Positions 1-54,949 of a DNA stretch of 54,949 bases are shown one piece after another. The notes beneath the pieces are model-generated. The model worked only from the letters and a program-made list of their open reading frames with translations. It searched no databases and had not been told where the DNA came from. The DNA is taken from positions 1 to 54,949 of the forward strand of contig CAIOAK010000118.1 of the NCBI GenBank assembly GCA_903855945.1, written 5' to 3'. Positions within the stretch are counted from its first letter, which is position 1, and every line of letters starts with the position of its first letter. A program made the translations under genes and the position numbers. This DNA is from an uncultured Anaeromyxobacter sp. GTDB taxonomy: Bacteria > Myxococcota > Myxococcia > Myxococcales > Anaeromyxobacteraceae.

Positions 1-192
<192 letters not shown>

Positions 193-224
193 CTAGCCCC
201 CTGCCAGGGGACCGCGTCAAGCGG

Positions 225-249
225 GGAACGCTCGATGAAATAGCCGGTC
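225..249 (+). promoter_or_regulatory. candidate ECF-type autoregulatory promoter
   Basis: GGAAC at 225-229 is followed by 17 bases and then GTC at 247-249. This matches the general -35 GGAAC / -10 GTC pattern recognised by many ECF sigma factors. It points into the sigma factor gene and would start transcription about 12-15 bases before the ATG at 271. Autoregulation is usual for this family, but a match this short in GC-rich DNA could be chance. Confidence 0.35.
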
Positions 250-270
250 GGGTCCGCCGTACGGGGGAGC

Positions 271-930
271 ATGGTTGCAGCCCTCGCACTCCCCGGGATA
301 GGTTCCCGCGTCTCCTGGCCCGCGATGAATCAAAGGGAACGGGTCCTCTTGGCGCCTCCCTCCCACGACGCGGCACTCGCCCTCTCGGCCACCCGCGGCG
401 ACCGCCAGGCCTTCGCCAGGCTGGTCGAGGAGAACAAGCGCTCCGTCTACGGCCTGTGCCTCCGCCTCCTCTCCGATCCGGAGGAGGCCCGCGACGCGGC
501 CCAGGAGGCCTTCACCCGGGCCTACGCCTCCCTGGAGAGCTACGACCTCGAGCAGGCCTTCACCCCGTGGGTGCTCCGGATCGCCCGGAACCACTGCCTC
601 GATCTCCTCCGGCGCCGCATCCCCGCACGATCCCGGGTGGAACTCGACGCCGACACCGGCGACGGGACGCACCGCGAGCTCGCGGACACCACGACCGAGG
701 CGGCCGACGACACCCTCCAGAGGGCCGAGACCCACCGTGCGCTCGAGAAGGCCGTCGCCGCGCTGCCACCGAACTACCGCGAGGTGGTCCACCTCTTCCA
801 CGTGGAGCAGCTCTCCTACAAGGAGATCGCCGCCACGATGGGCATTCCGCTCGGCACGGTGATGACCTGGCTCCACCGTGCCCGGGCCCAGCTCCGCACG
901 CTTCTCGAGGGACAGGAGGTCGCTCCATGA
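271..930 (+). CDS. ECF-family RNA polymerase sigma factor
   Basis: This 219-residue sigma-70 family protein has the two-domain ECF layout. Region 2 (about residues 50-120) includes RLVEENKRSVYGLCLRLL, EEARDAAQEAFTRAY and FTPWVLRIARNHCLDLLRRR. Region 4 (about 160-212) includes LPPNYREVVHLFHVEQLSYK, the helix-turn-helix YKEIAATMGIPLGTVMTWLH and RARAQL. ATG at 271 has a good Shine-Dalgarno (GGGGGAG). ATG at 325 would remove an atypical 18-residue N-terminus but lacks one. The stop overlaps the next start by four bases (ATGA), and that gene encodes a zinc-type anti-sigma factor, so the pair is a classic sigma/anti-sigma unit. The inducing signal is unknown; the membrane and lipoprotein genes downstream suggest envelope stress. 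Confidence 0.93.
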   Translation: MVAALALPGIGSRVSWPAMNQRERVLLAPPSHDAALALSATRGDRQAFARLVEENKRSVYGLCLRLLSDPEEARDAAQEAFTRAYASLESYDLEQAFTPWVLRIARNHCLDLLRRRIPARSRVELDADTGDGTHRELADTTTEAADDTLQRAETHRALEKAVAALPPNYREVVHLFHVEQLSYKEIAATMGIPLGTVMTWLHRARAQLRTLLEGQEVAP

Positions 931-1448
931 CCGTCGTTCGACACCTCACCGACGAGGAGATCCAGCTCCACCTGGACGACGCGCCCGGGGCCGGGCGGGG
1001 CTCGGAGATCGAGGCCCACCTGGAAGGTTGTCCCGATTGCCAGGCCACCCTCCTCTCCTTCGAGGCGCTCTCCGAGGCGCTCTCGTCGCTGCCGGCCGGC
1101 GAGCCCCCGGCGGACTTCACTGCGAGTGTAATGGCCCGCATCGACGAGCGGGAGCAGGCACGGGAATCCGACCGGAGGGTGGCCGTCACCGTCCTCGGCG
1201 CGGTCGCCCTGGCGCTCACCATCGCCGTGGCAGCCGCCGGCCAGGCTGCCTGGGCGCCGGCCTTCTCGGCAGCCTCCTCCGCCGGGGTCGCGCTTCTGCG
1301 CACGGTGCGCATCGGTGCCGACATCCTCTCCCCGGTGCTGTCCGCCCTGAGGCTCGAGATCCTCGTCGTCACGGCCCTCCTCGGGATCGCCCTCACCCTC
1401 GCCCTCTCCCGCCTGGCGGCTCCTCCCCGCCACGGCCACGCTGCCTGA
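927..1448 (+). CDS. membrane-anchored zinc-type (ZAS) anti-sigma factor
   Basis: This 173-residue protein starts at ATG 927, inside the sigma gene stop, with a strong AGGAGG at 914-919. The N-terminus carries the ZAS/zf-HC2 signature HLTDEEIQLHLD followed by EAHLEGCPDC (H-x3-C-x2-C), which binds zinc and contacts the sigma factor in this family. Two hydrophobic segments follow: VAVTVLGAVALALTIAVAAA (about 90-110) and one near 145-163 (LEILVVTALLGIALTLAL). It should hold the sigma factor inactive at the membrane. The cytoplasmic zinc domain and translational coupling are typical; the trigger that inactivates it cannot be read from sequence. Confidence 0.9.
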   Translation: MTVVRHLTDEEIQLHLDDAPGAGRGSEIEAHLEGCPDCQATLLSFEALSEALSSLPAGEPPADFTASVMARIDEREQARESDRRVAVTVLGAVALALTIAVAAAGQAAWAPAFSAASSAGVALLRTVRIGADILSPVLSALRLEILVVTALLGIALTLALSRLAAPPRHGHAA

Positions 1449-1461
1449 AACGGAGCTCCCC

Positions 1462-3156
1462 ATGACCACAGCGCTCGCCCTCTCCCTCGCACTCCTCGTC
1501 GCGGCCCCGCCGCCGGCTCCCCCCGCACCTCCCACGACCGGGGCTGTCTCCGCTCGTCCGGGGCGCGACGGGCGCCTCCTCGGCGACTGGCCGGAGAAGA
1601 CGACGTCGGCGAAGGTCTCGCTCCGCGACGGCAAGTTCACGGTGGACAAGGCGCTGCGCCGGATCGCCGACGCGGCCGGCTGGAGCCTGGTGGCCAACAC
1701 CGGCCGGGCGGGCGACCGGACGCTCGTCATCGACCTGCGCGACGTCCCGGTGGAGGACGCGCTCGTGGCCGTCCTCGAGGGGACGACGCTCGCCGCCACG
1801 CGGCGCGGGGACACGGTCACCGTGGCTCCGCGGGCCGTGCCGGTCTCCGAGACCCCTGTCCTCTCCGGGTTCGGCGCCCCCTCGGGCAAGAAGGTCACCG
1901 CCACCTTCGCGGACGTGGGCGTGGACAAGGCGCTCCGCCAGATCGCCGAGGAGGCGGGCTGGTCGATCGTGCTTCCACCCGGTCTGCGCGGGGCCGTGAA
2001 TGCGAGCTTCCGCGCCACCCCGGCCGAGGAGGCGCTGAAGGCGGTGCTGGCCCAGGCGGGGCTCGTCGCCATCCGGGACGGCTCGATCGTCACGGTGACG
2101 CGCGAGACCGGTCCGAGGAAGGTGATCCGCGGAGAGCGCCGCCGGCTCGTCTTCGGCGGCAACGGCGAACTCGCCACCGAGGATGTCCAGGGCATCGCCG
2201 ACGAGGCGCGCAAGGCCACCGTGGAGGCGCTCGCCGAGGCGCAGGCCGATCTGGCCGATGCGGGGGTCGACGAGGGCGCGGGCGCCAAGAAGAGGGACAA
2301 GGTGCTGACCGGCGACGTGACCATCGGCCCCGGCGAACGGTGGCGGGACGTGGTGGCGATCCGGGGCAACGTCCGGCTCGGGCCCGGTTCGTCCGCGCGC
2401 CAGGTGACGGCCATCCTGGGCAACGTCGAGCTCGAGCCCGGGTCGAGCGTCGCCCAGGAGGTGGTCGCGGTGGGCGGGAACGTCCACGTCGCCTCGGATG
2501 CCCACGTGGGCAACGATGTGGTGAGCGTGGGAGGCGAGGTCTCCATCGATCCGGGAGGCGTCGTGGACGGCCAGGAGGTGTCGGTGAACATCCCCGGCGT
2601 CGCCAGCGTCATGGGGCTCGCCTCCCAGTCGCCGGTGAAGCACCTCTCCGCCAGCTTCAAGATCGGCCAGGCCATCGCCAAGTTCGTGGTCTTCTTCCTG
2701 CTCGGCCTGCTCCTGCTCGCGCTGGTGCCGGCCCGTCTCGACCGGGTGGTCGCGAGCCTCACCCGCTCGCCGACACGCGACGTGCTGGTCGGGGTGCTCG
2801 GAACGGCCGCAATGCCGGTTCTCACCGTGCTCCTCGTCGTCACGGTCATCGGCATCCTCCTCGTGCCGGTGCAACTCATCGCCATACTGGTTGCCGGGAT
2901 CCTGGGATACACGGCCCTCGCGCTCCTCGTGGGACGCGCCCTGCCCATCCGGACGGAGAAGGGCACCGCCGTCGTCCAGCTGGCCGTGGGAACGGCCCTC
3001 GTGGTGATCCTGAGCGAGATCCCATACGTCGGGATCATGGCGATGATCACGGCCTGGTTCCTGATCTTCGGGGCGGTCCTGCGGACCCGGGGCGGACAGC
3101 CATCCCCCGCAGCACCGGCCGCGACGACCAGCATCGCCCCGACCACGGCCCCCTGA
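1462..3156 (+). CDS. STN-like repeats plus polymer-forming (bactofilin-like) repeats and membrane domain
   Basis: This 564-residue protein begins with a signal-like hydrophobic N-terminus and a Pro-rich linker. Two copies of a secretin/TonB short N-terminal (STN)-like module follow: about 48-122 (FTVDKALRRIADAAGWSLVA...VEDALVAVL) and 140-212 (VDKALRQIAEEAGWSIVL...AEEALKAVL). Residues about 283-375 are regular beta-solenoid-like repeats (GDVTIGPGE, RGNVRLGPGSS, LGNVELEPGSS, GGNVHVASDA, GGEVSIDPGG) resembling polymer-forming cytoskeletal proteins. Then come several membrane segments (about 402-425, 438-490, 503-530) and a Pro/Ala tail. It follows the anti-sigma gene by 13 bases with GGAG before the ATG, so it is probably a target or partner of the ECF system. 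Function is unknown; the domain calls come from visible repeats. Confidence 0.72.
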   Translation: MTTALALSLALLVAAPPPAPPAPPTTGAVSARPGRDGRLLGDWPEKTTSAKVSLRDGKFTVDKALRRIADAAGWSLVANTGRAGDRTLVIDLRDVPVEDALVAVLEGTTLAATRRGDTVTVAPRAVPVSETPVLSGFGAPSGKKVTATFADVGVDKALRQIAEEAGWSIVLPPGLRGAVNASFRATPAEEALKAVLAQAGLVAIRDGSIVTVTRETGPRKVIRGERRRLVFGGNGELATEDVQGIADEARKATVEALAEAQADLADAGVDEGAGAKKRDKVLTGDVTIGPGERWRDVVAIRGNVRLGPGSSARQVTAILGNVELEPGSSVAQEVVAVGGNVHVASDAHVGNDVVSVGGEVSIDPGGVVDGQEVSVNIPGVASVMGLASQSPVKHLSASFKIGQAIAKFVVFFLLGLLLLALVPARLDRVVASLTRSPTRDVLVGVLGTAAMPVLTVLLVVTVIGILLVPVQLIAILVAGILGYTALALLVGRALPIRTEKGTAVVQLAVGTALVVILSEIPYVGIMAMITAWFLIFGAVLRTRGGQPSPAAPAATTSIAPTTAP

Positions 3157-3188
3157 CGTCCTCCGGAGCAGGTACCCTACAGGGGCGC

Positions 3189-3216
3189 TTGCTCCGGGGT
3201 CAGGTAACGATAGGTT
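3189..3216 (+). promoter_or_regulatory. candidate sigma70 promoter of lipoprotein gene, leaderless type
   Basis: TTGCTC (3189-3194), 16-base spacer, TAGGTT (3211-3216). The ATG at 3224 lies only seven bases after the -10 and has no Shine-Dalgarno. The arrangement predicts that transcription starts at or next to the start codon. Confidence 0.42.
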
Positions 3217-3223
3217 TCAGCAC

Positions 3224-3829
3224 ATGACCCTTCGACGACTGGCAGTGCTCGCCTCCTCCTCCGCCATCCTCGCCTGCGCCACCCCGTCCGGCACCCCCGT
3301 GGCCGTGACCACGCCCGCTCCGGGTGAGGTGAAGCAGTCCACCTTCAAGGCGGACGGTGAGATCTTCTTCGACGCCCAGGCCGCCGGCACGAGCGTCGCC
3401 TGGAACGACTTCTACATGCGTGGGCCGAACGTGAACATGGCCCTCGACTCGAAGGGGCAGTGGGGCGGGAACATCGGGAACCGGAACATGATCGTCACCG
3501 TGAAGCCGGGGCGGGTCACCGGTGACGGCGTGGACCTCTTCGTGGTTCAGAAGACCACGCCGAAGGGGCCGGTGCTCTCCGTCCAGGGGATGTACTTCCA
3601 GCGGCAGGTCTGGTTCACCATCAAGCCCGGCGAGATCCAGGGCACCACCGACGGAGGGCACTGCTCCTTCGATCTCTACCCCGCGAAGCAGCCCGGCTTC
3701 TGGACGGGCGGCGTGGGCTGCGGTGGAAGCCTCCGGGAGGGGGTCCTCCAGTTGAGCGGAACGGCCGCCAACCTGGCCCAGCCCCCCATGCCGCAGCTCT
3801 TCTTCGCTCTGATCGCCGTCCTTCCCTGA
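3224..3829 (+). CDS. conserved-looking lipoprotein of unknown function
   Basis: This 201-residue secreted protein has a lipoprotein signal MTLRRLAVLASSSAILACAT with a lipobox at ILAC, so Cys18 should be lipidated. The mature part is beta-rich with short motifs such as ADGEIFFDAQAAGTSVAWND and a late VGCGGSL; two or three later Cys could form a disulfide. I recognise no enzyme signature. It follows the ECF operon on the same strand by 67 bases, with its own candidate promoter whose -10 almost abuts the ATG. It converges on the HEAT-repeat lipoprotein with only seven bases between stops. Role unknown; location most likely outer-membrane or periplasmic. Confidence 0.75.
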   Translation: MTLRRLAVLASSSAILACATPSGTPVAVTTPAPGEVKQSTFKADGEIFFDAQAAGTSVAWNDFYMRGPNVNMALDSKGQWGGNIGNRNMIVTVKPGRVTGDGVDLFVVQKTTPKGPVLSVQGMYFQRQVWFTIKPGEIQGTTDGGHCSFDLYPAKQPGFWTGGVGCGGSLREGVLQLSGTAANLAQPPMPQLFFALIAVLP

Positions 3830-3836
3830 AGATCCT

Positions 3837-5768
3837 TCAAGGCTTCTGGGGCGACCGAGTCGGAAGGCGGGCCAGGGCCTCCAGGGCTGCGCGCCGCACC
3901 TCTGCGTAGTAGTCGGAACGGAGGGCCTCGAGCCTGCCGGCCGCCGGCTCGTACCGGATCTTGCCGATGGCCCGCGCCGCCGCCGCCCGGATGGCGGGCC
4001 GGTCGGCGAGGAGTTCGGCGTGGAGGACCTCGCCCGCGTCCTGCGTTCCGAGCAACGCCAGCGATTCCACCGCGTCCAGCCGTCCTCGCGTCGCTCCGGT
4101 CTGGAGGGTCGCGAGGAGCACCGCTCCGCCTTCCGGGGCGCCGAGGCGCCCGAGGGCTCGCGCGGCCGCCGAGGCGAGCGGCCCGGCGAGGAGCGGCGAT
4201 AGCATCGGGACGACCGATGGGTCTCCGGTAGCCCCCAGGGCCCGGACGACGGCGTCCGCCTCCTCCGGGTCGTCGGCGTGGGCGCGCAGGGCCGCAGCCA
4301 GCATCGGCACCGCCTGCGCACCTGCCGGAGCCAGGGCCTCGTAGGCCGCGATCCGGACGGATGCATCCTCGTCCGTGGCGAGGCGGCCGAGGAGTGGCAG
4401 GGCCCCGGGGACGCGCCCGGGGATGAGCGCCCGGGTGGCTGCGCCCCGCACCCGTGGCTCGGCCGAGGCGACGAGGGGCGCGACGACCGACGCCGCCGAG
4501 AGGGGCGCGATGCGGGCGAGCGCCACCCGGTACTCGATTCGCTCGTCGAGGTCTCCCGTGTCGCCGAGGATCGCGAGCCTCCGCTGGAGGGGCACGAGCG
4601 CGCCGGGGTAGGCGATCTCGCCGAGCGACCGGGCGGCGGCCGCACGGACGAGCGCGTCGCGGCTCGAGGTGACGAGGTTCGTCGCCTTGTCCGCCGGCAG
4701 CTTGACCCGGTCCGGCGGGAGGCCCATGGAACCGAGCGCCGCGAGGGCGGCGAGGGTGTCGGTGCCCCCCTTCGCGATTCGCTGGGCGAGCGGACGCTCC
4801 GGGCAGTCGGCGGCGCGGGTTGCCGAGGCCGCGGCGGCAGCGCGAGCCGAATCGGGGTCCCGGGAGCGAAGCGCCACCTCGCAGAGCCCGATGGCGACCC
4901 CTGGAGCCTGGGGGAGCGCGTCGAGGGCCGCGACAGCCACGATCGCCACCCGGGCGGGGGCCGACGTTCCCGCTTCGATGAGGGCGTCGGCTGCCTGGGG
5001 CAATCCCAGGCTCCCGAGCGCCCACGCGGCCGATTCAGCGAGGCTGGCCGGGGTGCCCGCCAGCGCTGCCTCCAGCGGGGCAAGGGCCGCGGCATCCCCC
5101 GACGAGCCCAGGCCGCGGGCAGCCGCCCCGGCGATCCGGGGATCGGTGCCCGCGCCCTCCAGGAGCGGAACGAGGATCTTCACCGCCTCGGCCCGGCCAC
5201 TTCGCCCCAGTTCCTCGGCGGCGCCGGTGCGCCCCGCGACCGTTCCGCTCTCGAGCGCTCTGCGATTCCGTTCCCAGAGGAGCCGGGACTCCGCCTCCAC
5301 CGCGTCGCGGAGCGAGGCGCCGACCGCCCGCATGGCCTGTGCGATCTCGACCCTTCCCCGCGAGTCGGAACGGCCGTAGGCCTGCGCGAGGGCCTGTCCA
5401 GCGGCCTCGCTCATCAGAGCCGCGCTCGCGGCGTCGGCGGGCGACCTGTCGGGCCGGAGTGCGACGAGGGCTCGGGCCGCGGAGGAGACCACCTCCGGAT
5501 CGGAATCCCCGAGCATCGCCGCGAGCGGCTCCAGGGAGCGGGTCCCCCCGCGGGTGCCGAGCGCCCGTGCCGCCGCGGCGCGCACCCCGGGATGGGGGTC
5601 CATCTGGGCGACGAGGAGCGCGGAGAGTTGCTGGCCGTCCCGGGCGTCGGTCCATCGCTCCACCGCAGCCGCACGGCGTGCCGGATCGGGGGCGTCCAGA
5701 TCGCCGCGACCGCCGGGGTGGCAGGCCGCGATCGCCGTCGCGAGAAGCGCGGCGGCGAATCGTCTCAC
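3837..5768 (-). CDS. HEAT-repeat lipoprotein
   Basis: A GTG start overlaps the stop of the upstream pseudouridine synthase gene (GTGA). The 643-residue product opens with MRRFAAALLATAIAACHPGG, a lipoprotein signal with lipobox AIAAC. Almost all the rest is tandem HEAT/PBS-lyase-type helical repeats of about 30 residues, e.g. PHPGVRAAAARALGTRGG, DSDPEVVSSAARALVALR, ADPRIRGAA-like units and DPSVVPMLSPLLAGPLASAA. Such solenoids are protein-interaction scaffolds. It is the last gene of the translationally coupled scpA-scpB-rluB run, an odd place for an exported protein. Lipidation and the HEAT fold are well supported; the partner is unknown. Confidence 0.85.
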   Translation of the reverse strand: MRRFAAALLATAIAACHPGGRGDLDAPDPARRAAAVERWTDARDGQQLSALLVAQMDPHPGVRAAAARALGTRGGTRSLEPLAAMLGDSDPEVVSSAARALVALRPDRSPADAASAALMSEAAGQALAQAYGRSDSRGRVEIAQAMRAVGASLRDAVEAESRLLWERNRRALESGTVAGRTGAAEELGRSGRAEAVKILVPLLEGAGTDPRIAGAAARGLGSSGDAAALAPLEAALAGTPASLAESAAWALGSLGLPQAADALIEAGTSAPARVAIVAVAALDALPQAPGVAIGLCEVALRSRDPDSARAAAAASATRAADCPERPLAQRIAKGGTDTLAALAALGSMGLPPDRVKLPADKATNLVTSSRDALVRAAAARSLGEIAYPGALVPLQRRLAILGDTGDLDERIEYRVALARIAPLSAASVVAPLVASAEPRVRGAATRALIPGRVPGALPLLGRLATDEDASVRIAAYEALAPAGAQAVPMLAAALRAHADDPEEADAVVRALGATGDPSVVPMLSPLLAGPLASAAARALGRLGAPEGGAVLLATLQTGATRGRLDAVESLALLGTQDAGEVLHAELLADRPAIRAAAARAIGKIRYEPAAGRLEALRSDYYAEVRRAALEALARLPTRSPQKP

Positions 5769-6766
5769 CGCTTGCGGCCCGGCCCTTCCCGCCGGCGGCC
5801 GGAGGGCGGCTTTGCGCCTCGTGGACGAGGCCCGGAAGACCGCTTCCCACCCCGTGAACGAGGATCGGCAGACGGCCTGGTGCCACGTGAAGGCGGTTCG
5901 GCGGTCGGCTTCACGCCTCGTGAACGACGCTCGGATTCGGGTTCGACGTCGCCCCGAGGCGGGCGCGGCGCGGGGGCGCCGTGGCCATGTCTGCGGGCGG
6001 CGCGCGGAAGGCGGAGGGGTGCCGTGCTGGTCGGTTCCTCGCCGCCCATCCCGGAGGACCGGCGAAGCGTGGCCACCTCCTCGGGCTTGAGTTCACGGGA
6101 GTGGCCCGGCCGGAGTCCGGCGACGCTGATCCCGCCGAACTCGGGGCGGAAGAGGCGAAGCACGTCGAGACCGACCGCCTCGCAGAGCCGCTTCACGAGG
6201 TGGCGCCGCCCCTCCCCCACCACCACGCGGATCCAGCTGTTCTTCTCGACCCGCTCGTGGACCGTCGCCTCGAGCGCCTGAGCGGGGCCATCCTCCAGGC
6301 GGAGCCCCGCCACCATCCGGGCCAGCGCGCCCGGCTCCGGGTCTCCCTTCACCTTCACGAGGTAGGTCCGGCGATGGCCGTAGCGGGGGTGGGCGAGGCG
6401 GTTGGCCAGATCGCCATCGGTCGTGAAGAGGAGCGCGCCCTCGGCGTCCCAGTCGAGTCGCCCCACGGGGAAGACCCGTTCCTTCACATCAGCCAGGTAC
6501 TGGGCCACCGTGGGGCGCCCCTGCGGATCGGAGAGCGTGGTCACGCAGCCGGGAGGCTTGTAGAGGAGCAGATACCTTGCGCGCTCCTGGACCTCCACGG
6601 GGCGGCCGTCCACGACGACGAGGTCCTTCCCCGCGTCGACCTGGGTCCCCATCTCCGTCACCACCTTGCCGTTCACCAGGACGCGCCCGGCGGCGATCAG
6701 CTCCTCGGCCTTGCGGCGAGAGGCGACGCCGGCGCTGGCGAGGAATTTCTGGAGACGTTCGGTCAA
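5765..6766 (-). CDS. rluB: RsuA/RluB-family rRNA pseudouridine synthase with repeat tail
   Basis: The TTG start at 6766 is embedded in the scpB stop (TTGA) and gives 333 residues. An S4 RNA-binding domain is at the N-terminus (ERLQKFLASAGVASRRKAEE). The RsuA-type catalytic core follows, with YLLLYKPPG, the catalytic-Asp motif VGRLDWDAEGALLFT, DLANRLAHPRYGHRRTYLVK and EGRRHLVKRLCEAVG. The family isomerises uridine in 23S or 16S rRNA; RluB/RsuB subgroup members neighbour scpAB in many bacteria, which favours an RluB-like role. Residues from about 240 on are a basic, disordered tail containing four 11-residue RG-rich repeats (280-323), absent from standard RluB. The longer upstream open frame is a shadow of scpB. 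Confidence 0.9.
   Translation of the reverse strand: MTERLQKFLASAGVASRRKAEELIAAGRVLVNGKVVTEMGTQVDAGKDLVVVDGRPVEVQERARYLLLYKPPGCVTTLSDPQGRPTVAQYLADVKERVFPVGRLDWDAEGALLFTTDGDLANRLAHPRYGHRRTYLVKVKGDPEPGALARMVAGLRLEDGPAQALEATVHERVEKNSWIRVVVGEGRRHLVKRLCEAVGLDVLRLFRPEFGGISVAGLRPGHSRELKPEEVATLRRSSGMGGEEPTSTAPLRLPRAARRHGHGAPAPRPPRGDVEPESERRSRGVKPTAEPPSRGTRPSADPRSRGGKRSSGPRPRGAKPPSGRRREGPGRKR
5798..5929 (-). repeat. four 33-bp tandem repeats encoding an RG-rich tail
   Basis: Four copies of a 33-base unit lie in the 3' end of the rluB-like gene; the core CGTG(G/A)A recurs at 5820, 5853, 5886 and 5919, exactly 33 bases apart. In frame they encode RRSRGVKPTAE, PPSRGTRPSAD, PRSRGGKRSSG and PRPRGAKPPSG. 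The copies have diverged, so the array is not recent. Confidence 0.85.
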
Positions 6767-7707
6767 GGGGTACCTTCTTCGCCCGCGCCCTCGGGCGGAG
6801 GCGGCTCGGGGTCGAGGATGGATCGCACCGTCCGGGTGCTCGAATCGGCCCGGTCGATGGCCTGCTCCAGTTCGGCGAGGGCGGCATCGCCCTCCTCCCG
6901 ACCCTTCTCGAGCGCGGCGCGCAGGTTGGGATCGGTGAGCTCGGCCACGAGACCCTGGAGGGAGGCCACCTCGGGCGGCGCCTCCTTCTCGACGATCTCC
7001 CGGTGCTCCTCGGAGAGCTCGTGGAACTCGCGCAGCGTGGGGAGAGAGGCCAGGTCCTTCAGGGCGAAGAACTCGAGGAACTCGCGGGTCGTCCCGTAGA
7101 TGATGGGACGGCCCGGCTCCTCCTTCTTCCCCAGGATCTTGAGGAGCTTTCGCTCGAGCAGCGCCTTCATCACGGCGCCCGAGTCCACGCCCCGGATGTC
7201 CTCCACCTCGGGGCGCGTGACCGGCTGCCGGTAGGCGACGATGGCGAGGGTCTCCAGCGCGGCGCGGGTGAGCCGCTGCGGTTTCACCCGGAGGAAACGG
7301 CGCGCGTGGTCCGAAGCGTCGGGGGCCGTCCGGAGTTGCCAGCCGCCGGCCACCTCGTGGAGCACGATGCCCGAGACCCCTTCGCGGAACGTCCCGGAGA
7401 TCTCGTCGAGCGCCTTCCGGATCCGCACCGGCTCGAGTCCGGTGGACTGACGGACCTCCTCGATGGTGAGCGGCTTCTCGGAGAGGAAGAGGAGAGCCTC
7501 CACGATGGTCCTGGCCCGCTCCGGCGAAAGCCTCCGGGCCTGCGCGGCGAGCTTCTCGAAGGGCTCCTCGCGCTCCGCTTCCCCTTCGGGAACCTCGATG
7601 GCCGCGGGCTCGACCTCGTCGAGCGATGGGTCGGCCTTCACCTCCTCGGCGGCCTGGAGGGCCTGAAGCTCCTCGGCGCTCGGGCCGGGTCCCTGGTTCT
7701 CGGTCAT
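6763..7707 (-). CDS. scpB: segregation and condensation protein B
   Basis: This 314-residue protein has the paired winged-helix core of ScpB at about 60-220: ARTIVEALLFLSEKPLTIEE, TRAALETLAIVAYRQPVTRP, VEDIRGVDSGAVMKALLERK and GRPIIYGTTREFLEFFAL are family-typical. ScpB binds ScpA and with Smc forms the bacterial condensin that organises and segregates the nucleoid. N- and C-terminal acidic extensions make it longer than the usual ~200 residues. The start overlaps the scpA stop (ATGA) and its own stop overlaps the rluB-like TTG start, so scpA-scpB-rluB should be translated as a coupled set. Confidence 0.95.
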   Translation of the reverse strand: MTENQGPGPSAEELQALQAAEEVKADPSLDEVEPAAIEVPEGEAEREEPFEKLAAQARRLSPERARTIVEALLFLSEKPLTIEEVRQSTGLEPVRIRKALDEISGTFREGVSGIVLHEVAGGWQLRTAPDASDHARRFLRVKPQRLTRAALETLAIVAYRQPVTRPEVEDIRGVDSGAVMKALLERKLLKILGKKEEPGRPIIYGTTREFLEFFALKDLASLPTLREFHELSEEHREIVEKEAPPEVASLQGLVAELTDPNLRAALEKGREEGDAALAELEQAIDRADSSTRTVRSILDPEPPPPEGAGEEGTP

Positions 7708-8573
7708 CGGTACTCCTCCACTCCTTCGGCCCCGGGAATCCCCTCGCCCAGCGTCTCCCGCGCCTCCACCATGATCTCCCCCGTCCGGCCCGTCGCGTCG
7801 GGCGGATCCTGGACCATGCGCAGGAGGCGCAGCTTGGCCATCTCCAGGATGGCGAGGAACGAGGCGATGATCGCTCCCCGCCCGCTCGCTCCGGCCTCGA
7901 GAAGCAGGTCCACGAAGGAGACCCGCCGCCGGAGTCGCAGGACCTCGGCCACCCGGCTGATGGCATCGGTGATGGAGAGCCGATCGCCCTGTATCTCGTG
8001 GAGGGACTCGGGCTTCACGTTCGCGAGCGCCCGGTCGAGCGCCTCGATGAGCTGGAAGACGGAGACCTCGGCGAGCCCGTCCGGCCCGTCCGGCTGGGCG
8101 AGGCGCGCCACGCGTGCGCGTCGGTTGAACACGTCCCGATCGAGGATGTCGTGCCGGCCGAGCTCCTCGGCGGCGGCCCGGTACTTCTGGTACTCGAGCA
8201 GGCGCCGCACCAGCTCCGCCCGCGGGTCCCCCTGCTCCTCGCCGGGCTCGGCATCCTCGGCCACCTCGGTGCGCGGCAGCAGGAGCTTCGACTTCACCAG
8301 CATGAGCTGGGCCGCCATCTGGAGGAACTCACCGGCGACGTCGATGTCCATCTCCTGCATCGTGCGGATCGTCTCCAGATAAGCCTGGGTGATCTGGGCG
8401 ATGGGGATGTCGAAGATGTCCACCTGGTGCTCGGCCACCAGGTGGAGGAGCAGGTCGAGCGGCCCCTCGAAGGGCGGCTCTCCGGGGCGGGCCGGAGGGA
8501 GCCGTACGCGGAACGCGAGCGTCGCCGGAGCGTCGGCCCCGGTGGGGCCCGGGGTGGCCGGCTCGGAGGTCAT
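7704..8573 (-). CDS. scpA: segregation and condensation protein A (kleisin)
   Basis: This 289-residue ScpA-family kleisin shows the N-terminal signature FEGPLDLLLHLVAEHQVDIF and DIPIAQITQAYL, the stretch AGEFLQMAAQLMLVKSKLLL, and a C-terminal winged-helix-like end (IIASFLAILEMAKLRLLRM). It bridges the Smc heads and binds ScpB in the condensin complex. The ATG at 8573 overlaps the trpS stop (ATGA). An acidic middle segment (EVAEDAEPGEEQGD) is normal for the family. Identification is secure. Confidence 0.95.
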   Translation of the reverse strand: MTSEPATPGPTGADAPATLAFRVRLPPARPGEPPFEGPLDLLLHLVAEHQVDIFDIPIAQITQAYLETIRTMQEMDIDVAGEFLQMAAQLMLVKSKLLLPRTEVAEDAEPGEEQGDPRAELVRRLLEYQKYRAAAEELGRHDILDRDVFNRRARVARLAQPDGPDGLAEVSVFQLIEALDRALANVKPESLHEIQGDRLSITDAISRVAEVLRLRRRVSFVDLLLEAGASGRGAIIASFLAILEMAKLRLLRMVQDPPDATGRTGEIMVEARETLGEGIPGAEGVEEYR

Positions 8574-9574
8574 GGAGGGGCGTCGAGCGCCATGGCTGCG
8601 CGCACCTGCTCCATGGTCCGGGCTGCCTCGGTGCGGGCCCGCGCGGTCCCGTCGCGGACGACGTCCCGCACGAAATCGGGGCGGGCGAGCAGCTTCTCCC
8701 GGGCCTCCCGAAGGCGATCCTGGTCGGGGAGCAGCCGCTCGAGCAGCTTCTTCTTGCAGTCCACGCAGCCGATCCCGGCGGTCCGGCAGTTCTCGTTCAC
8801 CCAGGCCCGGGTCTCCGGGGTGCTGTAGATCCGGTGCAGGTAGTAGACGCCGCAGACCTCGGGATCGCCCGGGTCCTGGCGCCGCTTGCGGGCCGGATCG
8901 GTGACCGCTCCCATCACCTTCTTCGTGGTGGTGTCGGCCGGCTCGCCGAGCTCGATGGCGTTGCCGTAGCTCTTCGACATCTTGCGGCCGTCGGTCCCCA
9001 CCACCTTGGCGGCCTCGGTGAGAAGCGGCTTCGGCTCGGGGAAGACCTCGCCGTAGTGGAAGTTGAACTTCCGGGCGATCTCCCGCGTCAGTTCCAGGTG
9101 GGTGACCTGGTCGGCACCCACCGGCACCATCGTGGCCTTGTAGAGGATGATGTCGGCCGCCATGAGCACCGGGTAGCCGAGGAATCCGTAGAGGGCGAGA
9201 TCCCGGTCGGTGATCTGCTCCCGCAGCTCCTTGTAGGACGGGGAGCGCTCCAGCCAGCCGATGGGGGTGATCATGCCGAGGAGCAGGAAGAGCTCGGCGT
9301 GCTCCTTCACCTGGCTCTGGACGAAGAGCACCGTCCGTTCGGGGTCGATGCCGGCCGCCAGGAAGTCCACGAACATCTCGAACTCGGCCTGCTTCAGCTT
9401 CTCCGTCTCGTGGTAGCTCGTCGTGAGCGCGTGCCAGTCGGCGCTGAAGAAGTGGGCCCGGGTGGTCTCCTGGAGCTTCACCCAGTTGGCGATGGCGCCG
9501 TGCAGGTGGCCGAGGTGGAGCCGGCCGGTGGGGCGCATGCCGGAGACGACGATGGGCAGCTTCGGATCGTTCAT
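8570..9574 (-). CDS. trpS: tryptophanyl-tRNA synthetase, iron-sulfur type
   Basis: This 334-residue class Ic synthetase charges tRNA-Trp. The HIGH-equivalent is TGRLHLGHLHG (16-26), the KMSKS loop is GRKMSKSYGN (197-206), and VGADQVTHLELTREIARKFN is typical. Four cysteines, Cys241, Cys263, Cys270 and Cys273, are spaced C-x21-C-x6-C-x2-C. This is almost identical to the C-x22-C-x6-C-x2-C ligand set of the [4Fe-4S] TrpRS of Thermotoga maritima and should bind a cluster near the anticodon-binding region. The ATG at 9574 follows the M50 protease gene by 11 bases; the longer upstream frame is a shadow. Confidence 0.96.
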   Translation of the reverse strand: MNDPKLPIVVSGMRPTGRLHLGHLHGAIANWVKLQETTRAHFFSADWHALTTSYHETEKLKQAEFEMFVDFLAAGIDPERTVLFVQSQVKEHAELFLLLGMITPIGWLERSPSYKELREQITDRDLALYGFLGYPVLMAADIILYKATMVPVGADQVTHLELTREIARKFNFHYGEVFPEPKPLLTEAAKVVGTDGRKMSKSYGNAIELGEPADTTTKKVMGAVTDPARKRRQDPGDPEVCGVYYLHRIYSTPETRAWVNENCRTAGIGCVDCKKKLLERLLPDQDRLREAREKLLARPDFVRDVVRDGTARARTEAARTMEQVRAAMALDAPP

Positions 9575-9585
9575 GGAGCGGGCCC

Positions 9586-10257
9586 TCAGGCGATGAGGCT
9601 GGCGAGGCGGATCAGCGCGTCGATGGCGGCGTTGACGGGGACGGCGATGAACCGCCAGCCGAAGAAGACCAGCGCGAGCAGGAAGAACATGGAGAAGCGG
9701 GAGAAGGTTTCCCAGCCCGCCCGGAAGCGGGCCGGCAGGAAGGCGTCCACGATCCGGCTGCCGTCGAGCGGCGGGACCGGCAGGAGGTTGAAGACCGCCA
9801 GGACCACGTTCATCTGGATCATGCTGAACAGGAAGGCGGCGGCGATGTGGGGCGCGCTCCGCTCCCCGGCCGCACGGCCCAGATCGGGCGAGATGCGGGC
9901 CACGATACCGAGCAGGACCGCCGACACCACGCCGAGCAGGAGGTTGGCGAACGGTCCCGCCAGCGCCGAGATCATCATCCCCTTCCCCATGTCGATCCCG
10001 GGCCGGAATCGGGACGGGTTGATGGGGACGGGCTTGGCCCACCCGAACGGCACGTTCAGGAGCGGGAGGATGAAGGTCCCGATCGGGTCGGCGTGCGCCA
10101 GGGGGTTGAGGGTGAGCCGCCCCAGACGCTCCGCGGTGTCGTCCCCGAGCTTCCGGGCACTCCAGGCGTGGGCGAACTCGTGGACGGTGAGGGAGAGCAG
10201 CAGGACGGGGATGTAGAGCAGCAGCCGCCCGACGATGCCCTGAAGGGAAAGGTCCAA
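9586..10257 (-). CDS. site-2 protease family (M50) membrane zinc metalloprotease
   Basis: This multi-pass membrane peptidase has the M50 zinc motif LTVHEFAHAW (HExxH) in the first membrane helix and the second-site motif LPVPPLDGSRIVDAFLP, whose Asp is the third ligand. Between them are GMMISALAGPFANLLLGVVS and AHADPIGTFILPL. The small SpoIVFB/YwhC-type fold has no PDZ domain. I chose TTG 10257 because GGAG lies five bases upstream and the product then starts cleanly before the first helix (223 residues). ATG 10347, overlapping the xerD stop, would add 30 low-quality residues (MMARTPRGAP...). Substrate unknown. It sits between xerD and trpS, as often seen in related genomes. Confidence 0.88.
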   Translation of the reverse strand: MDLSLQGIVGRLLLYIPVLLLSLTVHEFAHAWSARKLGDDTAERLGRLTLNPLAHADPIGTFILPLLNVPFGWAKPVPINPSRFRPGIDMGKGMMISALAGPFANLLLGVVSAVLLGIVARISPDLGRAAGERSAPHIAAAFLFSMIQMNVVLAVFNLLPVPPLDGSRIVDAFLPARFRAGWETFSRFSMFFLLALVFFGWRFIAVPVNAAIDALIRLASLIA

Positions 10258-10343
10258 GAAATCTCCGGAAGAAAGGACGGTTGAGTAGCACCCACAGCCC
10301 CCCCGGTCAACGCGCCCGGGGGCGCCCCGGGGAGTCCGCGCCA

Positions 10344-11273
10344 TCAAGCCCGGGGGTGGTGCCGGGCGTGGAGGCGGCGCGCCTGGGTGCGGTCCACGTG
10401 GGTGTAGCTCCCGGTGGTCGTGACGTCGGCGTGGCCGAGCATCGACTGCACGGCGCGGAGGTCGGCACCCCCCTCCAGGAGGTGGGTGGCGAAGCTGTGG
10501 CGGAGCTTGTGGGGGGAGATGGCCCGGGCGATCCCCGCGGCCCGGGCGTAGCGGCCGAGCAGCTTCCAGAACCCCTGGCGGGTCATGCGTCGCCCGCGGG
10601 GCGTCACGAAGAGGTCCCGGCTGCGCCGTCCGTGGAGCATCCGGTCGCGGGGGGACCCGAGCCAGGTCCGGATCGTCTCGGCCGCCGGAGCCCCCACCGG
10701 CACGAGCCGCTCCTTGTTCCCCTTTCCGCGGGCGAGCAGGACGCGGGACTCGAGATCGACCTGGTTCACCTCGAGCGTGACCAGCTCCGATACCCGGAGG
10801 CCGGTCGCGTAGAGGAGCTCCAGCATGGCCCGATCGCGGATGGCCGCGAGCCCCTTCCCCTTGCGGGGGGCCGCGAGGAGCCGATCCACCTCGTCCCGCG
10901 TGAGGAGCGACGGAAGCTTTCGGGCGCGCCGGGGCGCATCGACCTCGTCGGTCGGGTCGGCCCGGGCGATCCGCTCCGAGACGAGCAGACGGTGAAATCC
11001 CCGGATGGCCGAGAGCGCCCGGGCCTGGCTTCGAGCCGAGATCCCATCCCCGGTGAGGGCTGCGAGGTGGGCCTGGACGTCGGGGCGCCCGACCGCGTCC
11101 CAGTCCCCCTTCCCCGAGTCGGCGAGGAACAGGAGGTATCGACGGACGTCCCGGGCGTAGGACTCGACCGAGTTGGCCGAGAGCCCCTTCTCCACGCGGA
11201 GGTGGGCGAGGAAGAGGTCGAGCGCCGGTGCGAGCGGTCCGACCGGGACCGGCGCGGCCTCGCGGCGGGCCAT
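10344..11273 (-). CDS. xerD: XerC/XerD-type site-specific tyrosine recombinase
   Basis: This 309-residue tyrosine recombinase has an N-terminal SAM-like core-binding domain (LAPALDLFLAHLRVEKGLSA) and a catalytic domain. Catalytic residues are visible: Arg in LLYATGLRVSELVTL, Lys in GKGNKERLVPVG, H-x-x-R in ISPHKLRHSFATHLL, His in MLGHADVTTTGSYTHV, and the nucleophilic Tyr in the same segment. The family resolves chromosome dimers at dif during division. XerD fits better than XerC by overall pattern, but the two are hard to separate by eye. The start codon shares one base with the tsaC stop, so it is coupled to tsaC. No integron or phage context is present. Confidence 0.9.
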   Translation of the reverse strand: MARREAAPVPVGPLAPALDLFLAHLRVEKGLSANSVESYARDVRRYLLFLADSGKGDWDAVGRPDVQAHLAALTGDGISARSQARALSAIRGFHRLLVSERIARADPTDEVDAPRRARKLPSLLTRDEVDRLLAAPRKGKGLAAIRDRAMLELLYATGLRVSELVTLEVNQVDLESRVLLARGKGNKERLVPVGAPAAETIRTWLGSPRDRMLHGRRSRDLFVTPRGRRMTRQGFWKLLGRYARAAGIARAISPHKLRHSFATHLLEGGADLRAVQSMLGHADVTTTGSYTHVDRTQARRLHARHHPRA

Positions 11274-11887
11274 CAGAGGTCGGAGGCGTCGCCCTTCCCG
11301 ACGCGCGTCACCACCGGCTGCGGGCCGGTGAGGTTCACGACCGTGGAGGGCTCGTCGGGCTGGTAGCCGCCGTCCAGGATCAGCTCGAGGCCGTGTCCCA
11401 GCCGGTCGCGGATGTCCCGGGCGTCGATGAGCACCTCGCCGTCGGGAGTGGCCGCCGAGGTCGAGACCACCGGGTGGGCGAGCTTCCGGACGATCTCGAG
11501 CGCCACCGGGCTCGCCGGCAGGCGGACGCCGACCGTCTTCTGGCGCCGCAGCGCGAGCTCGGGCACGAGGCGCGTGGCGGGGAGCACGAAGGTGAACGGG
11601 CCCGGGGTCTTCCGGCGCAGGACCCGGAAGGCTGCGTTGTCGAGCATGGCGTAACGCGCCACCTCGGCCAGGTCGGAGCAGATGAAGGAGAGCTCGTGGG
11701 TGTGCGGCAGCTGCTTCAGCTGGTAGATGCGCTCGATGGCCCGCTTGTCGAAGAGGTCGCAGGCGATGGCGTAATAGGTGTCGGTCGGAAAGGCGACGAG
11801 CCCCCCGGAGGCGAGGATGCTCACCGCCTTCTCCACCACCCGCGGCTGGGGGTGTTCCGCGTCGATGCTCCAGATGGGCGCCGTCAT
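11273..11887 (-). CDS. tsaC: L-threonylcarbamoyladenylate synthase (YrdC/Sua5 family)
   Basis: This 204-residue YrdC-domain protein makes threonylcarbamoyl-AMP from threonine, bicarbonate and ATP, the first step of t6A37 tRNA modification. Typical stretches are ILASGGLVAFPTDTYYAIAC, KRAIERIYQLKQLP, LRRKTPGPFTFVLPAT, KTVGVRLPASPVALEIVRKL and PVVSTSAATPDGEVL, which line the nucleotide and threonine pockets. There is no Sua5 C-terminal domain, so it is the short TsaC form. A candidate internal promoter lies in the 40-base gap after glnD. The stop touches the xerD start. Confidence 0.93.
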   Translation of the reverse strand: MTAPIWSIDAEHPQPRVVEKAVSILASGGLVAFPTDTYYAIACDLFDKRAIERIYQLKQLPHTHELSFICSDLAEVARYAMLDNAAFRVLRRKTPGPFTFVLPATRLVPELALRRQKTVGVRLPASPVALEIVRKLAHPVVSTSAATPDGEVLIDARDIRDRLGHGLELILDGGYQPDEPSTVVNLTGPQPVVTRVGKGDASDL

Positions 11888-11903
11888 GGCCAGACCTGGG
11901 TGA

Positions 11904-11931
11904 AGGTTACCAGGGGGGCTGGCCGGGTCAA
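11904..11931 (-). promoter_or_regulatory. candidate promoter for tsaC-xerD
   Basis: On the minus strand TTGACC (11931-11926) is separated by 16 bases from TAACCT (11909-11904), in the glnD-tsaC gap; the -35 overlaps the glnD stop codon. It would allow tsaC and downstream genes to be transcribed independently of glnD. Confidence 0.35.
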
Positions 11932-14705
11932 TTGCGCATCAACGCCTGGGTGACGGTCTCGATGATCCGCCGCCCTTCCTCTCCCTCCACCCGGCGCCCC
12001 TCGCGGTTCCGCACGTAGAAGGCGTCCGCCGCGCGATGCCCCTCGGTGGTGATGCGCGCCAGGTCCACCCTGAGCCCCAGGCCGAAGAAGGTGCGGGAGA
12101 GCGTGTGCAGGAGCCCCACCCGGTCGGCGGTGAACACGTCCACCACGGTGTGGTGACGGGAGCTGTCGTTGTCGATGACCACCTTGGTGGCGACCCGCGG
12201 AAGCGGCCGGGCCGGCAGGGGCGAAGCCTTGAGCCTCCGCGCCATGAGCTCCTCGAGGTTCACGTCCTCGACGAGCACGCGCTGGAGATCGGCACGGGCG
12301 GCGTGCCAGCGGGTCGGCTCCACCGCCCCCCCATCGGGTCCACGAAGCTCGAAGAGGTCGAGGGCGCGTCCGCCGATCCACCCGAGCGCGGGCTCGGCGG
12401 GGGTGGAGAAGACCTCGGCGTGCTGGATGTCGATCCGGTGAGCCGCGAGCACGCCGGCCACGAGGGCCAGGAGGCCGGCACGGTCGGGCGCGGTGAGCGC
12501 GAGATCCGAGTGTCCGAGCGTCGGGCGGTGGCGAACCACCGCGGCGAGCGGCCTGCGTCGTCCCATCCCGAGGAGACGGAGGTGGCGGGGCGCCTGGGCC
12601 GGCAGCTCGGTGAGGAAGTAGCGAGCCGGCATGGCCGCGATGAAGCGCTCCTGCTCCGCGGCGGGAACGCCCCGCGCGGCGAGCGAGGCGGCGACGGCGG
12701 CGCGCCCGCTCGCCTCGTGGGTTCCGGGGATTGGCCGGGCGCTCCCTCCCCCCGCGGCCAGCACGCTGCGGGTCTTCTCGTGGAGATCGCGGAGCAGCCT
12801 TCCCTTCCAGTCGGTCCAGGTCTTGGGGCCGACCGTGGAGATGTCGGCGTAGGTGAGGAGGTAGAGCTTGTCGAGTCGATCGACGGTGCCGACCTCGTCG
12901 GCGAAGGAGTGGATGAGGTCGGGGTCGGAGAGGTCACGACGCTGGGCGATGCTGGCCATCCGCAGGTGCTTCAGGACGAGCCACTCCACATCGGCCGCCT
13001 CGGCCGGGTCGATGCCCATCCGCACGCACGCCGCGGCGGCGATCTCCGCGCCGCGCACGGAATGGTCCGTGCCGGAGCCCTTCCCGATGTCGTGGAACAG
13101 GGTTCCCAGGTAGAGGCCGAGCGGGTGCGAGAGCCCCTGCATGAGGGAGGTGATCCCCTCGACCTGGACGTCGCCGTTGCGCAGCGCGAGGAGCCGGCGC
13201 ACCGCGAAGAGGCTGTGAACGTCCACGGTGTACACGTGGTACAGGTCGATCTGGCGCCGGGCCGTCACGCGCGCGAACTCGGGGATCACCCGCTCCAGCA
13301 CCCCCATCTCGTGCATCAGGGGGAGGAAGCGCCCGCGGGTCCCGGGCCGGGTGAGCATCGCGATCAGCTCCTGGTTCAGCTCCGGATCGGCCGCTGCCTC
13401 GGGCGGGAGGTCGCTGGCCGCCTGGGCGGCGAGATCGCGGGCGAACGGGTAGAGGTCGAGCCCCTCCCGGTCGGCGGTGGAGAAGAGCCGGACGAGCGCC
13501 GCCGGGGACCGCTTCAGGACCTCCCGGTCGGCGATCGTGAGCCGCTCGCGAAACACCTTGAACTCCCCGCCGGCGATGGGGCGCGCGTCCGGGCTCAGGT
13601 TCTGGGGCTCGGCACCCTTCCGAGACGCGACGGCCTCCGCGCGACGCCAGGGCTTGGCGCGGGTCGCCTCCAGGCAGCGGTCCACGAGCGCATCGCTGGC
13701 GACGAGGATGGTCTTCGCGGCCAGGTAGTAGTGGCGCATGAAGTCCTCGGGCGCCCGGTCCCCCTCTCCGTAGCCCAGGAAGGCCGCCAGCGGGGGCTGC
13801 AGGTCGAAGGTGATCTGGTCGGTCTTGCGCCCGGTCATGTAGTGGAGCTGGTTCCGGATGCGCCAGATGAAGTCCCGGGCGCGGCGAAGCTCGCGAACCT
13901 CCTGCTCCGGGAGGAGCGCGCGGGAGAGCAGCTCGGTGATGCCCGCCACCTTGAATCGGGCCCGGGCCAGCCAGAGCCCCATCTGGAGGTCGCGAAGTCC
14001 ACCCTCCGACTGCTTCAGATTCGGCTCGAGCAGGTAGATCGAGTCGCCGAACTTCTCCCGTCGCTCGCGGGCCTCCCGGGTCTTGTCGCCGATGAAGGCG
14101 TCTACCTTGGCCTGCGACAGGCCGTGGAGCTGGTCCCGCTCCAGCTCGCGGAAGAGGGCGCGGTCGCCTTGCAGGTGGCGGAGGTCGAGGAGTGCGGTGC
14201 GGGCGGTGTGATCGCTCGCGGCGAGCTCGTCGCAGCCATGGATGTCGCGGATCCCGTATCCCACCTCGAGCCGGAGATCCCAGAGCGCATAGAGGAACTT
14301 CTCGCTCGCCTCCTTCACGAACGGGCCGGGGTCCCGCTTCTCGTGAAGCACGAGCAGGTCGACGTCGCTGTAGGGGGCGAGCTCGCGACGGCCGTACCCT
14401 CCGAGCGCCACGAGAGCGACCGGCGTGGCCGGATGGGTCCTTGCGGCGTGGGCCAGGGACTGGTCCCAGATGGTCCCGAGGATCCGGTCCATCGCGGCGC
14501 TCTGGAGCCGGACCACCGTGTGTCCGCTTCCGCCGGCGCGGTGGACGCCCTCCACGTATCCGCGCAGGGTTCCGAAATCGATCTTCACGTCGCCGGTGAG
14601 AGGGGGCATCGCCTCGAGGCGAGACTCGAACTCGTACGGCGCAGACTTGGGGAGCTTGGCGAAGGAGGCGTCCTGGACCAGCATGCGAAAGGGGCTATAG
14701 CCCAA
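11928..14705 (-). CDS. glnD: bifunctional [protein-PII] uridylyltransferase / uridylyl-removing enzyme
   Basis: This 925-residue GlnD reversibly uridylylates the nitrogen-signalling PII protein in response to glutamine. Domains in order: nucleotidyltransferase at about 90-120 with GGYGRRELAPYSDVDLL (GG and DxD residues present); a helical linker with SEGGLRDLQMGLWLAR; an HD phosphohydrolase domain with GLYLGTLFHDIGKGSGTDHS; and two C-terminal ACT domains (starting SDLALTAPDRAGLLALVAGV and HHTVVDVFTADRVGLLHTLS). Length fits the family (~890-950). The TTG at 14705 is the longest start; ATG 14684 (MLVQDASF) is an alternative, and neither has a clear Shine-Dalgarno. It follows the amidase stop by three bases. 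Confidence 0.95.
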   Translation of the reverse strand: MGYSPFRMLVQDASFAKLPKSAPYEFESRLEAMPPLTGDVKIDFGTLRGYVEGVHRAGGSGHTVVRLQSAAMDRILGTIWDQSLAHAARTHPATPVALVALGGYGRRELAPYSDVDLLVLHEKRDPGPFVKEASEKFLYALWDLRLEVGYGIRDIHGCDELAASDHTARTALLDLRHLQGDRALFRELERDQLHGLSQAKVDAFIGDKTREARERREKFGDSIYLLEPNLKQSEGGLRDLQMGLWLARARFKVAGITELLSRALLPEQEVRELRRARDFIWRIRNQLHYMTGRKTDQITFDLQPPLAAFLGYGEGDRAPEDFMRHYYLAAKTILVASDALVDRCLEATRAKPWRRAEAVASRKGAEPQNLSPDARPIAGGEFKVFRERLTIADREVLKRSPAALVRLFSTADREGLDLYPFARDLAAQAASDLPPEAAADPELNQELIAMLTRPGTRGRFLPLMHEMGVLERVIPEFARVTARRQIDLYHVYTVDVHSLFAVRRLLALRNGDVQVEGITSLMQGLSHPLGLYLGTLFHDIGKGSGTDHSVRGAEIAAAACVRMGIDPAEAADVEWLVLKHLRMASIAQRRDLSDPDLIHSFADEVGTVDRLDKLYLLTYADISTVGPKTWTDWKGRLLRDLHEKTRSVLAAGGGSARPIPGTHEASGRAAVAASLAARGVPAAEQERFIAAMPARYFLTELPAQAPRHLRLLGMGRRRPLAAVVRHRPTLGHSDLALTAPDRAGLLALVAGVLAAHRIDIQHAEVFSTPAEPALGWIGGRALDLFELRGPDGGAVEPTRWHAARADLQRVLVEDVNLEELMARRLKASPLPARPLPRVATKVVIDNDSSRHHTVVDVFTADRVGLLHTLSRTFFGLGLRVDLARITTEGHRAADAFYVRNREGRRVEGEEGRRIIETVTQALMRN

Positions 14706-14708
14706 CCT

Positions 14709-16439
14709 TCAACGGGACGCCACGCGCCCGCGACCGGCGAAGTCGGACACCGCCCGGGTGACTCCCTCGGCGACGAGCTGCTGGTAGGCCGGCGAGCTGA
14801 GCCGCTTCTCCTCCTCCCGGTTGGAGATGAAGGCCGTCTCGACCAGAACCGCCGGCATCCGGGCCCCGAGCAGGACGTAGAAGAGCGCGCTCTTCACCCC
14901 CCGGTCCCGCACCGGCCCCTGGTTCTGCCGGGTGCGAGCCGTGATCTCCTTCTGGACGAGACGGGCGAGCGTGCGGGAGGCGCCGGCGCTGGCCTTGGAG
15001 TCCAGGTCGGTGAGGATGCGCTGCAGGTCCCGAGGGGCCTCCTCGAGTTCCATCGTCCCGTTCTCTCGCGCCGCCAGCCGCCGGGCGTAGCGGTCGTCGG
15101 TCACGTTGAGGAAGTAGGTCTCGACGCCGCTCCGGTCCCGGCGGGGATTGGCGTTCGTGTGGAGCGACACGAACAGGTCGCCCCGGGACAGGTTGGCGAT
15201 GGCGGTGCGCTCCTCGAGCTTCAGGTAGCGGTCGTCGGTCCGGGTGAGCGTGACCTGGAACCCTCCGGCGCGCAGCTTCTCGGCGAGCCGCTTCGCCATG
15301 GCGAGGGTGACGTCCTTCTCCTTCACGCCCCGGGGGCCGACGGCGCCGGTGTCGTGCCCCCCGTGCCCCGCGTCGATGATGACGTGCCGGATCGGACGCC
15401 GGTCGGCCTCGGTCTCCTCGTCGTCCCCGGTGGGGCGCGGCGCGGCCCGTGCCACCGCCTGCTCCCGTGGCTCGCGGATGCCGATGTCCACGATCAGTCG
15501 AGGAGGTTCACCTAGAGTGAATACCTGGAAGGCCTCCTTCCCCTTCAGCTCGAGGACCACGCGGACGGTGTCGGAGTCGAGCTGGGCGGCGCGGACCCGA
15601 TGCAGCAGGGTATCGGCGACCGTCCGCTCGGTCGCGGATCCGTCGAGCACCGCGGACTTCAGGTCGATCACGAGGCGGCGGGGATGCTGGGCGTCGGCCG
15701 GGATCTCCTGCTTCTCGAAGGAGGCCGCGTGGGAGAGGTAGACGGCGACACGCGTGTAGTCGCTGCTCGTCCAGGAGTGGACCTCGCTGACCCGCGCCGG
15801 CGCGGCGGAGCCAGCCGCCGGGTCGGGGGCGCCCGGCAGCTCCGCGATGGCCTCCGCCAGGGCGGGGTCGAGGTGCTCGTCCTCCTCGACGGCCGGAGCG
15901 GGAACCGCCGGGGGTGCCGGCTCGGCCTTCCGCGGAGTCGCGGTCACCACGGCCGGAGGTACCGCCTTCTTTCCCTTTGCGGCCGGGACGGGGGCGTCGC
16001 CGGCCTCCTTCCGGATGGCGACGGCGAGCGTTCCTGCCTGGGTCGTACCCGCCTTCGACGCGCGAGCCGCCAGCTTCAGCGCGGCCTCCCGGTCGGCCTC
16101 CACCGCGGAGAAGCGGTAGAGCGCGTACCGGGCGCGAGCGGCGTCGAGGAGTGCGGGACCGGTGTCGGGGCCACGAGCGGACCGCTCCAGCGCCCGGATC
16201 GCCCGCTCCCAGTTCTCGCGGTACCGCCGCTTGGCCGGGTTCTTCTTCACGGCGGCCAGCTCCGCCCGGGCCTTCTGGAGTGCCGGGGACGGGGATCGCG
16301 GCGTCGCGACCTTCGCGCTCGAGGTCGGTCGTGCTGGCTTGGCGCTCCCCTTCGCCTCGGCGAAACCGGGGCCGAGCAGGGCGAGGAGCATCGCGAGGGT
16401 CGCCGGGACGAGCCGGTTCCTGTGGCCGGAGGTGCGCAT
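14709..16439 (-). CDS. N-acetylmuramoyl-L-alanine amidase with AMIN domain (AmiC-type)
   Basis: This 576-residue exported cell-wall hydrolase starts with a signal peptide (LVPATLAMLLALLGPGFAEA). A helical TPR-like stretch follows (about 55-145), then a Pro/Ala/Lys linker and an AMIN septal-targeting domain (about 215-325: YTRVAVYLSHAASFEKQEIP, RLVIDLKSAVLDG, FTLGEPPRLIVDIG). The Amidase_3 catalytic domain spans about 348-570, with zinc ligands in VIIDAGHGGHDTGAVGP, LEERTAIANL, DLFVSLHTNA and a late catalytic Glu region (MPAVLVETAFISNREEEK). It cleaves the amide between MurNAc and the stem peptide to separate daughter cells. A G-rich Shine-Dalgarno precedes the ATG; a candidate promoter lies at 16451-16479. 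Confidence 0.93.
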   Translation of the reverse strand: MRTSGHRNRLVPATLAMLLALLGPGFAEAKGSAKPARPTSSAKVATPRSPSPALQKARAELAAVKKNPAKRRYRENWERAIRALERSARGPDTGPALLDAARARYALYRFSAVEADREAALKLAARASKAGTTQAGTLAVAIRKEAGDAPVPAAKGKKAVPPAVVTATPRKAEPAPPAVPAPAVEEDEHLDPALAEAIAELPGAPDPAAGSAAPARVSEVHSWTSSDYTRVAVYLSHAASFEKQEIPADAQHPRRLVIDLKSAVLDGSATERTVADTLLHRVRAAQLDSDTVRVVLELKGKEAFQVFTLGEPPRLIVDIGIREPREQAVARAAPRPTGDDEETEADRRPIRHVIIDAGHGGHDTGAVGPRGVKEKDVTLAMAKRLAEKLRAGGFQVTLTRTDDRYLKLEERTAIANLSRGDLFVSLHTNANPRRDRSGVETYFLNVTDDRYARRLAARENGTMELEEAPRDLQRILTDLDSKASAGASRTLARLVQKEITARTRQNQGPVRDRGVKSALFYVLLGARMPAVLVETAFISNREEEKRLSSPAYQQLVAEGVTRAVSDFAGRGRVASR

Positions 16440-16450
16440 CGGTCCCCCTC

Positions 16451-16479
16451 ACCCTACGCCGGGTGATATCGCGCGCCAG
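16451..16479 (-). promoter_or_regulatory. candidate promoter of amidase-glnD run
   Basis: On the minus strand CTGGCG (16479-16474), 17-base spacer, TAGGGT (16456-16451). The predicted start is only a few bases before the Shine-Dalgarno of the amidase ATG at 16439. It is divergent from a weak candidate elbB promoter whose -10 is TATGCT at 16487-16492. Confidence 0.35.
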
Positions 16480-16519
16480 TTTTCGGTATGCTCCCGGTTC
16501 CCATCTGCGGAGGTTCATC

Positions 16520-17182
16520 ATGGCCAAGGAGAAGCGCGTCGGAGTCATCCTCGCCGGGTCCGGCTACCTCGACGGGGCCGAGATCCAGGAATCCATCCTC
16601 ACCCTCCTCTACCTGGACCGGAGGGGGGCGAAGGTCGTCGCCATGGCTCCCGACGTCGATCAGATGCACGTCGTCGATCACGTGAAGGGGGAGCCGACCT
16701 CCGAAACCCGGAACGTCCTCGTCGAGTCGGGGCGGATCACGCGCGGTTCGGTCGTGGACGTGAAGACCGTGAAGGCGGACGATCTCGATGCCCTGATCCT
16801 GCCGGGCGGTTTCGGGGTGGCGAAGAACCTGTGCACCTTCGCCACCGAGGGGGTGAAGCTCACGGTGAACGAGGACGTCGAACGGCTGGTCCGGGACATG
16901 GCCAACGCGGGGAAGCCGCTCGGGTTCGCCTGCATCGCCCCGGTCATCGCGGCCAAGGTGCTCGGATCGCGGAAGGTGAAGCTCACCATCGGCAACGATC
17001 CGGGGACGGCGGCGGCGATCGGCGCGCTCGGCGCGGTCCACGTGGACACTCCGGTGGACCAGATCGTCGTGGACGAGCGGAACAAGGTCGTGTCCACACC
17101 TGCCTACATGCTCGGCCCTTCCATCGCGCCGGTCGCCGCAGGAATCGAGCGGCTCGTCGATGCCGTGCTCGAGATGGCCTGA
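16520..17182 (+). CDS. elbB: DJ-1/PfpI-family protein, ElbB-like glyoxalase
   Basis: The ATG at 16520 with GCGGAGG seven bases upstream gives 220 residues. The sequence shows the ElbB pattern: RVGVILAGSGYLDGAEIQES, PDVDQMHVVDHVKGEP, ADDLDALILPGGFGVAKNLC and the nucleophile-elbow-like KPLGFACIAPVIAAKVLG with the family cysteine (GFACIAP). ElbB proteins are DJ-1 superfamily members with reported glyoxalase activity and an ill-defined link to isoprenoid production. The gene is monocistronic by context: divergent from the amidase and followed after five bases by an FNR-like box serving the cytochrome gene. Confidence 0.9.
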   Translation: MAKEKRVGVILAGSGYLDGAEIQESILTLLYLDRRGAKVVAMAPDVDQMHVVDHVKGEPTSETRNVLVESGRITRGSVVDVKTVKADDLDALILPGGFGVAKNLCTFATEGVKLTVNEDVERLVRDMANAGKPLGFACIAPVIAAKVLGSRKVKLTIGNDPGTAAAIGALGAVHVDTPVDQIVVDERNKVVSTPAYMLGPSIAPVAAGIERLVDAVLEMA

Positions 17183-17187
17183 GTTCA

Positions 17188-17201
17188 TTGATCCTGGTCA
17201 A
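17188..17201 (+). promoter_or_regulatory. FNR/CRP-family binding box
   Basis: TTGATCCTGGTCAA is a near-perfect FNR-type palindrome (TTGAT-N4-ATCAA; one mismatch, giving a TTGAT/TTGAC half-site pair). It sits between elbB and the triheme cytochrome gene. A weak -10 (CATCCT, 17224-17229) is placed so that the box centre would lie near -41.5, the classical activating position for FNR. Confidence 0.6.
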
Positions 17202-17297
17202 GGCGGAATGGCCCGAGCGGGGTCATCCTGCCCCGACGCTGAATTCCGGAGGGCGGTGAAACGTCCCTGGATCCATAACCATGAGGGAGGAATTTCC

Positions 17298-17588
17298 GTG
17301 AAGAAGATCCTGAGCGCCGTCATCGCCGTCGCCTTCATCTCCATCGCCTCGTCGGCGATCGCAGCCCCGCCTCCGGCGTCGGTCGTCCTGCCGGCCAAGA
17401 CCGGCAACGTGACCTTCAACCACAAGGCCCACCAGGGCCAGGGCTGCAAGAAGTGCCACGGGGAAGGCGCCCCCGGGAAGATCGAGCTCAACAAGGACAA
17501 GGCCCACGCCCTCTGCGTCGACTGCCACAAGGAGAAGGCCAAGGGTCCGCAGGACGCGAAGACCTGCAACGTCTGCCACAAGAAGTAG
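17298..17588 (+). CDS. ppcA: periplasmic triheme cytochrome c7, PpcA-like
   Basis: The GTG at 17298 with GGGAGG seven bases upstream gives 96 residues. A signal peptide (VKKILSAVIAVAFISIASSA) is followed by a mature part of about 73 residues with exactly three CXXCH heme sites (GCKKCHG, LCVDCHK, TCNVCHK) and extra His for bis-His ligation (FNHKAHQGQ, KAHALC). Spacing and phrases such as PGKIE and the CHKK C-terminus closely match the PpcA family of Geobacter/Anaeromyxobacter. These carry electrons across the periplasm, for example to extracellular Fe(III). The upstream FNR-like box suggests anaerobic induction. An ATG at 17160 in frame is inside elbB and is rejected. Confidence 0.9.
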   Translation: MKKILSAVIAVAFISIASSAIAAPPPASVVLPAKTGNVTFNHKAHQGQGCKKCHGEGAPGKIELNKDKAHALCVDCHKEKAKGPQDAKTCNVCHKK

Positions 17589-17608
17589 GCGACCGTTTCC
17601 TGACGTGA

Positions 17609-17643
17609 TGACGGGGGGCCGGGAGACCGGCCCCTCGCCGTCA
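17609..17643. terminator. strong hairpin between convergent genes
   Basis: An outer stem TGACGG/CCGTCA (17609-17614 with 17638-17643) encloses an 8-bp perfect stem GGGGCCGG/CCGGCCCC (17615-17622 with 17627-17634) capped by a GAGA tetraloop, with a 3-base bulge. It lies between the cytochrome and mutS stops and includes the mutS stop codon. No T-run follows on either strand, so it may act as a barrier or with Rho. Confidence 0.6.
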
Positions 17644-20280
17644 CTCCAGCCGCTTCTTCAGGTCCGCGAGCAGGTTGAGCGCGTCGAGCGGGGTGAGCCG
17701 GTCGAGCGAAAGTTCCCGGAGCTCATCCCGGATCCGCGTCAGGCGCGGGTCTGGGGCTGCGAAGAGCCCGAGCTGGTCCGTCGATGGCTTCTCCCTGCGC
17801 CGGGTTCCCCGGGCCAGTGCGGCGTGGCCGGCCTCGTCCACCTCCAGCGATTCCAGGTTGCGCAGGATCTCGCGGGCGCGCGCCAGCACCTCGACGGGGA
17901 GCCCCGCGAGCTTCGCCACCTCGATCCCGTAGCTCCGGGAGGCACCGCCGGAGACGAGCTTGCGGAGGAACACGATCCGGTCACCCACCTCTCGGACCGC
18001 GACGGTGAGGTTCCGAACCCGCGGGCGTTCCCGCGCCAGGTCCTGAAGCTCGTGGTAGTGGGTCGCGAAGAGCGTCCGGCACCCGGTCCGATCGTGGAGC
18101 CGCTCGGCCACGGCCCACGCGATGGAGAGGCCGTCGAAGGTGGAGGTTCCTCGGCCGATCTCGTCGAGGATCACGAGCGAGCGGCGGGTGGCGTTGTGGA
18201 GGATCGATGCGGTCTCGGTCATCTCCACCATGAAGGTGGAGCGCCCCCGGGCCAGGTCGTCGGAGGCCCCGACGCGGGTGAAGATCCGATCCACGATCCC
18301 GACTCGTGCGCGCTCCGCCGGGACGAAGCTCCCCGCCTGGGCCATGAGCGTGAGGAGCGCCGCCTGGCGCATCACCGTGCTCTTCCCGGCCATGTTCGGC
18401 CCGGTGATGACGAGCAGCTGCGCCCCCTCCGCGTCGGCGCTGGAGGAGACCGAGACGTCGTTGGGGACGAAACCTCCCGAATCGGCGGGGAGCATCGCCT
18501 CCACGACCGGATGGCGTCCGCCGACGATCTCGAGGGTCTCCGAGCCATCCAGGATCGGGCGACGGTAGCCCCGCTCCGCGGCCACGCGGGCGAGGGAGAG
18601 GACCGCGTCGGTCGTCGCGACCGCCGAGGCGGCGCTCCGGAGCCGACCCGCCTCCGCCACCACCCTTCCCCGGAGGTCCTCGAAGATCCCCTCCTCGAGC
18701 GCGATCCGCTTCTCCTCCGCCCCGAGCACCTGCTCCTCGAGCTCCTTCAGCTCGGGCGTGATGAATCGCTCCCCGCCCACCGTGGTCTGGCGCCGCTGGT
18801 AGTCGGGCGGGGCGAGGTGCAGGTTGGGCTTGGTGACCTCGATGTAGTAGCCGAAGACCCGGTTGTAGCGGACCTTGAGCGACCCGATGCCGGTGCGCTG
18901 CCGTTCCCGCGACTCGAGCGAGGCGATGACCGCCTTGCCGTCCTCGGAGAGGTCGATCAGCCGGTCGAGCTCGGCCGACCATCCCCTCCGGACCATGCCT
19001 CCCTCGGAGGTGGTGGCGGGGGGCTCGTCGGCCACCGCCCGTTCGAGCAGCGCGGCGAGATCCTCCAGGCCGCGGAGCGAGCGGCCGGTCTCGGCGAGAA
19101 GCGCGGGGCCGGCTCCCTCGAGCGCCGTGGCGAGCGTCGGGAGGGCGGAGAGGGTCGAGGCGAGGGCGCGGAGGTCCCGGGCGTTCCCCTGGCGCAGCGC
19201 GAGGCGGGAGAGGAGCCGCTCGATGTCGGCCACGGGACGGAGCGACTCCTGGACCTGGTCCCGGAGGATCGCGCCTCCGGCGAGCACCTCCACCGCATCG
19301 AGGCGCCGGTCGATGGCGGCGACGTCGGTGAGCGGATAGCGCAGCCACTCGGCGAGCCTTCGCCCCCCGGCGCCGGTGACGGTCCGGTCGAGGAGGCCGA
19401 GCAACGAGCCCTTCCGCTTGCCCCCCACCAGGGTTCGCTCCACCTCCAGGTTCGCCCGGGTGCTCTCGTCGAGCAGGAGGACGTCTGCCGTGGGGAGCAG
19501 CGAGACCCGATCGACGTGGCGTGCGTCGCTCCGTTGCGTCTCCCGGAGGTAGTGGAGGGCGCCGCTCGCGGCGGCCATCGCCCGCGGGAGATGGCCGACG
19601 CCGAAGCCGTCGAGTCCGGCCACCCCGAGGTGGCGGGAGAGCCTTTCGGAAGCGTGTGTGAAGGGGGCGTCGTCCACCTCGGCCACCGGTACGCCCACGG
19701 CCCGGGCGATCTCCGAGGCGCGCGGGAGCGGGGCCTCGGCGCGGGCGAGGAGCAGTTCCCGGACCCCCGCCTTGCGGAGTTCGTCGGCGATGCGGACGTC
19801 GGTGTCCACCTCCCCGCAGCGGAGCTCGCCGGTCGTCGCGTCGAGGAGCGCGATCCCTCCGCCGCTTCCGGAAGGGTCGAGGGAGATGGCGCCGAGGAAG
19901 CTCGACTCGCGAGGCTCGAGCGACTGCTCGTCGAGAACCGTACCCGGGGTGACGACGCGGGTCACCTCCCGCTTCACGATCCCGCTCTTCCCGGGAGGCT
20001 CGACCTGGTCGCAGATGGCGACCTTGAAGCCCCGCTCGAGGAGCTTCGCGACGTAGCCGCGGGCGGCGTGATACGGGATCCCGCACATGGGGATCTTCCC
20101 GTCGCCCTTGGCCCGGGAGGTGAGCGTGATCTGGAGGACCTCGGCCGCCTGGACCGCGTCCTCCGCGAACATCTCGTAGAAGTCGCCCAGCCGGAAGAAG
20201 AGGATCGCGTCCGGGTACCTCGCCTTCACCTCGAGGTACTGGCGCATCATCGGGGTCGCCGGCTGTGCGATCTCGGCCAC
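17641..20280 (-). CDS. mutS: DNA mismatch repair protein MutS
   Basis: This 879-residue MutS recognises mismatches and recruits MutL. It has the N-terminal mismatch-binding domain with the Phe-x-Glu region (AILFFRLGDFYEMFAEDA), the connector and lever/clamp domains, and a C-terminal ABC ATPase. The ATPase contains Walker A ITGPNMAGKSTVMRQAALL, the signature region STFMVEMTETASILHNAT, Walker B SLVILDEIGRGTSTFDG and LFATHYHEL. Length is canonical. The GTG start has no Shine-Dalgarno; an extended -10 lies six bases upstream, so the mRNA is probably leaderless. It is divergent from ubiB and unlinked to mutL (34250). Confidence 0.97.
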   Translation of the reverse strand: MAEIAQPATPMMRQYLEVKARYPDAILFFRLGDFYEMFAEDAVQAAEVLQITLTSRAKGDGKIPMCGIPYHAARGYVAKLLERGFKVAICDQVEPPGKSGIVKREVTRVVTPGTVLDEQSLEPRESSFLGAISLDPSGSGGGIALLDATTGELRCGEVDTDVRIADELRKAGVRELLLARAEAPLPRASEIARAVGVPVAEVDDAPFTHASERLSRHLGVAGLDGFGVGHLPRAMAAASGALHYLRETQRSDARHVDRVSLLPTADVLLLDESTRANLEVERTLVGGKRKGSLLGLLDRTVTGAGGRRLAEWLRYPLTDVAAIDRRLDAVEVLAGGAILRDQVQESLRPVADIERLLSRLALRQGNARDLRALASTLSALPTLATALEGAGPALLAETGRSLRGLEDLAALLERAVADEPPATTSEGGMVRRGWSAELDRLIDLSEDGKAVIASLESRERQRTGIGSLKVRYNRVFGYYIEVTKPNLHLAPPDYQRRQTTVGGERFITPELKELEEQVLGAEEKRIALEEGIFEDLRGRVVAEAGRLRSAASAVATTDAVLSLARVAAERGYRRPILDGSETLEIVGGRHPVVEAMLPADSGGFVPNDVSVSSSADAEGAQLLVITGPNMAGKSTVMRQAALLTLMAQAGSFVPAERARVGIVDRIFTRVGASDDLARGRSTFMVEMTETASILHNATRRSLVILDEIGRGTSTFDGLSIAWAVAERLHDRTGCRTLFATHYHELQDLARERPRVRNLTVAVREVGDRIVFLRKLVSGGASRSYGIEVAKLAGLPVEVLARAREILRNLESLEVDEAGHAALARGTRRREKPSTDQLGLFAAPDPRLTRIRDELRELSLDRLTPLDALNLLADLKKRLE

Positions 20281-20286
20281 GGGCTG

Positions 20287-20295
20287 CTTCTAGCA
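20287..20295 (-). promoter_or_regulatory. extended -10 of mutS, leaderless type
   Basis: On the minus strand TGCTAGAAG (TG-n-TAGAAG) ends six bases before the mutS GTG. No convincing -35 is seen at 17 bases; the TG extension may compensate. Confidence 0.4.
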
Positions 20296-20310
20296 CGCCG
20301 GTCCCCCCGC

Positions 20311-20340
20311 GTGGCGGGCCGGGAGGGCGGGTGCTAGCAT
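20311..20340 (+). promoter_or_regulatory. candidate promoter of ubiB, leaderless type
   Basis: GTGGCG (20311-20316), 18-base spacer, TGCTAGCAT with -10 TAGCAT at 20335-20340. The ubiB GTG follows after six bases. The same elements (TTGGCG-N18-TAGCAT) recur at 51739-51768. CTAGCAC/GTGCTAG form a perfect inverted repeat across this divergent gap. Confidence 0.45.
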
Positions 20341-20346
20341 CCGGCC

Positions 20347-22059
20347 GTGCTCCGGGAGGCGATCCACGACCTGAACAGGCTGCGGGAGGTGTCCGCGGTC
20401 ATCGCCCGCCACGGCTTCGGGGCGTACCTGGAGCGGGTGAGGCTCGGCGCGGTCGTCCCGCGCCCGGTGGGGGCGCCTTCCGAGGGGGACGTTCCGCCCC
20501 CCGCCGACGGCCGCAATGCCGTCCGGTTCCGGCGGCTCCTCGTCGATCTGGGCCCCACCTACGTGAAGCTCGGACAGCTCCTCTCCAGCCGACCGGACAT
20601 CCTGCCCGCGGCCTGGATCGCCGAGCTGTCGCTCCTCCAGGACTCCTGCGAGCCGGTCCCGGTGGCCGACATCCAGCGGCAGATCGAGCTCGGCCTGGGG
20701 CGCCCCGCCGACGAGGTCTTCGCCTGGCTCGACCCGGTCCCCGTGGCGAGCGCGTCCATCGCCCAGGTCCACCGGGCCCGGACCCACGCGGGGGCCGACG
20801 TCGCGGTGAAGGTGCAGCGACCGGGGGTCCGGGAGCAGTTCGAGTCGGACTTGGGGCTGCTCCAGTACGTCGCCCGGCTCCTCGAGGCGCTCGTGGAGGA
20901 GACGGGGATCTACACCCCGTCCGACATCGTGGAGGAGTTCGACCGGGCCATCCACGAGGAGCTCGACTTCGCGAACGAGGCCCGCAACGCCCGCGACATG
21001 GCGAAGGCCTCCCGCGACCTCCCGTTCGTCGTCGTCCCCGGGGTGCATGCCGAGCTCTCCTCGGCGATGGTGCTCACCCTCGACTTCGTCGACGGGCGAA
21101 AGGTGACCGAACTCGGGGGGCGGGAGGACTTCGACCCCGAGCGGGTGGCGAGGAACATCATCGAGGCGAGCTTCCGGCAGCTCTTCGGGGGCGGGATCTT
21201 CCACGGCGATCCCCACCCCGGGAACATCCTGGCGCTTCCAGGGAATCGCATCGCCTTCCTCGACTTCGGGCTGGTCGGGCGGATCGGCCGGCCGATGCAG
21301 GAGGCCCTCGTCACGCTCCTCGTGGCGGTCGCGCTCCGCGATCCGGACACCGTGGCTCGCGTCCTCTACCGGATCGGGGTCCCCGAGGCCCACACCCCCA
21401 TCACCACGCTCCGGGACGACATCTCCGGCATCCTCGACCGGTACCTGGGACTGAAGCTCGACCAGATCCGCTCCTCCACCCTGCTCACCGACATGCTCGA
21501 CCTGGCGGTGCGTCACAAGATCAAGGTTCCGCGCGAGTACGCGCTGCTCTGCAAGTCGTCGGTGACGGTCGAGGGGCTCATCCGCGGGCTCTACCCCGAA
21601 CTCGACATCATGGAGGTGGGGCTACCCTACGCGAAGGAGATGCTCTTCTCCCGATTCCAGCCGGGCGATCCATCGGGTGCCCTCATGAAGTCGATGCTGA
21701 AGCTGCAGGGGCTCGCCGAGGACGTTCCCGGCCAGCTCTCGCAGATCCTGGCCGACCTCGAGGGGGGGAAGTTCCGGGTCAACGTCCGCTCCGAGGGGAT
21801 CGATCGCCTCGCCGACAACGTGCGGTCGCTCGGATTGACGATCTTCCTCGGACTGCTCGCGAGCGCGCTCGCGCTCGGAGGGCTCTTCGTGGTGGCGCGC
21901 CAGATGGCCGGGTCCCAGGCGATCCTCTTCCTGGGCTTCTCCGCGCTGCTCCTGGCCGGGTTCCTCTTCGGAGCCTCGCTCACGGTCTACTGGCTGGGCG
22001 GCCGGATCCCCAAGCTCTCGCTCCGGAAGCTCATCCACCGCTTCTCCTCCCCCGACTGA
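20347..22059 (+). CDS. ubiB: ABC1/UbiB-family atypical kinase
   Basis: This 570-residue UbiB-like protein supports ubiquinone or isoprenoid-lipid metabolism, probably as an ATPase. Motifs in order: the KxGQ segment PTYVKLGQLLSSRPDILP, the Ala/Ser loop VASASIAQVHRA, VAVKVQRPG (invariant Lys), EELDFANEARNARDMA, the catalytic-loop equivalent GIFHGDPHPGNILAL and the DFG equivalent IAFLDFGLVGRIG. The C-terminus has two transmembrane helices (TIFLGLLASALALGGLFVVA and AILFLGFSALLLAGFLFGAS). The GTG has no Shine-Dalgarno and a -10 six bases upstream. The 3' end overlaps the convergent membrane-protein gene by 73 bases. Confidence 0.93.
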   Translation: MLREAIHDLNRLREVSAVIARHGFGAYLERVRLGAVVPRPVGAPSEGDVPPPADGRNAVRFRRLLVDLGPTYVKLGQLLSSRPDILPAAWIAELSLLQDSCEPVPVADIQRQIELGLGRPADEVFAWLDPVPVASASIAQVHRARTHAGADVAVKVQRPGVREQFESDLGLLQYVARLLEALVEETGIYTPSDIVEEFDRAIHEELDFANEARNARDMAKASRDLPFVVVPGVHAELSSAMVLTLDFVDGRKVTELGGREDFDPERVARNIIEASFRQLFGGGIFHGDPHPGNILALPGNRIAFLDFGLVGRIGRPMQEALVTLLVAVALRDPDTVARVLYRIGVPEAHTPITTLRDDISGILDRYLGLKLDQIRSSTLLTDMLDLAVRHKIKVPREYALLCKSSVTVEGLIRGLYPELDIMEVGLPYAKEMLFSRFQPGDPSGALMKSMLKLQGLAEDVPGQLSQILADLEGGKFRVNVRSEGIDRLADNVRSLGLTIFLGLLASALALGGLFVVARQMAGSQAILFLGFSALLLAGFLFGASLTVYWLGGRIPKLSLRKLIHRFSSPD

Positions 22060-22955
22060 TCCGAGAGGGAGAGCACACCCACCGCGGCGAGCCGCCAGAG
22101 TTCGGCGCCGGCGGCGAGGAGCCCTGCGAGGGCCGCGAGGAGGAGGTTCGGCAGGACGAGGAGTGCGCGCGGTCCGCCGTGCGCCGCCACCCCGAGGGCG
22201 GAGAGAACCCCCTGTGCCGAACCGGCGGCGAGGACGGTCACGAGCCCGATCACCAGGATCGCGAGGAGGAACGCGGCCGGCCTGCGCAGGAAGGAGTCGA
22301 GCCCACGGCGGAGCGCACTCCCGGGCCCTTCTCCTGCCATGGCCGCCCGGGCGACGGCCACGTCTCCGAGCGTGGACAGGGAGCCGGAGAGGAAGGCGGC
22401 ACTCGTGAGGCCGAGGGCGGCCACGAAGGCGGCGGCCGTCGCGCCGGTCGTTCCCTGGATGCGCGCGCCGATCGCGAAGGCGCCGAACAGGGCCGCCAGG
22501 AGCATCCCCCTCCCCGCGAGGTCGAGGGCGAATGCCGCCACCGCGGTGGGGAGGACCCGGTGGAAGCGAAGGGCGGCCCCTTCGGAGAATCTCGGTTCGT
22601 GCGGCCCCCGGCCCGACATCCTCCAGGCCAGGATGGGCGCAGCCCCGGCCACCCATGCCACGCGGAGGGCCCCCCACAGGAGTGCGCCGGCCAGCCAGAG
22701 CCCGAGTGCGACGAAGCGAAATCGCGGCGTCGCCCAGGCCTGGGCGAGGGTCGCGAGGACGCCGGGTACGCCCCCGCCGTGCGAGAGCGACTCCCGGATC
22801 GCGAGCCACGATACGGCGGCCACGAAGGCCGTCCCGGGAAGGGAGAGCAAGCCGCGCAGGAGGGCCACGACGATCCCGAGGACGGCGACCCAGACCTCCC
22901 CGGCCACGCTGCGCAATCCAGCGCCGAGCGCCCTTCCAACCGTCGGATCCCGCAT
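21987..22955 (-). CDS. polytopic membrane protein of unknown function
   Basis: This 322-residue protein has about six hydrophobic segments (e.g. VWVAVLGIVVALLRGLLSLP, FVALGLWLAGALLWGALRVA, GMLLAALFGAFAIGARI, AAAFVAALGLTSAAFLSG, AAFLLAILVIGLVTVLAA and LVLPNLLLAALAGLLAAG). A loop contains SEGAALRFHRVLPT and GSALRRGLDSFLRRPAAF. The pattern resembles poorly characterised membrane proteins common in Myxococcota; I cannot assign a function. ATG 22955 is supported by a well-spaced promoter ending six bases upstream. The last 24 codons run antisense into the ubiB 3' end. Its divergent neighbour is lexA. Confidence 0.72.
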   Translation of the reverse strand: MRDPTVGRALGAGLRSVAGEVWVAVLGIVVALLRGLLSLPGTAFVAAVSWLAIRESLSHGGGVPGVLATLAQAWATPRFRFVALGLWLAGALLWGALRVAWVAGAAPILAWRMSGRGPHEPRFSEGAALRFHRVLPTAVAAFALDLAGRGMLLAALFGAFAIGARIQGTTGATAAAFVAALGLTSAAFLSGSLSTLGDVAVARAAMAGEGPGSALRRGLDSFLRRPAAFLLAILVIGLVTVLAAGSAQGVLSALGVAAHGGPRALLVLPNLLLAALAGLLAAGAELWRLAAVGVLSLSDQSGEEKRWMSFRSESLGIRPPSQ

Positions 22956-22961
22956 GGTCGG

Positions 22962-22990
22962 ACCGTACGCCGAGCCCGGGACCCCGGCAA
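22962..22990 (-). promoter_or_regulatory. promoter of membrane-protein gene, leaderless type
   Basis: On the minus strand TTGCCG (22990-22985), exactly 17 bases, then TACGGT (22967-22962), with the ATG six bases further on. There is no Shine-Dalgarno. Confidence 0.5.
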
Positions 22991-23008
22991 GGACCACCGG
23001 AACGGAAG

Positions 23009-23046
23009 TTGCGTCTGAACGCCCGGGGGGTATACTTGCGTTCAGG
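23009..23046 (+). promoter_or_regulatory. lexA promoter with overlapping LexA operator
   Basis: TTGCGT (23009-23014), 16-base spacer, TATACT (23031-23036). The segment 23030-23046 (GTATACTTGCGTTCAGG) agrees with the published Myxococcus LexA motif CTRHAMRYBYGTTCAGS, as I recall it, at 15 of 17 positions. A second element is inverted upstream: CTGAACGC (23015-23022) and GCGTTCAG (23038-23045) form a perfect 8-bp inverted repeat around the -10. Bound LexA would block its own promoter and nearly cover the Shine-Dalgarno. Confidence 0.65.
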
Positions 23047-23060
23047 AGGAGGTGCCCGCC

Positions 23061-23753
23061 ATGGAAGCCCTTACCGATCGCCAGCTCGAGGTTCTCCGAT
23101 TCATCGCCCGCCAGATCGAGGAGCAGGGCTACCCGCCCACCATCCGCGAGATCGGGGAGGCGCTCGACATCCGCTCCACGAATGGCGTGAACGACCACCT
23201 GAAGGCCCTCGAGCGAAAGGGCTTCCTCACCCGGGACCCCGTGAAGTCCCGCGCACTGATCCCCACCCAGCGTGCCCGGGACGTGCTGACCGGGCGCGGG
23301 GGCCAGGGAGGGCAGGTCATCTCCCTCGCCTCTCGCGCACCGTCCCGCAGCCCTTCGCGACTCGTCGATGTCCCCATCGTGGGGCGAGTGGCAGCGGGTC
23401 AGCCCATCCTCGCCGAGGAGCGGATCGAGGACACCGTCCAGGTAGACTCCTTCTTCCTGGGCGCGGGTCGGAAGGTCTACGGCCTTCGGGTGCAGGGCGA
23501 CTCGATGATCGGCGACGGAATCCTGCCCGGCGACTACATCTTCGTCCGCAAGCAGTTGAACGCCGACGATGGCGACATCGTCGTCGCGATGATCGACGAC
23601 GAGGCCACTGTGAAGAGGGTCTACTTCGAAGGGGACCGGATTCGCTTCCAGCCCTCCAATCCGCGCATGGCCCCCATCTACGTGCGGGAGTCGGACTTCC
23701 GCAGCACGATGATCCTCGGCATCGTCGTCGGCATCTACCGCCGGCTGAAGTAG
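23061..23753 (+). CDS. lexA: LexA SOS repressor / autoprotease
   Basis: This 230-residue LexA represses DNA-damage genes until RecA filaments trigger self-cleavage. The N-terminal winged helix has LTDRQLEVLRFIARQIEEQG, YPPTIREIGEAL and GVNDHLKALERKG. The cleavage bond is Ala112-Gly113 (GRVAAGQPI); catalytic Ser148 lies in VQGDSMIGDGI and Lys185 in ATVKRVYF. The linker is slightly long (PSRSPSR). ATG 23061 is chosen over GTG 23052 because AGGAGGAGG at 23044-23052 is correctly spaced for the ATG and overlaps the GTG. The overlapping operator predicts autoregulation. Confidence 0.97.
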   Translation: MEALTDRQLEVLRFIARQIEEQGYPPTIREIGEALDIRSTNGVNDHLKALERKGFLTRDPVKSRALIPTQRARDVLTGRGGQGGQVISLASRAPSRSPSRLVDVPIVGRVAAGQPILAEERIEDTVQVDSFFLGAGRKVYGLRVQGDSMIGDGILPGDYIFVRKQLNADDGDIVVAMIDDEATVKRVYFEGDRIRFQPSNPRMAPIYVRESDFRSTMILGIVVGIYRRLK

Positions 23754-23766
23754 GCTGGTGCCTCGA

Positions 23767-25026
23767 CTACCCGCGGGTCTTGGCCTGGCGGATGTACCGG
23801 TCGAGGTCCTCCCGGTCGATGAGGGAGAGGATCTCGATCGTGTTCTGCCGCTCCGGACGCCGGTAGATGAGCCGGACGTCGGTCGCCACCCGGACCCGGT
23901 AGTAGCCGGGGAGCCCCTCGAGGGGAATCGCCCGCAGGCTCGGGTGGCGATGATCGAGCGCGAGGAGGTGCGCCTGCTTGAATGCGCCCCGCTGGATGCG
24001 CCGGTCCCACCGATCGAGCGAGTCGTAGAACTCCCGGGTGTATACGGGGAAGAGCCATGTCTCCGCGTCCCCCGGCTCGGTATCCGCCGGCGCCGCCGGA
24101 CCCGGTGAAGCGGAGTGGATCCCCTGCTTCCCGGCGAGCGCGCGGGAGAGTTCCTCCGACAGCTCCCGCTCCCGCTCGCGCGCCCGCTCCAGCCGGGTCT
24201 CGAGGGCGCCGACCCGGGCCGACAGGTCCTTCGATTCGACCCGGGCGCGATGTGCCTCCTGGGTAGCGTCGAGGGCGCGAACGGCCTCCAGCTCGCTCCG
24301 GGTGGCGGCCACCTCCTTGCGCGCCATCCCCAGTTCCTCCCGCGCGCGTGCGGACTCCTCGACGGCGCGGGACTCCGCCGCACGAGCCTCCCGGAGCGCT
24401 CCCTGGAGCTTCTCCCGCTGCTCCTCGCTCCTGCGGCGGGCCTCGGCCGCGCTCGCCTCCGCGCCCTCCTCCGATTGCCGGAGCTGCTGCTCCTTTCGCG
24501 CCAGGGCCCCGGCGAGGAGTTCGGCCCGGGCCGCCGGATCCTCCTCGGCGGACGCCTGCGGAAGGCTCCCCTCCGATGGAGCCTCGGGGGGGGCGAAGTA
24601 GTGCCTGGCGAGATCGTCCAGGAGGGGGTTCGCGGTCTTGCGGACCGCCGGATTCCGGTCGGAGAGAACCCGCCACAGGGCGAGGGCCACCGGTGCGTCG
24701 CCGGCGCCCACGTCGAGCAGGTCGTCGGCGCACTCCGGGTCGAGCTCCAGCAGGGAGAGAGGGGGACGTTCGAATACCTTCTCGAGCGCTGCCAGGACGG
24801 CGCGTCCGGCAACCGGGTTCGCACGGACCTCGTCGGCGATGACGTCGCAGCGCTCCACGTCTCCGAGGGACTCGCTCCGGAAGCCGGGGATCGAGAGCCG
24901 CTGCTCCTTGACGAGCGTGCGCGTCTCCTCGGGCGTGAGCGCGACGAAGAGAAAGACGGAGAGCTGGTCCCGCGACAGCTCGGCGAGCGGCGCATCCTGC
25001 ACCTGGGAGGGAACGCCCTTCGCCAT
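23767..25026 (-). CDS. coiled-coil protein with C-terminal RelE/ParE-fold domain
   Basis: This 419-residue protein has an unusual layout. Residues 1-135 are a helical domain of unknown type (ELSRDQLSVFLFVALTPEET, VFERPPLSLLEL, VLSDRNPAVRKTANPLLDDL). Residues about 165-310 are a long charged coiled coil. Residues 325-419 resemble RelE/ParE toxins: LDRWDRRIQRGAFKQ, ALDHRHPSLRAIPLEG, YYRVRVATDVRLIYRRPE and TIEILSLIDREDLDRYIRQA. In ordinary TA loci this ~95-residue unit is a separate toxin beside an antitoxin; here none is seen. It follows the phosphoesterase gene by 12 bases and has no Shine-Dalgarno; the gap holds an imperfect palindrome (25027-25042). A tethered toxin or a repurposed mRNA-binding domain are both possible. 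Confidence 0.8.
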   Translation of the reverse strand: MAKGVPSQVQDAPLAELSRDQLSVFLFVALTPEETRTLVKEQRLSIPGFRSESLGDVERCDVIADEVRANPVAGRAVLAALEKVFERPPLSLLELDPECADDLLDVGAGDAPVALALWRVLSDRNPAVRKTANPLLDDLARHYFAPPEAPSEGSLPQASAEEDPAARAELLAGALARKEQQLRQSEEGAEASAAEARRRSEEQREKLQGALREARAAESRAVEESARAREELGMARKEVAATRSELEAVRALDATQEAHRARVESKDLSARVGALETRLERARERERELSEELSRALAGKQGIHSASPGPAAPADTEPGDAETWLFPVYTREFYDSLDRWDRRIQRGAFKQAHLLALDHRHPSLRAIPLEGLPGYYRVRVATDVRLIYRRPERQNTIEILSLIDREDLDRYIRQAKTRG

Positions 25027-25038
25027 TTGACCGACCGT

Positions 25039-25875
25039 TCAATCCAGCGGAGGGAACACGGGCCGGACCGACCGGATACCGCCCCGGTCCACCTCGTACA
25101 CGTAGCCGCGAGCCCGGCGCACCGGCACGTCCGAGACGCGCGAGGCCGACCCGGCGCAGAGGACCGGCGTGGGGCCGGCGGCCCCGGGGATGTCGATGCG
25201 GAAGGCGCAGTGCCGGTGGCCGTGAAGGACGCCGGCGACCCGAACGTCCGACACCATCCGGATCACCTTGTCGGCGTCGAGAAGCGGCATGTGCGCCACC
25301 ATGGCATCGGAGCGGATGCGTTCCCGGGGCAGGATGAGGTGGTGGTGGAGGGCGAGAAGGACCGCCCTTCCCTCCTTCACCTGTTCCCGCACCAGCTCCC
25401 GGCAGGCCTGGAGCTGGCTCGACCCGAGCATGCCCGGGGTCTCGTGGGGGTCCTCGCCGTACTGGGAGCTGTCGAGCGCGACGATGGCCACCTCGGGCGA
25501 CGGAAGGGCGGCGAACGGATAGGTCGCCTCCGCGACGCGCATGCCCTTTCCGTCGGGCCCCACCATGCGAAGAAAGCGCGCCGTCTTCACCGACTCGGCG
25601 GTCCACACGTCGTGGTTGCCCGGAACGATCGTGAGCTTTCCCGCGTCGGCGAAGCGGCGAAGCAGCTTCGCGGCCCGCTCAAATTCGCTCGCCTCCGCGG
25701 AAAGGGTCAGGTCACCGGTGACCACGAGGTGATCGATGCCGGCCTGCTCGAGCCCCTCGAGGACGCGCTGCGCGAGCCGGACCGAGTACTTGTCGCAGTC
25801 CCGGGGAACGTGGCCGTTCCGCGGGTATCGGCCGCGATCGGAGAGGTGGAGGTCGGAGACGTGGCCGAGGCGCAA
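25039..25875 (-). CDS. calcineurin-like metallophosphoesterase
   Basis: This 278-residue metallophosphoesterase has the full dinuclear metal set: D and H in LGHVSDLHLSDRG, D in LVVTGDLTLSAEA, N-H in TIVPGNHDVW, H in LLALHHHLILP and the GHxH in VAGVLHGHRHCAF. The family includes cyclic-nucleotide phosphodiesterases and other phosphoesterases; the substrate cannot be fixed. The TTG at 25875 is the only reasonable start, because the metal motif begins six residues later. A very good promoter (TTGACG-N17-TAGCAT) lies nine bases upstream. It is divergent from lon and cotranscribed with the coiled-coil/RelE-fold gene. Confidence 0.9.
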   Translation of the reverse strand: MRLGHVSDLHLSDRGRYPRNGHVPRDCDKYSVRLAQRVLEGLEQAGIDHLVVTGDLTLSAEASEFERAAKLLRRFADAGKLTIVPGNHDVWTAESVKTARFLRMVGPDGKGMRVAEATYPFAALPSPEVAIVALDSSQYGEDPHETPGMLGSSQLQACRELVREQVKEGRAVLLALHHHLILPRERIRSDAMVAHMPLLDADKVIRMVSDVRVAGVLHGHRHCAFRIDIPGAAGPTPVLCAGSASRVSDVPVRRARGYVYEVDRGGIRSVRPVFPPLD

Positions 25876-25884
25876 TCGAAAGGG

Positions 25885-25913
25885 ATGCTATCGACCGGCG
25901 GCTGGGGCGTCAA
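25885..25913 (-). promoter_or_regulatory. promoter of phosphoesterase operon
   Basis: On the minus strand TTGACG (25913-25908), 17-base spacer, TAGCAT (25890-25885); the TTG start follows after nine bases. Confidence 0.55.
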
Positions 25914-25929
25914 ACGAACAGGTGATCGC

Positions 25930-25957
25930 TTGACCACCCCCGATCCTGTCTTAGATC
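25930..25957 (+). promoter_or_regulatory. candidate lon promoter
   Basis: TTGACC (25930-25935), 16-base spacer, TAGATC (25952-25957), giving a leader of about 70 bases. I see no convincing sigma32 (CTTGAA/CCCCAT) or CIRCE element, so heat regulation is not evident. Confidence 0.4.
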
Positions 25958-26035
25958 GACCCTCGGGGTCCTGTCGGATATCCTCCCCAGAGCCGGTGCC
26001 GTGCGTCTCCAAGGAAAGTGATGAAGGAGCTAGCC

Positions 26036-28504
26036 ATGTCGGAGAAGAAGAAGGAGGCGGTGGGCGCCCAGGTGGCACCGGCGATGGGACCGCCAGCCCT
26101 CATCAACAAGGAGGACATTCCCCAGGTCCTGCCCATTCTCCCGCTCCGGAACTCGGTCTTCTTCCCCGGGGGCGTGCTCCCGCTGGCGGTCGGCCGTCAG
26201 AAGACCATCGCCCTCATCAAGGACGCGGTTCGCGACGAGCAGGTGATCGGTGTCGTCACCCAGCGGAGGGCCGAGGAGGAGGATCCCGGCGCCGCCGACC
26301 TCTACACGGTCGGCACGGTCGCCCGTATCGTCAAGCTGCTCAAGATGGGGGAGGACAACTACTCGCTCGTGGTCCAGGGTCTCGCCCGGGTCCGCGTGCT
26401 CGACCTCGTGCAGGAGACGCCCTACCTCAAGGCGCGCGTCGAGCCGGTGGAGGACAAGACCTCCGTGGACGAGGTCGAGGTCGAGGCCCTCGCCATCAAT
26501 CTCAAGAAGCTCGCCCGAGAGGTGATCGAGCTGATGCCGGAGCTGCCGACGGCCGCCACCGAGCTCGTCGACTCCATCACCCACCCCGGCCACCTCGCCG
26601 ACCTGATCGCCGCCAACGTCGACGTCCCCATCGAGGAGAAGCAGCAGGTCCTCGAGACGGTGGATCTCAAGGCGCGCATGAAGCTGGTCCTCGAGCTCCT
26701 CAACCGCAAGCGGGAGATCCTGAAGCTCTCGAACAAGATCGACAGCGCCGTGAAGGGCGAGATGTCGAAGACCCAGCGCGAGTACTACCTGCGCCAGCAG
26801 CTCAAGGCCATCAAGGAGGAGCTGGGCGAGCTCGGCGAGGAGGAGGAGGAGCTCGACGAACTGGGGGAGCGGCTGAAGAAGGCCGGCCTCCCGCCCGACG
26901 TGGAGAAGGTGGCCAACAAGGAGCTCAACCGGCTGAAGAGCATTCCCACCGCCAGCTCCGAGCACTCGGTCGCCCGCACCTACCTCGACTGGATCGCCGA
27001 CCTCCCCTGGGCCAAGAAGACCGAGGACAACCTCGACATCGAGAACGCGAAGCAGATCCTCGACGCCGACCACTACGGACTCGAGAAGATCAAGAAGCGC
27101 ATCCTCGAGTACCTGGCCGTCCGCAAGCTGAAGAACGACATGCGCGGCCCCATCCTCTGCTTCGTCGGGCCGCCTGGCGTGGGCAAGACCTCGCTCGGCC
27201 AGTCGATCGCCCGCGCCACCGGACGCAAGTTCGTCCGGCTCAGCCTGGGTGGCGTCCGCGACGAGGCGGAGATCCGCGGCCACCGACGCACCTACGTGGG
27301 AGCGCTGCCGGGTCGGATCATCCAGTCCATGAAGAAGGCCGGGGCCAACAACCCCACCATGATGCTCGACGAGATCGACAAGCTGGGCGCCGACTTCCGC
27401 GGCGACCCGAGCGCGGCCCTCCTCGAGGTGCTCGATCCGGAGCAGAACTTCAGCTTCTCCGATCACTACCTCGACGTGCCCTTCGACCTCTCGAAGGTCA
27501 TGTTCATCGCCACCGCGAACCTGCTCGATCCCGTCCCGTCGCCCCTGCGCGACCGCATGGAGATCCTGGAGCTTCCCGGCTACACCTTCGAGGAGAAGGT
27601 TCGCATCGCCCAGCAGCACCTGGTTCCGAAGCAGCTGAAGGAGCACGGGCTCGGGCCAGAGGCCGTCGAGTTCTCCGAGAAGGCGCTCATCAAGATCATC
27701 ATGGCCTACACCCGGGAGGCTGGCGTCCGGAACCTCGAACGGCGCATCGCCGACGTGGCGCGATCCGTGGCGGTCGAGGTGGCCGCAGGCAGGCTCCCGG
27801 AGGGCGCCCGGCGCGCCATCGGGGAGGCCGACCTCGCCGACATGCTCGGACCCGAGAAGTTCTACAACGAGACGGCCGAGCGCACCGAGATCCCGGGCGT
27901 GGCCACGGGGCTCGCCTGGACCGCGGCCGGCGGCGATCTGCTCTTCATCGAGGCCACCCGCATGACCGGCAAGGGGTCGCTCACCCTCACCGGGCAGCTG
28001 GGCGACGTCATGAAGGAGTCGGCCCAGGCGGCACTCTCCTACCTCCGCTCCAAGGCCGACCACCTGGGCATCCCCAACAACTTCCTCGAGAAGACCGACA
28101 TCCACATCCACTTCCCGGCGGGTGCCATCCCCAAGGACGGGCCGAGCGCCGGGGTGACCATCCTCACCGCGCTCGTGTCCCTCCTGACCGGCATCCGCGT
28201 CCGGAAGGACGTGGCCATGACCGGGGAGGCCACGCTGCGCGGTCTCGTTCTCCCGGTGGGCGGCATCAAGGAGAAGGTGCTCGCCGCGCACCGGGCCGGG
28301 ATCAAGCGGGTGATCCTGCCGGCCCGCAACGAGAAGGACCTGGTTGACGTGCCGGAGCAGGCCCGCAAGGAGCTCGAGTTCATCTATGCAACCCACATGG
28401 ACGATGTCCTGGGGGCTGCGCTCGAGGAGAACCCGGTGGGCCGGAAGGTCCCTCCCCCGCCCCCGCCCGAGGGGTCCACGAAGACCCCGGAGGTCCGGGC
28501 CTGA
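26036..28504 (+). CDS. lon: ATP-dependent Lon protease
   Basis: This 822-residue Lon degrades misfolded and regulatory proteins. The N-terminal substrate domain starts at [21 protein letters not shown] coiled region with [20 protein letters not shown] follows. The AAA+ ATPase has Walker [17 protein letters not shown] and Walker [14 protein letters not shown]. The protease domain has the Ser-Lys dyad: Ser near 703 in [11 protein letters not shown] and Lys near 745 in [17 protein letters not shown] 26036 has AAGGAG six bases upstream; in-frame GTG 26018 and ATG 26021 are less well placed. Myxobacteria commonly carry two Lons; this could be the LonV or LonD type and I cannot tell which. Confidence 0.97.
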
Positions 28505-28511
28505 CCCTCTT

Positions 28512-28535
28512 GCGGGGCCACGCCGGATGGCCCGC
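28512..28535 (+). terminator. hairpin after lon
   Basis: GCGGGGCCA (28512-28520) can pair with TGGCCCGC (28528-28535) with one bulged base and a 7-base loop, seven bases after the lon stop. No T-run follows, so it is at best a weak intrinsic terminator. Confidence 0.35.
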
Positions 28536-28539
28536 TTCC

Positions 28540-28553
28540 TGACATCCGTGTCA
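28540..28553. promoter_or_regulatory. short palindrome upstream of kinase operon
   Basis: TGACA-TCCG-TGTCA is a perfect 5-bp inverted repeat 52 bases before the kinase GTG. Its size and place suit a dimeric repressor or activator, but chance occurrence is plausible. Confidence 0.2.
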
Positions 28554-28604
28554 TAGTGCTCGCCGTTCGCTCGGGTCGCTGCGTCGCGGTCCGGAGGGTG
28601 CGGA

Positions 28605-30410
28605 GTGATACGCCGGGTCGACCGTTACGAACTCCTCGAGCAGGTGGGAACCGGCGGAATGTCGGTCGTCTACCGTGGTCGCGACACGTCGCTCGACCGG
28701 GAGGTCGCGGTCAAGGTGCTCCACCCCCACCTCGCCACCCGGCCCGAATCCCGTGCCCGTTTCTCCCGCGAGGCCCGGGCGGTGGCTCGACTCTCCCACC
28801 CTGGCATCGTCGAGATCCACGACTACTCGGGGGACGACGCTCCGGAGAGCTGGCTCGTCACCGAGTTCGTCCACGGACGAACCTTGCGGGTCTTCGCCGA
28901 GCAGGTGGGCTTCCCGCTCCCCGAGATGGGGGCGCTCGTGGGGCTCGCCCTGGCCGACGCACTCGTCCACGCCCACGCAGCCGGGGTCATCCACCGGGAT
29001 CTCAAGCCCGAGAACGTCATGATCTCGGAGGCCGGGGGGCGTTCCGCGGTGAAACTCGCCGATTTCGGGATCGCCCGGATCCTCTCCCAGGACGACCGGA
29101 TGACCATGACGGGAGCGCTGGTGGGGTCTCCCAACCACATGGCGCCGGAGGTGGTGGACGGCGGCGAGGCCGACGAGCGTTCCGACATCTTCTCGCTCGG
29201 GACCATCCTCTACTGGATGTGCACGGGGCGCTTGCCCTTCGAGGGTCCCAATCCGAGCGCGACGCTGCACCGCCTGGTGAACGGCGACTTCCCCGATCCA
29301 CGCTCGGTGAACCCAGCCCTTTCCGGTCCTCTCGCCCGGATCATCGTCTCCTGCCTCGCGCTCGATCCCGCGGGACGTCCGGCCAGCGCGGAGGCACTCC
29401 GCACCGAACTGTCCGACATGCTCGCCGCAGACGGGATCGCCCGCCCTGCGGAGGTGCTGGCGAACTTCCTCACCGATCCCCGCGGGACGGAGGCGGCGCT
29501 CCGGCCGATCCTCGTGGAGGCGCGGTTCCGGCGCGGACGGGAGCATCTCGCCCGGGGCGAGGTGGCGCTCGCCCTTTCGGACTTCGACGGTGTGCTCGCC
29601 CTCGAACCCGATCATCCGGAGGTGCTGGCCAGTCTGGCGACGGTGGCCCGGGACGACCGGAGGCGAAGGGCCTCTCGCATCGCGATCGGGGTGGTCCTGG
29701 GGGGCGCGGTCACGGTCCTCCTCGTCCTCGGGGTGGCCCGGTATGGAACGTCGCTCGTTCCCGGTACGGAGAAGGTCCCCGACCTCCCGTCTTCCGGCTC
29801 GACATCGGCGGGGTCGCCCTCCCCTTCACCGCCCACGGCCGGTGCAGGCCCTGCGGCGACACCCGGAGTCCAGGAGGCGGGTTCGGTGCTCCGGCCCCCG
29901 GATGACGCGCAGCGCCCCTCCACGCCCCGGAAGGCACCGAACGTTCCCCTCGCCGTCCTGGTGCGTCCGTACGCCCAGCGCGTGCTCCTGGACGGCGTGG
30001 AGGTGGCGAAGGATCAGCAACGGGTGGTTCTCTCGCTGTCTCCGGGTGTGCATCGACTCCGGTTCGAGCACACCTGCTGCGAACCCTACGACCGGGAGAT
30101 CTCGGCCGCCTCCGCCGAGCACCTGGGCGAGATGAAGGTGCCGCTCGTCCCCCGCCCCGCCCTCCTGCGCGTCGGCGGTGATCCCTCCACCCAGGTGTAC
30201 CTGGACGGCAAGCTCCTCGGTTCGGCCGGGGACTCGCAGCGTGAATCCTTCCGCGTCCGAGTGCCCCAGGACGGTCCGAGCCCGTACGAGGGAGACGTCG
30301 ATCTGTCCCTCCTGGCGCCTGGTCGGCGGGCCATCTCCTCCAGCGTCCGCATCCGGGCCGGGCAGGACGTCGTGGTCCCGGCGCTCTCGGCGGAGGATGC
30401 GCGTCGATGA
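28605..30410 (+). CDS. transmembrane Ser/Thr protein kinase with PEGA domains
   Basis: This 601-residue Hanks-type kinase starts at GTG 28605 with GGAGG seven bases upstream. Kinase domain, residues 6-270: glycine loop VGTGGMSVVYRGRD, VAVKVLHPHLA (Lys), catalytic loop VIHRDLKPENVMI, DFG in LADFGIARI, activation loop with possible phospho-Thr (RMTMTGALVGSPNHMAPE), DERSDIFSLGTILYWMCTG. A TPR-like stretch (about 300-345) precedes one transmembrane helix (IGVVLGGAVTVLLVLGVARY), a Pro/Ser linker and two PEGA-type beta domains (about 445-505 and 520-565). The kinase faces the cytoplasm and PEGA the periplasm. The stop overlaps the next start (ATGA). It is probably the sensor of an operon whose third gene carries an FHA domain. 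Confidence 0.93.
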   Translation: MIRRVDRYELLEQVGTGGMSVVYRGRDTSLDREVAVKVLHPHLATRPESRARFSREARAVARLSHPGIVEIHDYSGDDAPESWLVTEFVHGRTLRVFAEQVGFPLPEMGALVGLALADALVHAHAAGVIHRDLKPENVMISEAGGRSAVKLADFGIARILSQDDRMTMTGALVGSPNHMAPEVVDGGEADERSDIFSLGTILYWMCTGRLPFEGPNPSATLHRLVNGDFPDPRSVNPALSGPLARIIVSCLALDPAGRPASAEALRTELSDMLAADGIARPAEVLANFLTDPRGTEAALRPILVEARFRRGREHLARGEVALALSDFDGVLALEPDHPEVLASLATVARDDRRRRASRIAIGVVLGGAVTVLLVLGVARYGTSLVPGTEKVPDLPSSGSTSAGSPSPSPPTAGAGPAATPGVQEAGSVLRPPDDAQRPSTPRKAPNVPLAVLVRPYAQRVLLDGVEVAKDQQRVVLSLSPGVHRLRFEHTCCEPYDREISAASAEHLGEMKVPLVPRPALLRVGGDPSTQVYLDGKLLGSAGDSQRESFRVRVPQDGPSPYEGDVDLSLLAPGRRAISSSVRIRAGQDVVVPALSAEDARR

Positions 30411-31249
30411 TCGCCCTCCTCCTCGCCCTCGCGATCGCCACACCGGAGGCGGACCTGAAGCGCGCCCGGGATCGCTACGAGTTCGGTGCCTACCCGGACG
30501 CCGCCGCGGCCTCGCGCGAGGTCCTGGGGGCGACACCGGCCCCACCCGTTCTCGTCGCGCTCGAGGCCTGGCGGGTCCTCGGGCTCGCCGAGTACCAGCT
30601 GGGGGACCGGACGGCGTCCCGGAAGGCGTTCATCCAGCTCCTCCTCCTCGACCCCGACCAGACGCTCGACCCCTTCCTGGTCCCACCGCCCATCGTCGAG
30701 TTCTTCGACCGGGTTCGCGCCGACGCCGAGCCGCAGCTCGCCCCCATCCGGGAGCAGAAGAGGCAGCAGTACGAGCTGGAGCGGGCCGCCGAGGAGGCCC
30801 GGCGCAGGCTGGCAGCGGAGGAGGCCATCCGGAGCGGTCCTCCGTCGAAGGTGGTGGTCGTGGAGGAGCACATCTACCTGCTCAACTTCCTGCCGTTCGG
30901 AGTGGGGCAGTTCCAGAACGGTGACACCACCAAGGGGATCATCATCGCGGTCTCGCAGGTGGTCTTCGGGGCCGTCAACCTGGGTTCGATCTTCGTCCAC
31001 AACGCCATCGCGCAGGACAGCTCCCGGCGTTGCTCCGTGAGCACCGCCACCAACTGCAGCAACCCCCCCATCCCCGACTCGGACCGCCAGCTCCTCTCCA
31101 ACATCGACGTCATCAAGTACGTGTCGGCGGGGCTCTTCTGGGGGATGTACGCCTACGGGGTCGCCGACTCGCTCATCCACTACGTGCCGCGCATCGAGAC
31201 CGAGATCACCCCGGGCAAGGCGGCCGTGAAGCTAAGCTGGGATTTTTAG
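30407..31249 (+). CDS. TPR-like exported protein with C-terminal membrane segments
   Basis: This 280-residue protein has a short signal (MIALLLALAIATPEA) and TPR-like helices (ARDRYEFGAYPDAAAASREV, VLGLAEYQLGDRTASRKAFI) up to about 95. A charged helix rich in Glu/Arg (REQKRQQYELERAAEEARRR) follows, then a membrane part containing LLNFLPFGVGQFQNGDTTKG, a glycine/proline turn found in some uncharacterised membrane families, and helices GIIIAVSQVVFGAVNLGSIF and YVSAGLFWGMYAYGVADSLI. Start and stop overlap couples it to the kinase, so it may present a signal to the kinase PEGA domains or assemble around it. No enzymatic signature. Confidence 0.75.
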   Translation: MIALLLALAIATPEADLKRARDRYEFGAYPDAAAASREVLGATPAPPVLVALEAWRVLGLAEYQLGDRTASRKAFIQLLLLDPDQTLDPFLVPPPIVEFFDRVRADAEPQLAPIREQKRQQYELERAAEEARRRLAAEEAIRSGPPSKVVVVEEHIYLLNFLPFGVGQFQNGDTTKGIIIAVSQVVFGAVNLGSIFVHNAIAQDSSRRCSVSTATNCSNPPIPDSDRQLLSNIDVIKYVSAGLFWGMYAYGVADSLIHYVPRIETEITPGKAAVKLSWDF

Positions 31250-31265
31250 TTCCAGGAGCACGACC

Positions 31266-33065
31266 TTGGCGGACCTGGTCCATCGCGCCCCGGAGGCGCC
31301 CCCCCGAACGATCCCCATCTCCCGGAGGATCACGACGGTGGGGCGCGATCCAGCGAGCGCCGTCCGCATCGACGACCCGACGCTCCCCGCCACGGCATTC
31401 CACATCCTCGCCGACGGCGACGCATTCACGGCCGCGGCCCACTCCGGCGTGGAGATGACCGTGAACGGCCGGCGGCGCACCACCTGCCGCCTGGCGCCCG
31501 GCGACGTGGTCCGGGTCGGTGTGCACGAGATCCTGTTCTCCCCCCCGGCCACCCCACCACCCGCCCCGGGCCCGCGGGAGGATCCCCTCGTCCGGTTCTC
31601 CCGCCGCCTCCTCGAGGCGGGCTCGCTCGAATCGCTGCTCGACGCCCTGCTCGATGCCCTGCTCGAGGTGACCCGCGCCGACAAGGGTTTCGTCATCGAG
31701 CTCGCCGATGGCGAACCCCAGGTGAGGGCCTCCCGGAACGTCGCCCCGGGAAGGGTCAAGGACGCCGTCTCGAGCGTGTCCGACTCCATCCTGCGAAAGG
31801 TGCTGGAGACCCAGCGCCCTCTCGTCGTGGCCGATGCGCTCCACGACGCCGAGTGGTCCAGCTCCGAGTCGGTGATCGACCTGAGGCTGCAGTCGGTGAT
31901 GTGCGCACCTCTCCTCGCGCGCGGAGAGGTGTTCGGCGCCATCTACCTCGGCAACGACAGCGTGCGGAACCTCTTCGACGAGCGCTCGCTCGAGACCCTG
32001 ACCGTCTTCGCATCGCAGGCCTCGCTCCTCCTCCAGAACGCGCTCCTGCTCCGGGACCTCCGGCGGGAGAACGAGGCGCTGCGGGAGGCCATCGACACCC
32101 GTCGCTACGGCGACCTGCTCGGTGCCGGCCCGAGCATGCGCGAGGTCTTCCGGCGCATCGAGAAGGTTGCGCCCACCGACGTCACCGTGCTCGTCCAGGG
32201 CGAGACCGGAACCGGGAAGGAACTCGTGGCCCGGGAGATCCACAGGCGGTCTCCGCGCTCGGAAGGTCCCTTCGTCGCCGTGAACTGCGCCGCCATCCCG
32301 GAGGGGCTTCTCGAGAGCGAGCTCTTCGGGCACGTGAAGGGCGCCTTCACGGGGGCAGTGGCCACGCGTCCGGGACGATTCCAGGCGGCGTCCGGGGGCA
32401 CGCTCTTCCTCGACGAGATCGGCGAGATGCCCCAGTCGCTTCAAGTGAAGCTCCTGCGAGCCATCCAGGAACGTTCGGTTCAGCGCGTCGGGGAGTCCCG
32501 CGCGGAACCCGTGGACATCCGGATCGTGGCGGCGACCAACCGGAACCTGGAGGAGGACGTTCGCAACGGCCGGTTCCGGGAAGATCTCTACTACCGGCTC
32601 CACGTGGTGACCATCACGCTTCCGCCGCTGCGCGAGCGGGCCGATGACGTCACGGTCCTGGCCCGCTGGTTCCTCCAGCGATACGCCACCGAGTTCGAAT
32701 CCCGGGCTCGCGGGTTCGCTCCGGCGGCGCTGGTCGCGCTCCGGAAGCACGCCTGGCCCGGGAACATCCGTGAACTGGAGAACCGGGTGAAGAAGGCAGC
32801 GGTCCTGGCCGACGGTCCGCTCGTCTCCACCGAGGACCTCGACCTGAAGGCGGACGGGCAGGAGGCCGCCATCCCTCTCTCCGAGGCGATCGAGGAGTTT
32901 CGCAAGCGATACATCAGTGACATCCTCGAGCGGAACGGCGGCAACCGGACCAAGACCGCCAAGGAACTCGACGTGGACCCACGAACCATCTTTCGCCACC
33001 TGGAGAAGCTGGAGTCGGAGCGCCGGGGCTCCGACCCGTCGCCCACCGACGGGGGCGAGGGATGA
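31266..33065 (+). CDS. FHA-GAF-sigma54 activator (NtrC-type) with Fis domain
   Basis: This 599-residue enhancer-binding protein starts at TTG 31266 with AGGAG upstream. Domains: FHA (about 18-98; VGRDPASAVRIDD, MTVNGRR), GAF (about 115-270; LEVTRADKGFVIELA, VMCAPLLARGEVFGAIYLGN), AAA+ sigma54-interaction domain (about 285-520) and a C-terminal Fis-type HTH (NGGNRTKTAKELDVDPRTIF). Walker A is GETGTGKELVAREIH, the sigma54 loop is GHVKGAFTGA, Walker B is GGTLFLDEIGEMP, and the Arg-finger region is FREDLYYRL. The FHA Ser of the usual S-x-x-H phospho-Thr pocket reads T (ATAFH). It probably acts on sigma54 promoters in response to the upstream kinase and a GAF ligand. Targets are unknown. Confidence 0.94.
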   Translation: MADLVHRAPEAPPRTIPISRRITTVGRDPASAVRIDDPTLPATAFHILADGDAFTAAAHSGVEMTVNGRRRTTCRLAPGDVVRVGVHEILFSPPATPPPAPGPREDPLVRFSRRLLEAGSLESLLDALLDALLEVTRADKGFVIELADGEPQVRASRNVAPGRVKDAVSSVSDSILRKVLETQRPLVVADALHDAEWSSSESVIDLRLQSVMCAPLLARGEVFGAIYLGNDSVRNLFDERSLETLTVFASQASLLLQNALLLRDLRRENEALREAIDTRRYGDLLGAGPSMREVFRRIEKVAPTDVTVLVQGETGTGKELVAREIHRRSPRSEGPFVAVNCAAIPEGLLESELFGHVKGAFTGAVATRPGRFQAASGGTLFLDEIGEMPQSLQVKLLRAIQERSVQRVGESRAEPVDIRIVAATNRNLEEDVRNGRFREDLYYRLHVVTITLPPLRERADDVTVLARWFLQRYATEFESRARGFAPAALVALRKHAWPGNIRELENRVKKAAVLADGPLVSTEDLDLKADGQEAAIPLSEAIEEFRKRYISDILERNGGNRTKTAKELDVDPRTIFRHLEKLESERRGSDPSPTDGGEG

Positions 33066-33649
33066 GCCGCGCCAGCTTCCGGCTGGGCGCGCTGCTCGTC
33101 GTTGCCCTGAGCTGCGGCGCCCTCCTCGGCGGATGTCCCATTCCGCAGCCCCTTCCGGGCGTGGGGTCCATCGATGGGGGATTGCCCATCACCCCGCCGC
33201 GCGTCCAGACGAACAGCGCCCAGCCCCGGCTGGCCATGACCGACTACGCACCCGCGAGCGCATGCCCACCGGGATCGCTCTTCCAGGTGTCGGCCACCGT
33301 GATCGACGAGAACGTGGAGGAGCCCGTCGAGGTTCGCTGGTTCGTCGACTACGAACCGGACAACCAGGTCCGCAGGACTCCGCTCCAGCTCGAGACGCTC
33401 TCTCCCCCGTCCGACACCACCCAGTACCGGCGCTACCCGAAGGCGTTCCCCTTCTCGCCCTGGGACTTCGACGCCATCGGCGGGGGACCGAACCATGTCG
33501 TCGAGATGACCATCTCGAACGGCTTCCTGCCCGTGGGGGCCGCGGTGCCACCGGGCGACCTGCCGAACCGGACGGCCGCGCCGGGGTACGAGGTCCAGGT
33601 GTTCCGCTGGACATTCCAGCCGTCCAGCACGGGTGGTTGCGGTCCCTGA
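33062..33649 (+). CDS. lipoprotein of unknown function
   Basis: This 195-residue protein is translationally coupled (ATGA overlap) to the sigma54 activator. The signal ends in a lipobox (LGALLVVALSCGALLGGCPI; Cys25 of LGGC). The mature chain is Pro-rich and then beta-rich: SLFQVSATVIDENVEEPVEV, RWFVDYEPDN, MTISNGFLPVGAAVPPG and EVQVFRWTFQPS resemble an Ig-like or carbohydrate-binding-like beta-sandwich. It has a few Cys (SACPPGS, GGCGP) that could pair. It may be an envelope component of the kinase pathway. No homologue recognised. Confidence 0.72.
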   Translation: MSRASFRLGALLVVALSCGALLGGCPIPQPLPGVGSIDGGLPITPPRVQTNSAQPRLAMTDYAPASACPPGSLFQVSATVIDENVEEPVEVRWFVDYEPDNQVRRTPLQLETLSPPSDTTQYRRYPKAFPFSPWDFDAIGGGPNHVVEMTISNGFLPVGAAVPPGDLPNRTAAPGYEVQVFRWTFQPSSTGGCGP

Positions 33650-33673
33650 TCCGGCACCGCAGCCGAGGCCGGG

Positions 33674-34207
33674 CTAGTTCGACGGACGGGTAGCCTCCCG
33701 CGCGTGGGCCATCGTCTCGGCGGCCGCGCGCGCCAGATCTCCGTGCTCGTCGGCGAAGCGATTGACCTGGGCCGTGTAGGCCCGGTGCAGCGCGATCATC
33801 GCGTCCCGAGCGGCGGCCATCTCGGCCCGCTCGACGGCCCATTCCCCCTTCGCCACGTCGAGCCGACAGCGTTCGGAGAGATCCTCGACCCGGTCGTCCC
33901 ACCGAGGCGCCCAGTCGCGCCATGTGGCGAGGGGGCGAGAGCCCTCGAAACGGCTCCCCATCGCCCAGGCGCGCTGGTTCTGCTCCGTGTAGAGCGCGTC
34001 CAGGTCGTCCATGCACACCCGGAGGGTGGCCCGGGTTGGGATGGCGCTCGATGCCACCGCCTCGCGGCGGCGCGAGTTCCCCCGGAGCGTCTTCACCGCG
34101 CTCACGACGAAGAAGCCGACGGCGATCCCGATGGCGGCGAAGTAGGCGACCCACGCCACCGTGCGGTACGGCCTGAGCTTCGGGTCGCGGGGGGGCACGT
34201 CGGGCAA
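33674..34207 (-). CDS. small membrane-anchored helical protein
   Basis: This 177-residue protein has one N-terminal transmembrane helix (AWVAYFAAIGIAVGFFVVSA, about 18-38) followed by an all-helical, charged extracytoplasmic or cytoplasmic region (LRVCMDDLDALYTEQNQRAW, DLSERCRLDVAKGEWAVERA, ALHRAYTAQVNRFADEHGDL). Two Cys could pair. The TTG at 34207 is the longest start and has no clear Shine-Dalgarno; GTG 34198 is an alternative. It lies 42 bases after mutL and may be cotranscribed with it. Function unknown. Confidence 0.65.
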   Translation of the reverse strand: MPDVPPRDPKLRPYRTVAWVAYFAAIGIAVGFFVVSAVKTLRGNSRRREAVASSAIPTRATLRVCMDDLDALYTEQNQRAWAMGSRFEGSRPLATWRDWAPRWDDRVEDLSERCRLDVAKGEWAVERAEMAAARDAMIALHRAYTAQVNRFADEHGDLARAAAETMAHAREATRPSN

Positions 34208-34249
34208 TCTGACATCAGCGGCCCGTCCGCGTCCAGCCCATCCGGCAGC

Positions 34250-36049
34250 TCAGCGTCGCCCGACTCGCCGCTCCAGATCGGCGATGGGCAGCTCGGCGAC
34301 GACCGGGCGTCCGTGGGGGCACCGGGCCTTGAAGTCGATGGAGTCGAGGCCGTCGAGCAAGGCGCGGACCTCCTCCCGGGTGAGGTCCTGGTTGGCCCGG
34401 ACGGCGGCGTGGCAGGCCATGGTGGCGAGAAGCCCGTCCAGCGCCTCGGTGACGGCGCTCGAGGTTCCGGCCTCGGCCAGCTGGGCGGCCAGGTCGCCGA
34501 GGAGCGGCCCCATGGCGGTTCCCCCGAGCACGGCGGGGGCGCTCTTCACCGCGAAGGAATCACCGCCGAACGGCTCGACCTCCAGTCCGACCTGGGCCAG
34601 TTCTGCGAGCGCCCCCTCGACCGTTCGCGCCGTGGCGGTGGGCAGGGTCACAACGGGAGGGACGAGGAACGGCTGGGCCTCCAGCTTGCGGGCACGCAGC
34701 GATTCCCGGAGCCGGTGGAAGAGGACCCGCTCATGGCTGGCGTGCTGGTCCACGACGACGAGGGCTCCGCCGGGCGCCTCGCAGACGAGATAGGTACGCG
34801 CGAAGGGACCGATGTAGCGGAGGGAGCCGAAATAGCCCGGAACGGCCCGCGACGGCGGTTCGGCCTGCGCGGTCCCCCGGGGGAGCTCGACGGGGAACGG
34901 GAGGGAGGAATTCGAGGGAGGCGTCTCGCAGGATAGCCCCCCCGCGGCGCGCGCCCGGGAAAGGACGTCGGCCACATCGTCGCCACGGGGCTCCGCGGCG
35001 ATGGGGACGGCGGGGATGGGGCTCGCTCCCGGCGCCGCGTGGCGAAGCCAGGGCGACGGACGGAGCGCCTCGCTCACCGCGTGGTGGAGCGCATCGGTGG
35101 CCGCCCGGGCATCCTGGAAGCGCACCTCCAGCTTCTGGGGATGGACGTTCACGTCCACCCGATCGAGCGGAAGCTCGAGGTAGAGGACTCCAGCCGGCTG
35201 GCGGCCGGCCGGGAGCGAGCCGGCGTAGGCTCGGACCACGGCCCATGCGAGAGCCCGGTCGCGGATGAATCGCCCGTTCACGAAGAGGTAGAGGCCGCGC
35301 CCCGTGGCCGCCGAGTGGTCCGGGGAGGTGATCGCGCCGTGCACCCGGACCCCGCCCCGCTCCTGATCGACCGGGATCAAGGCCCGGGCCGCCTCGCGGC
35401 CGATCGCGACCGCGGCCCGCTCCTCCGTGGAGGCTCCCGCGGGCGAGACGATCGAGATGCGACCGCCGCTGCGCAGCGTGAACCCCACGTCGGTGCGCGC
35501 GAGGCAGGCCCGCACGACCGCCTCGGAGCAGTGGCCGGACTCGGCGGGGGTGGAGCGCATGAACTTGCGCCGTGCGGGGGTGTTGAAGAAGAGGTCTCGC
35601 ACCTCGATGGTCGTGCCGCGGGCGCGGGCCACCTCCTCGACGGCGGTCACGTCGCCGCCCTCCACGGAGATCCGGGTGCCCACCGCGCTGCCGGGCTTCC
35701 CGTCCGGGCAGGTGTCGATCCGCATCCGAGCGACCGAGGCGATGGCCGGGATGGCCTCGCCCCGGAACCCCATCGTCCCGATGGTCGTGAGCCCCCCCGC
35801 GTCCCGGAGCTTGGATGTGGCGTGTCGTTCCAGGGAGAGAACCGCGTCCTCCCGTTCCATCCCGGAGCCGTCGTCGGCCACCCGGACGAGGGCGAGCCCA
35901 CCCTCCTCCAGATCGACCTGGATCGAGCGGGCCCCGGCATCCAGAGCGTTCTCGACGAGTTCCTTCACGACCGAGGCCGGACGCTCGACCACCTCACCAG
36001 CGGCGATCTGGTTCACGAGCCCGGGCGGGAGGACCTGGATGAGCGGCAC
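34250..36049 (-). CDS. mutL: DNA mismatch repair protein MutL
   Basis: This 599-residue MutL couples mismatch recognition to strand removal. GHKL ATPase motifs are clear: [56 protein letters not shown]. The transducer domain has [16 protein letters not shown] and [14 protein letters not shown]. The C-terminal domain keeps endonuclease-type signatures: [23 protein letters not shown] and ARCPHGRPV. The first deviates: DQHA(x)2E(x)4E ends in His instead of Glu. The GTG start has no Shine-Dalgarno and follows an extended -10 (TGATACGAA) by six bases, suggesting a leaderless mRNA. Confidence 0.96.
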
Positions 36050-36055
36050 GGGCCG

Positions 36056-36064
36056 TTCGTATCA
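36056..36064 (-). promoter_or_regulatory. extended -10 of mutL, leaderless type
   Basis: On the minus strand TGATACGAA, with -10 TACGAA ending six bases before the mutL GTG. The -35 is poor. Confidence 0.42.
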
Positions 36065-36079
36065 CGTGCGTCCGACCGT

Positions 36080-36108
36080 TTGACGGCCCCGCCCTTCCCC
36101 TGTACGAA
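36080..36108 (+). promoter_or_regulatory. promoter of acyltransferase gene, leaderless type
   Basis: TTGACG (36080-36085), exactly 17 bases, TACGAA (36103-36108); the ATG follows after six bases with no Shine-Dalgarno. This is among the best-formed promoters in the window. Confidence 0.55.
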
Positions 36109-36114
36109 ACCGGG

Positions 36115-37227
36115 ATGGCGACGCCGAAGCGCAAGCGGGCTCCCCCCGGCCCGGCCCGCAGGCCGGTCCTCGGGAACGACCCGTTCCAGCGAGGCGCGGC
36201 CCCTCGTCCGCCATCCGCGAGTTCCCTTGCCGCGGAACCGATGGCGGGTCCCGCTCCCCCGCCTGTCGCAGCTCCGGCCGCGACCCACCCGGTCACCCAG
36301 GAGCCGCTCGCCGGGGACGGGGAGGCCCGCCTGGCCGAGGCAGCCCGCAGCACGGGCCCCGCGGCCTACACCGAGGAGGTCCGGGAACTGCTCGTGCGGC
36401 TCCTCCCTGCGCTCCGGGACGCGCTCGCGCCCCTCGCCTCCCTGGCGTCGCTCGTGTCCGCTCCTTCCCGGCTCGACGAGCACGGGATGGACCCGCAGTT
36501 CCTGGTCCGCGCCCGTGCGGTGCTCGATTTCTTCGTGGGCACCTGGTGGCGGGTGGATGTCCGGGGAACCGATCTCCTGCCGGACACCCCCTTCGTCCTC
36601 GTCGCGAACCACGGCGGCACCGCCCACTGGGACGCCGCGGTCCTCCGGGCCGTGACCGCCCGCCCCCCCGCCTCCCGTGAACTGCGACCGCTGCTCGATC
36701 CGCGAGCCCTCGCCGTGCCGCTGGTGGGCCCGATGCTCTCCCGGCTGGGCGCTGCTCCCCTGCTTCCCGAGGTCGCACTCTCCCTCCTCGATCGGGGCGC
36801 CAGCGTCGCCATCTTTCCCGAGGGGCCTCGCGAGGTCGCCCGCCCCTGGGCGGATCGCTACCGCCTCACCCGGTTCGGCCGGGGCGGTTTCGCCCGCATC
36901 GCCGCGCTGGCCCGGGTGCCGATCGTCCCGTGCTCCATCCTGGGAAGCGAGGAAGCGGCGGCGCCGTTCGACCGGCGCGGCTGGCTCGCCGAGTCGCTGC
37001 ACATCCCGCTTCTCTCCCTCGCACCGGCGCTTCCGCTCGCGGGGCTCTTCTCCTGGCTCCCGCTCCCGTCCCGCTGGTCGGTCCAGTTCGGAAGCCCGAT
37101 CGCGCCCCCTCCGCCCGAGCAGGCCGAGGATCCAGGTGCGGTGGCGGCTGCCGGGGAGAGGGTCCGGGCCGAGCTACAGCGCATGCTCGACGCCGACCTG
37201 GCGAGTCGCCGCTCCGTCTTCCTCTAG
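36115..37227 (+). CDS. PlsC-like lysophospholipid acyltransferase
   Basis: This 370-residue protein has a long disordered N-terminus (about 85 residues, Pro/Ala/Arg-rich) and then a helical stretch. The glycerolipid acyltransferase domain spans about 135-330: motif I ANHGGTAHWDAAVLRAV (His and Asp, spaced as in the NHSGxxPxD subgroup), PLVGPMLSRLGAAPL, motif III IFPEGPREVARP and motif IV region VPIVPCSILGSEEA. It should transfer an acyl chain to a glycerolipid at the inner membrane. It is divergent from mutL and convergent with a fatty-acid desaturase, overlapping it by 54 bases. The precise substrate is not determinable. Confidence 0.85.
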   Translation: MATPKRKRAPPGPARRPVLGNDPFQRGAAPRPPSASSLAAEPMAGPAPPPVAAPAATHPVTQEPLAGDGEARLAEAARSTGPAAYTEEVRELLVRLLPALRDALAPLASLASLVSAPSRLDEHGMDPQFLVRARAVLDFFVGTWWRVDVRGTDLLPDTPFVLVANHGGTAHWDAAVLRAVTARPPASRELRPLLDPRALAVPLVGPMLSRLGAAPLLPEVALSLLDRGASVAIFPEGPREVARPWADRYRLTRFGRGGFARIAALARVPIVPCSILGSEEAAAPFDRRGWLAESLHIPLLSLAPALPLAGLFSWLPLPSRWSVQFGSPIAPPPPEQAEDPGAVAAAGERVRAELQRMLDADLASRRSVFL

Positions 37228-38082
37228 CCGGGGCGGGGTGACCCCGGGGCGCCCTGCCCGAACGTGTGCGGGGGGCGTGCGCAGGTCGGAGACCAGGCCC
37301 ACGAGGGAGAGGAGCCGCAGCATCCCGTAGGTCAGGTCCACCTCCCACCAGAACCATCCCTGGTTGGCGGTGGATGCGTAGAAGTGATGGTTGTTGTGCC
37401 AGCCCTCGCCGAAGGTGAGGATCGCGAGCACCGCGTTGTTGCGCGACTCGTCGGCCGTCGCGTAGCGGCGCGAGCCCAGGACGTGCGCCACCGAGTTGAT
37501 GGAGAAGGTGACGTGCCACGCCAGCACCACCGGCACGAAGAATCCCCAGAGGAGCGCGGGGAGGCCTCCCACCAACGCGAGCGCCGTGCCGAAGGCGACC
37601 GGGACGATCACCCCGAAGCGATCGAGGAACACGAGTTCCGGGAAGCGGGCCAGGTCCTTCACCCGTTCCGGCCGGGCCCGGTCATGCCGCGCGGCGAGGA
37701 TCCAGCCGACGTGGCTCCACCAGAAGCCCCGCTTCACGGGCGAGTGGGGGTCCCGGTCCCCGTCCGAGTAGCGGTGATGGTCGCGGTGGTGGCCGGCCCA
37801 CCAGAGCACGCCCTTCTGCACGGAGAGGGTGCCGAGCAGGGCGAGCACGAGCTGGAAGGCGCGCCCGGTCCGGAAGGCCCGGTGGGAGAAGTAGCGGTGA
37901 AACCCGGCCGTGATCCCGAACATGCACGCGGAGTAAACTGCGAGCGACAGCCCGAGGAGCCGCCAGGTCGGGGGTACGAGAAACGGCGTGGCGAGCGCCA
38001 CCAGGTGGACGGCGAGGAACGGGATCGACTTCACCCACTGGGGCCGGTCGAGGTCGGCGTCGATGACGGTGGCGCGGTTCAC
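37174..38082 (-). CDS. acyl-CoA desaturase (delta-9 type)
   Basis: This 302-residue integral-membrane diiron desaturase shows all three histidine boxes: AGFHRYFSHRAF, AGHHRDHHRYSD and EGWHNNHHFY. Four membrane spans are placed as in the stearoyl-CoA desaturase family (AVHLVALATPFLVPPTWRLL, LSLAVYSACMFGITAG, LVLALLGTL, VVLAWHVTFSINSVAH). It introduces a cis double bond into saturated acyl chains, adjusting membrane fluidity, and needs O2 and an electron donor. It starts at GTG 38082. The 3' end overlaps the convergent acyltransferase by 54 bases, so the two lipid genes share antisense 3' ends. Confidence 0.93.
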   Translation of the reverse strand: MNRATVIDADLDRPQWVKSIPFLAVHLVALATPFLVPPTWRLLGLSLAVYSACMFGITAGFHRYFSHRAFRTGRAFQLVLALLGTLSVQKGVLWWAGHHRDHHRYSDGDRDPHSPVKRGFWWSHVGWILAARHDRARPERVKDLARFPELVFLDRFGVIVPVAFGTALALVGGLPALLWGFFVPVVLAWHVTFSINSVAHVLGSRRYATADESRNNAVLAILTFGEGWHNNHHFYASTANQGWFWWEVDLTYGMLRLLSLVGLVSDLRTPPAHVRAGRPGVTPPRLEEDGAATRQVGVEHAL

Positions 38083-38204
38083 ACCCTCTTCCTACGGGGT
38101 GCATGTCATGGCCAGGTAACCGCGACCTTCCTGCCATTCTCCCCTTCCCGCCCCCGGCGGCATGGGCTATCTTCCCGGCTCCTCCGGCCCGAGGTTCTCC
38201 CCAG

Positions 38205-38432
38205 ATGGCGCGTGCTTACATCGGCAACATCCCCTGCGAGGTCACCATCGACAAGGATCTCGGGGACAACTGGGCGATCGCCGTCATCCCGCCGCACGCC
38301 TCCCCGATACCCGGCTCGATTCAGCTCGCGCCGCTCGTGGTGAAGCTTCAGGGAGAGGACCGGGACCGCTGCCTGGCCGGCGGCCTCGAGATCCTCCTGA
38401 AGGCAGGGAAGATCGACCGCTTCGACGTTTGA
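38205..38432 (+). CDS. small hypothetical protein
   Basis: This 75-residue protein starts at ATG 38205 (MARAYIGNIPCEVTIDKDLG) and contains NWAIAVIPPHASPIPGSIQL and LQGEDRDRCLAGGLEILLKA. It is compact, with no signal peptide and two Cys. The in-frame upstream ATG at 38103 would add 34 low-quality residues. It lies alone on the plus strand between the desaturase and the cinA-like gene, converging on the latter with 15 bases between stops. Codon use matches its neighbours, which supports a real gene. I do not recognise a family. Confidence 0.6.
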   Translation: MARAYIGNIPCEVTIDKDLGDNWAIAVIPPHASPIPGSIQLAPLVVKLQGEDRDRCLAGGLEILLKAGKIDRFDV

Positions 38433-38447
38433 AACGTTGACAGAGCC

Positions 38448-39203
38448 CTACGTGCCGACGCCCTCGGCGCGCACGATGGCCTCGGGTGGAATCGCGGCCT
38501 GGATCGCCTTCGTCGCGACCCGGACAGCGCCCGGATCCCTCCCCTCCACCGTCACGCGCACGCGGTGGTCGGCGTCGTCGAACCGCGGGTAGCTTCCGAT
38601 CTCCACGTCAGGATGGGCCGCTGCGATGGCCGCGAGCGGGATCGCGAGCTGGTCCTCCACCCACGAGAGGTAGAGGCTCGTGAGGTGGTAGGCCGAACCG
38701 CGAAGGAGATGGGCGACCCGGTCGAACTGGTGGCGGAGGAACGACGGAACTCCGGGGAGCATCACCACCCGGGAGGCCACCAGCGTGGGGAAGTCGGGGT
38801 CGCCGAGCAACTCGGTTCCCTCGGGGAGGTCCGCCATCCGGAGAGCCGCCTCCGGGAGCGCCGCTCCGTCGCGGTGGCGCGCATGCGTCACGCCGAGGAT
38901 GCGGGCCATCTCCCCGTTCCGGCGGATGGGCACCCCGAGCGCCCGGGCCACCGCGGGCAGCGTGAGGTCGTCGTGGGTGGGGCCCACGCCCCCCGAGGTG
39001 ATGACCCAGGAGGCACGACGGCGGGCCAGGAGCAGGGCCTCCACCACCGCGTCCATCCGGTCCGGAACCACGTGGATGGAGCAGAGCTCGACGCCCAGCT
39101 CCCGCAGCCTCCGCGCCAGGAAGGGTCCGTTCTCGTCCTGCACCTTCGCGGAGAGCACCTCGCTGCCCACGACCACCACCGCGGCCGTGGCGTCCGGAGT
39201 CAC
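38448..39203 (-). CDS. CinA-like molybdopterin-binding (MoCF) domain protein
   Basis: This 251-residue protein has the MoCF/CinA N-terminal domain: VVVVGSEVLSAKVQDENGPF, LGVELCSIHVVPDRMD and the signature SWVITSGGVGPTHDDLTLPA, then VVMLPGVPSFLRHQF. It lacks the C-terminal nicotinamide-nucleotide amidase domain of full-length CinA (~415 residues). Stand-alone versions have been linked to ADP-ribose or nucleotide pyrophosphatase activity; the role here is unknown. The GTG start overlaps the tmk stop (GTGA), so it is the last gene of the thrC-tmk run. Confidence 0.87.
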   Translation of the reverse strand: MTPDATAAVVVVGSEVLSAKVQDENGPFLARRLRELGVELCSIHVVPDRMDAVVEALLLARRRASWVITSGGVGPTHDDLTLPAVARALGVPIRRNGEMARILGVTHARHRDGAALPEAALRMADLPEGTELLGDPDFPTLVASRVVMLPGVPSFLRHQFDRVAHLLRGSAYHLTSLYLSWVEDQLAIPLAAIAAAHPDVEIGSYPRFDDADHRVRVTVEGRDPGAVRVATKAIQAAIPPEAIVRAEGVGT

Positions 39204-39832
39204 CGGACGATCCCCTCGACCGTGCGGGCGATGTCGGCGGCCACGGCTTCGACCGACTGCTCACCGGCGATGTGAGCCACGCGGCTTCGTCCGCGCGCCA
39301 GCCGGGCGAGCTCTCGCAGGTAGGCGCGGTGCACCCGTCGCTGGAACTCCGGAACCTCGAAGATCTCCCGCTCCGCCGACGCCGCGTACCGACGGCCGAG
39401 CGCGACCGCGGGACGGACCGAGAGGAAGACGGTCAGGTCGGGCGGCGGAGCCCGGGAGTTGATCGCGGCCACCCAGGCTGCGTCCCCCGTGGCGACCGAC
39501 TGGTAGGCCAGGCTCGACAGGACGTAGCGATCCGAGACCACGTCCACGCCTTGCTCCAGGCGCGGGCCGATCTCCGACGCCCAGTGGTCCAGCCGGTCGG
39601 CGGCGAAGAGGAGCGCGAGGGCGCGCGGATCGAAGTCGGCCCCACCGGCGCCCCGGAGACGCCCGGAGAGCACGTGACGGATCTGGGTGCCCACCGGACC
39701 GCGGGAGGGCTCCGCGGTGAGGTGGGCCTTGCGCCCGGAAGCTTCGAGCCAAGCGACGAGCCGGCTGGCCTGGGTCGTCGTCCCCGCCCCGTCGAGCCCC
39801 TCGAGCACCAGGAAGCGTCCGCGCCGCTTCAC
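39200..39832 (-). CDS. tmk: thymidylate kinase
   Basis: This 210-residue dTMP kinase makes dTDP for DNA synthesis. It shows RFLVLEGLDGAGTTTQASRL, the DR(Y) motif VVSDRYVLSSLAYQS and LTVFLSVRPAVALGRR. The Walker A element is atypical: where most TMP kinases read GxDGxGK(S/T)T, this one reads GLDGAGTTT, with Thr18 replacing the phosphate-binding Lys (codon ACG, checked on the strand). The start GTG overlaps the preceding stop (GTGA). Length and the other motifs are normal, so it is probably functional with altered nucleotide contacts. Confidence 0.9.
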   Translation of the reverse strand: MKRRGRFLVLEGLDGAGTTTQASRLVAWLEASGRKAHLTAEPSRGPVGTQIRHVLSGRLRGAGGADFDPRALALLFAADRLDHWASEIGPRLEQGVDVVSDRYVLSSLAYQSVATGDAAWVAAINSRAPPPDLTVFLSVRPAVALGRRYAASAEREIFEVPEFQRRVHRAYLRELARLARGRSRVAHIAGEQSVEAVAADIARTVEGIVR

Positions 39833-40182
39833 GCGTCGATCCCCAGCTGAACCCGGATCTCGCGCAGGCGCGCGAAGTCGCGATCCTCGACCACCATGCC
39901 CGCACGGGCGCGAAGGAAGGCTCGGATGGCGACCGTGGCGAGGACCACGGCGACGAGAAGGGCTCCCAGGAACAGGAGGGGGTAGCGCCCCGGGATGCGC
40001 GCCGGGCGCGGTCCGGAGCCCCACCGATCCCAGGCGAACTTGACGGTCAGCCCGGTGGAGATGACGAACCCGAAGGAGGCGTAGGCTCCGCGCCGGACGT
40101 CGTCGATCGAGCTCCGCGCCGACACCCGGGCGGCGAGGGTGTCGTGCTCCGCGCGCAGCGAGGCATCCTCGAAAGGCGCCAT
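39829..40182 (-). CDS. small two-helix membrane protein
   Basis: This 117-residue protein starts at ATG 40182, two bases after the thrC stop. It has two membrane helices (GAYASFGFVISTGLTVKF, about 32-50, and YPLLFLGALLVAVVLATVAI, about 67-87) and short charged ends (MAPFEDASLRAEHDTLAARV; DRDFARLREIRVQLGIDA). No domain recognised. Its stop overlaps the tmk start, so it is translationally coupled within thrC-tmk-cinA. Confidence 0.75.
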   Translation of the reverse strand: MAPFEDASLRAEHDTLAARVSARSSIDDVRRGAYASFGFVISTGLTVKFAWDRWGSGPRPARIPGRYPLLFLGALLVAVVLATVAIRAFLRARAGMVVEDRDFARLREIRVQLGIDA

Positions 40183-40184
40183 CG

Positions 40185-41549
40185 TCACCTCGCTCCGAAA
40201 CGGGCGGCCACCGCGTCCTGCACGGCCGCCAGGGTGGCGGGCAGGCGAACGGGCGGATTGCGAAGCGCCGGGGCGAGGCCGGGAAGCGTCCCCTCGTGAT
40301 AACCCACCTTGAAGTCGGAGAACTTGAGGCCGTGGGCCGTGGAGATGACGACCACCCGCTCGGAAGGGCGGATGACACCGCGGGCCGAGAGCTTCTCGAG
40401 CGCCGCGAGCGCGACGCCCGTGTGCGGGCAGGCGAAGGCGCCGGAGAGATCGGCCCGGGCCGCCGCGTCGGCCAGCTCCTGCTCGCTCGCCTGCTCGACC
40501 AGTCCGTCGAGGGCCTCGATGGCCCGCAGGGCGCGCTTCGCCGAGACCGGAGCCCCGATCTGGATGGCGCTGGCGAGCGTGGTTCGAGCCTGGATGGACT
40601 CCACCGGCACGTCGGCTGCGGCACGGCCCGCCGCCTTCACGGCGCGATAGAGCGGGTTCGCGTTCTCGGCCTGGGCGACGACGAGTCGGGGAAGGCGATC
40701 GACGAGCCCCAGATCGCGAAGCATCAGGAAACCCTTGCCCAGCGCACCGGCGTTCCCCAGGTTTCCACCCGGGATGATCACCCAGTCCGGGGAGGTCCAG
40801 CCGAGCTGCTGCACCACCTCGACGGCGACCGTCTTCTGCCCCTCGATGCGCAGCGAGTTCATCGAGTTGGCGAGGTAGATCTCGGGCGTCCGGGAGAGGT
40901 CCTGCACCACCCGCATGCAGCCGTCGAAGTCGGTGTCGAGCTCCAGCACCAGCGCCCCGTTCGAGACCGGCTGGACGAGCTGCGCGGTGGAGACCTTCCC
41001 GCGAGGGAGGAGGACGACCGACGGGATCCCCGACGCGGCGCAGTAGGCGGCCAGCGCGGCGCTGGTGTCGCCGGTGGAGGCGCAGGCGACTGCCCGGATG
41101 GGAACCCCGCGGGCGCGCATCTCCTTCACGGCCGACACGAGAACCGTCATCCCCAGGTCCTTGAAGGAGCCGGTGTGGGTGACGCCGCACTCCTTCAGCC
41201 ACACGTCCTGGAGGCCGATCTCGCTCGCATACCGGTCGAGGCGGATCAGCGGCGTGCCCCCCTCGTACATCGAGACCACGTTCTCGACGGCGAGCTGTGG
41301 GTAGACCCATTCCTTCTTGCCCCAGACACCGGAACCGAAGGGCCAGTTCCCGCCCCGGAAGCGCCCCTCGAACAGGGCCTTCCACTCCGCTGCTGATCGC
41401 CCGCGCAGCGCGTCCAGATCGTGCTCCACCTCGAGGAGCCCCTGGCAGCGCGGGCACCGGTAGATCACCTCGGTGAGCGGGGCTCGGAAGTCGCAGCCCT
41501 CGGCACATCGGAACCAGGCGGAGAGATCGTCAGCGGACGGAGTCTTCAT
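40185..41549 (-). CDS. thrC: threonine synthase
   Basis: This 454-residue PLP enzyme converts O-phosphohomoserine to threonine. A zinc-ribbon-like N-terminus (Cys15, Cys19, Cys32, Cys35: RCAEGCDF and YRCPRCQG) precedes the fold-type II core. The PLP lysine is in [39 protein letters not shown] and [18 protein letters not shown] bind cofactor and substrate. The ribbon is typical of the plant-like/archaeal ThrC group. It lies 55 bases after the zinc-ribbon protein gene and leads a coupled set of four genes. Confidence 0.94.
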
Positions 41550-41604
41550 GGCGTCGGGCGGCTCAATCTGCCGAAGGTCGGCGGGGATGGCAAGGCCGCA
41601 GCGC

Positions 41605-42087
41605 TCAGCCGGAGGCGCGGGCGCCGCAGGCCGAACAGCTCGAGCCCTTCAACGGTGTGCCGCAGTCCCGGCAGAGGACCGGCGAAGGGGCTCCTGCTGC
41701 GTCCCGAGAGGGGCCGGTGGCCGCCGCCGGCAATCGCATCCCGCAGTGCACGCAGAAGGCCTCCCCGGGGACTGCCGGGTTCCGGCAATAGCGGCATACC
41801 GGGGCCGAGGGAGTCGCCGCCGGTTCCTCCCCGGGAAGCCCCTCGGCCACCGTGGGCACGAGGTCATCCATGGCGAGGACGTCCACGACCACCGGACCGA
41901 CGGCGGTAGCTTCCAGTTCAGCGAGTCGCTCGGCGGAAACCTCGCTCGCGGGCAGGCGGGTCGCCTCGAGCCCCTCGAGCCTCTCCACCGGTTCGGGAGC
42001 GGGTTCCGCCTCCCGGAACGGCTGGTCGCAGACGGAGCAGGAATCCCCCGCGGCCTGGACGTTCTCGCAGAGGGCGCAGGTCGGCAT
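41605..42087 (-). CDS. triple zinc-ribbon protein
   Basis: This 160-residue protein has three Cys4 zinc ribbons: residues 4-20 (CALCENV...CSVC), about 97-115 (CRYCRNP...CVHC) and about 138-155 (CRDCGTP...CSAC). They are joined by an acidic, Pro-rich linker ([17 protein letters not shown]). There are no membrane segments. Such proteins often bind nucleic acid or act as adaptors. It lies nine bases from recG on the same strand; a -10-like TAGAAT whose first three bases are the recG stop codon lies six bases before the ATG. Function unknown. Confidence 0.78.
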
Positions 42088-42093
42088 AGCCCG

Positions 42094-42099
42094 ATTCTA
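42094..42099 (-). promoter_or_regulatory. -10-like element overlapping recG stop
   Basis: On the minus strand TAGAAT; its TAG is the recG stop codon, and the zinc-ribbon ATG follows after six bases. No clear -35. Confidence 0.3.
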
Positions 42100-44583
42100 C
42101 CCGACGCGGGCGAGGGAGAGTCGGCTCGCCCAGCGGTCGAGCGCCTCGCGCGTGGCCGCGTTCCCCTCCCGGGAGAGTTCGGGGTCCTCCGCGGCGACCT
42201 TCAGGGCATCCTCCCGGGCCTCGTCGAGGATGGCCTCGTCCCGGTACAGGTCGGCCACCTCGAAGATCGGCTGGCCGGCCTGGCGTGTGCCGAGCATCTC
42301 CCCGGGTCCGCGGATGCGAAGATCGGCGCGGGCGATCTCGAAGCCGTCCTGCGTCTCGACCATCGTGCGCAGCCGCTCGCGCGCGTCGGCTCCCGCCCCC
42401 GCCCCCCGCGCCACGAGCAGGCAACGGCTGCGGGCCGAACCTCGTCCGACGCGGCCGCGGAGCTGGTGGAGCTGGGAGAGGCCGAACCGCTCGGCGTGCT
42501 CGACGATCATGACCGTTGCGTTGGGGACGTCCAGCCCGACCTCGACCACCGTGGTGGAGACGAGCACCCGCGCGCTCCCCTCGCGGAAGCGCCGCATGAC
42601 CTCCTCCTTCTCGTCCCCCTTCATCCGGCCGTGCACGAGCGCCACGGCGTGCGGAGCGAGCTTCTCGCGCAGCTCCTCGGCGCCGCTCGTGGCGTCGGCC
42701 AGGTCGGTCTTCTCCGATTCCTCCACGAGCGGATAGACGACGTACACCTGCCGTCCCGCGTCGAGCTCGGCGCGCGCGCCCTCGAGGACCTTCCCCCGCT
42801 GGCTCTCCCGGAAGACGCGGGTCTCCACCGGGAGGCGCCCGGGCGGCATCTCGTCGATCTTGGACTGGTCCAGGTCGCCGTAGAAGGCCATGGCGAGCGT
42901 CCGGGGGATGGGCGTCGCGGTCATGACGAGCACGTCGGGGCGCTTCCCCTTGGACATGAGGGTGGCCCGCTGCAGGACGCCGAACCGGTGCTGCTCGTCC
43001 ACCACCACGAGACCGAGTCGCGCGAACTCGACCGACTGCTCGAGCAGCGCGTGGGTCCCGACCACGAGCCTGGCCCTGCCGCTCCGAACCGCCTCCCGCG
43101 CCTCCGCCTGCTCGCGCCCACGGGCCCGCGCGGCGACCAGGGCGACCTCCACGTCCGACCCCTCGAGCCAGCGCCGGAAGGTGCGGACGTGCTGCTCGGC
43201 CAGGATCTCGGTGGGTGCCATGACCGCCACCTGCCAGCCGGAGCGGATGGCCAGCATCGCGGCCGCGAAGGCGACCGCCGTCTTCCCGCTCCCCACATCT
43301 CCCTGGAGGAGCCGGTGCATCGGTTCCGCAGCCCCCATGTCCCGGGCGATCTCGCCGAAGGCCCGGTCCTGGGCTCCGGTGAACCGGAAGGGAATGGGCG
43401 CAAGGGCCGCTGCCCGTGCGGTCGGGGAGGCGTCGAAGGCGATCCCGGGCTCGCGCCGGACTCCCTGGCGGCGGAGCGCCAGGGAAAGCTGCAGGAAGAA
43501 GAGCTCCTCGTAGGCGAGCCGACGAAAAGGCTCGGTCGCCCGTCCCTCGGCGAGCGTGAGGTCCGTTCCGGGGGGTGGGAAATGTGCCTGGGAAATGGCG
43601 TCGGCGCGTCCGAGGAGGCGCCTTCCCAGCCGGACCGAGGCGGGCAGTTCCTCCACGAGCCACGGGGCGTACTCCTCGACGAGCCGCTTCATGAGCTTTC
43701 GAAGGGCCGGATGCTGGTAATCGGCCGGGCCAGGATAGACCGGGACGACACGGCCGAAGTTGGCGGAGTCCCCCTCCCCGGCCTTCTCGACCTGGGGCTG
43801 CGCCATCTGGCGGACGCCCCCGAACCCCTCGGCCACCTCACCCGAGACCAGCACACGCTCTCCGACCACGAACTGCTTCTGGCGCCAGGGAGGTGGATTG
43901 AAGAAGACGAGGTCGAGCCGGCTCGGCCCATCGGCCGTACCCACCTTGAGCATGGGCTTCCCGTTGCGCATCCGCTGGCTGCGCAAGGTCCGTACGGTGA
44001 CGACGGCGATCGCCGGCTCGCCCGTCCGCAGCTCGGCCACCGGCCTGATCCGTGTGCGGTCCTGCCAGGTTCGGGGGAGGAACTCGAGCGCGCTCTCGAC
44101 CGTTTCCCTGCCGCGCTCCTCGAGCAGCGCTCTGGGTGCGGGATGTGCACCCGGGATCGCGGAGAGCAGGGTTGCGAGCCGTCGCCGGCGCTCGGCACGA
44201 CCGGCGGCATCGCCCTCCGAGGGCGGTGCGATCCGAGCCACCGGCGGGGTCGGAATCCTGCCCCGGCGCGCCAGCGCGGCGAGGTCCTCGGGAAGGGTGA
44301 CGAGCGTGCCCAGGTCGGAGGCGATCCGACAGATGGCGGCGAACCGCCCCTCGACGGGCAGGGCCTCGAGTCCTTCCCCTTCCCGGGAAAGGCGCTCGAG
44401 CGCCGGGGAAGGCGTCGCACCGGCAGCGCGGGAGCGTTCCAGCGCTCCGAGGATGGTCTTCCCGAGACCCGAGAGGCGGGTGAGCCCCGCCCCGTCGTGG
44501 CGAGCGGCGAACCGCAGCGGCGCGAAGAGCGCCTCGAGCTCGAGGGCGCCGGGCCTGCCCCCGGGGAGGTCGCGCCGAGCCAT
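42097..44583 (-). CDS. recG: ATP-dependent DNA helicase RecG
   Basis: This 828-residue RecG remodels stalled forks and branched DNA. It has an N-terminal extension, a wedge/OB domain (about 210-320: TRIRPVAELRTGEPAIAVVT) and a superfamily 2 helicase core. Walker A is LLQGDVGSGKTAVAFAAAML, the DExH box is LVVVDEQHRFGVLQ, motif III is VMTATPIPRTLAM, motif VI region is HQLRGRVGRGSARSRCLL, and the RecG TRG-like end region is LRIRGPGEMLGTRQAG. Length is above the usual ~690-780 because of the N-terminus. It follows greA by 17 bases. Confidence 0.96.
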   Translation of the reverse strand: MARRDLPGGRPGALELEALFAPLRFAARHDGAGLTRLSGLGKTILGALERSRAAGATPSPALERLSREGEGLEALPVEGRFAAICRIASDLGTLVTLPEDLAALARRGRIPTPPVARIAPPSEGDAAGRAERRRRLATLLSAIPGAHPAPRALLEERGRETVESALEFLPRTWQDRTRIRPVAELRTGEPAIAVVTVRTLRSQRMRNGKPMLKVGTADGPSRLDLVFFNPPPWRQKQFVVGERVLVSGEVAEGFGGVRQMAQPQVEKAGEGDSANFGRVVPVYPGPADYQHPALRKLMKRLVEEYAPWLVEELPASVRLGRRLLGRADAISQAHFPPPGTDLTLAEGRATEPFRRLAYEELFFLQLSLALRRQGVRREPGIAFDASPTARAAALAPIPFRFTGAQDRAFGEIARDMGAAEPMHRLLQGDVGSGKTAVAFAAAMLAIRSGWQVAVMAPTEILAEQHVRTFRRWLEGSDVEVALVAARARGREQAEAREAVRSGRARLVVGTHALLEQSVEFARLGLVVVDEQHRFGVLQRATLMSKGKRPDVLVMTATPIPRTLAMAFYGDLDQSKIDEMPPGRLPVETRVFRESQRGKVLEGARAELDAGRQVYVVYPLVEESEKTDLADATSGAEELREKLAPHAVALVHGRMKGDEKEEVMRRFREGSARVLVSTTVVEVGLDVPNATVMIVEHAERFGLSQLHQLRGRVGRGSARSRCLLVARGAGAGADARERLRTMVETQDGFEIARADLRIRGPGEMLGTRQAGQPIFEVADLYRDEAILDEAREDALKVAAEDPELSREGNAATREALDRWASRLSLARVG

Positions 44584-44600
44584 TCCGCTGCGGTGCCGCC

Positions 44601-45107
44601 CTACTCCGGCTCGGGCGCTACCGACTCCTCGACGAACTCCACGCTCTCCACCTCGTACTCTCGCTCGCCTCCCGGCGCGCGGACCCGGACCACGTCCCCT
44701 TCCACCCGCCCGATGAGCGCACGGGCGATGGGGCTCGTGACGCTGATCTTCCCCTGCTTCAGGTCGGCCTCCAGTTCACCCACGATCCGGTACAGCATCG
44801 CCTCACCGGACTGGCTGTCGGTGAGGTGGACCGTGGCGCCGAAGACCACCCTGTCCCCGGAGAGCCGGGACACGTCGATGACCTCGGCGGTGGCGATCCA
44901 GTGCTCCACCTGGGTGATCCGCCCCTCGATGTGGGACTGCTTCTCCTTGGCGGCGTGATACTCCGCGTTCTCGGAGAGGTCCCCGTGGGAGCGCGCCTCG
45001 GCGATCTCCTTCACGATCTTGTGGCGCTCGGTCCCCTTCAGACGCTTCAGTTCCTGCTTCAGCCGGATGAGGCCGGCCGGGGTCATGGGCATGCGGTCGC
45101 TGGCCAT
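44601..45107 (-). CDS. greA: transcription elongation factor GreA/GreB
   Basis: This 168-residue factor rescues backtracked RNA polymerase by stimulating transcript cleavage. The N-terminal coiled coil (LIRLKQELKRLKGTERHKIV) carries the acidic tip (GDLSENAEYHAAKEKQ; D and E ligands). The C-terminal domain has VIDVSRLSGDRVVFGATVHL and ISVTSPIARALIGRVEGD. ATG 45107 gives a clean start (MASDRMPMTPAG). It lies four bases from the carB stop, so it is in the carB operon. Confidence 0.95.
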   Translation of the reverse strand: MASDRMPMTPAGLIRLKQELKRLKGTERHKIVKEIAEARSHGDLSENAEYHAAKEKQSHIEGRITQVEHWIATAEVIDVSRLSGDRVVFGATVHLTDSQSGEAMLYRIVGELEADLKQGKISVTSPIARALIGRVEGDVVRVRAPGGEREYEVESVEFVEESVAPEPE

Positions 45108-45111
45108 CCGG

Positions 45112-48357
<3,246 letters not shown>

Positions 48358-48365
48358 CGGGGCGG

Positions 48366-48374
48366 ACCCTAACA
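48366..48374 (-). promoter_or_regulatory. extended -10 of carB
   Basis: On the minus strand TGTTAGGGT, with -10 TAGGGT eight bases before ATG 48357; a near-leaderless arrangement. No clear -35. Confidence 0.3.
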
Positions 48375-48429
48375 TGAGCACCCCCCCGCGGGTACGTGCG
48401 GAGGGGCAGGTTGCGGCGGGGAAAGCTGC

Positions 48430-49629
48430 CTATTCGAGGCTCTTCACCATCTCGGCGATCCGGTCGACTCCCTTGTCGATCTGGTCCATCGCGATGGCGA
48501 AGGAGAGCCGGACGTAGCCGGGCGCCCCGAAGGCGGAGCCCGGGACGACCGCCACCTTGTGGTGGTCGAGCAGGTGAGCCACGAACTTCTCGTCGGTGCC
48601 GATGGGCTCCGACTGGCCGGGGATCCGCTTCTCGAGGAGCTTGCCGATGTACGGGAAGGCGTAGAAGGCGCCGCCCGGGTCGAAGCAGGTGACGCCGGGG
48701 ATGTCGTTCAGCCGCTTCACGATGTGCTGTCGCCGCTCGTCGAAGATCTTCCGCATCGTCTCGATCTCGGCGTCGAGCGGGAGGGTGAGGGCGCCGAGGG
48801 CGGCCTTCTGGGCGATGGAGGTGGCGTTGGAGGTGGAGTTGTCCTGGAGCTTCTGCATGGCGCTGATGAGCGCCTGGGGGCCGGCCGTCCAGCCGATGCG
48901 CCAGCCGGTCATGGCGTAGGTCTTGGAGGCCCCGTTGACGAGCGCCACCTGCGGGTGGAGCGAGGGGTCCACCGTGAGGACGTTCTCGAACCGCCCCTTG
49001 TAGACGAGACGATCGTAGATGTCGTCGGTGACGACCAGGATGTCCTTCCCCTTCACCTGATCGATGATGTTGCGGAGCGTGGCGCGTCCGAAGACCGCCC
49101 CGGTGGGGTTGGAGGGGCTGTTCACGATGACCGCACGGGTCTTCGGGCCGAAGGCGGCCCGGATGGCGTCGGGCGTGGGCTCGAAGCCGTCCTCGTGGCG
49201 GGTCTGGACGATGACCGGAACGCCGTCGGCGAGCCGGACCATGTCGGCGTAGCTCACCCAGTACGGGGCGAAGATGACCACCTCGTCCCCGGGGTTGAGC
49301 AGCGCCTGGAAGAGGTTGTAGAGCGCGTGCTTGCCGCCGCAGGAGACGAGCACCTCGGTGGCCTTGTAGGCGATGCCGTGCTCCTGGGCGATCCGCTTCG
49401 CGATGGCCTCGCGCAGCTCGGGGATGCCATTCGTGGGGGTGTACTTCGTGAACCCCGCGTTGATGGCGTCGATGGCGGCTTGCTTGATCAGCTGCGGGGT
49501 GTCGAAGTCGGGTTCACCGGCGCCGAATCCCACCACGTCGATACCCTTCGCCTTGAGCTCCTTCGCCTTGGCGGTGATGGCGAGCGTGGGGGAAGGCTTC
49601 ACCGCGTCGAGGCGCTTGGCGAGTCTCAT
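48430..49629 (-). CDS. aspC: class I aminotransferase, aspartate aminotransferase type
   Basis: This 399-residue fold-type I PLP enzyme matches the Ib aspartate/prephenate aminotransferase group: KPSPTLAITAKAKELKAKGI, VVGFGAGEPDFDTPQLIKQA, GFTKYTPTNGIPELREAIAK, VIVNSPSNPTGAVFG, the PLP-lysine segment NGASKTYAMTGWRIGW and YVRLSFAIA (carboxylate-binding Arg). ATG 49629 with AGGAG upstream starts the conserved MRLAKRLDAVKPS; an in-frame upstream start at 49650 would add seven residues. It transfers amino groups between aspartate and 2-oxoglutarate, or prephenate in some relatives. It is upstream of carB on the same strand. Confidence 0.92.
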   Translation of the reverse strand: MRLAKRLDAVKPSPTLAITAKAKELKAKGIDVVGFGAGEPDFDTPQLIKQAAIDAINAGFTKYTPTNGIPELREAIAKRIAQEHGIAYKATEVLVSCGGKHALYNLFQALLNPGDEVVIFAPYWVSYADMVRLADGVPVIVQTRHEDGFEPTPDAIRAAFGPKTRAVIVNSPSNPTGAVFGRATLRNIIDQVKGKDILVVTDDIYDRLVYKGRFENVLTVDPSLHPQVALVNGASKTYAMTGWRIGWTAGPQALISAMQKLQDNSTSNATSIAQKAALGALTLPLDAEIETMRKIFDERRQHIVKRLNDIPGVTCFDPGGAFYAFPYIGKLLEKRIPGQSEPIGTDEKFVAHLLDHHKVAVVPGSAFGAPGYVRLSFAIAMDQIDKGVDRIAEMVKSLE

Positions 49630-49677
49630 CCTGGGGATCTCCTGGGGCAAAAGGGGGGAGAGCGAGAGGGGCGAAGG

Positions 49678-49706
49678 AAGATACCAAACTCGCCGGCCGG
49701 TTGGAA
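49678..49706 (-). promoter_or_regulatory. candidate aspC promoter
   Basis: On the minus strand TTCCAA (49706-49701), 17-base spacer, extended -10 TGGTATCTT (TATCTT at 49683-49678). The leader would be about 43 bases with a Shine-Dalgarno. Confidence 0.35.
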
Positions 49707-49720
49707 CGGTTCCGGAGCTC

Positions 49721-50206
49721 CTACTTGCGCGGGAACTTCCGGCGCAGCCCCTCGGCGACGTTGGGCGGCACGAGGCCGGTCACGTCCCCGCCGAAGCTCG
49801 CCACCTCCCGGACCAGGCTCCCGGTCACGTAGAAGTAGTCCTGGCCGGTCATGACGAAGACCGATTCGAAGTCGGGGTCGAGCTTGGAGTTCATGTTGGC
49901 GAGCTGGAATTCGAACTCGAAGTCGGAGACCGCGCGAAGGCCGCGCAGCACCGTGTGGATGCGCCGCTTCTTGGCGTAATCGACGAGAAGGGTCTCGAAG
50001 TGGTCCACCTCCACCCGGGGGTCGGTGCCGACCGCCGCCCGGATGAGATCCTTTCGCTCCTCGAGCGTGAAGAGGGCCTTCTTGGATGCGTTGTTCGCGA
50101 CCGCCACCACGAGGCCGTCGAAGATCTTGAGGCCGCGCTGGATGAGCGAGAGGTGGCCGTTCGTGAGGGGATCGAAGGAACCGGGGTAGATGGCGAGCCG
50201 TGGCAT
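49721..50206 (-). CDS. coaD: pantetheine-phosphate adenylyltransferase
   Basis: This 161-residue CoaD transfers AMP to 4'-phosphopantetheine in coenzyme A synthesis. The nucleotidyltransferase motif is [20 protein letters not shown] (T/H-x-G-H), with [40 protein letters not shown] and a [15 protein letters not shown] equivalent of the ISSTxVR motif. Length is canonical. It follows rsmD by 15 bases, a pairing conserved in many bacteria. Confidence 0.96.
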
Positions 50207-50221
50207 CGTGCGAAGTATCCC

Positions 50222-50758
50222 CTACTCCCTGCGATAGATCGAGATACCCGTGTCGCCGTACGCGCGCCGGTCCACCAGGGAGAGCGACCCCATCCGGTCG
50301 GGGGGCGGCGTGCGCCGGTCGTGCTCGGCCACCACGGTGGCGCCGGGACGAAGGACCCGGTCGAGTGCCCCCAGAGCTCCCTCCGGTCCCACCGCGTACG
50401 GTGGATCGACGAAGGCGAGGTCGAAGGAGGCCGCCGGGAGCGAGGCGAGCGCCTGCTCGACCCTCCGCCGCAGCACGGTGACCCGCTCGGCGAGGGCGCA
50501 GGAGGTGGCGTTCCGGTCGATGAGTTCGACCGCCTCCACGGACGAGTCCACGCAGGTGGCGCGGGCGCAACCGCGGGAGAGCGCCTCGAGGGCCAGCGCT
50601 CCCGTTCCCGCGTAGAGGTCGAGGACATCCCCGCCCTCGAAGAACTGGCCGAGGACGTTGAAGACCGCTGCCCGGACCTTGTCGCTCGTCGGGCGGGTCC
50701 CCTCCCCGGCCGGTGAGTGGAGCTTCCGGCCCCGGGCCGTTCCCGCCACGATCCGCAC
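50222..50758 (-). CDS. rsmD: 16S rRNA (guanine966-N2)-methyltransferase
   Basis: This 178-residue SAM-dependent methyltransferase acts on 16S rRNA G966. It shows MRIVAGTARGRKLHSP, RPTSDKVRAAVFNVLGQFF, the SAM-binding VLDLYAGTGALALEALSRGC and the N-methyltransferase motif LAFVDPPYAV. It precedes coaD in the usual order and follows the CDF transporter stop by six bases. Confidence 0.95.
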   Translation of the reverse strand: MRIVAGTARGRKLHSPAGEGTRPTSDKVRAAVFNVLGQFFEGGDVLDLYAGTGALALEALSRGCARATCVDSSVEAVELIDRNATSCALAERVTVLRRRVEQALASLPAASFDLAFVDPPYAVGPEGALGALDRVLRPGATVVAEHDRRTPPPDRMGSLSLVDRRAYGDTGISIYRRE

Positions 50759-50764
50759 GGCAGG

Positions 50765-51733
50765 TCAGCCCTCCGCCGCGTGAGGGGCGCAGCCCGTCTC
50801 CGGCGAGTGTCCGTGGTGGTGGACGTCGTCGTAGAGATGGGCGTACCGGGCCGACTCGATCTGGATGGTGCTGTGCTGGATGCCGAACCGCTTCCGGAGC
50901 CGCCCCTTCACGTCGTCGAGGATGGCGTCGTTCCGCCCCATGTCCCCCTCCCCGACCACGAGGTGAGCCGACAGGGCGTGATGCCCGCTGGAGATGGTCC
51001 AGACGTGCAGGTCGTGGACGGCGAGGACCCCGGCGACCCCCCCCATGGTTCCGCAGACCTCCTCGATGGCGAGGTGGCGGGGGACCGCCTCCATGAGGAT
51101 GTCGGCGATCTCGAGGGAGAGGCGCAGCGCGCCCCACAGGATGAGGAGCGAGATGGCGAGCGAAAGGATGGGGTCTATCCAGGTCCAGGTGGGCTCGAAC
51201 CACATGGCCGCGGCTCCGGCCAGGACCACCACCGACGACACCGCATCGCCGAGGACGTGGAGGAAGGCCGAGCGGGCGTTCAGGCTCTCGTCGGCGTGGA
51301 GCCAGCGGAGCACCACCAGGTTGGCCACGAGTCCGATGGCAGCCACTCCGGCCATGACAGGGAGCGCGATGTGCCCGCTGGGGTGACGGAGCCGATCGAC
51401 GGCCTCCCAGATGATCCAGGCGGTGAGCACGACCAGAGCCGCCACGTTGGCCTGGGCGGCCAGCACCTCGGCGCGCCGGAACCCGAAGGTCCGCTTCTCG
51501 TCGGCGGGGCGGGAGGCGAAGCGCACCGCGATGAGCGCGAGCGCCAGGGCCGCCACGTCGGTGAGCATGTGACCGGCGTCGGAGACGAGCGCGAGCGAGC
51601 CGGAGACGAATCCGCCCACCGCCTCGGCCACCATGATCCCGGCCGTGACCACGAGCGACAGGCCGAGGTTCCGGGCGCTCCTCGCGGTCGAGGCCCCGTG
51701 CGCCCCTGCGGCGTGGTCGTGATCGTGTGCCAT
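50765..51733 (-). CDS. cation diffusion facilitator (CzcD-like) metal exporter
   Basis: This 322-residue CDF transporter exports divalent metals (Zn/Cd/Co) by proton antiport. His-rich ends (MAHDHDHAAGAHG and DDVHHHGHSPETG) flank six membrane helices. Transport-site motifs are LALVSDAGHMLTDVAALALA (D and H-x3-D) and AFLHVLGDAVSSVVVLAGAA. The cytoplasmic domain has VHDLHVWTISSGHHALSAHL. The ATG has AAGGA close upstream, and a divergent promoter pair sits in the 52-base gap to the peptidase-barrel gene. Confidence 0.94.
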   Translation of the reverse strand: MAHDHDHAAGAHGASTARSARNLGLSLVVTAGIMVAEAVGGFVSGSLALVSDAGHMLTDVAALALALIAVRFASRPADEKRTFGFRRAEVLAAQANVAALVVLTAWIIWEAVDRLRHPSGHIALPVMAGVAAIGLVANLVVLRWLHADESLNARSAFLHVLGDAVSSVVVLAGAAAMWFEPTWTWIDPILSLAISLLILWGALRLSLEIADILMEAVPRHLAIEEVCGTMGGVAGVLAVHDLHVWTISSGHHALSAHLVVGEGDMGRNDAILDDVKGRLRKRFGIQHSTIQIESARYAHLYDDVHHHGHSPETGCAPHAAEG

Positions 51734-51738
51734 GGTCC

Positions 51739-51768
51739 TTGGCGCAGTCTAATCCACTCGACTAGCAT
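51739..51768 (+). promoter_or_regulatory. promoter of peptidase-barrel gene
   Basis: TTGGCG (51739-51744), 18-base spacer, TAGCAT (51763-51768); GTG start at 51786 without a Shine-Dalgarno. It overlaps the divergent CDF promoter. Confidence 0.45.
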
Positions 51769-51774
51769 CGGCAC
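51746..51774 (-). promoter_or_regulatory. promoter of CDF transporter gene
   Basis: On the minus strand GTGCCG (51774-51769), 17-base spacer, TAGACT (51751-51746), 12 bases before the ATG. The overlap with the plus-strand promoter means the two genes cannot easily be initiated at once. Confidence 0.4.
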
Positions 51775-51785
51775 CCGGCCACGCG

Positions 51786-54700
51786 GTGACGCTCCTCCGA
51801 AAGACCTTCGCGCTCCTGGTCGCGATCCTCCCCGCACTGGCCACGGCACAGTACGACCCGTCCCTTCGCTGGCGAACGATCGAGACGCCCCACTTCCGGG
51901 TGCACTACTACGAGGGGGAGGAGTCGCTCGCCCAGCGCACCGCCGGCGCCCTCGAGCGGGCCCGCGAACTCCTCACCCCCTGGTTCCCTGCGCTGCCCAC
52001 GGGGAAGACCGAGGTGGTCCTCGCCGACGACACGGACGAGGCGAACGGGGTCGCCACGGTCTTCCCGTACGACGCCATCCACCTCGTCGCCACGCCCCCC
52101 GATTCCCTCTCGGAGCTCAACGACTACGCCGACTGGCTCTTCTCGCTCGTGGCCCACGAGTACGTGCACGTCATCCACATGAACGTGCGCGGCGGGGTCC
52201 CCGCCGTCATCGACGACATCGTCGGGAAGGTTCTCCTCCCGAACGCCATGGTTCCGCCCTGGCTCACCGAGGGCATGGCCGTTCTCCACGAATCGGGTCA
52301 GGGGCACGGGCGAAACTCGAGCGCCCTCTTCGACATGTACGCCCGCGCGATGGTTCTCCAGGGCGGCCTCTATCCCCTGCCGGAGGTCTCGAACCAGCCG
52401 CTCGACTGGCCGCTCGGGAACATGTGGTACCTGCTCGGCGGACGCTTCCTCTCCTTCCTGCAGGAGCGGACGGGGGACGAGGGGCTCTCCCGCTTCATGG
52501 CCGCCCAGGGTCGATACGTCTGGCCCTTCGCGATCGGTGTCGTGGCCGAGGACACCCTCGGTGGACAGGACTTCCGGAAGCTCTGGGGGGAGTTCGGCGA
52601 GGCCCTGCGCCTCCGCTACGAGGCGCAGCTGGCGGAGGTCCGGCAGGGACCCGTGACCTCCCCGGACTGGATCACCCGGAGGGGAGCCCGGGTGCTCCAC
52701 CCCCGCTGGTCCCCCGACGGGCGCTTCGTCGCCTACTGGGACCGGGGGCTCGACGGACTGCAGGGGATCCGTCGCGCCACCCCGGCGGGCGAGGACCTCG
52801 GCCTCGCAGCGGAGATCCCGGCCAACGGCACCTTCGCGCTCCTGTCCCCCACCGAGGCCGTGGTCGCGGTGGAGGACTACTACCGGTACTACTGGCTCTG
52901 GAGCGACCTCTGGCGGGTGGACCTCGACTCGGGCCGACGAATCCGGATGACGGTCGGCGAGCGGGCCACCGACCCCGACGTCCTTCCCAGCGGTGCCTTC
53001 GTGGCCTACGTGGCTCGCATCGCCCCGGGCGAGATGGCGCTGAAGCGTCTCTGGCTCGACGGCGGGACGACCGAGACCCTCTTCCACCTCCCGGGCGCCC
53101 AGATCTACCTGCCGCGCATCTCTCCCGATGGGCTTCGCATCGCCTTCGAGCTCCAGGAGGGAGCGCGCCGGGACATCGCGGTCTGGCAGGATGGCCGGGT
53201 CGCTCGGGTGACGAACGACGACGCGCTCGACACGAGCCCGGAGTGGTTGCCGGACGGGCGGCTGCTCTTCTCCTCCGACCGGACCGGGATCTACGACATC
53301 TACCGGTTCGAGCCCGGCGCCGGGGGATGGCGAGGGACCGTTCCGGCGCCCTCGGCCGCGCTCCTCCCTCCCGGCGATGCGCTCCTGTCGCTCGTTCCCC
53401 CGGTGAAGGCGCCCGACGGTGGGCCGCCTTCGTCCCCGCCCGCCGGTCGTCCGGGGGCGCCCACCCTGGTCATCCCCGGCGAGGTCCGGCGTGTCACTCG
53501 CAGTGAAATGGGAGCGATGCAGCCCGCCGTCTCCCCCGATGGTCGGCAGGTGGCCTACGTCTCCTATTCCCGGGCCGGCTACGACCTCGCCCGGCTCGAG
53601 CTGCCGGCCGATCCCCTCCCCCCGGCCCCGGCGTCCGCGCCCCGCCCCGGCGCCATCCCCTACGACGCCTCTCCGGGGATCCCCTCGGAGCCGTACGATC
53701 CGCTGCCGATGCTCGTGCCCCGCTACTGGCTCCCGGTCTTCGGCTGGGATGCGGCGGGATTCACGCTGGGGGCCCTGTCCTCGGCCTCCGACGTGGTCGG
53801 CCTCCACTCCTGGGCCGCGGAGCTCCGATGGAGCTTCGGGTCGTCGAGCCCGGTGTACGACGCCGCCTACGTGGGGGAGTGGATCCGGACGCCGCTGCTG
53901 CTCGGCTCCGGCCGCTGGATCGGCTGGGCGCCCGGCGTGGACGGCGTGCGCGAGGAGGTCTGGACTCCGCTCCGCGCCTCGCTGCTCGTCCCCATCCGGG
54001 AGCTCTACCACCACCTCTCGGCCTCGGTGGGCTGGAGCGGAACCTTCTACCGGGTCCTCTCGCCACCCCCCGGACCCCTGCCGCTGCGGGACGGGTTCCG
54101 GAGCATGGTGGCGGGGAGCCTGGCCTACGACGACACCCGGCAGTACGTGAACAGCATCTCTCGCGTGTCGGGCTTCCAGGCCGGCGTCGCCGCCGGGGTC
54201 ACGTCTCCGGTCCTCGGCAGCGACTACGACTACGCCTGGGGAGAGGCGACCTGGAACGGCTACCTCCGCTTCTCCGAGCGGAGCCAGTGGGTGCTGGCGC
54301 TCCACCTCGCGGCCGGTGTCTCCGACGGTACGTTCGGTGGCCAGTACCCCTTCACCCTGGGCGGAATCCCCTCCCCGGACGTGGCCTCCCTCCTGCTCTC
54401 CGCGCTCGGATTTGCCTCCACGGGCTCCCAGCCCAACCAGCTGCGCGGATACGCCTCGGGGATCTTCCAGGGGAGCAACCTCCTCTCCGGCACCTTCGAG
54501 CTCCGGTTCCCCATCGCCGCGCCCCAGTGGGGCTGGTCCACCTGGCCGATCTTCCTCCGGCGCATCTCCGGAGCGGTCTTCCTCGACGCGGGCAACGCGT
54601 GGGTCCCCACCGCGGGCATCCCGTGGTACGACCGGGTCCGCTTCGGGACCGGGGCCGAGGTGGACCTCGAGATCGTCCTGGGCTTCTACCTTCCCGTCCT

Positions 54701-54809
54701 GCTGCGGGTCGGCTTCGGACAGGGGCTCGGGCCGCTCCTCGCGCCGGGCCACCCCGCCGATCCCTACGCCGGTACGCAAGTCTACGTGACCCTCGGGGAG
54801 TCGTTCTGA
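51786..54809 (+). CDS. HExxH peptidase / TolB-like propeller / outer-membrane barrel protein
   Basis: This 1007-residue exported protein has a signal peptide (LRKTFALLVAILPALATA). A gluzincin-like domain (about 24-290) has zinc motif SLVAHEYVHVIH (His124, Glu125, His128) and a third-ligand candidate Glu162 in PPWLTEGMAVLHES, as in Peptidase MA-type families. TolB-like propeller repeats (about 300-620) include HPRWSPDGRFVAYW, RISPDGLRIAFEL, EWLPDGRLLFSSDRTGIYDI and AVSPDGRQVAYVSYS. A C-terminal beta-barrel (about 660-1007) ends in YVTLGESF, with terminal Phe as in Omp85/BamA-type proteins. It should be an outer-membrane protease or assembly factor. The GTG is chosen because the signal peptide starts there. 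Confidence 0.87.
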   Translation: MTLLRKTFALLVAILPALATAQYDPSLRWRTIETPHFRVHYYEGEESLAQRTAGALERARELLTPWFPALPTGKTEVVLADDTDEANGVATVFPYDAIHLVATPPDSLSELNDYADWLFSLVAHEYVHVIHMNVRGGVPAVIDDIVGKVLLPNAMVPPWLTEGMAVLHESGQGHGRNSSALFDMYARAMVLQGGLYPLPEVSNQPLDWPLGNMWYLLGGRFLSFLQERTGDEGLSRFMAAQGRYVWPFAIGVVAEDTLGGQDFRKLWGEFGEALRLRYEAQLAEVRQGPVTSPDWITRRGARVLHPRWSPDGRFVAYWDRGLDGLQGIRRATPAGEDLGLAAEIPANGTFALLSPTEAVVAVEDYYRYYWLWSDLWRVDLDSGRRIRMTVGERATDPDVLPSGAFVAYVARIAPGEMALKRLWLDGGTTETLFHLPGAQIYLPRISPDGLRIAFELQEGARRDIAVWQDGRVARVTNDDALDTSPEWLPDGRLLFSSDRTGIYDIYRFEPGAGGWRGTVPAPSAALLPPGDALLSLVPPVKAPDGGPPSSPPAGRPGAPTLVIPGEVRRVTRSEMGAMQPAVSPDGRQVAYVSYSRAGYDLARLELPADPLPPAPASAPRPGAIPYDASPGIPSEPYDPLPMLVPRYWLPVFGWDAAGFTLGALSSASDVVGLHSWAAELRWSFGSSSPVYDAAYVGEWIRTPLLLGSGRWIGWAPGVDGVREEVWTPLRASLLVPIRELYHHLSASVGWSGTFYRVLSPPPGPLPLRDGFRSMVAGSLAYDDTRQYVNSISRVSGFQAGVAAGVTSPVLGSDYDYAWGEATWNGYLRFSERSQWVLALHLAAGVSDGTFGGQYPFTLGGIPSPDVASLLLSALGFASTGSQPNQLRGYASGIFQGSNLLSGTFELRFPIAAPQWGWSTWPIFLRRISGAVFLDAGNAWVPTAGIPWYDRVRFGTGAEVDLEIVLGFYLPVLLRVGFGQGLGPLLAPGHPADPYAGTQVYVTLGESF

Positions 54810-54822
54810 GGCGCGCCAGCGC

Positions 54823-54851
54823 TTGCGGGGGCGCTCCGGCGATGCTAGAAC
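54823..54851 (+). promoter_or_regulatory. tRNA-Thr promoter
   Basis: TTGCGG (54823-54828), 17-base spacer, extended -10 TGCTAGAAC (TAGAAC at 54846-54851), about 19 bases before the mature tRNA 5' end. Confidence 0.55.
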
Positions 54852-54870
54852 GCGCTGCATTTCCCGCCTT

Positions 54871-54946
<76 letters not shown>

Positions 54947-54949
54947 GAA

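Follow-up and report, generated by a model that had tools for sequence, protein, structure and literature searches.

The window analysed here is the whole stretch of 54,949 nucleotides from an uncultured Anaeromyxobacter sp. (contig CAIOAK010000118.1), and the features at the locus under study are listed in Table 1. The central gene is an open reading frame for a protein of 419 residues, at the coordinates of the original prediction, which consists of a helical N-terminal domain, a long helix and a C-terminal domain with a predicted RelE fold. The phosphoesterase reading frame is also as described, its stop codon lying 12 bases before the start of the RelE-fold gene. On the other side, 13 bases separate the end of the RelE-fold gene from the end of the convergent lexA, and with gaps of 12 and 13 bases no adjacent antitoxin gene can fit in the window. 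The two genes had been proposed to share one strong promoter; a single promoter-like site is indeed present just before the phosphoesterase (chance expectation 0.1), but with nine of the 12 positions matched the word strong is an overstatement. The phosphoesterase partly resembles NF053862, an anti-phage phosphoesterase family of NCBIfam (E 5e-26), with a score far under the cut-off of this family. A 1002-residue open frame (21987-24995, minus strand) overlaps the RelE-fold gene on the same strand; this and the other long open frames there look like an effect of high G+C content.

Table 1. Positions, in the window, of the RelE-fold gene, its parts and its neighbours
Feature	Positions	Strand	Basis
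Whole gene: helical N-terminal domain, long helix and RelE-fold C-terminal domain	23767..25026	-	Open reading frame; homologues
Predicted RelE-fold domain, residues 323-419	23770..24060	-	AlphaFold2 topology; Foldseek and VIA matches to RelE/YoeB/YafQ; conservation
Putative active-site codons R377, R379, R385, R405, Y411	23794..23898	-	Alignments to E. coli RelE chain 4v7k
Long single helix, residues 164-300, probable coiled coil	24127..24537	-	AlphaFold2; amphipathic periodicity
Acidic, predicted all-helical N-terminal domain, residues 8-146	24589..25005	-	AlphaFold2; pI
Calcineurin-like phosphoesterase, codirectional neighbour, not a conserved partner	25039..25875	-	PF00149, E 2e-10
Promoter-like site upstream of the phosphoesterase and RelE-fold genes	25885..25913	-	TTGACG-17-TAGCAT, 9/12
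lexA, convergent neighbour	23052..23753	+	Open reading frame; family synteny

Predicted structure and putative active-site residues

A RelE/ParE-like pattern had been recognized in residues 325-419, and the motifs quoted for it are present. When the isolated domain is compared with sequence profiles, it matches PF05016 ParE_toxin with E 9.5e-4 (20.1 bits) and TIGR02385 RelE_StbE with E 1.6e-3 (18.9 bits), which is under the respective cut-offs of 23 and 27.9 bits, these being classification thresholds and not biological features; the best values among the family members are E 1.8e-5 to PF05016 and E 2.5e-5 to PF24732. Taken alone, the profiles are weak and suggestive, and it is the structure prediction that supports the RelE fold strongly. 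In the AlphaFold2 model of the protein, built with 33 homologues, the elements β326-329, α331-337, α342-357, β375-381, β384-389, β396-404 and α405-418 (pLDDT mostly high) follow each other as β-α-α-β-β-β-α over residues 326-418, which is the order of elements of RelE (PMC11980606) and the BECR fold. The first Foldseek matches in the PDB are Thermus RelE (E 3.5e-4), archaeal RelE, mycobacterial RelE and YafQ, and VIA-align superimposes 80-82 residues on YoeB/RelE toxins with an rmsd of 2.1 and Z up to 11.4; ribosome-bound RelE (4v7j, Z 9.7) and ribosome-bound Cami1 (8phj, Z 9.6) are also among its matches. The best fold matches are all toxins of the RelE/YoeB/YafQ/HigB type, with ParE lower in the lists, and a profile of the domain searched against the PDB sequences retrieves E. 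coli RelE entries only (best E 0.019). Residues 323-419 are predicted to fold as a RelE toxin, in agreement with the original prediction as regards the superfamily fold. The domain, of about 95 residues, is basic in all 28 homologues measured.

The residues K52, K54, R61, R81 and Y87 of E. coli RelE (chain 4v7k) correspond to R377, R379, R385, R405 and Y411 of this protein when mapped by a weak-scoring sequence alignment (E 0.019), as distinct from a residue-level structural superposition. Among 20 homologues from across the order, all four arginines are invariant, and position 411 is tyrosine in 17 and tryptophan in three. In E. coli RelE, the substitutions R61A, R81A and Y87A lower cleavage significantly and K52A and K54A do not (PMC2807027), and the equivalents R65, R85 and Y89 of RelE1 of M. 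tuberculosis are required for toxicity (PMC12620021). The residues equivalent to R61, R81 and Y87 of this RelE-type, ribosome-dependent RNase are thus present by alignment. Two further arginines of RelE, R45 and R83, are replaced by the acidic residues E370 and D407, and D404, E406 and D407, which surround R405 in a DRED stretch, are invariant in the same 20 homologues. It is possible that these acidic residues weaken or change RNA cleavage.

The helix that precedes the RelE-fold domain is predicted by AlphaFold2 as one helix of 137 residues (164-300) with high pLDDT. Its amphipathic periodicity is attained in 1.6% of shuffled sequences, a clean 3.5-residue signal being absent, and its composition together with the amphipathic period makes a coiled coil likely. 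The coiled coil of about 150 residues that had been proposed is therefore retained as a long helix fused to a RelE fold, slightly shorter than stated, its coiled-coil nature being a deduction.

The N-terminal domain had been described as helical, and this agrees with the AlphaFold2 prediction, in which residues 8-146 are all-helical, with a pLDDT of 90.8 when modelled alone. It has no significant match among PDB structures; the best VIA match is a segment of FAN1 (Z 4.9), followed by death-fold and Bcl-2 structures (Z 2-3.5), all of which are within the noise and do not identify the domain. HEAT families of Pfam match the N-terminal part of three of 33 homologues, and no antitoxin family matches it. 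The domain is acidic (pI 4.3-5.1) in all 28 homologues measured, and an acidic N-terminal domain with a basic RelE domain would suit electrostatic restraint in cis, which is not a proof of it. The overall pTM of the model is low (0.42), so that it gives no support for packing of the N-terminal part on the RelE domain.

Distribution, descent and neighbourhood

A homologue of the protein is encoded in 38 of the 60 related genomes, a number that includes its own genome. Scanning 84,980 species genomes for a pattern gives 34 loci, in genomes named Myxococcales, Anaeromyxobacter, Myxococcaceae or (Delta)proteobacteria, and in 195 Myxococcota genomes a profile of the full length finds 43 and one of the domain 42. 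The Myxococcota matches lie nearly all within one order, the Myxococcales, which are a group of soil bacteria, and they belong to several families of it; the fusion is thus not confined to this genome, the outcome that had been named as counting against the original prediction. Most Myxococcaceae are without the gene, which shows that it is not essential across the order. In the Anaeromyxobacteraceae, the family of the window, 21 of the 23 other genomes carry the gene, and the two genomes without it (G017 and G023) also lack the neighbouring LexA, so that the locus is probably absent from these assemblies and a true absence of the gene is not accepted. One homologue (L080; G059:C734:439-1599) has an in-frame TAG, which reflects either decay of this copy or a fault in the assembly. 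We found no published description of this fusion in a search of open-access full text.

In a maximum-likelihood tree, the families f1, f9 and f7 are each set apart from all others by a fully supported branch. The fusion is chromosomal and vertically inherited in the Myxococcales. No relative of the RelE-fold domain occurs in the plasmid, phage and viral-contig collections searched, which speaks against a recent mobile or phage origin. A canonical RelE-Phd pair of the same genome (L002, 1223-1489 and 1459-1752, minus strand; PF05016 and PF02604) was used as a control, and homologues of its toxin were found in none of the 23 family relatives.

Averaged across the order, identity to the window protein is 79% in the RelE domain, 41% in the N-terminal domain and 34% in the helix. 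Within the family the RelE domain is 80-93% identical; in six of nine pairs this identity exceeds that of LexA, in most pairs it is lower than that of Lon, and the dN/dS of the domain is 0.02-0.10 in three close pairs. The RelE domain is under strong purifying selection, with a constraint comparable to that of LexA. Free toxin genes do not usually evolve under such constraint, which resembles that of a protein with a fixed, highly conserved target.

The gene order in the Anaeromyxobacteraceae is lon, the phosphoesterase, often a gene of about 304 residues, the RelE-fold gene, lexA and a ubiB-like kinase. The intervening 304-residue gene has no Pfam match and separates the RelE-fold gene from the phosphoesterase gene in most loci of the family (for example L029, 4990-5904, plus strand), but it is not found in the genus of the window. 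In one congener, an additional open frame that codes for a secreted lipoprotein of the esterase-like kind separates lexA from the RelE-fold gene (L023, 7289-8353, minus strand). None of lon, the phosphoesterase, the 304-residue gene, lexA and the ubiB-like kinase was found near the homologues of other Myxococcales families, where the neighbours are a short-chain dehydrogenase accompanied by an iron-sulphur assembly protein, a metallo-beta-lactamase-fold protein, an ABC transporter, a HAD hydrolase, a kinase and a UvrD helicase. Because the neighbours differ between families, there is no constant partner, and the phosphoesterase is a local neighbour. The claim that the phosphoesterase is the partner gene is not supported: it adjoins only in the Anaeromyxobacteraceae, often with a further gene in between, so that it is probably not a functional partner and a conserved phosphoesterase-RelE operon is rejected. 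A functional link to LexA or Lon via the neighbourhood is likewise rejected, their adjacency being specific to the family. The absence of an adjacent antitoxin gene is supported by the short gaps in the window and by the fact that no small conserved neighbour recurs across families, the neighbours examined elsewhere being unrelated enzymes. The protein also differs from the small, single-domain toxins of type II modules, having 419 residues in a fusion that is conserved across the order. PADLOC assigns the RelE domain to no known defence family, and its matches to the full protein are low-scoring coiled-coil matches.

Possible function of the RelE-fold protein

From the sequence comparisons and the models, we favour, with moderate confidence, the reading that a RelE/ParE superfamily member has here been domesticated, with a RelE-type domain that would act on the ribosome or on mRNA held in a larger, antitoxin-free protein. 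The original prediction had offered a self-restrained toxin or a domestic factor; the vertical inheritance and the strong purifying selection favour the domestic role, and the retained active-site residues leave room for a nuclease. As the likeliest mechanism, the basic, RelE-type C-terminal domain would enter the A site of the ribosome, or bind an RNA site of comparable conservation, and there cut or hold mRNA. The long helix would probably dimerise or position the RelE domain, and the acidic N-terminal domain may restrain it in cis or target it until a condition arises, such as stalled or stressed translation. We consider it rather unlikely, on present predictions, that the protein is a housekeeping translation factor of the Myxococcales, that is, an A-site endonuclease of the RelE type on a coiled-coil arm, controlled by a helical sensor and serving in normal physiology, for example in clearing stalled or stressed ribosomes, rather than a toxin of a toxin-antitoxin pair.

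It is conceivable, although somewhat doubtful, that cutting has been lost and that the RelE fold is a noncatalytic remnant, retained within a structural coiled-coil protein as a module that binds ribosomes, RNA or protein. E370 and D407 in the places of R45 and R83, and the invariant DRED stretch around R405, point in this direction, and long vertical inheritance without an antitoxin suits a harmless protein; in a SEC-C sister family, described below, the tyrosine is replaced in six of six members and the position is nonaromatic in four. The arginines matching R61 and R81, however, are invariant and are kept in the sister family also, and the tyrosine is nearly invariant in the homologues. As judged from the alignments and the models, an active, restrained endonuclease seems slightly more likely than a binder that does not cut.

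A type II toxin whose antitoxin is encoded elsewhere, or in the same chain as a fused toxin-antitoxin, is improbable. Fused toxin-antitoxin genes are known (PMC11980606), and the RelE fold and the acidic N-terminal domain would fit such a protein, but the N-terminal part matches no antitoxin family, the 12- and 13-base gaps leave no adjacent antitoxin, no small neighbour is conserved across families, and the vertical, nonmobile distribution differs from that of the real RelE-Phd pair of this genome. Action of the ParE kind, on DNA gyrase or another DNA enzyme, with the lexA neighbourhood as a link to DNA damage, is highly improbable: ParE has the same fold, lower in the fold lists, and lexA is convergent within the family, whereas the PDB sequence matches are to RelE only, the RNase-type residues are kept and the lexA linkage is not found outside the Anaeromyxobacteraceae. 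Both the hidden toxin-antitoxin pair and the gyrase target are well behind the nuclease and the binder.

To our knowledge, RelE-family domains have been studied almost only as toxins of mobile, patchily distributed toxin-antitoxin pairs. The domain described here is a long-inherited RelE-type domain with a constraint like that of LexA, with its active-site residues kept by alignment and with no adjacent antitoxin, and from these comparisons and the models it seems that a toxin domain has been recruited for a regular task of the cell. If it cuts mRNA in the A site in a controlled manner, it would show a toxin fold turning into an ordinary nuclease of the cell; a domain that only binds would provide a natural, nontoxic RelE for dissecting the lethality of RelE. 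Both outcomes are directly testable in culturable Anaeromyxobacter.

Comparison with known systems

The domain resembles E. coli RelE and the RelE branch of PF05016 (BECR fold) in its predicted fold, in its active-site arginines and tyrosine and in being a basic domain of about 95 residues. Unlike E. coli RelE, it forms the end of a 419-residue protein whose gene is chromosomal, descends vertically and has no antitoxin gene next to it, and its scores do not reach the cut-offs of Pfam and NCBIfam. The motifs HPSLR and VRV are common to it and to PF24732 ParE_like and small, stand-alone proteins of the HPSL type, and PF24732 matches 18 of 20 homologues, weakly. An example of the stand-alone proteins, a PF24732 protein with both motifs, has 87 residues (L092, 1269-1532, minus strand) and is, unlike the window protein, small and single-domain; it may be related to the source from which the fused domain came.

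In the survey of Gerdes (2025), many multidomain BECR-fold proteins without an identifiable antitoxin are set aside, and neither Myxococcota nor coiled coils are mentioned in its main text (PMC11980606). The window protein, with a RelE/ParE domain inside a multidomain protein, falls in this class, which is acknowledged but not analysed there. The nearest working precedent is Cami1, a CARF-RelE fusion which, once activated, cuts mRNA in the A site (PMC11229360). Both have a C-terminal RelE domain in a larger, antitoxin-free protein, and Cami1 is a precedent for control by the fused part. Cami1, however, has a CARF regulator and a type III CRISPR context, whereas the N-terminal part here is predicted to be all-helical and not Rossmann-like as in CARF, and the neighbours are lon, the phosphoesterase and lexA or, outside the family, other unrelated genes.

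A sister family of about 690 residues, found in six Myxococcota genomes (L091, 1943-4018, plus strand; L094-L099), consists of a helical solenoid, a SEC-C motif, a coil and a diverged RelE-like C-terminal domain. It seemingly does not overlap in its occurrence with the RelE-fold gene, but six genomes are too few for this to indicate mutual exclusion. Like the window protein, it has a helical N-terminal part, a predicted coil and a RelE-like C-terminal domain with the two active-site arginines matching R385 and R405; at the tyrosine position, two members have tryptophan. Unlike in the window protein, the N-terminal part is larger and carries the SEC-C motif, and the C-terminal domain is much less conserved. 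The arrangement of a helical part, a coil and a RelE-like domain therefore exists in two forms, and if the window protein were a housekeeping factor, the SEC-C family would represent the same principle in another form.

Follow-up and report, generated by a model that had tools for sequence, protein, structure and literature searches.

The window, which is the whole stretch of 54,949 nucleotides that was analysed, carries on its plus strand a gene whose product joins a predicted zinc peptidase, a TolB-like propeller and an Omp85-type barrel in one chain. The frame was continuous in the list of open reading frames and in its translation, with no internal stop. Behind a putative Sec-type signal peptide, the mature chain consists of a first part at residues 22-290, a second at about 295-615 and a third at about 640-1007, and the last residue of the protein is Phe. 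The features of the locus are as follows.

50765..51733, minus strand: divergent neighbour, a CDF cation exporter of the zinc type (Pfam Cation_efflux 4.5e-43, ZT_dimer 1.5e-14)
51786..54809, plus strand: whole gene for the peptidase-propeller-Omp85 protein, 1007 aa, putative start at GTG
51786..51848, plus strand: Sec-type signal peptide, residues 1-21, with ALATA before Q22 (read by eye)
51849..52655, plus strand: predicted gluzincin-type zinc peptidase domain, residues 22-290 (HExxH-x33-E in 64/64; Pfam matches of relatives)
52155..52169, plus strand: HEYVH zinc-binding motif, residues 124-128 (sequence and alignment)
52269..52271, plus strand: E162 in WLTEG, predicted third zinc ligand (64/64)
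52428..52430, plus strand: Y215, at the Tyr of the PYxKG motif of aminopeptidase 3cia (63/64; hmmsearch alignment)
52668..53630, plus strand: TolB-like (PD40) propeller, residues ~295-615, probably six blades (Pfam PD40, TolB structure matches)
53703..54806, plus strand: predicted Omp85-superfamily beta-barrel, residues ~640-1007 (PF01103, profile matches)
54441..54452, plus strand: LRGY, the Omp85 loop-6 motif, residues 886-889 (RG in 62/62)
54585..54587, plus strand: D934 (within FLDAGNAW), where an acidic residue of the barrel wall is conserved

An antisense frame of 1038 amino acids (51762-54878, minus strand) spans the whole gene and was taken as a high-GC shadow frame. Two structure predictions, based on the window protein and its close relatives L021 and L022, were both poor, with mean pLDDT of 32.1 and 41.3.

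The three parts of the protein

The initial annotation had pointed to a zinc motif formed by H124, E125 and H128, with E162 as a candidate. In this study, we examined these residues in an alignment of 64 members, consisting of the window protein and 63 relatives (61 loci drawn from genomes within the phylum, and a further two from uncultured Anaeromyxobacter MAGs). All four were invariant across the 64 aligned members, as were E169 and R176, and the gap from H128 to E162 was 33 residues in every one of them. Invariant columns made up 12 of the 267 in the peptidase domain and included all four zinc-site residues, for which the probability is about 2e-6 if invariant columns are placed at random. 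The pairwise identity within the domain averaged 38%, with a minimum of about 16% (62 members). A chance HExxH motif was ruled out by this conservation.

Even with the threshold relaxed to E 10, the window's own peptidase domain had no match among the Pfam peptidase families. Peptidase_MA_2 (PF13485) was matched by 21 of the 57 members scanned at E ≤ 0.1, the best at 4.7e-9, and a few of the 57 matched M61, M1, M48 or M9 weakly. When the 57-member profile was compared with solved structures, aminopeptidase 3cia, which we take to be an M1 enzyme, came first as a weak match (E 0.0028). The conserved YLxGGRF segment, which holds Y215, aligned onto the PYxKG segment of 3cia. In leukotriene A4 hydrolase and other M1 enzymes, the Tyr of PYxKG takes part in catalysis. 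HExxH followed by a downstream Glu, the mark of gluzincin clan MA(E), was found in 64 of 64 members. These results indicate a divergent gluzincin that has, as judged from its sequence, everything needed for catalysis; the window domain, itself without a Pfam peptidase match, is assigned to the gluzincins because its relatives match.

In the second part, the PD40 family of Pfam matched four stretches (E 4.2e-19). Six blade-like segments were seen by eye, and a PDG motif was present in four of them; the initial annotation had given at least four SPDG-type blades. A Pro-rich variable insert (residues ~513-560) lies between the fifth and sixth blade segments, and one motif position, at residue 543, is inside this insert and is not a blade. 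By sequence, the best structure matches of the propeller were TolB, with E-values down to 1e-10. The protein was rejected as a TolB equivalog, scoring 85.3 bits with TIGR02800 against a cut-off of 343.15.

For the third part, the initial annotation had described a barrel ending in Phe but had missed its type. In the window protein, PF01103 matched residues 775-961 above its cut-off (E 4.2e-9), and it matched 39 of 54 members at E ≤ 0.001. The barrel profile also matched 9ccg (1.8e-6) and chains of BamA and TamA. The loop-6 motif of Omp85 proteins is (V/I/L)RG(F/Y). R887-G888 was found in all 62 members that reach barrel loop 6, preceded by L, I or V in 61 and followed by Y or F in 61. Position 934, which aligns with FADAG of 9ccg, was Asp in 54 of the 62 members, Glu in 4 and another residue in 4; the last four, L034-L037, all belong to a divergent branch. 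These barrel counts and the tree described below omit L019 and L026, whose sequences are truncated. Omp85 barrels have 16 strands, and an alignment-based strand scan from residue 625 onward gave 17 peaks of alternating pattern, some overlapping or outside the barrel. POTRA domains, a feature of BamA and TamA, were not found when the full chain was scanned at E ≤ 1 or residues 1-305 at E ≤ 10. Taken together, the motifs and profile matches indicate that the barrel, which does carry the terminal Phe, is a member of the Omp85 superfamily. As a description of the protein's anatomy, the earlier proposal that one chain combines catalysis, a protein-binding scaffold and membrane anchoring is well supported.

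Distribution and descent in Myxococcota

We then compared the protein with a sample of 58 genomes of the phylum. Some match at E ≤ 1e-6 was found in 47 of them, and 33 had a match at E ≤ 1e-40 that starts in the N-terminal domain, as counted from the match rows. Two of the members are named Anaeromyxobacteraceae, phylum Myxococcota. A scan of genome contigs returned two close relatives and no others, and a search of plasmids returned two records, both matching the propeller part only.

In a tree of 62 members, most families formed single clades, and the window's family (18 rows) had a support of 100. Families f11 and f22 were split, as were f2 and f3, the latter two by their second copies. The divergent branch, which is among the weaker matches, is made up of family f4 and the second copies in genomes G024 and G025, and it keeps the zinc site. 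When five members of this branch were examined by profile, the peptidase and the propeller were found in all five at E ≤ 1e-18 and the barrel in four of five at E ≤ 1e-7, the barrel of L102 being borderline (E 0.011). In this comparison, 100 shuffled control sequences reached E 58 at best. The tree is consistent with descent that was largely vertical and with one or more old duplications.

The initial annotation had proposed following the distribution across Myxococcota, and the three-part design proved to be kept in many families of the phylum. It had also named the lack of a barrel fold, or a degenerate zinc site in homologues, as findings that would speak against it; we found the zinc site intact in all 64 members and the Omp85 barrel signature present. 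These results show, at the level of the aligned sequences, that the three parts are retained jointly across Myxococcota with a complete predicted zinc site and the Omp85 signature. The conserved catalytic centre offers a concrete, mutable active site, which makes the function testable.

Gene neighbourhood

Four of the 63 relatives' loci were omitted from the neighbour counts for short flanks. The divergent exporter adjoined the gene in 23 of the 59 relatives with enough flank, including members of families f1, f6, f7 and f22, and genes for RsmD and CoaD lay beyond it in many relatives. The exporter may be a functional partner that feeds zinc to the periplasm; we treat this as a lead, because the gene order of close relatives explains much of the linkage. 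A tRNA-Thr gene lies downstream of the window gene and, among 12 loci scanned, also at L021, L022 and L038.

An alpha/beta hydrolase gene was found directly upstream on the same strand, at a gap of up to 900 nt, in 29 of the 59 loci whose flank measured 1.5 kb or more; at two more loci it was farther off than 900 nt. The carriers include L038, L094, L095, L096, L023, L033, L032 and L030, and the L030 hydrolase matched Abhydrolase_1 at 1.1e-23. On the tree, the hydrolase label required 7 changes versus about 20 when shuffled, which is partly due to relatedness. The upstream hydrolase gene was absent at the loci of the window, L021 and L022. Since these three form one clade nested inside the carriers, the window's genus probably lost the gene. 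The window's genome had no ortholog-level hydrolase match, only distant hydrolases (best 34% identity). The upstream hydrolase, considered as a possible operon partner, has no obvious link to proteolysis and counts against a protease reading.

Other genes were seen on the way. In several families, a membrane protein related to the TLC ATP/ADP transporters and carrying C-terminal HEAT repeats is encoded downstream of the gene or close to it (L033:5914-8958, with similar genes in L030, L031, L032, L064 and L065). The window's genome had seven PF01103 matches in all, and two more Omp85 genes in it (G000:C213:3407-3925 and 10497-11045) are separated by a few kb.

Proposed role and relation to known systems

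Omp85 proteins have their N-terminal domains in the periplasm. From the combined analysis, we propose that the protein is probably a zinc protease that is anchored by its Omp85 barrel, faces the periplasm and has proteins of the envelope as its substrates on the inner side of the outer membrane. The signal peptide would direct the protein to the periplasm. The barrel would then sit in the outer membrane and keep the N-terminal part on the periplasmic side, as other Omp85 proteins do, and the zinc peptidase and TolB-like propeller would replace the usual periplasmic POTRA domains. The propeller may dock a partner or substrate, the catalytically complete peptidase would cut stalled or unprocessed outer-membrane or surface proteins, and the Omp85 barrel would tether the protease and perhaps help it. 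Processing or assembly of surface proteins, as first suggested by the initial annotation, is the likeliest kind of function that we infer, and the Omp85 barrel adds to its plausibility. Should this proposal hold, an Omp85 scaffold with built-in proteolysis would be spread over a phylum whose gliding, predation and fruiting centre on the cell surface. We also consider, as a speculative and rather doubtful idea, that a phylum-wide branch of the Omp85 superfamily forms a one-chain device for outer-membrane assembly and proofreading, with an Omp85 barrel whose gate works, a propeller that receives clients and a protease that removes stalled ones. If true, one polypeptide would do the work of the separate BamA, BamB/TolB and BepA.

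Other explanations were weighed against the proposed periplasmic protease. The barrel could be an anchor only, with the Omp85 lateral gate idle and a maturation protease trimming specific surface proteins or lipoproteins. This is possible but less likely. The lack of a POTRA match speaks for it; against it, all 62 members that reach loop 6 keep the RG and 58 of them have an acidic wall residue, which may point to selection beyond that for a generic anchor. An improbable explanation is that zinc has only a structural role and that the protein, much like BamA joined to BamB/TolB, serves as a scaffold that helps OMP assembly and performs no proteolysis. Although the text of PMC4104836 likens WD40-Omp85 proteins to a BamA-BamB fusion, all 64 members have the predicted general base E125 and 63 of 64 the candidate transition-state Tyr, and we disfavour a scaffold because E125 would be dispensable at a site that merely holds structural zinc.

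Many myxobacteria are predators, and the N-terminal part might be exported through the barrel to act outside the cell on prey or competitors, as the initial annotation had suggested for the protein. Such a role for Omp85 enzyme fusions is allowed in principle in the main text of PMC4104836. We nevertheless consider it very unlikely here. The enzyme domain of PlpD was shown to stay periplasmic (PMC11116518), a peptidase and a folded propeller of about 590 residues together would have to pass the barrel, and the neighbourhood in the window's family is ordinary and housekeeping-like (zinc-type exporter, rsmD, coaD, tRNA-Thr). The gene is also kept in many families, which speaks against this role.

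Several known systems share features with the proposed periplasmic protease. TolB has a propeller of the same repeat family, whereas in the window protein the propeller is fused to a peptidase and a barrel. PlpD likewise has a hydrolase domain ahead of an Omp85 barrel, but it is a lipase with one POTRA and no propeller, and the window protein has a predicted zinc peptidase and a propeller. BepA, too, is a zinc peptidase of the periplasm whose site of action is an Omp85 barrel, and it can act on a client on BAM (PMC8423444); it is an M48 enzyme and a separate protein, whereas the window peptidase is fused and appears to belong to another gluzincin family. The 'Metallo' Omp85 subfamily, as described in the main text of PMC4104836, also has an N-terminal metal-dependent enzyme domain and an Omp85 barrel. 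Membership of this subfamily was rejected, since its PF00149 was not among the window protein's matches at E ≤ 1. PF00149 is Metallophos by its Pfam name, and we take it to be a phosphoesterase family and not a protease family. As a separate observation, the published 'metalloprotease' label of this subfamily (PMC4104836, section 10) looks mistaken, given the name Metallophos.

The closest resemblance is to the WD40-Omp85 subfamily, which was named in 2014 and described as reminiscent of a BamA-BamB fusion (Heinz & Lithgow, PMC4104836, main text). Its defining combination of an N-terminal WD40/PD40 propeller with an Omp85 barrel, placed there among the non-POTRA architectures, was found in the window protein. 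In open-licence papers we found no description of a three-part peptidase-propeller-Omp85 protein, which is not proof of absence. The novelty is limited: compared by main text, the window protein represents either a variant of a subfamily that has a name but no characterised function, or a part of that subfamily that had escaped notice. It differs from the published account in two respects. The main text of PMC4104836 names only the propeller for WD40-Omp85 proteins and uses the word 'peptidase' 0 times, whereas the window protein has a predicted peptidase as well. The same text states that subfamilies other than BamA, TamA and Lipo are conserved at the genus level only, whereas the window protein is found phylum-wide.
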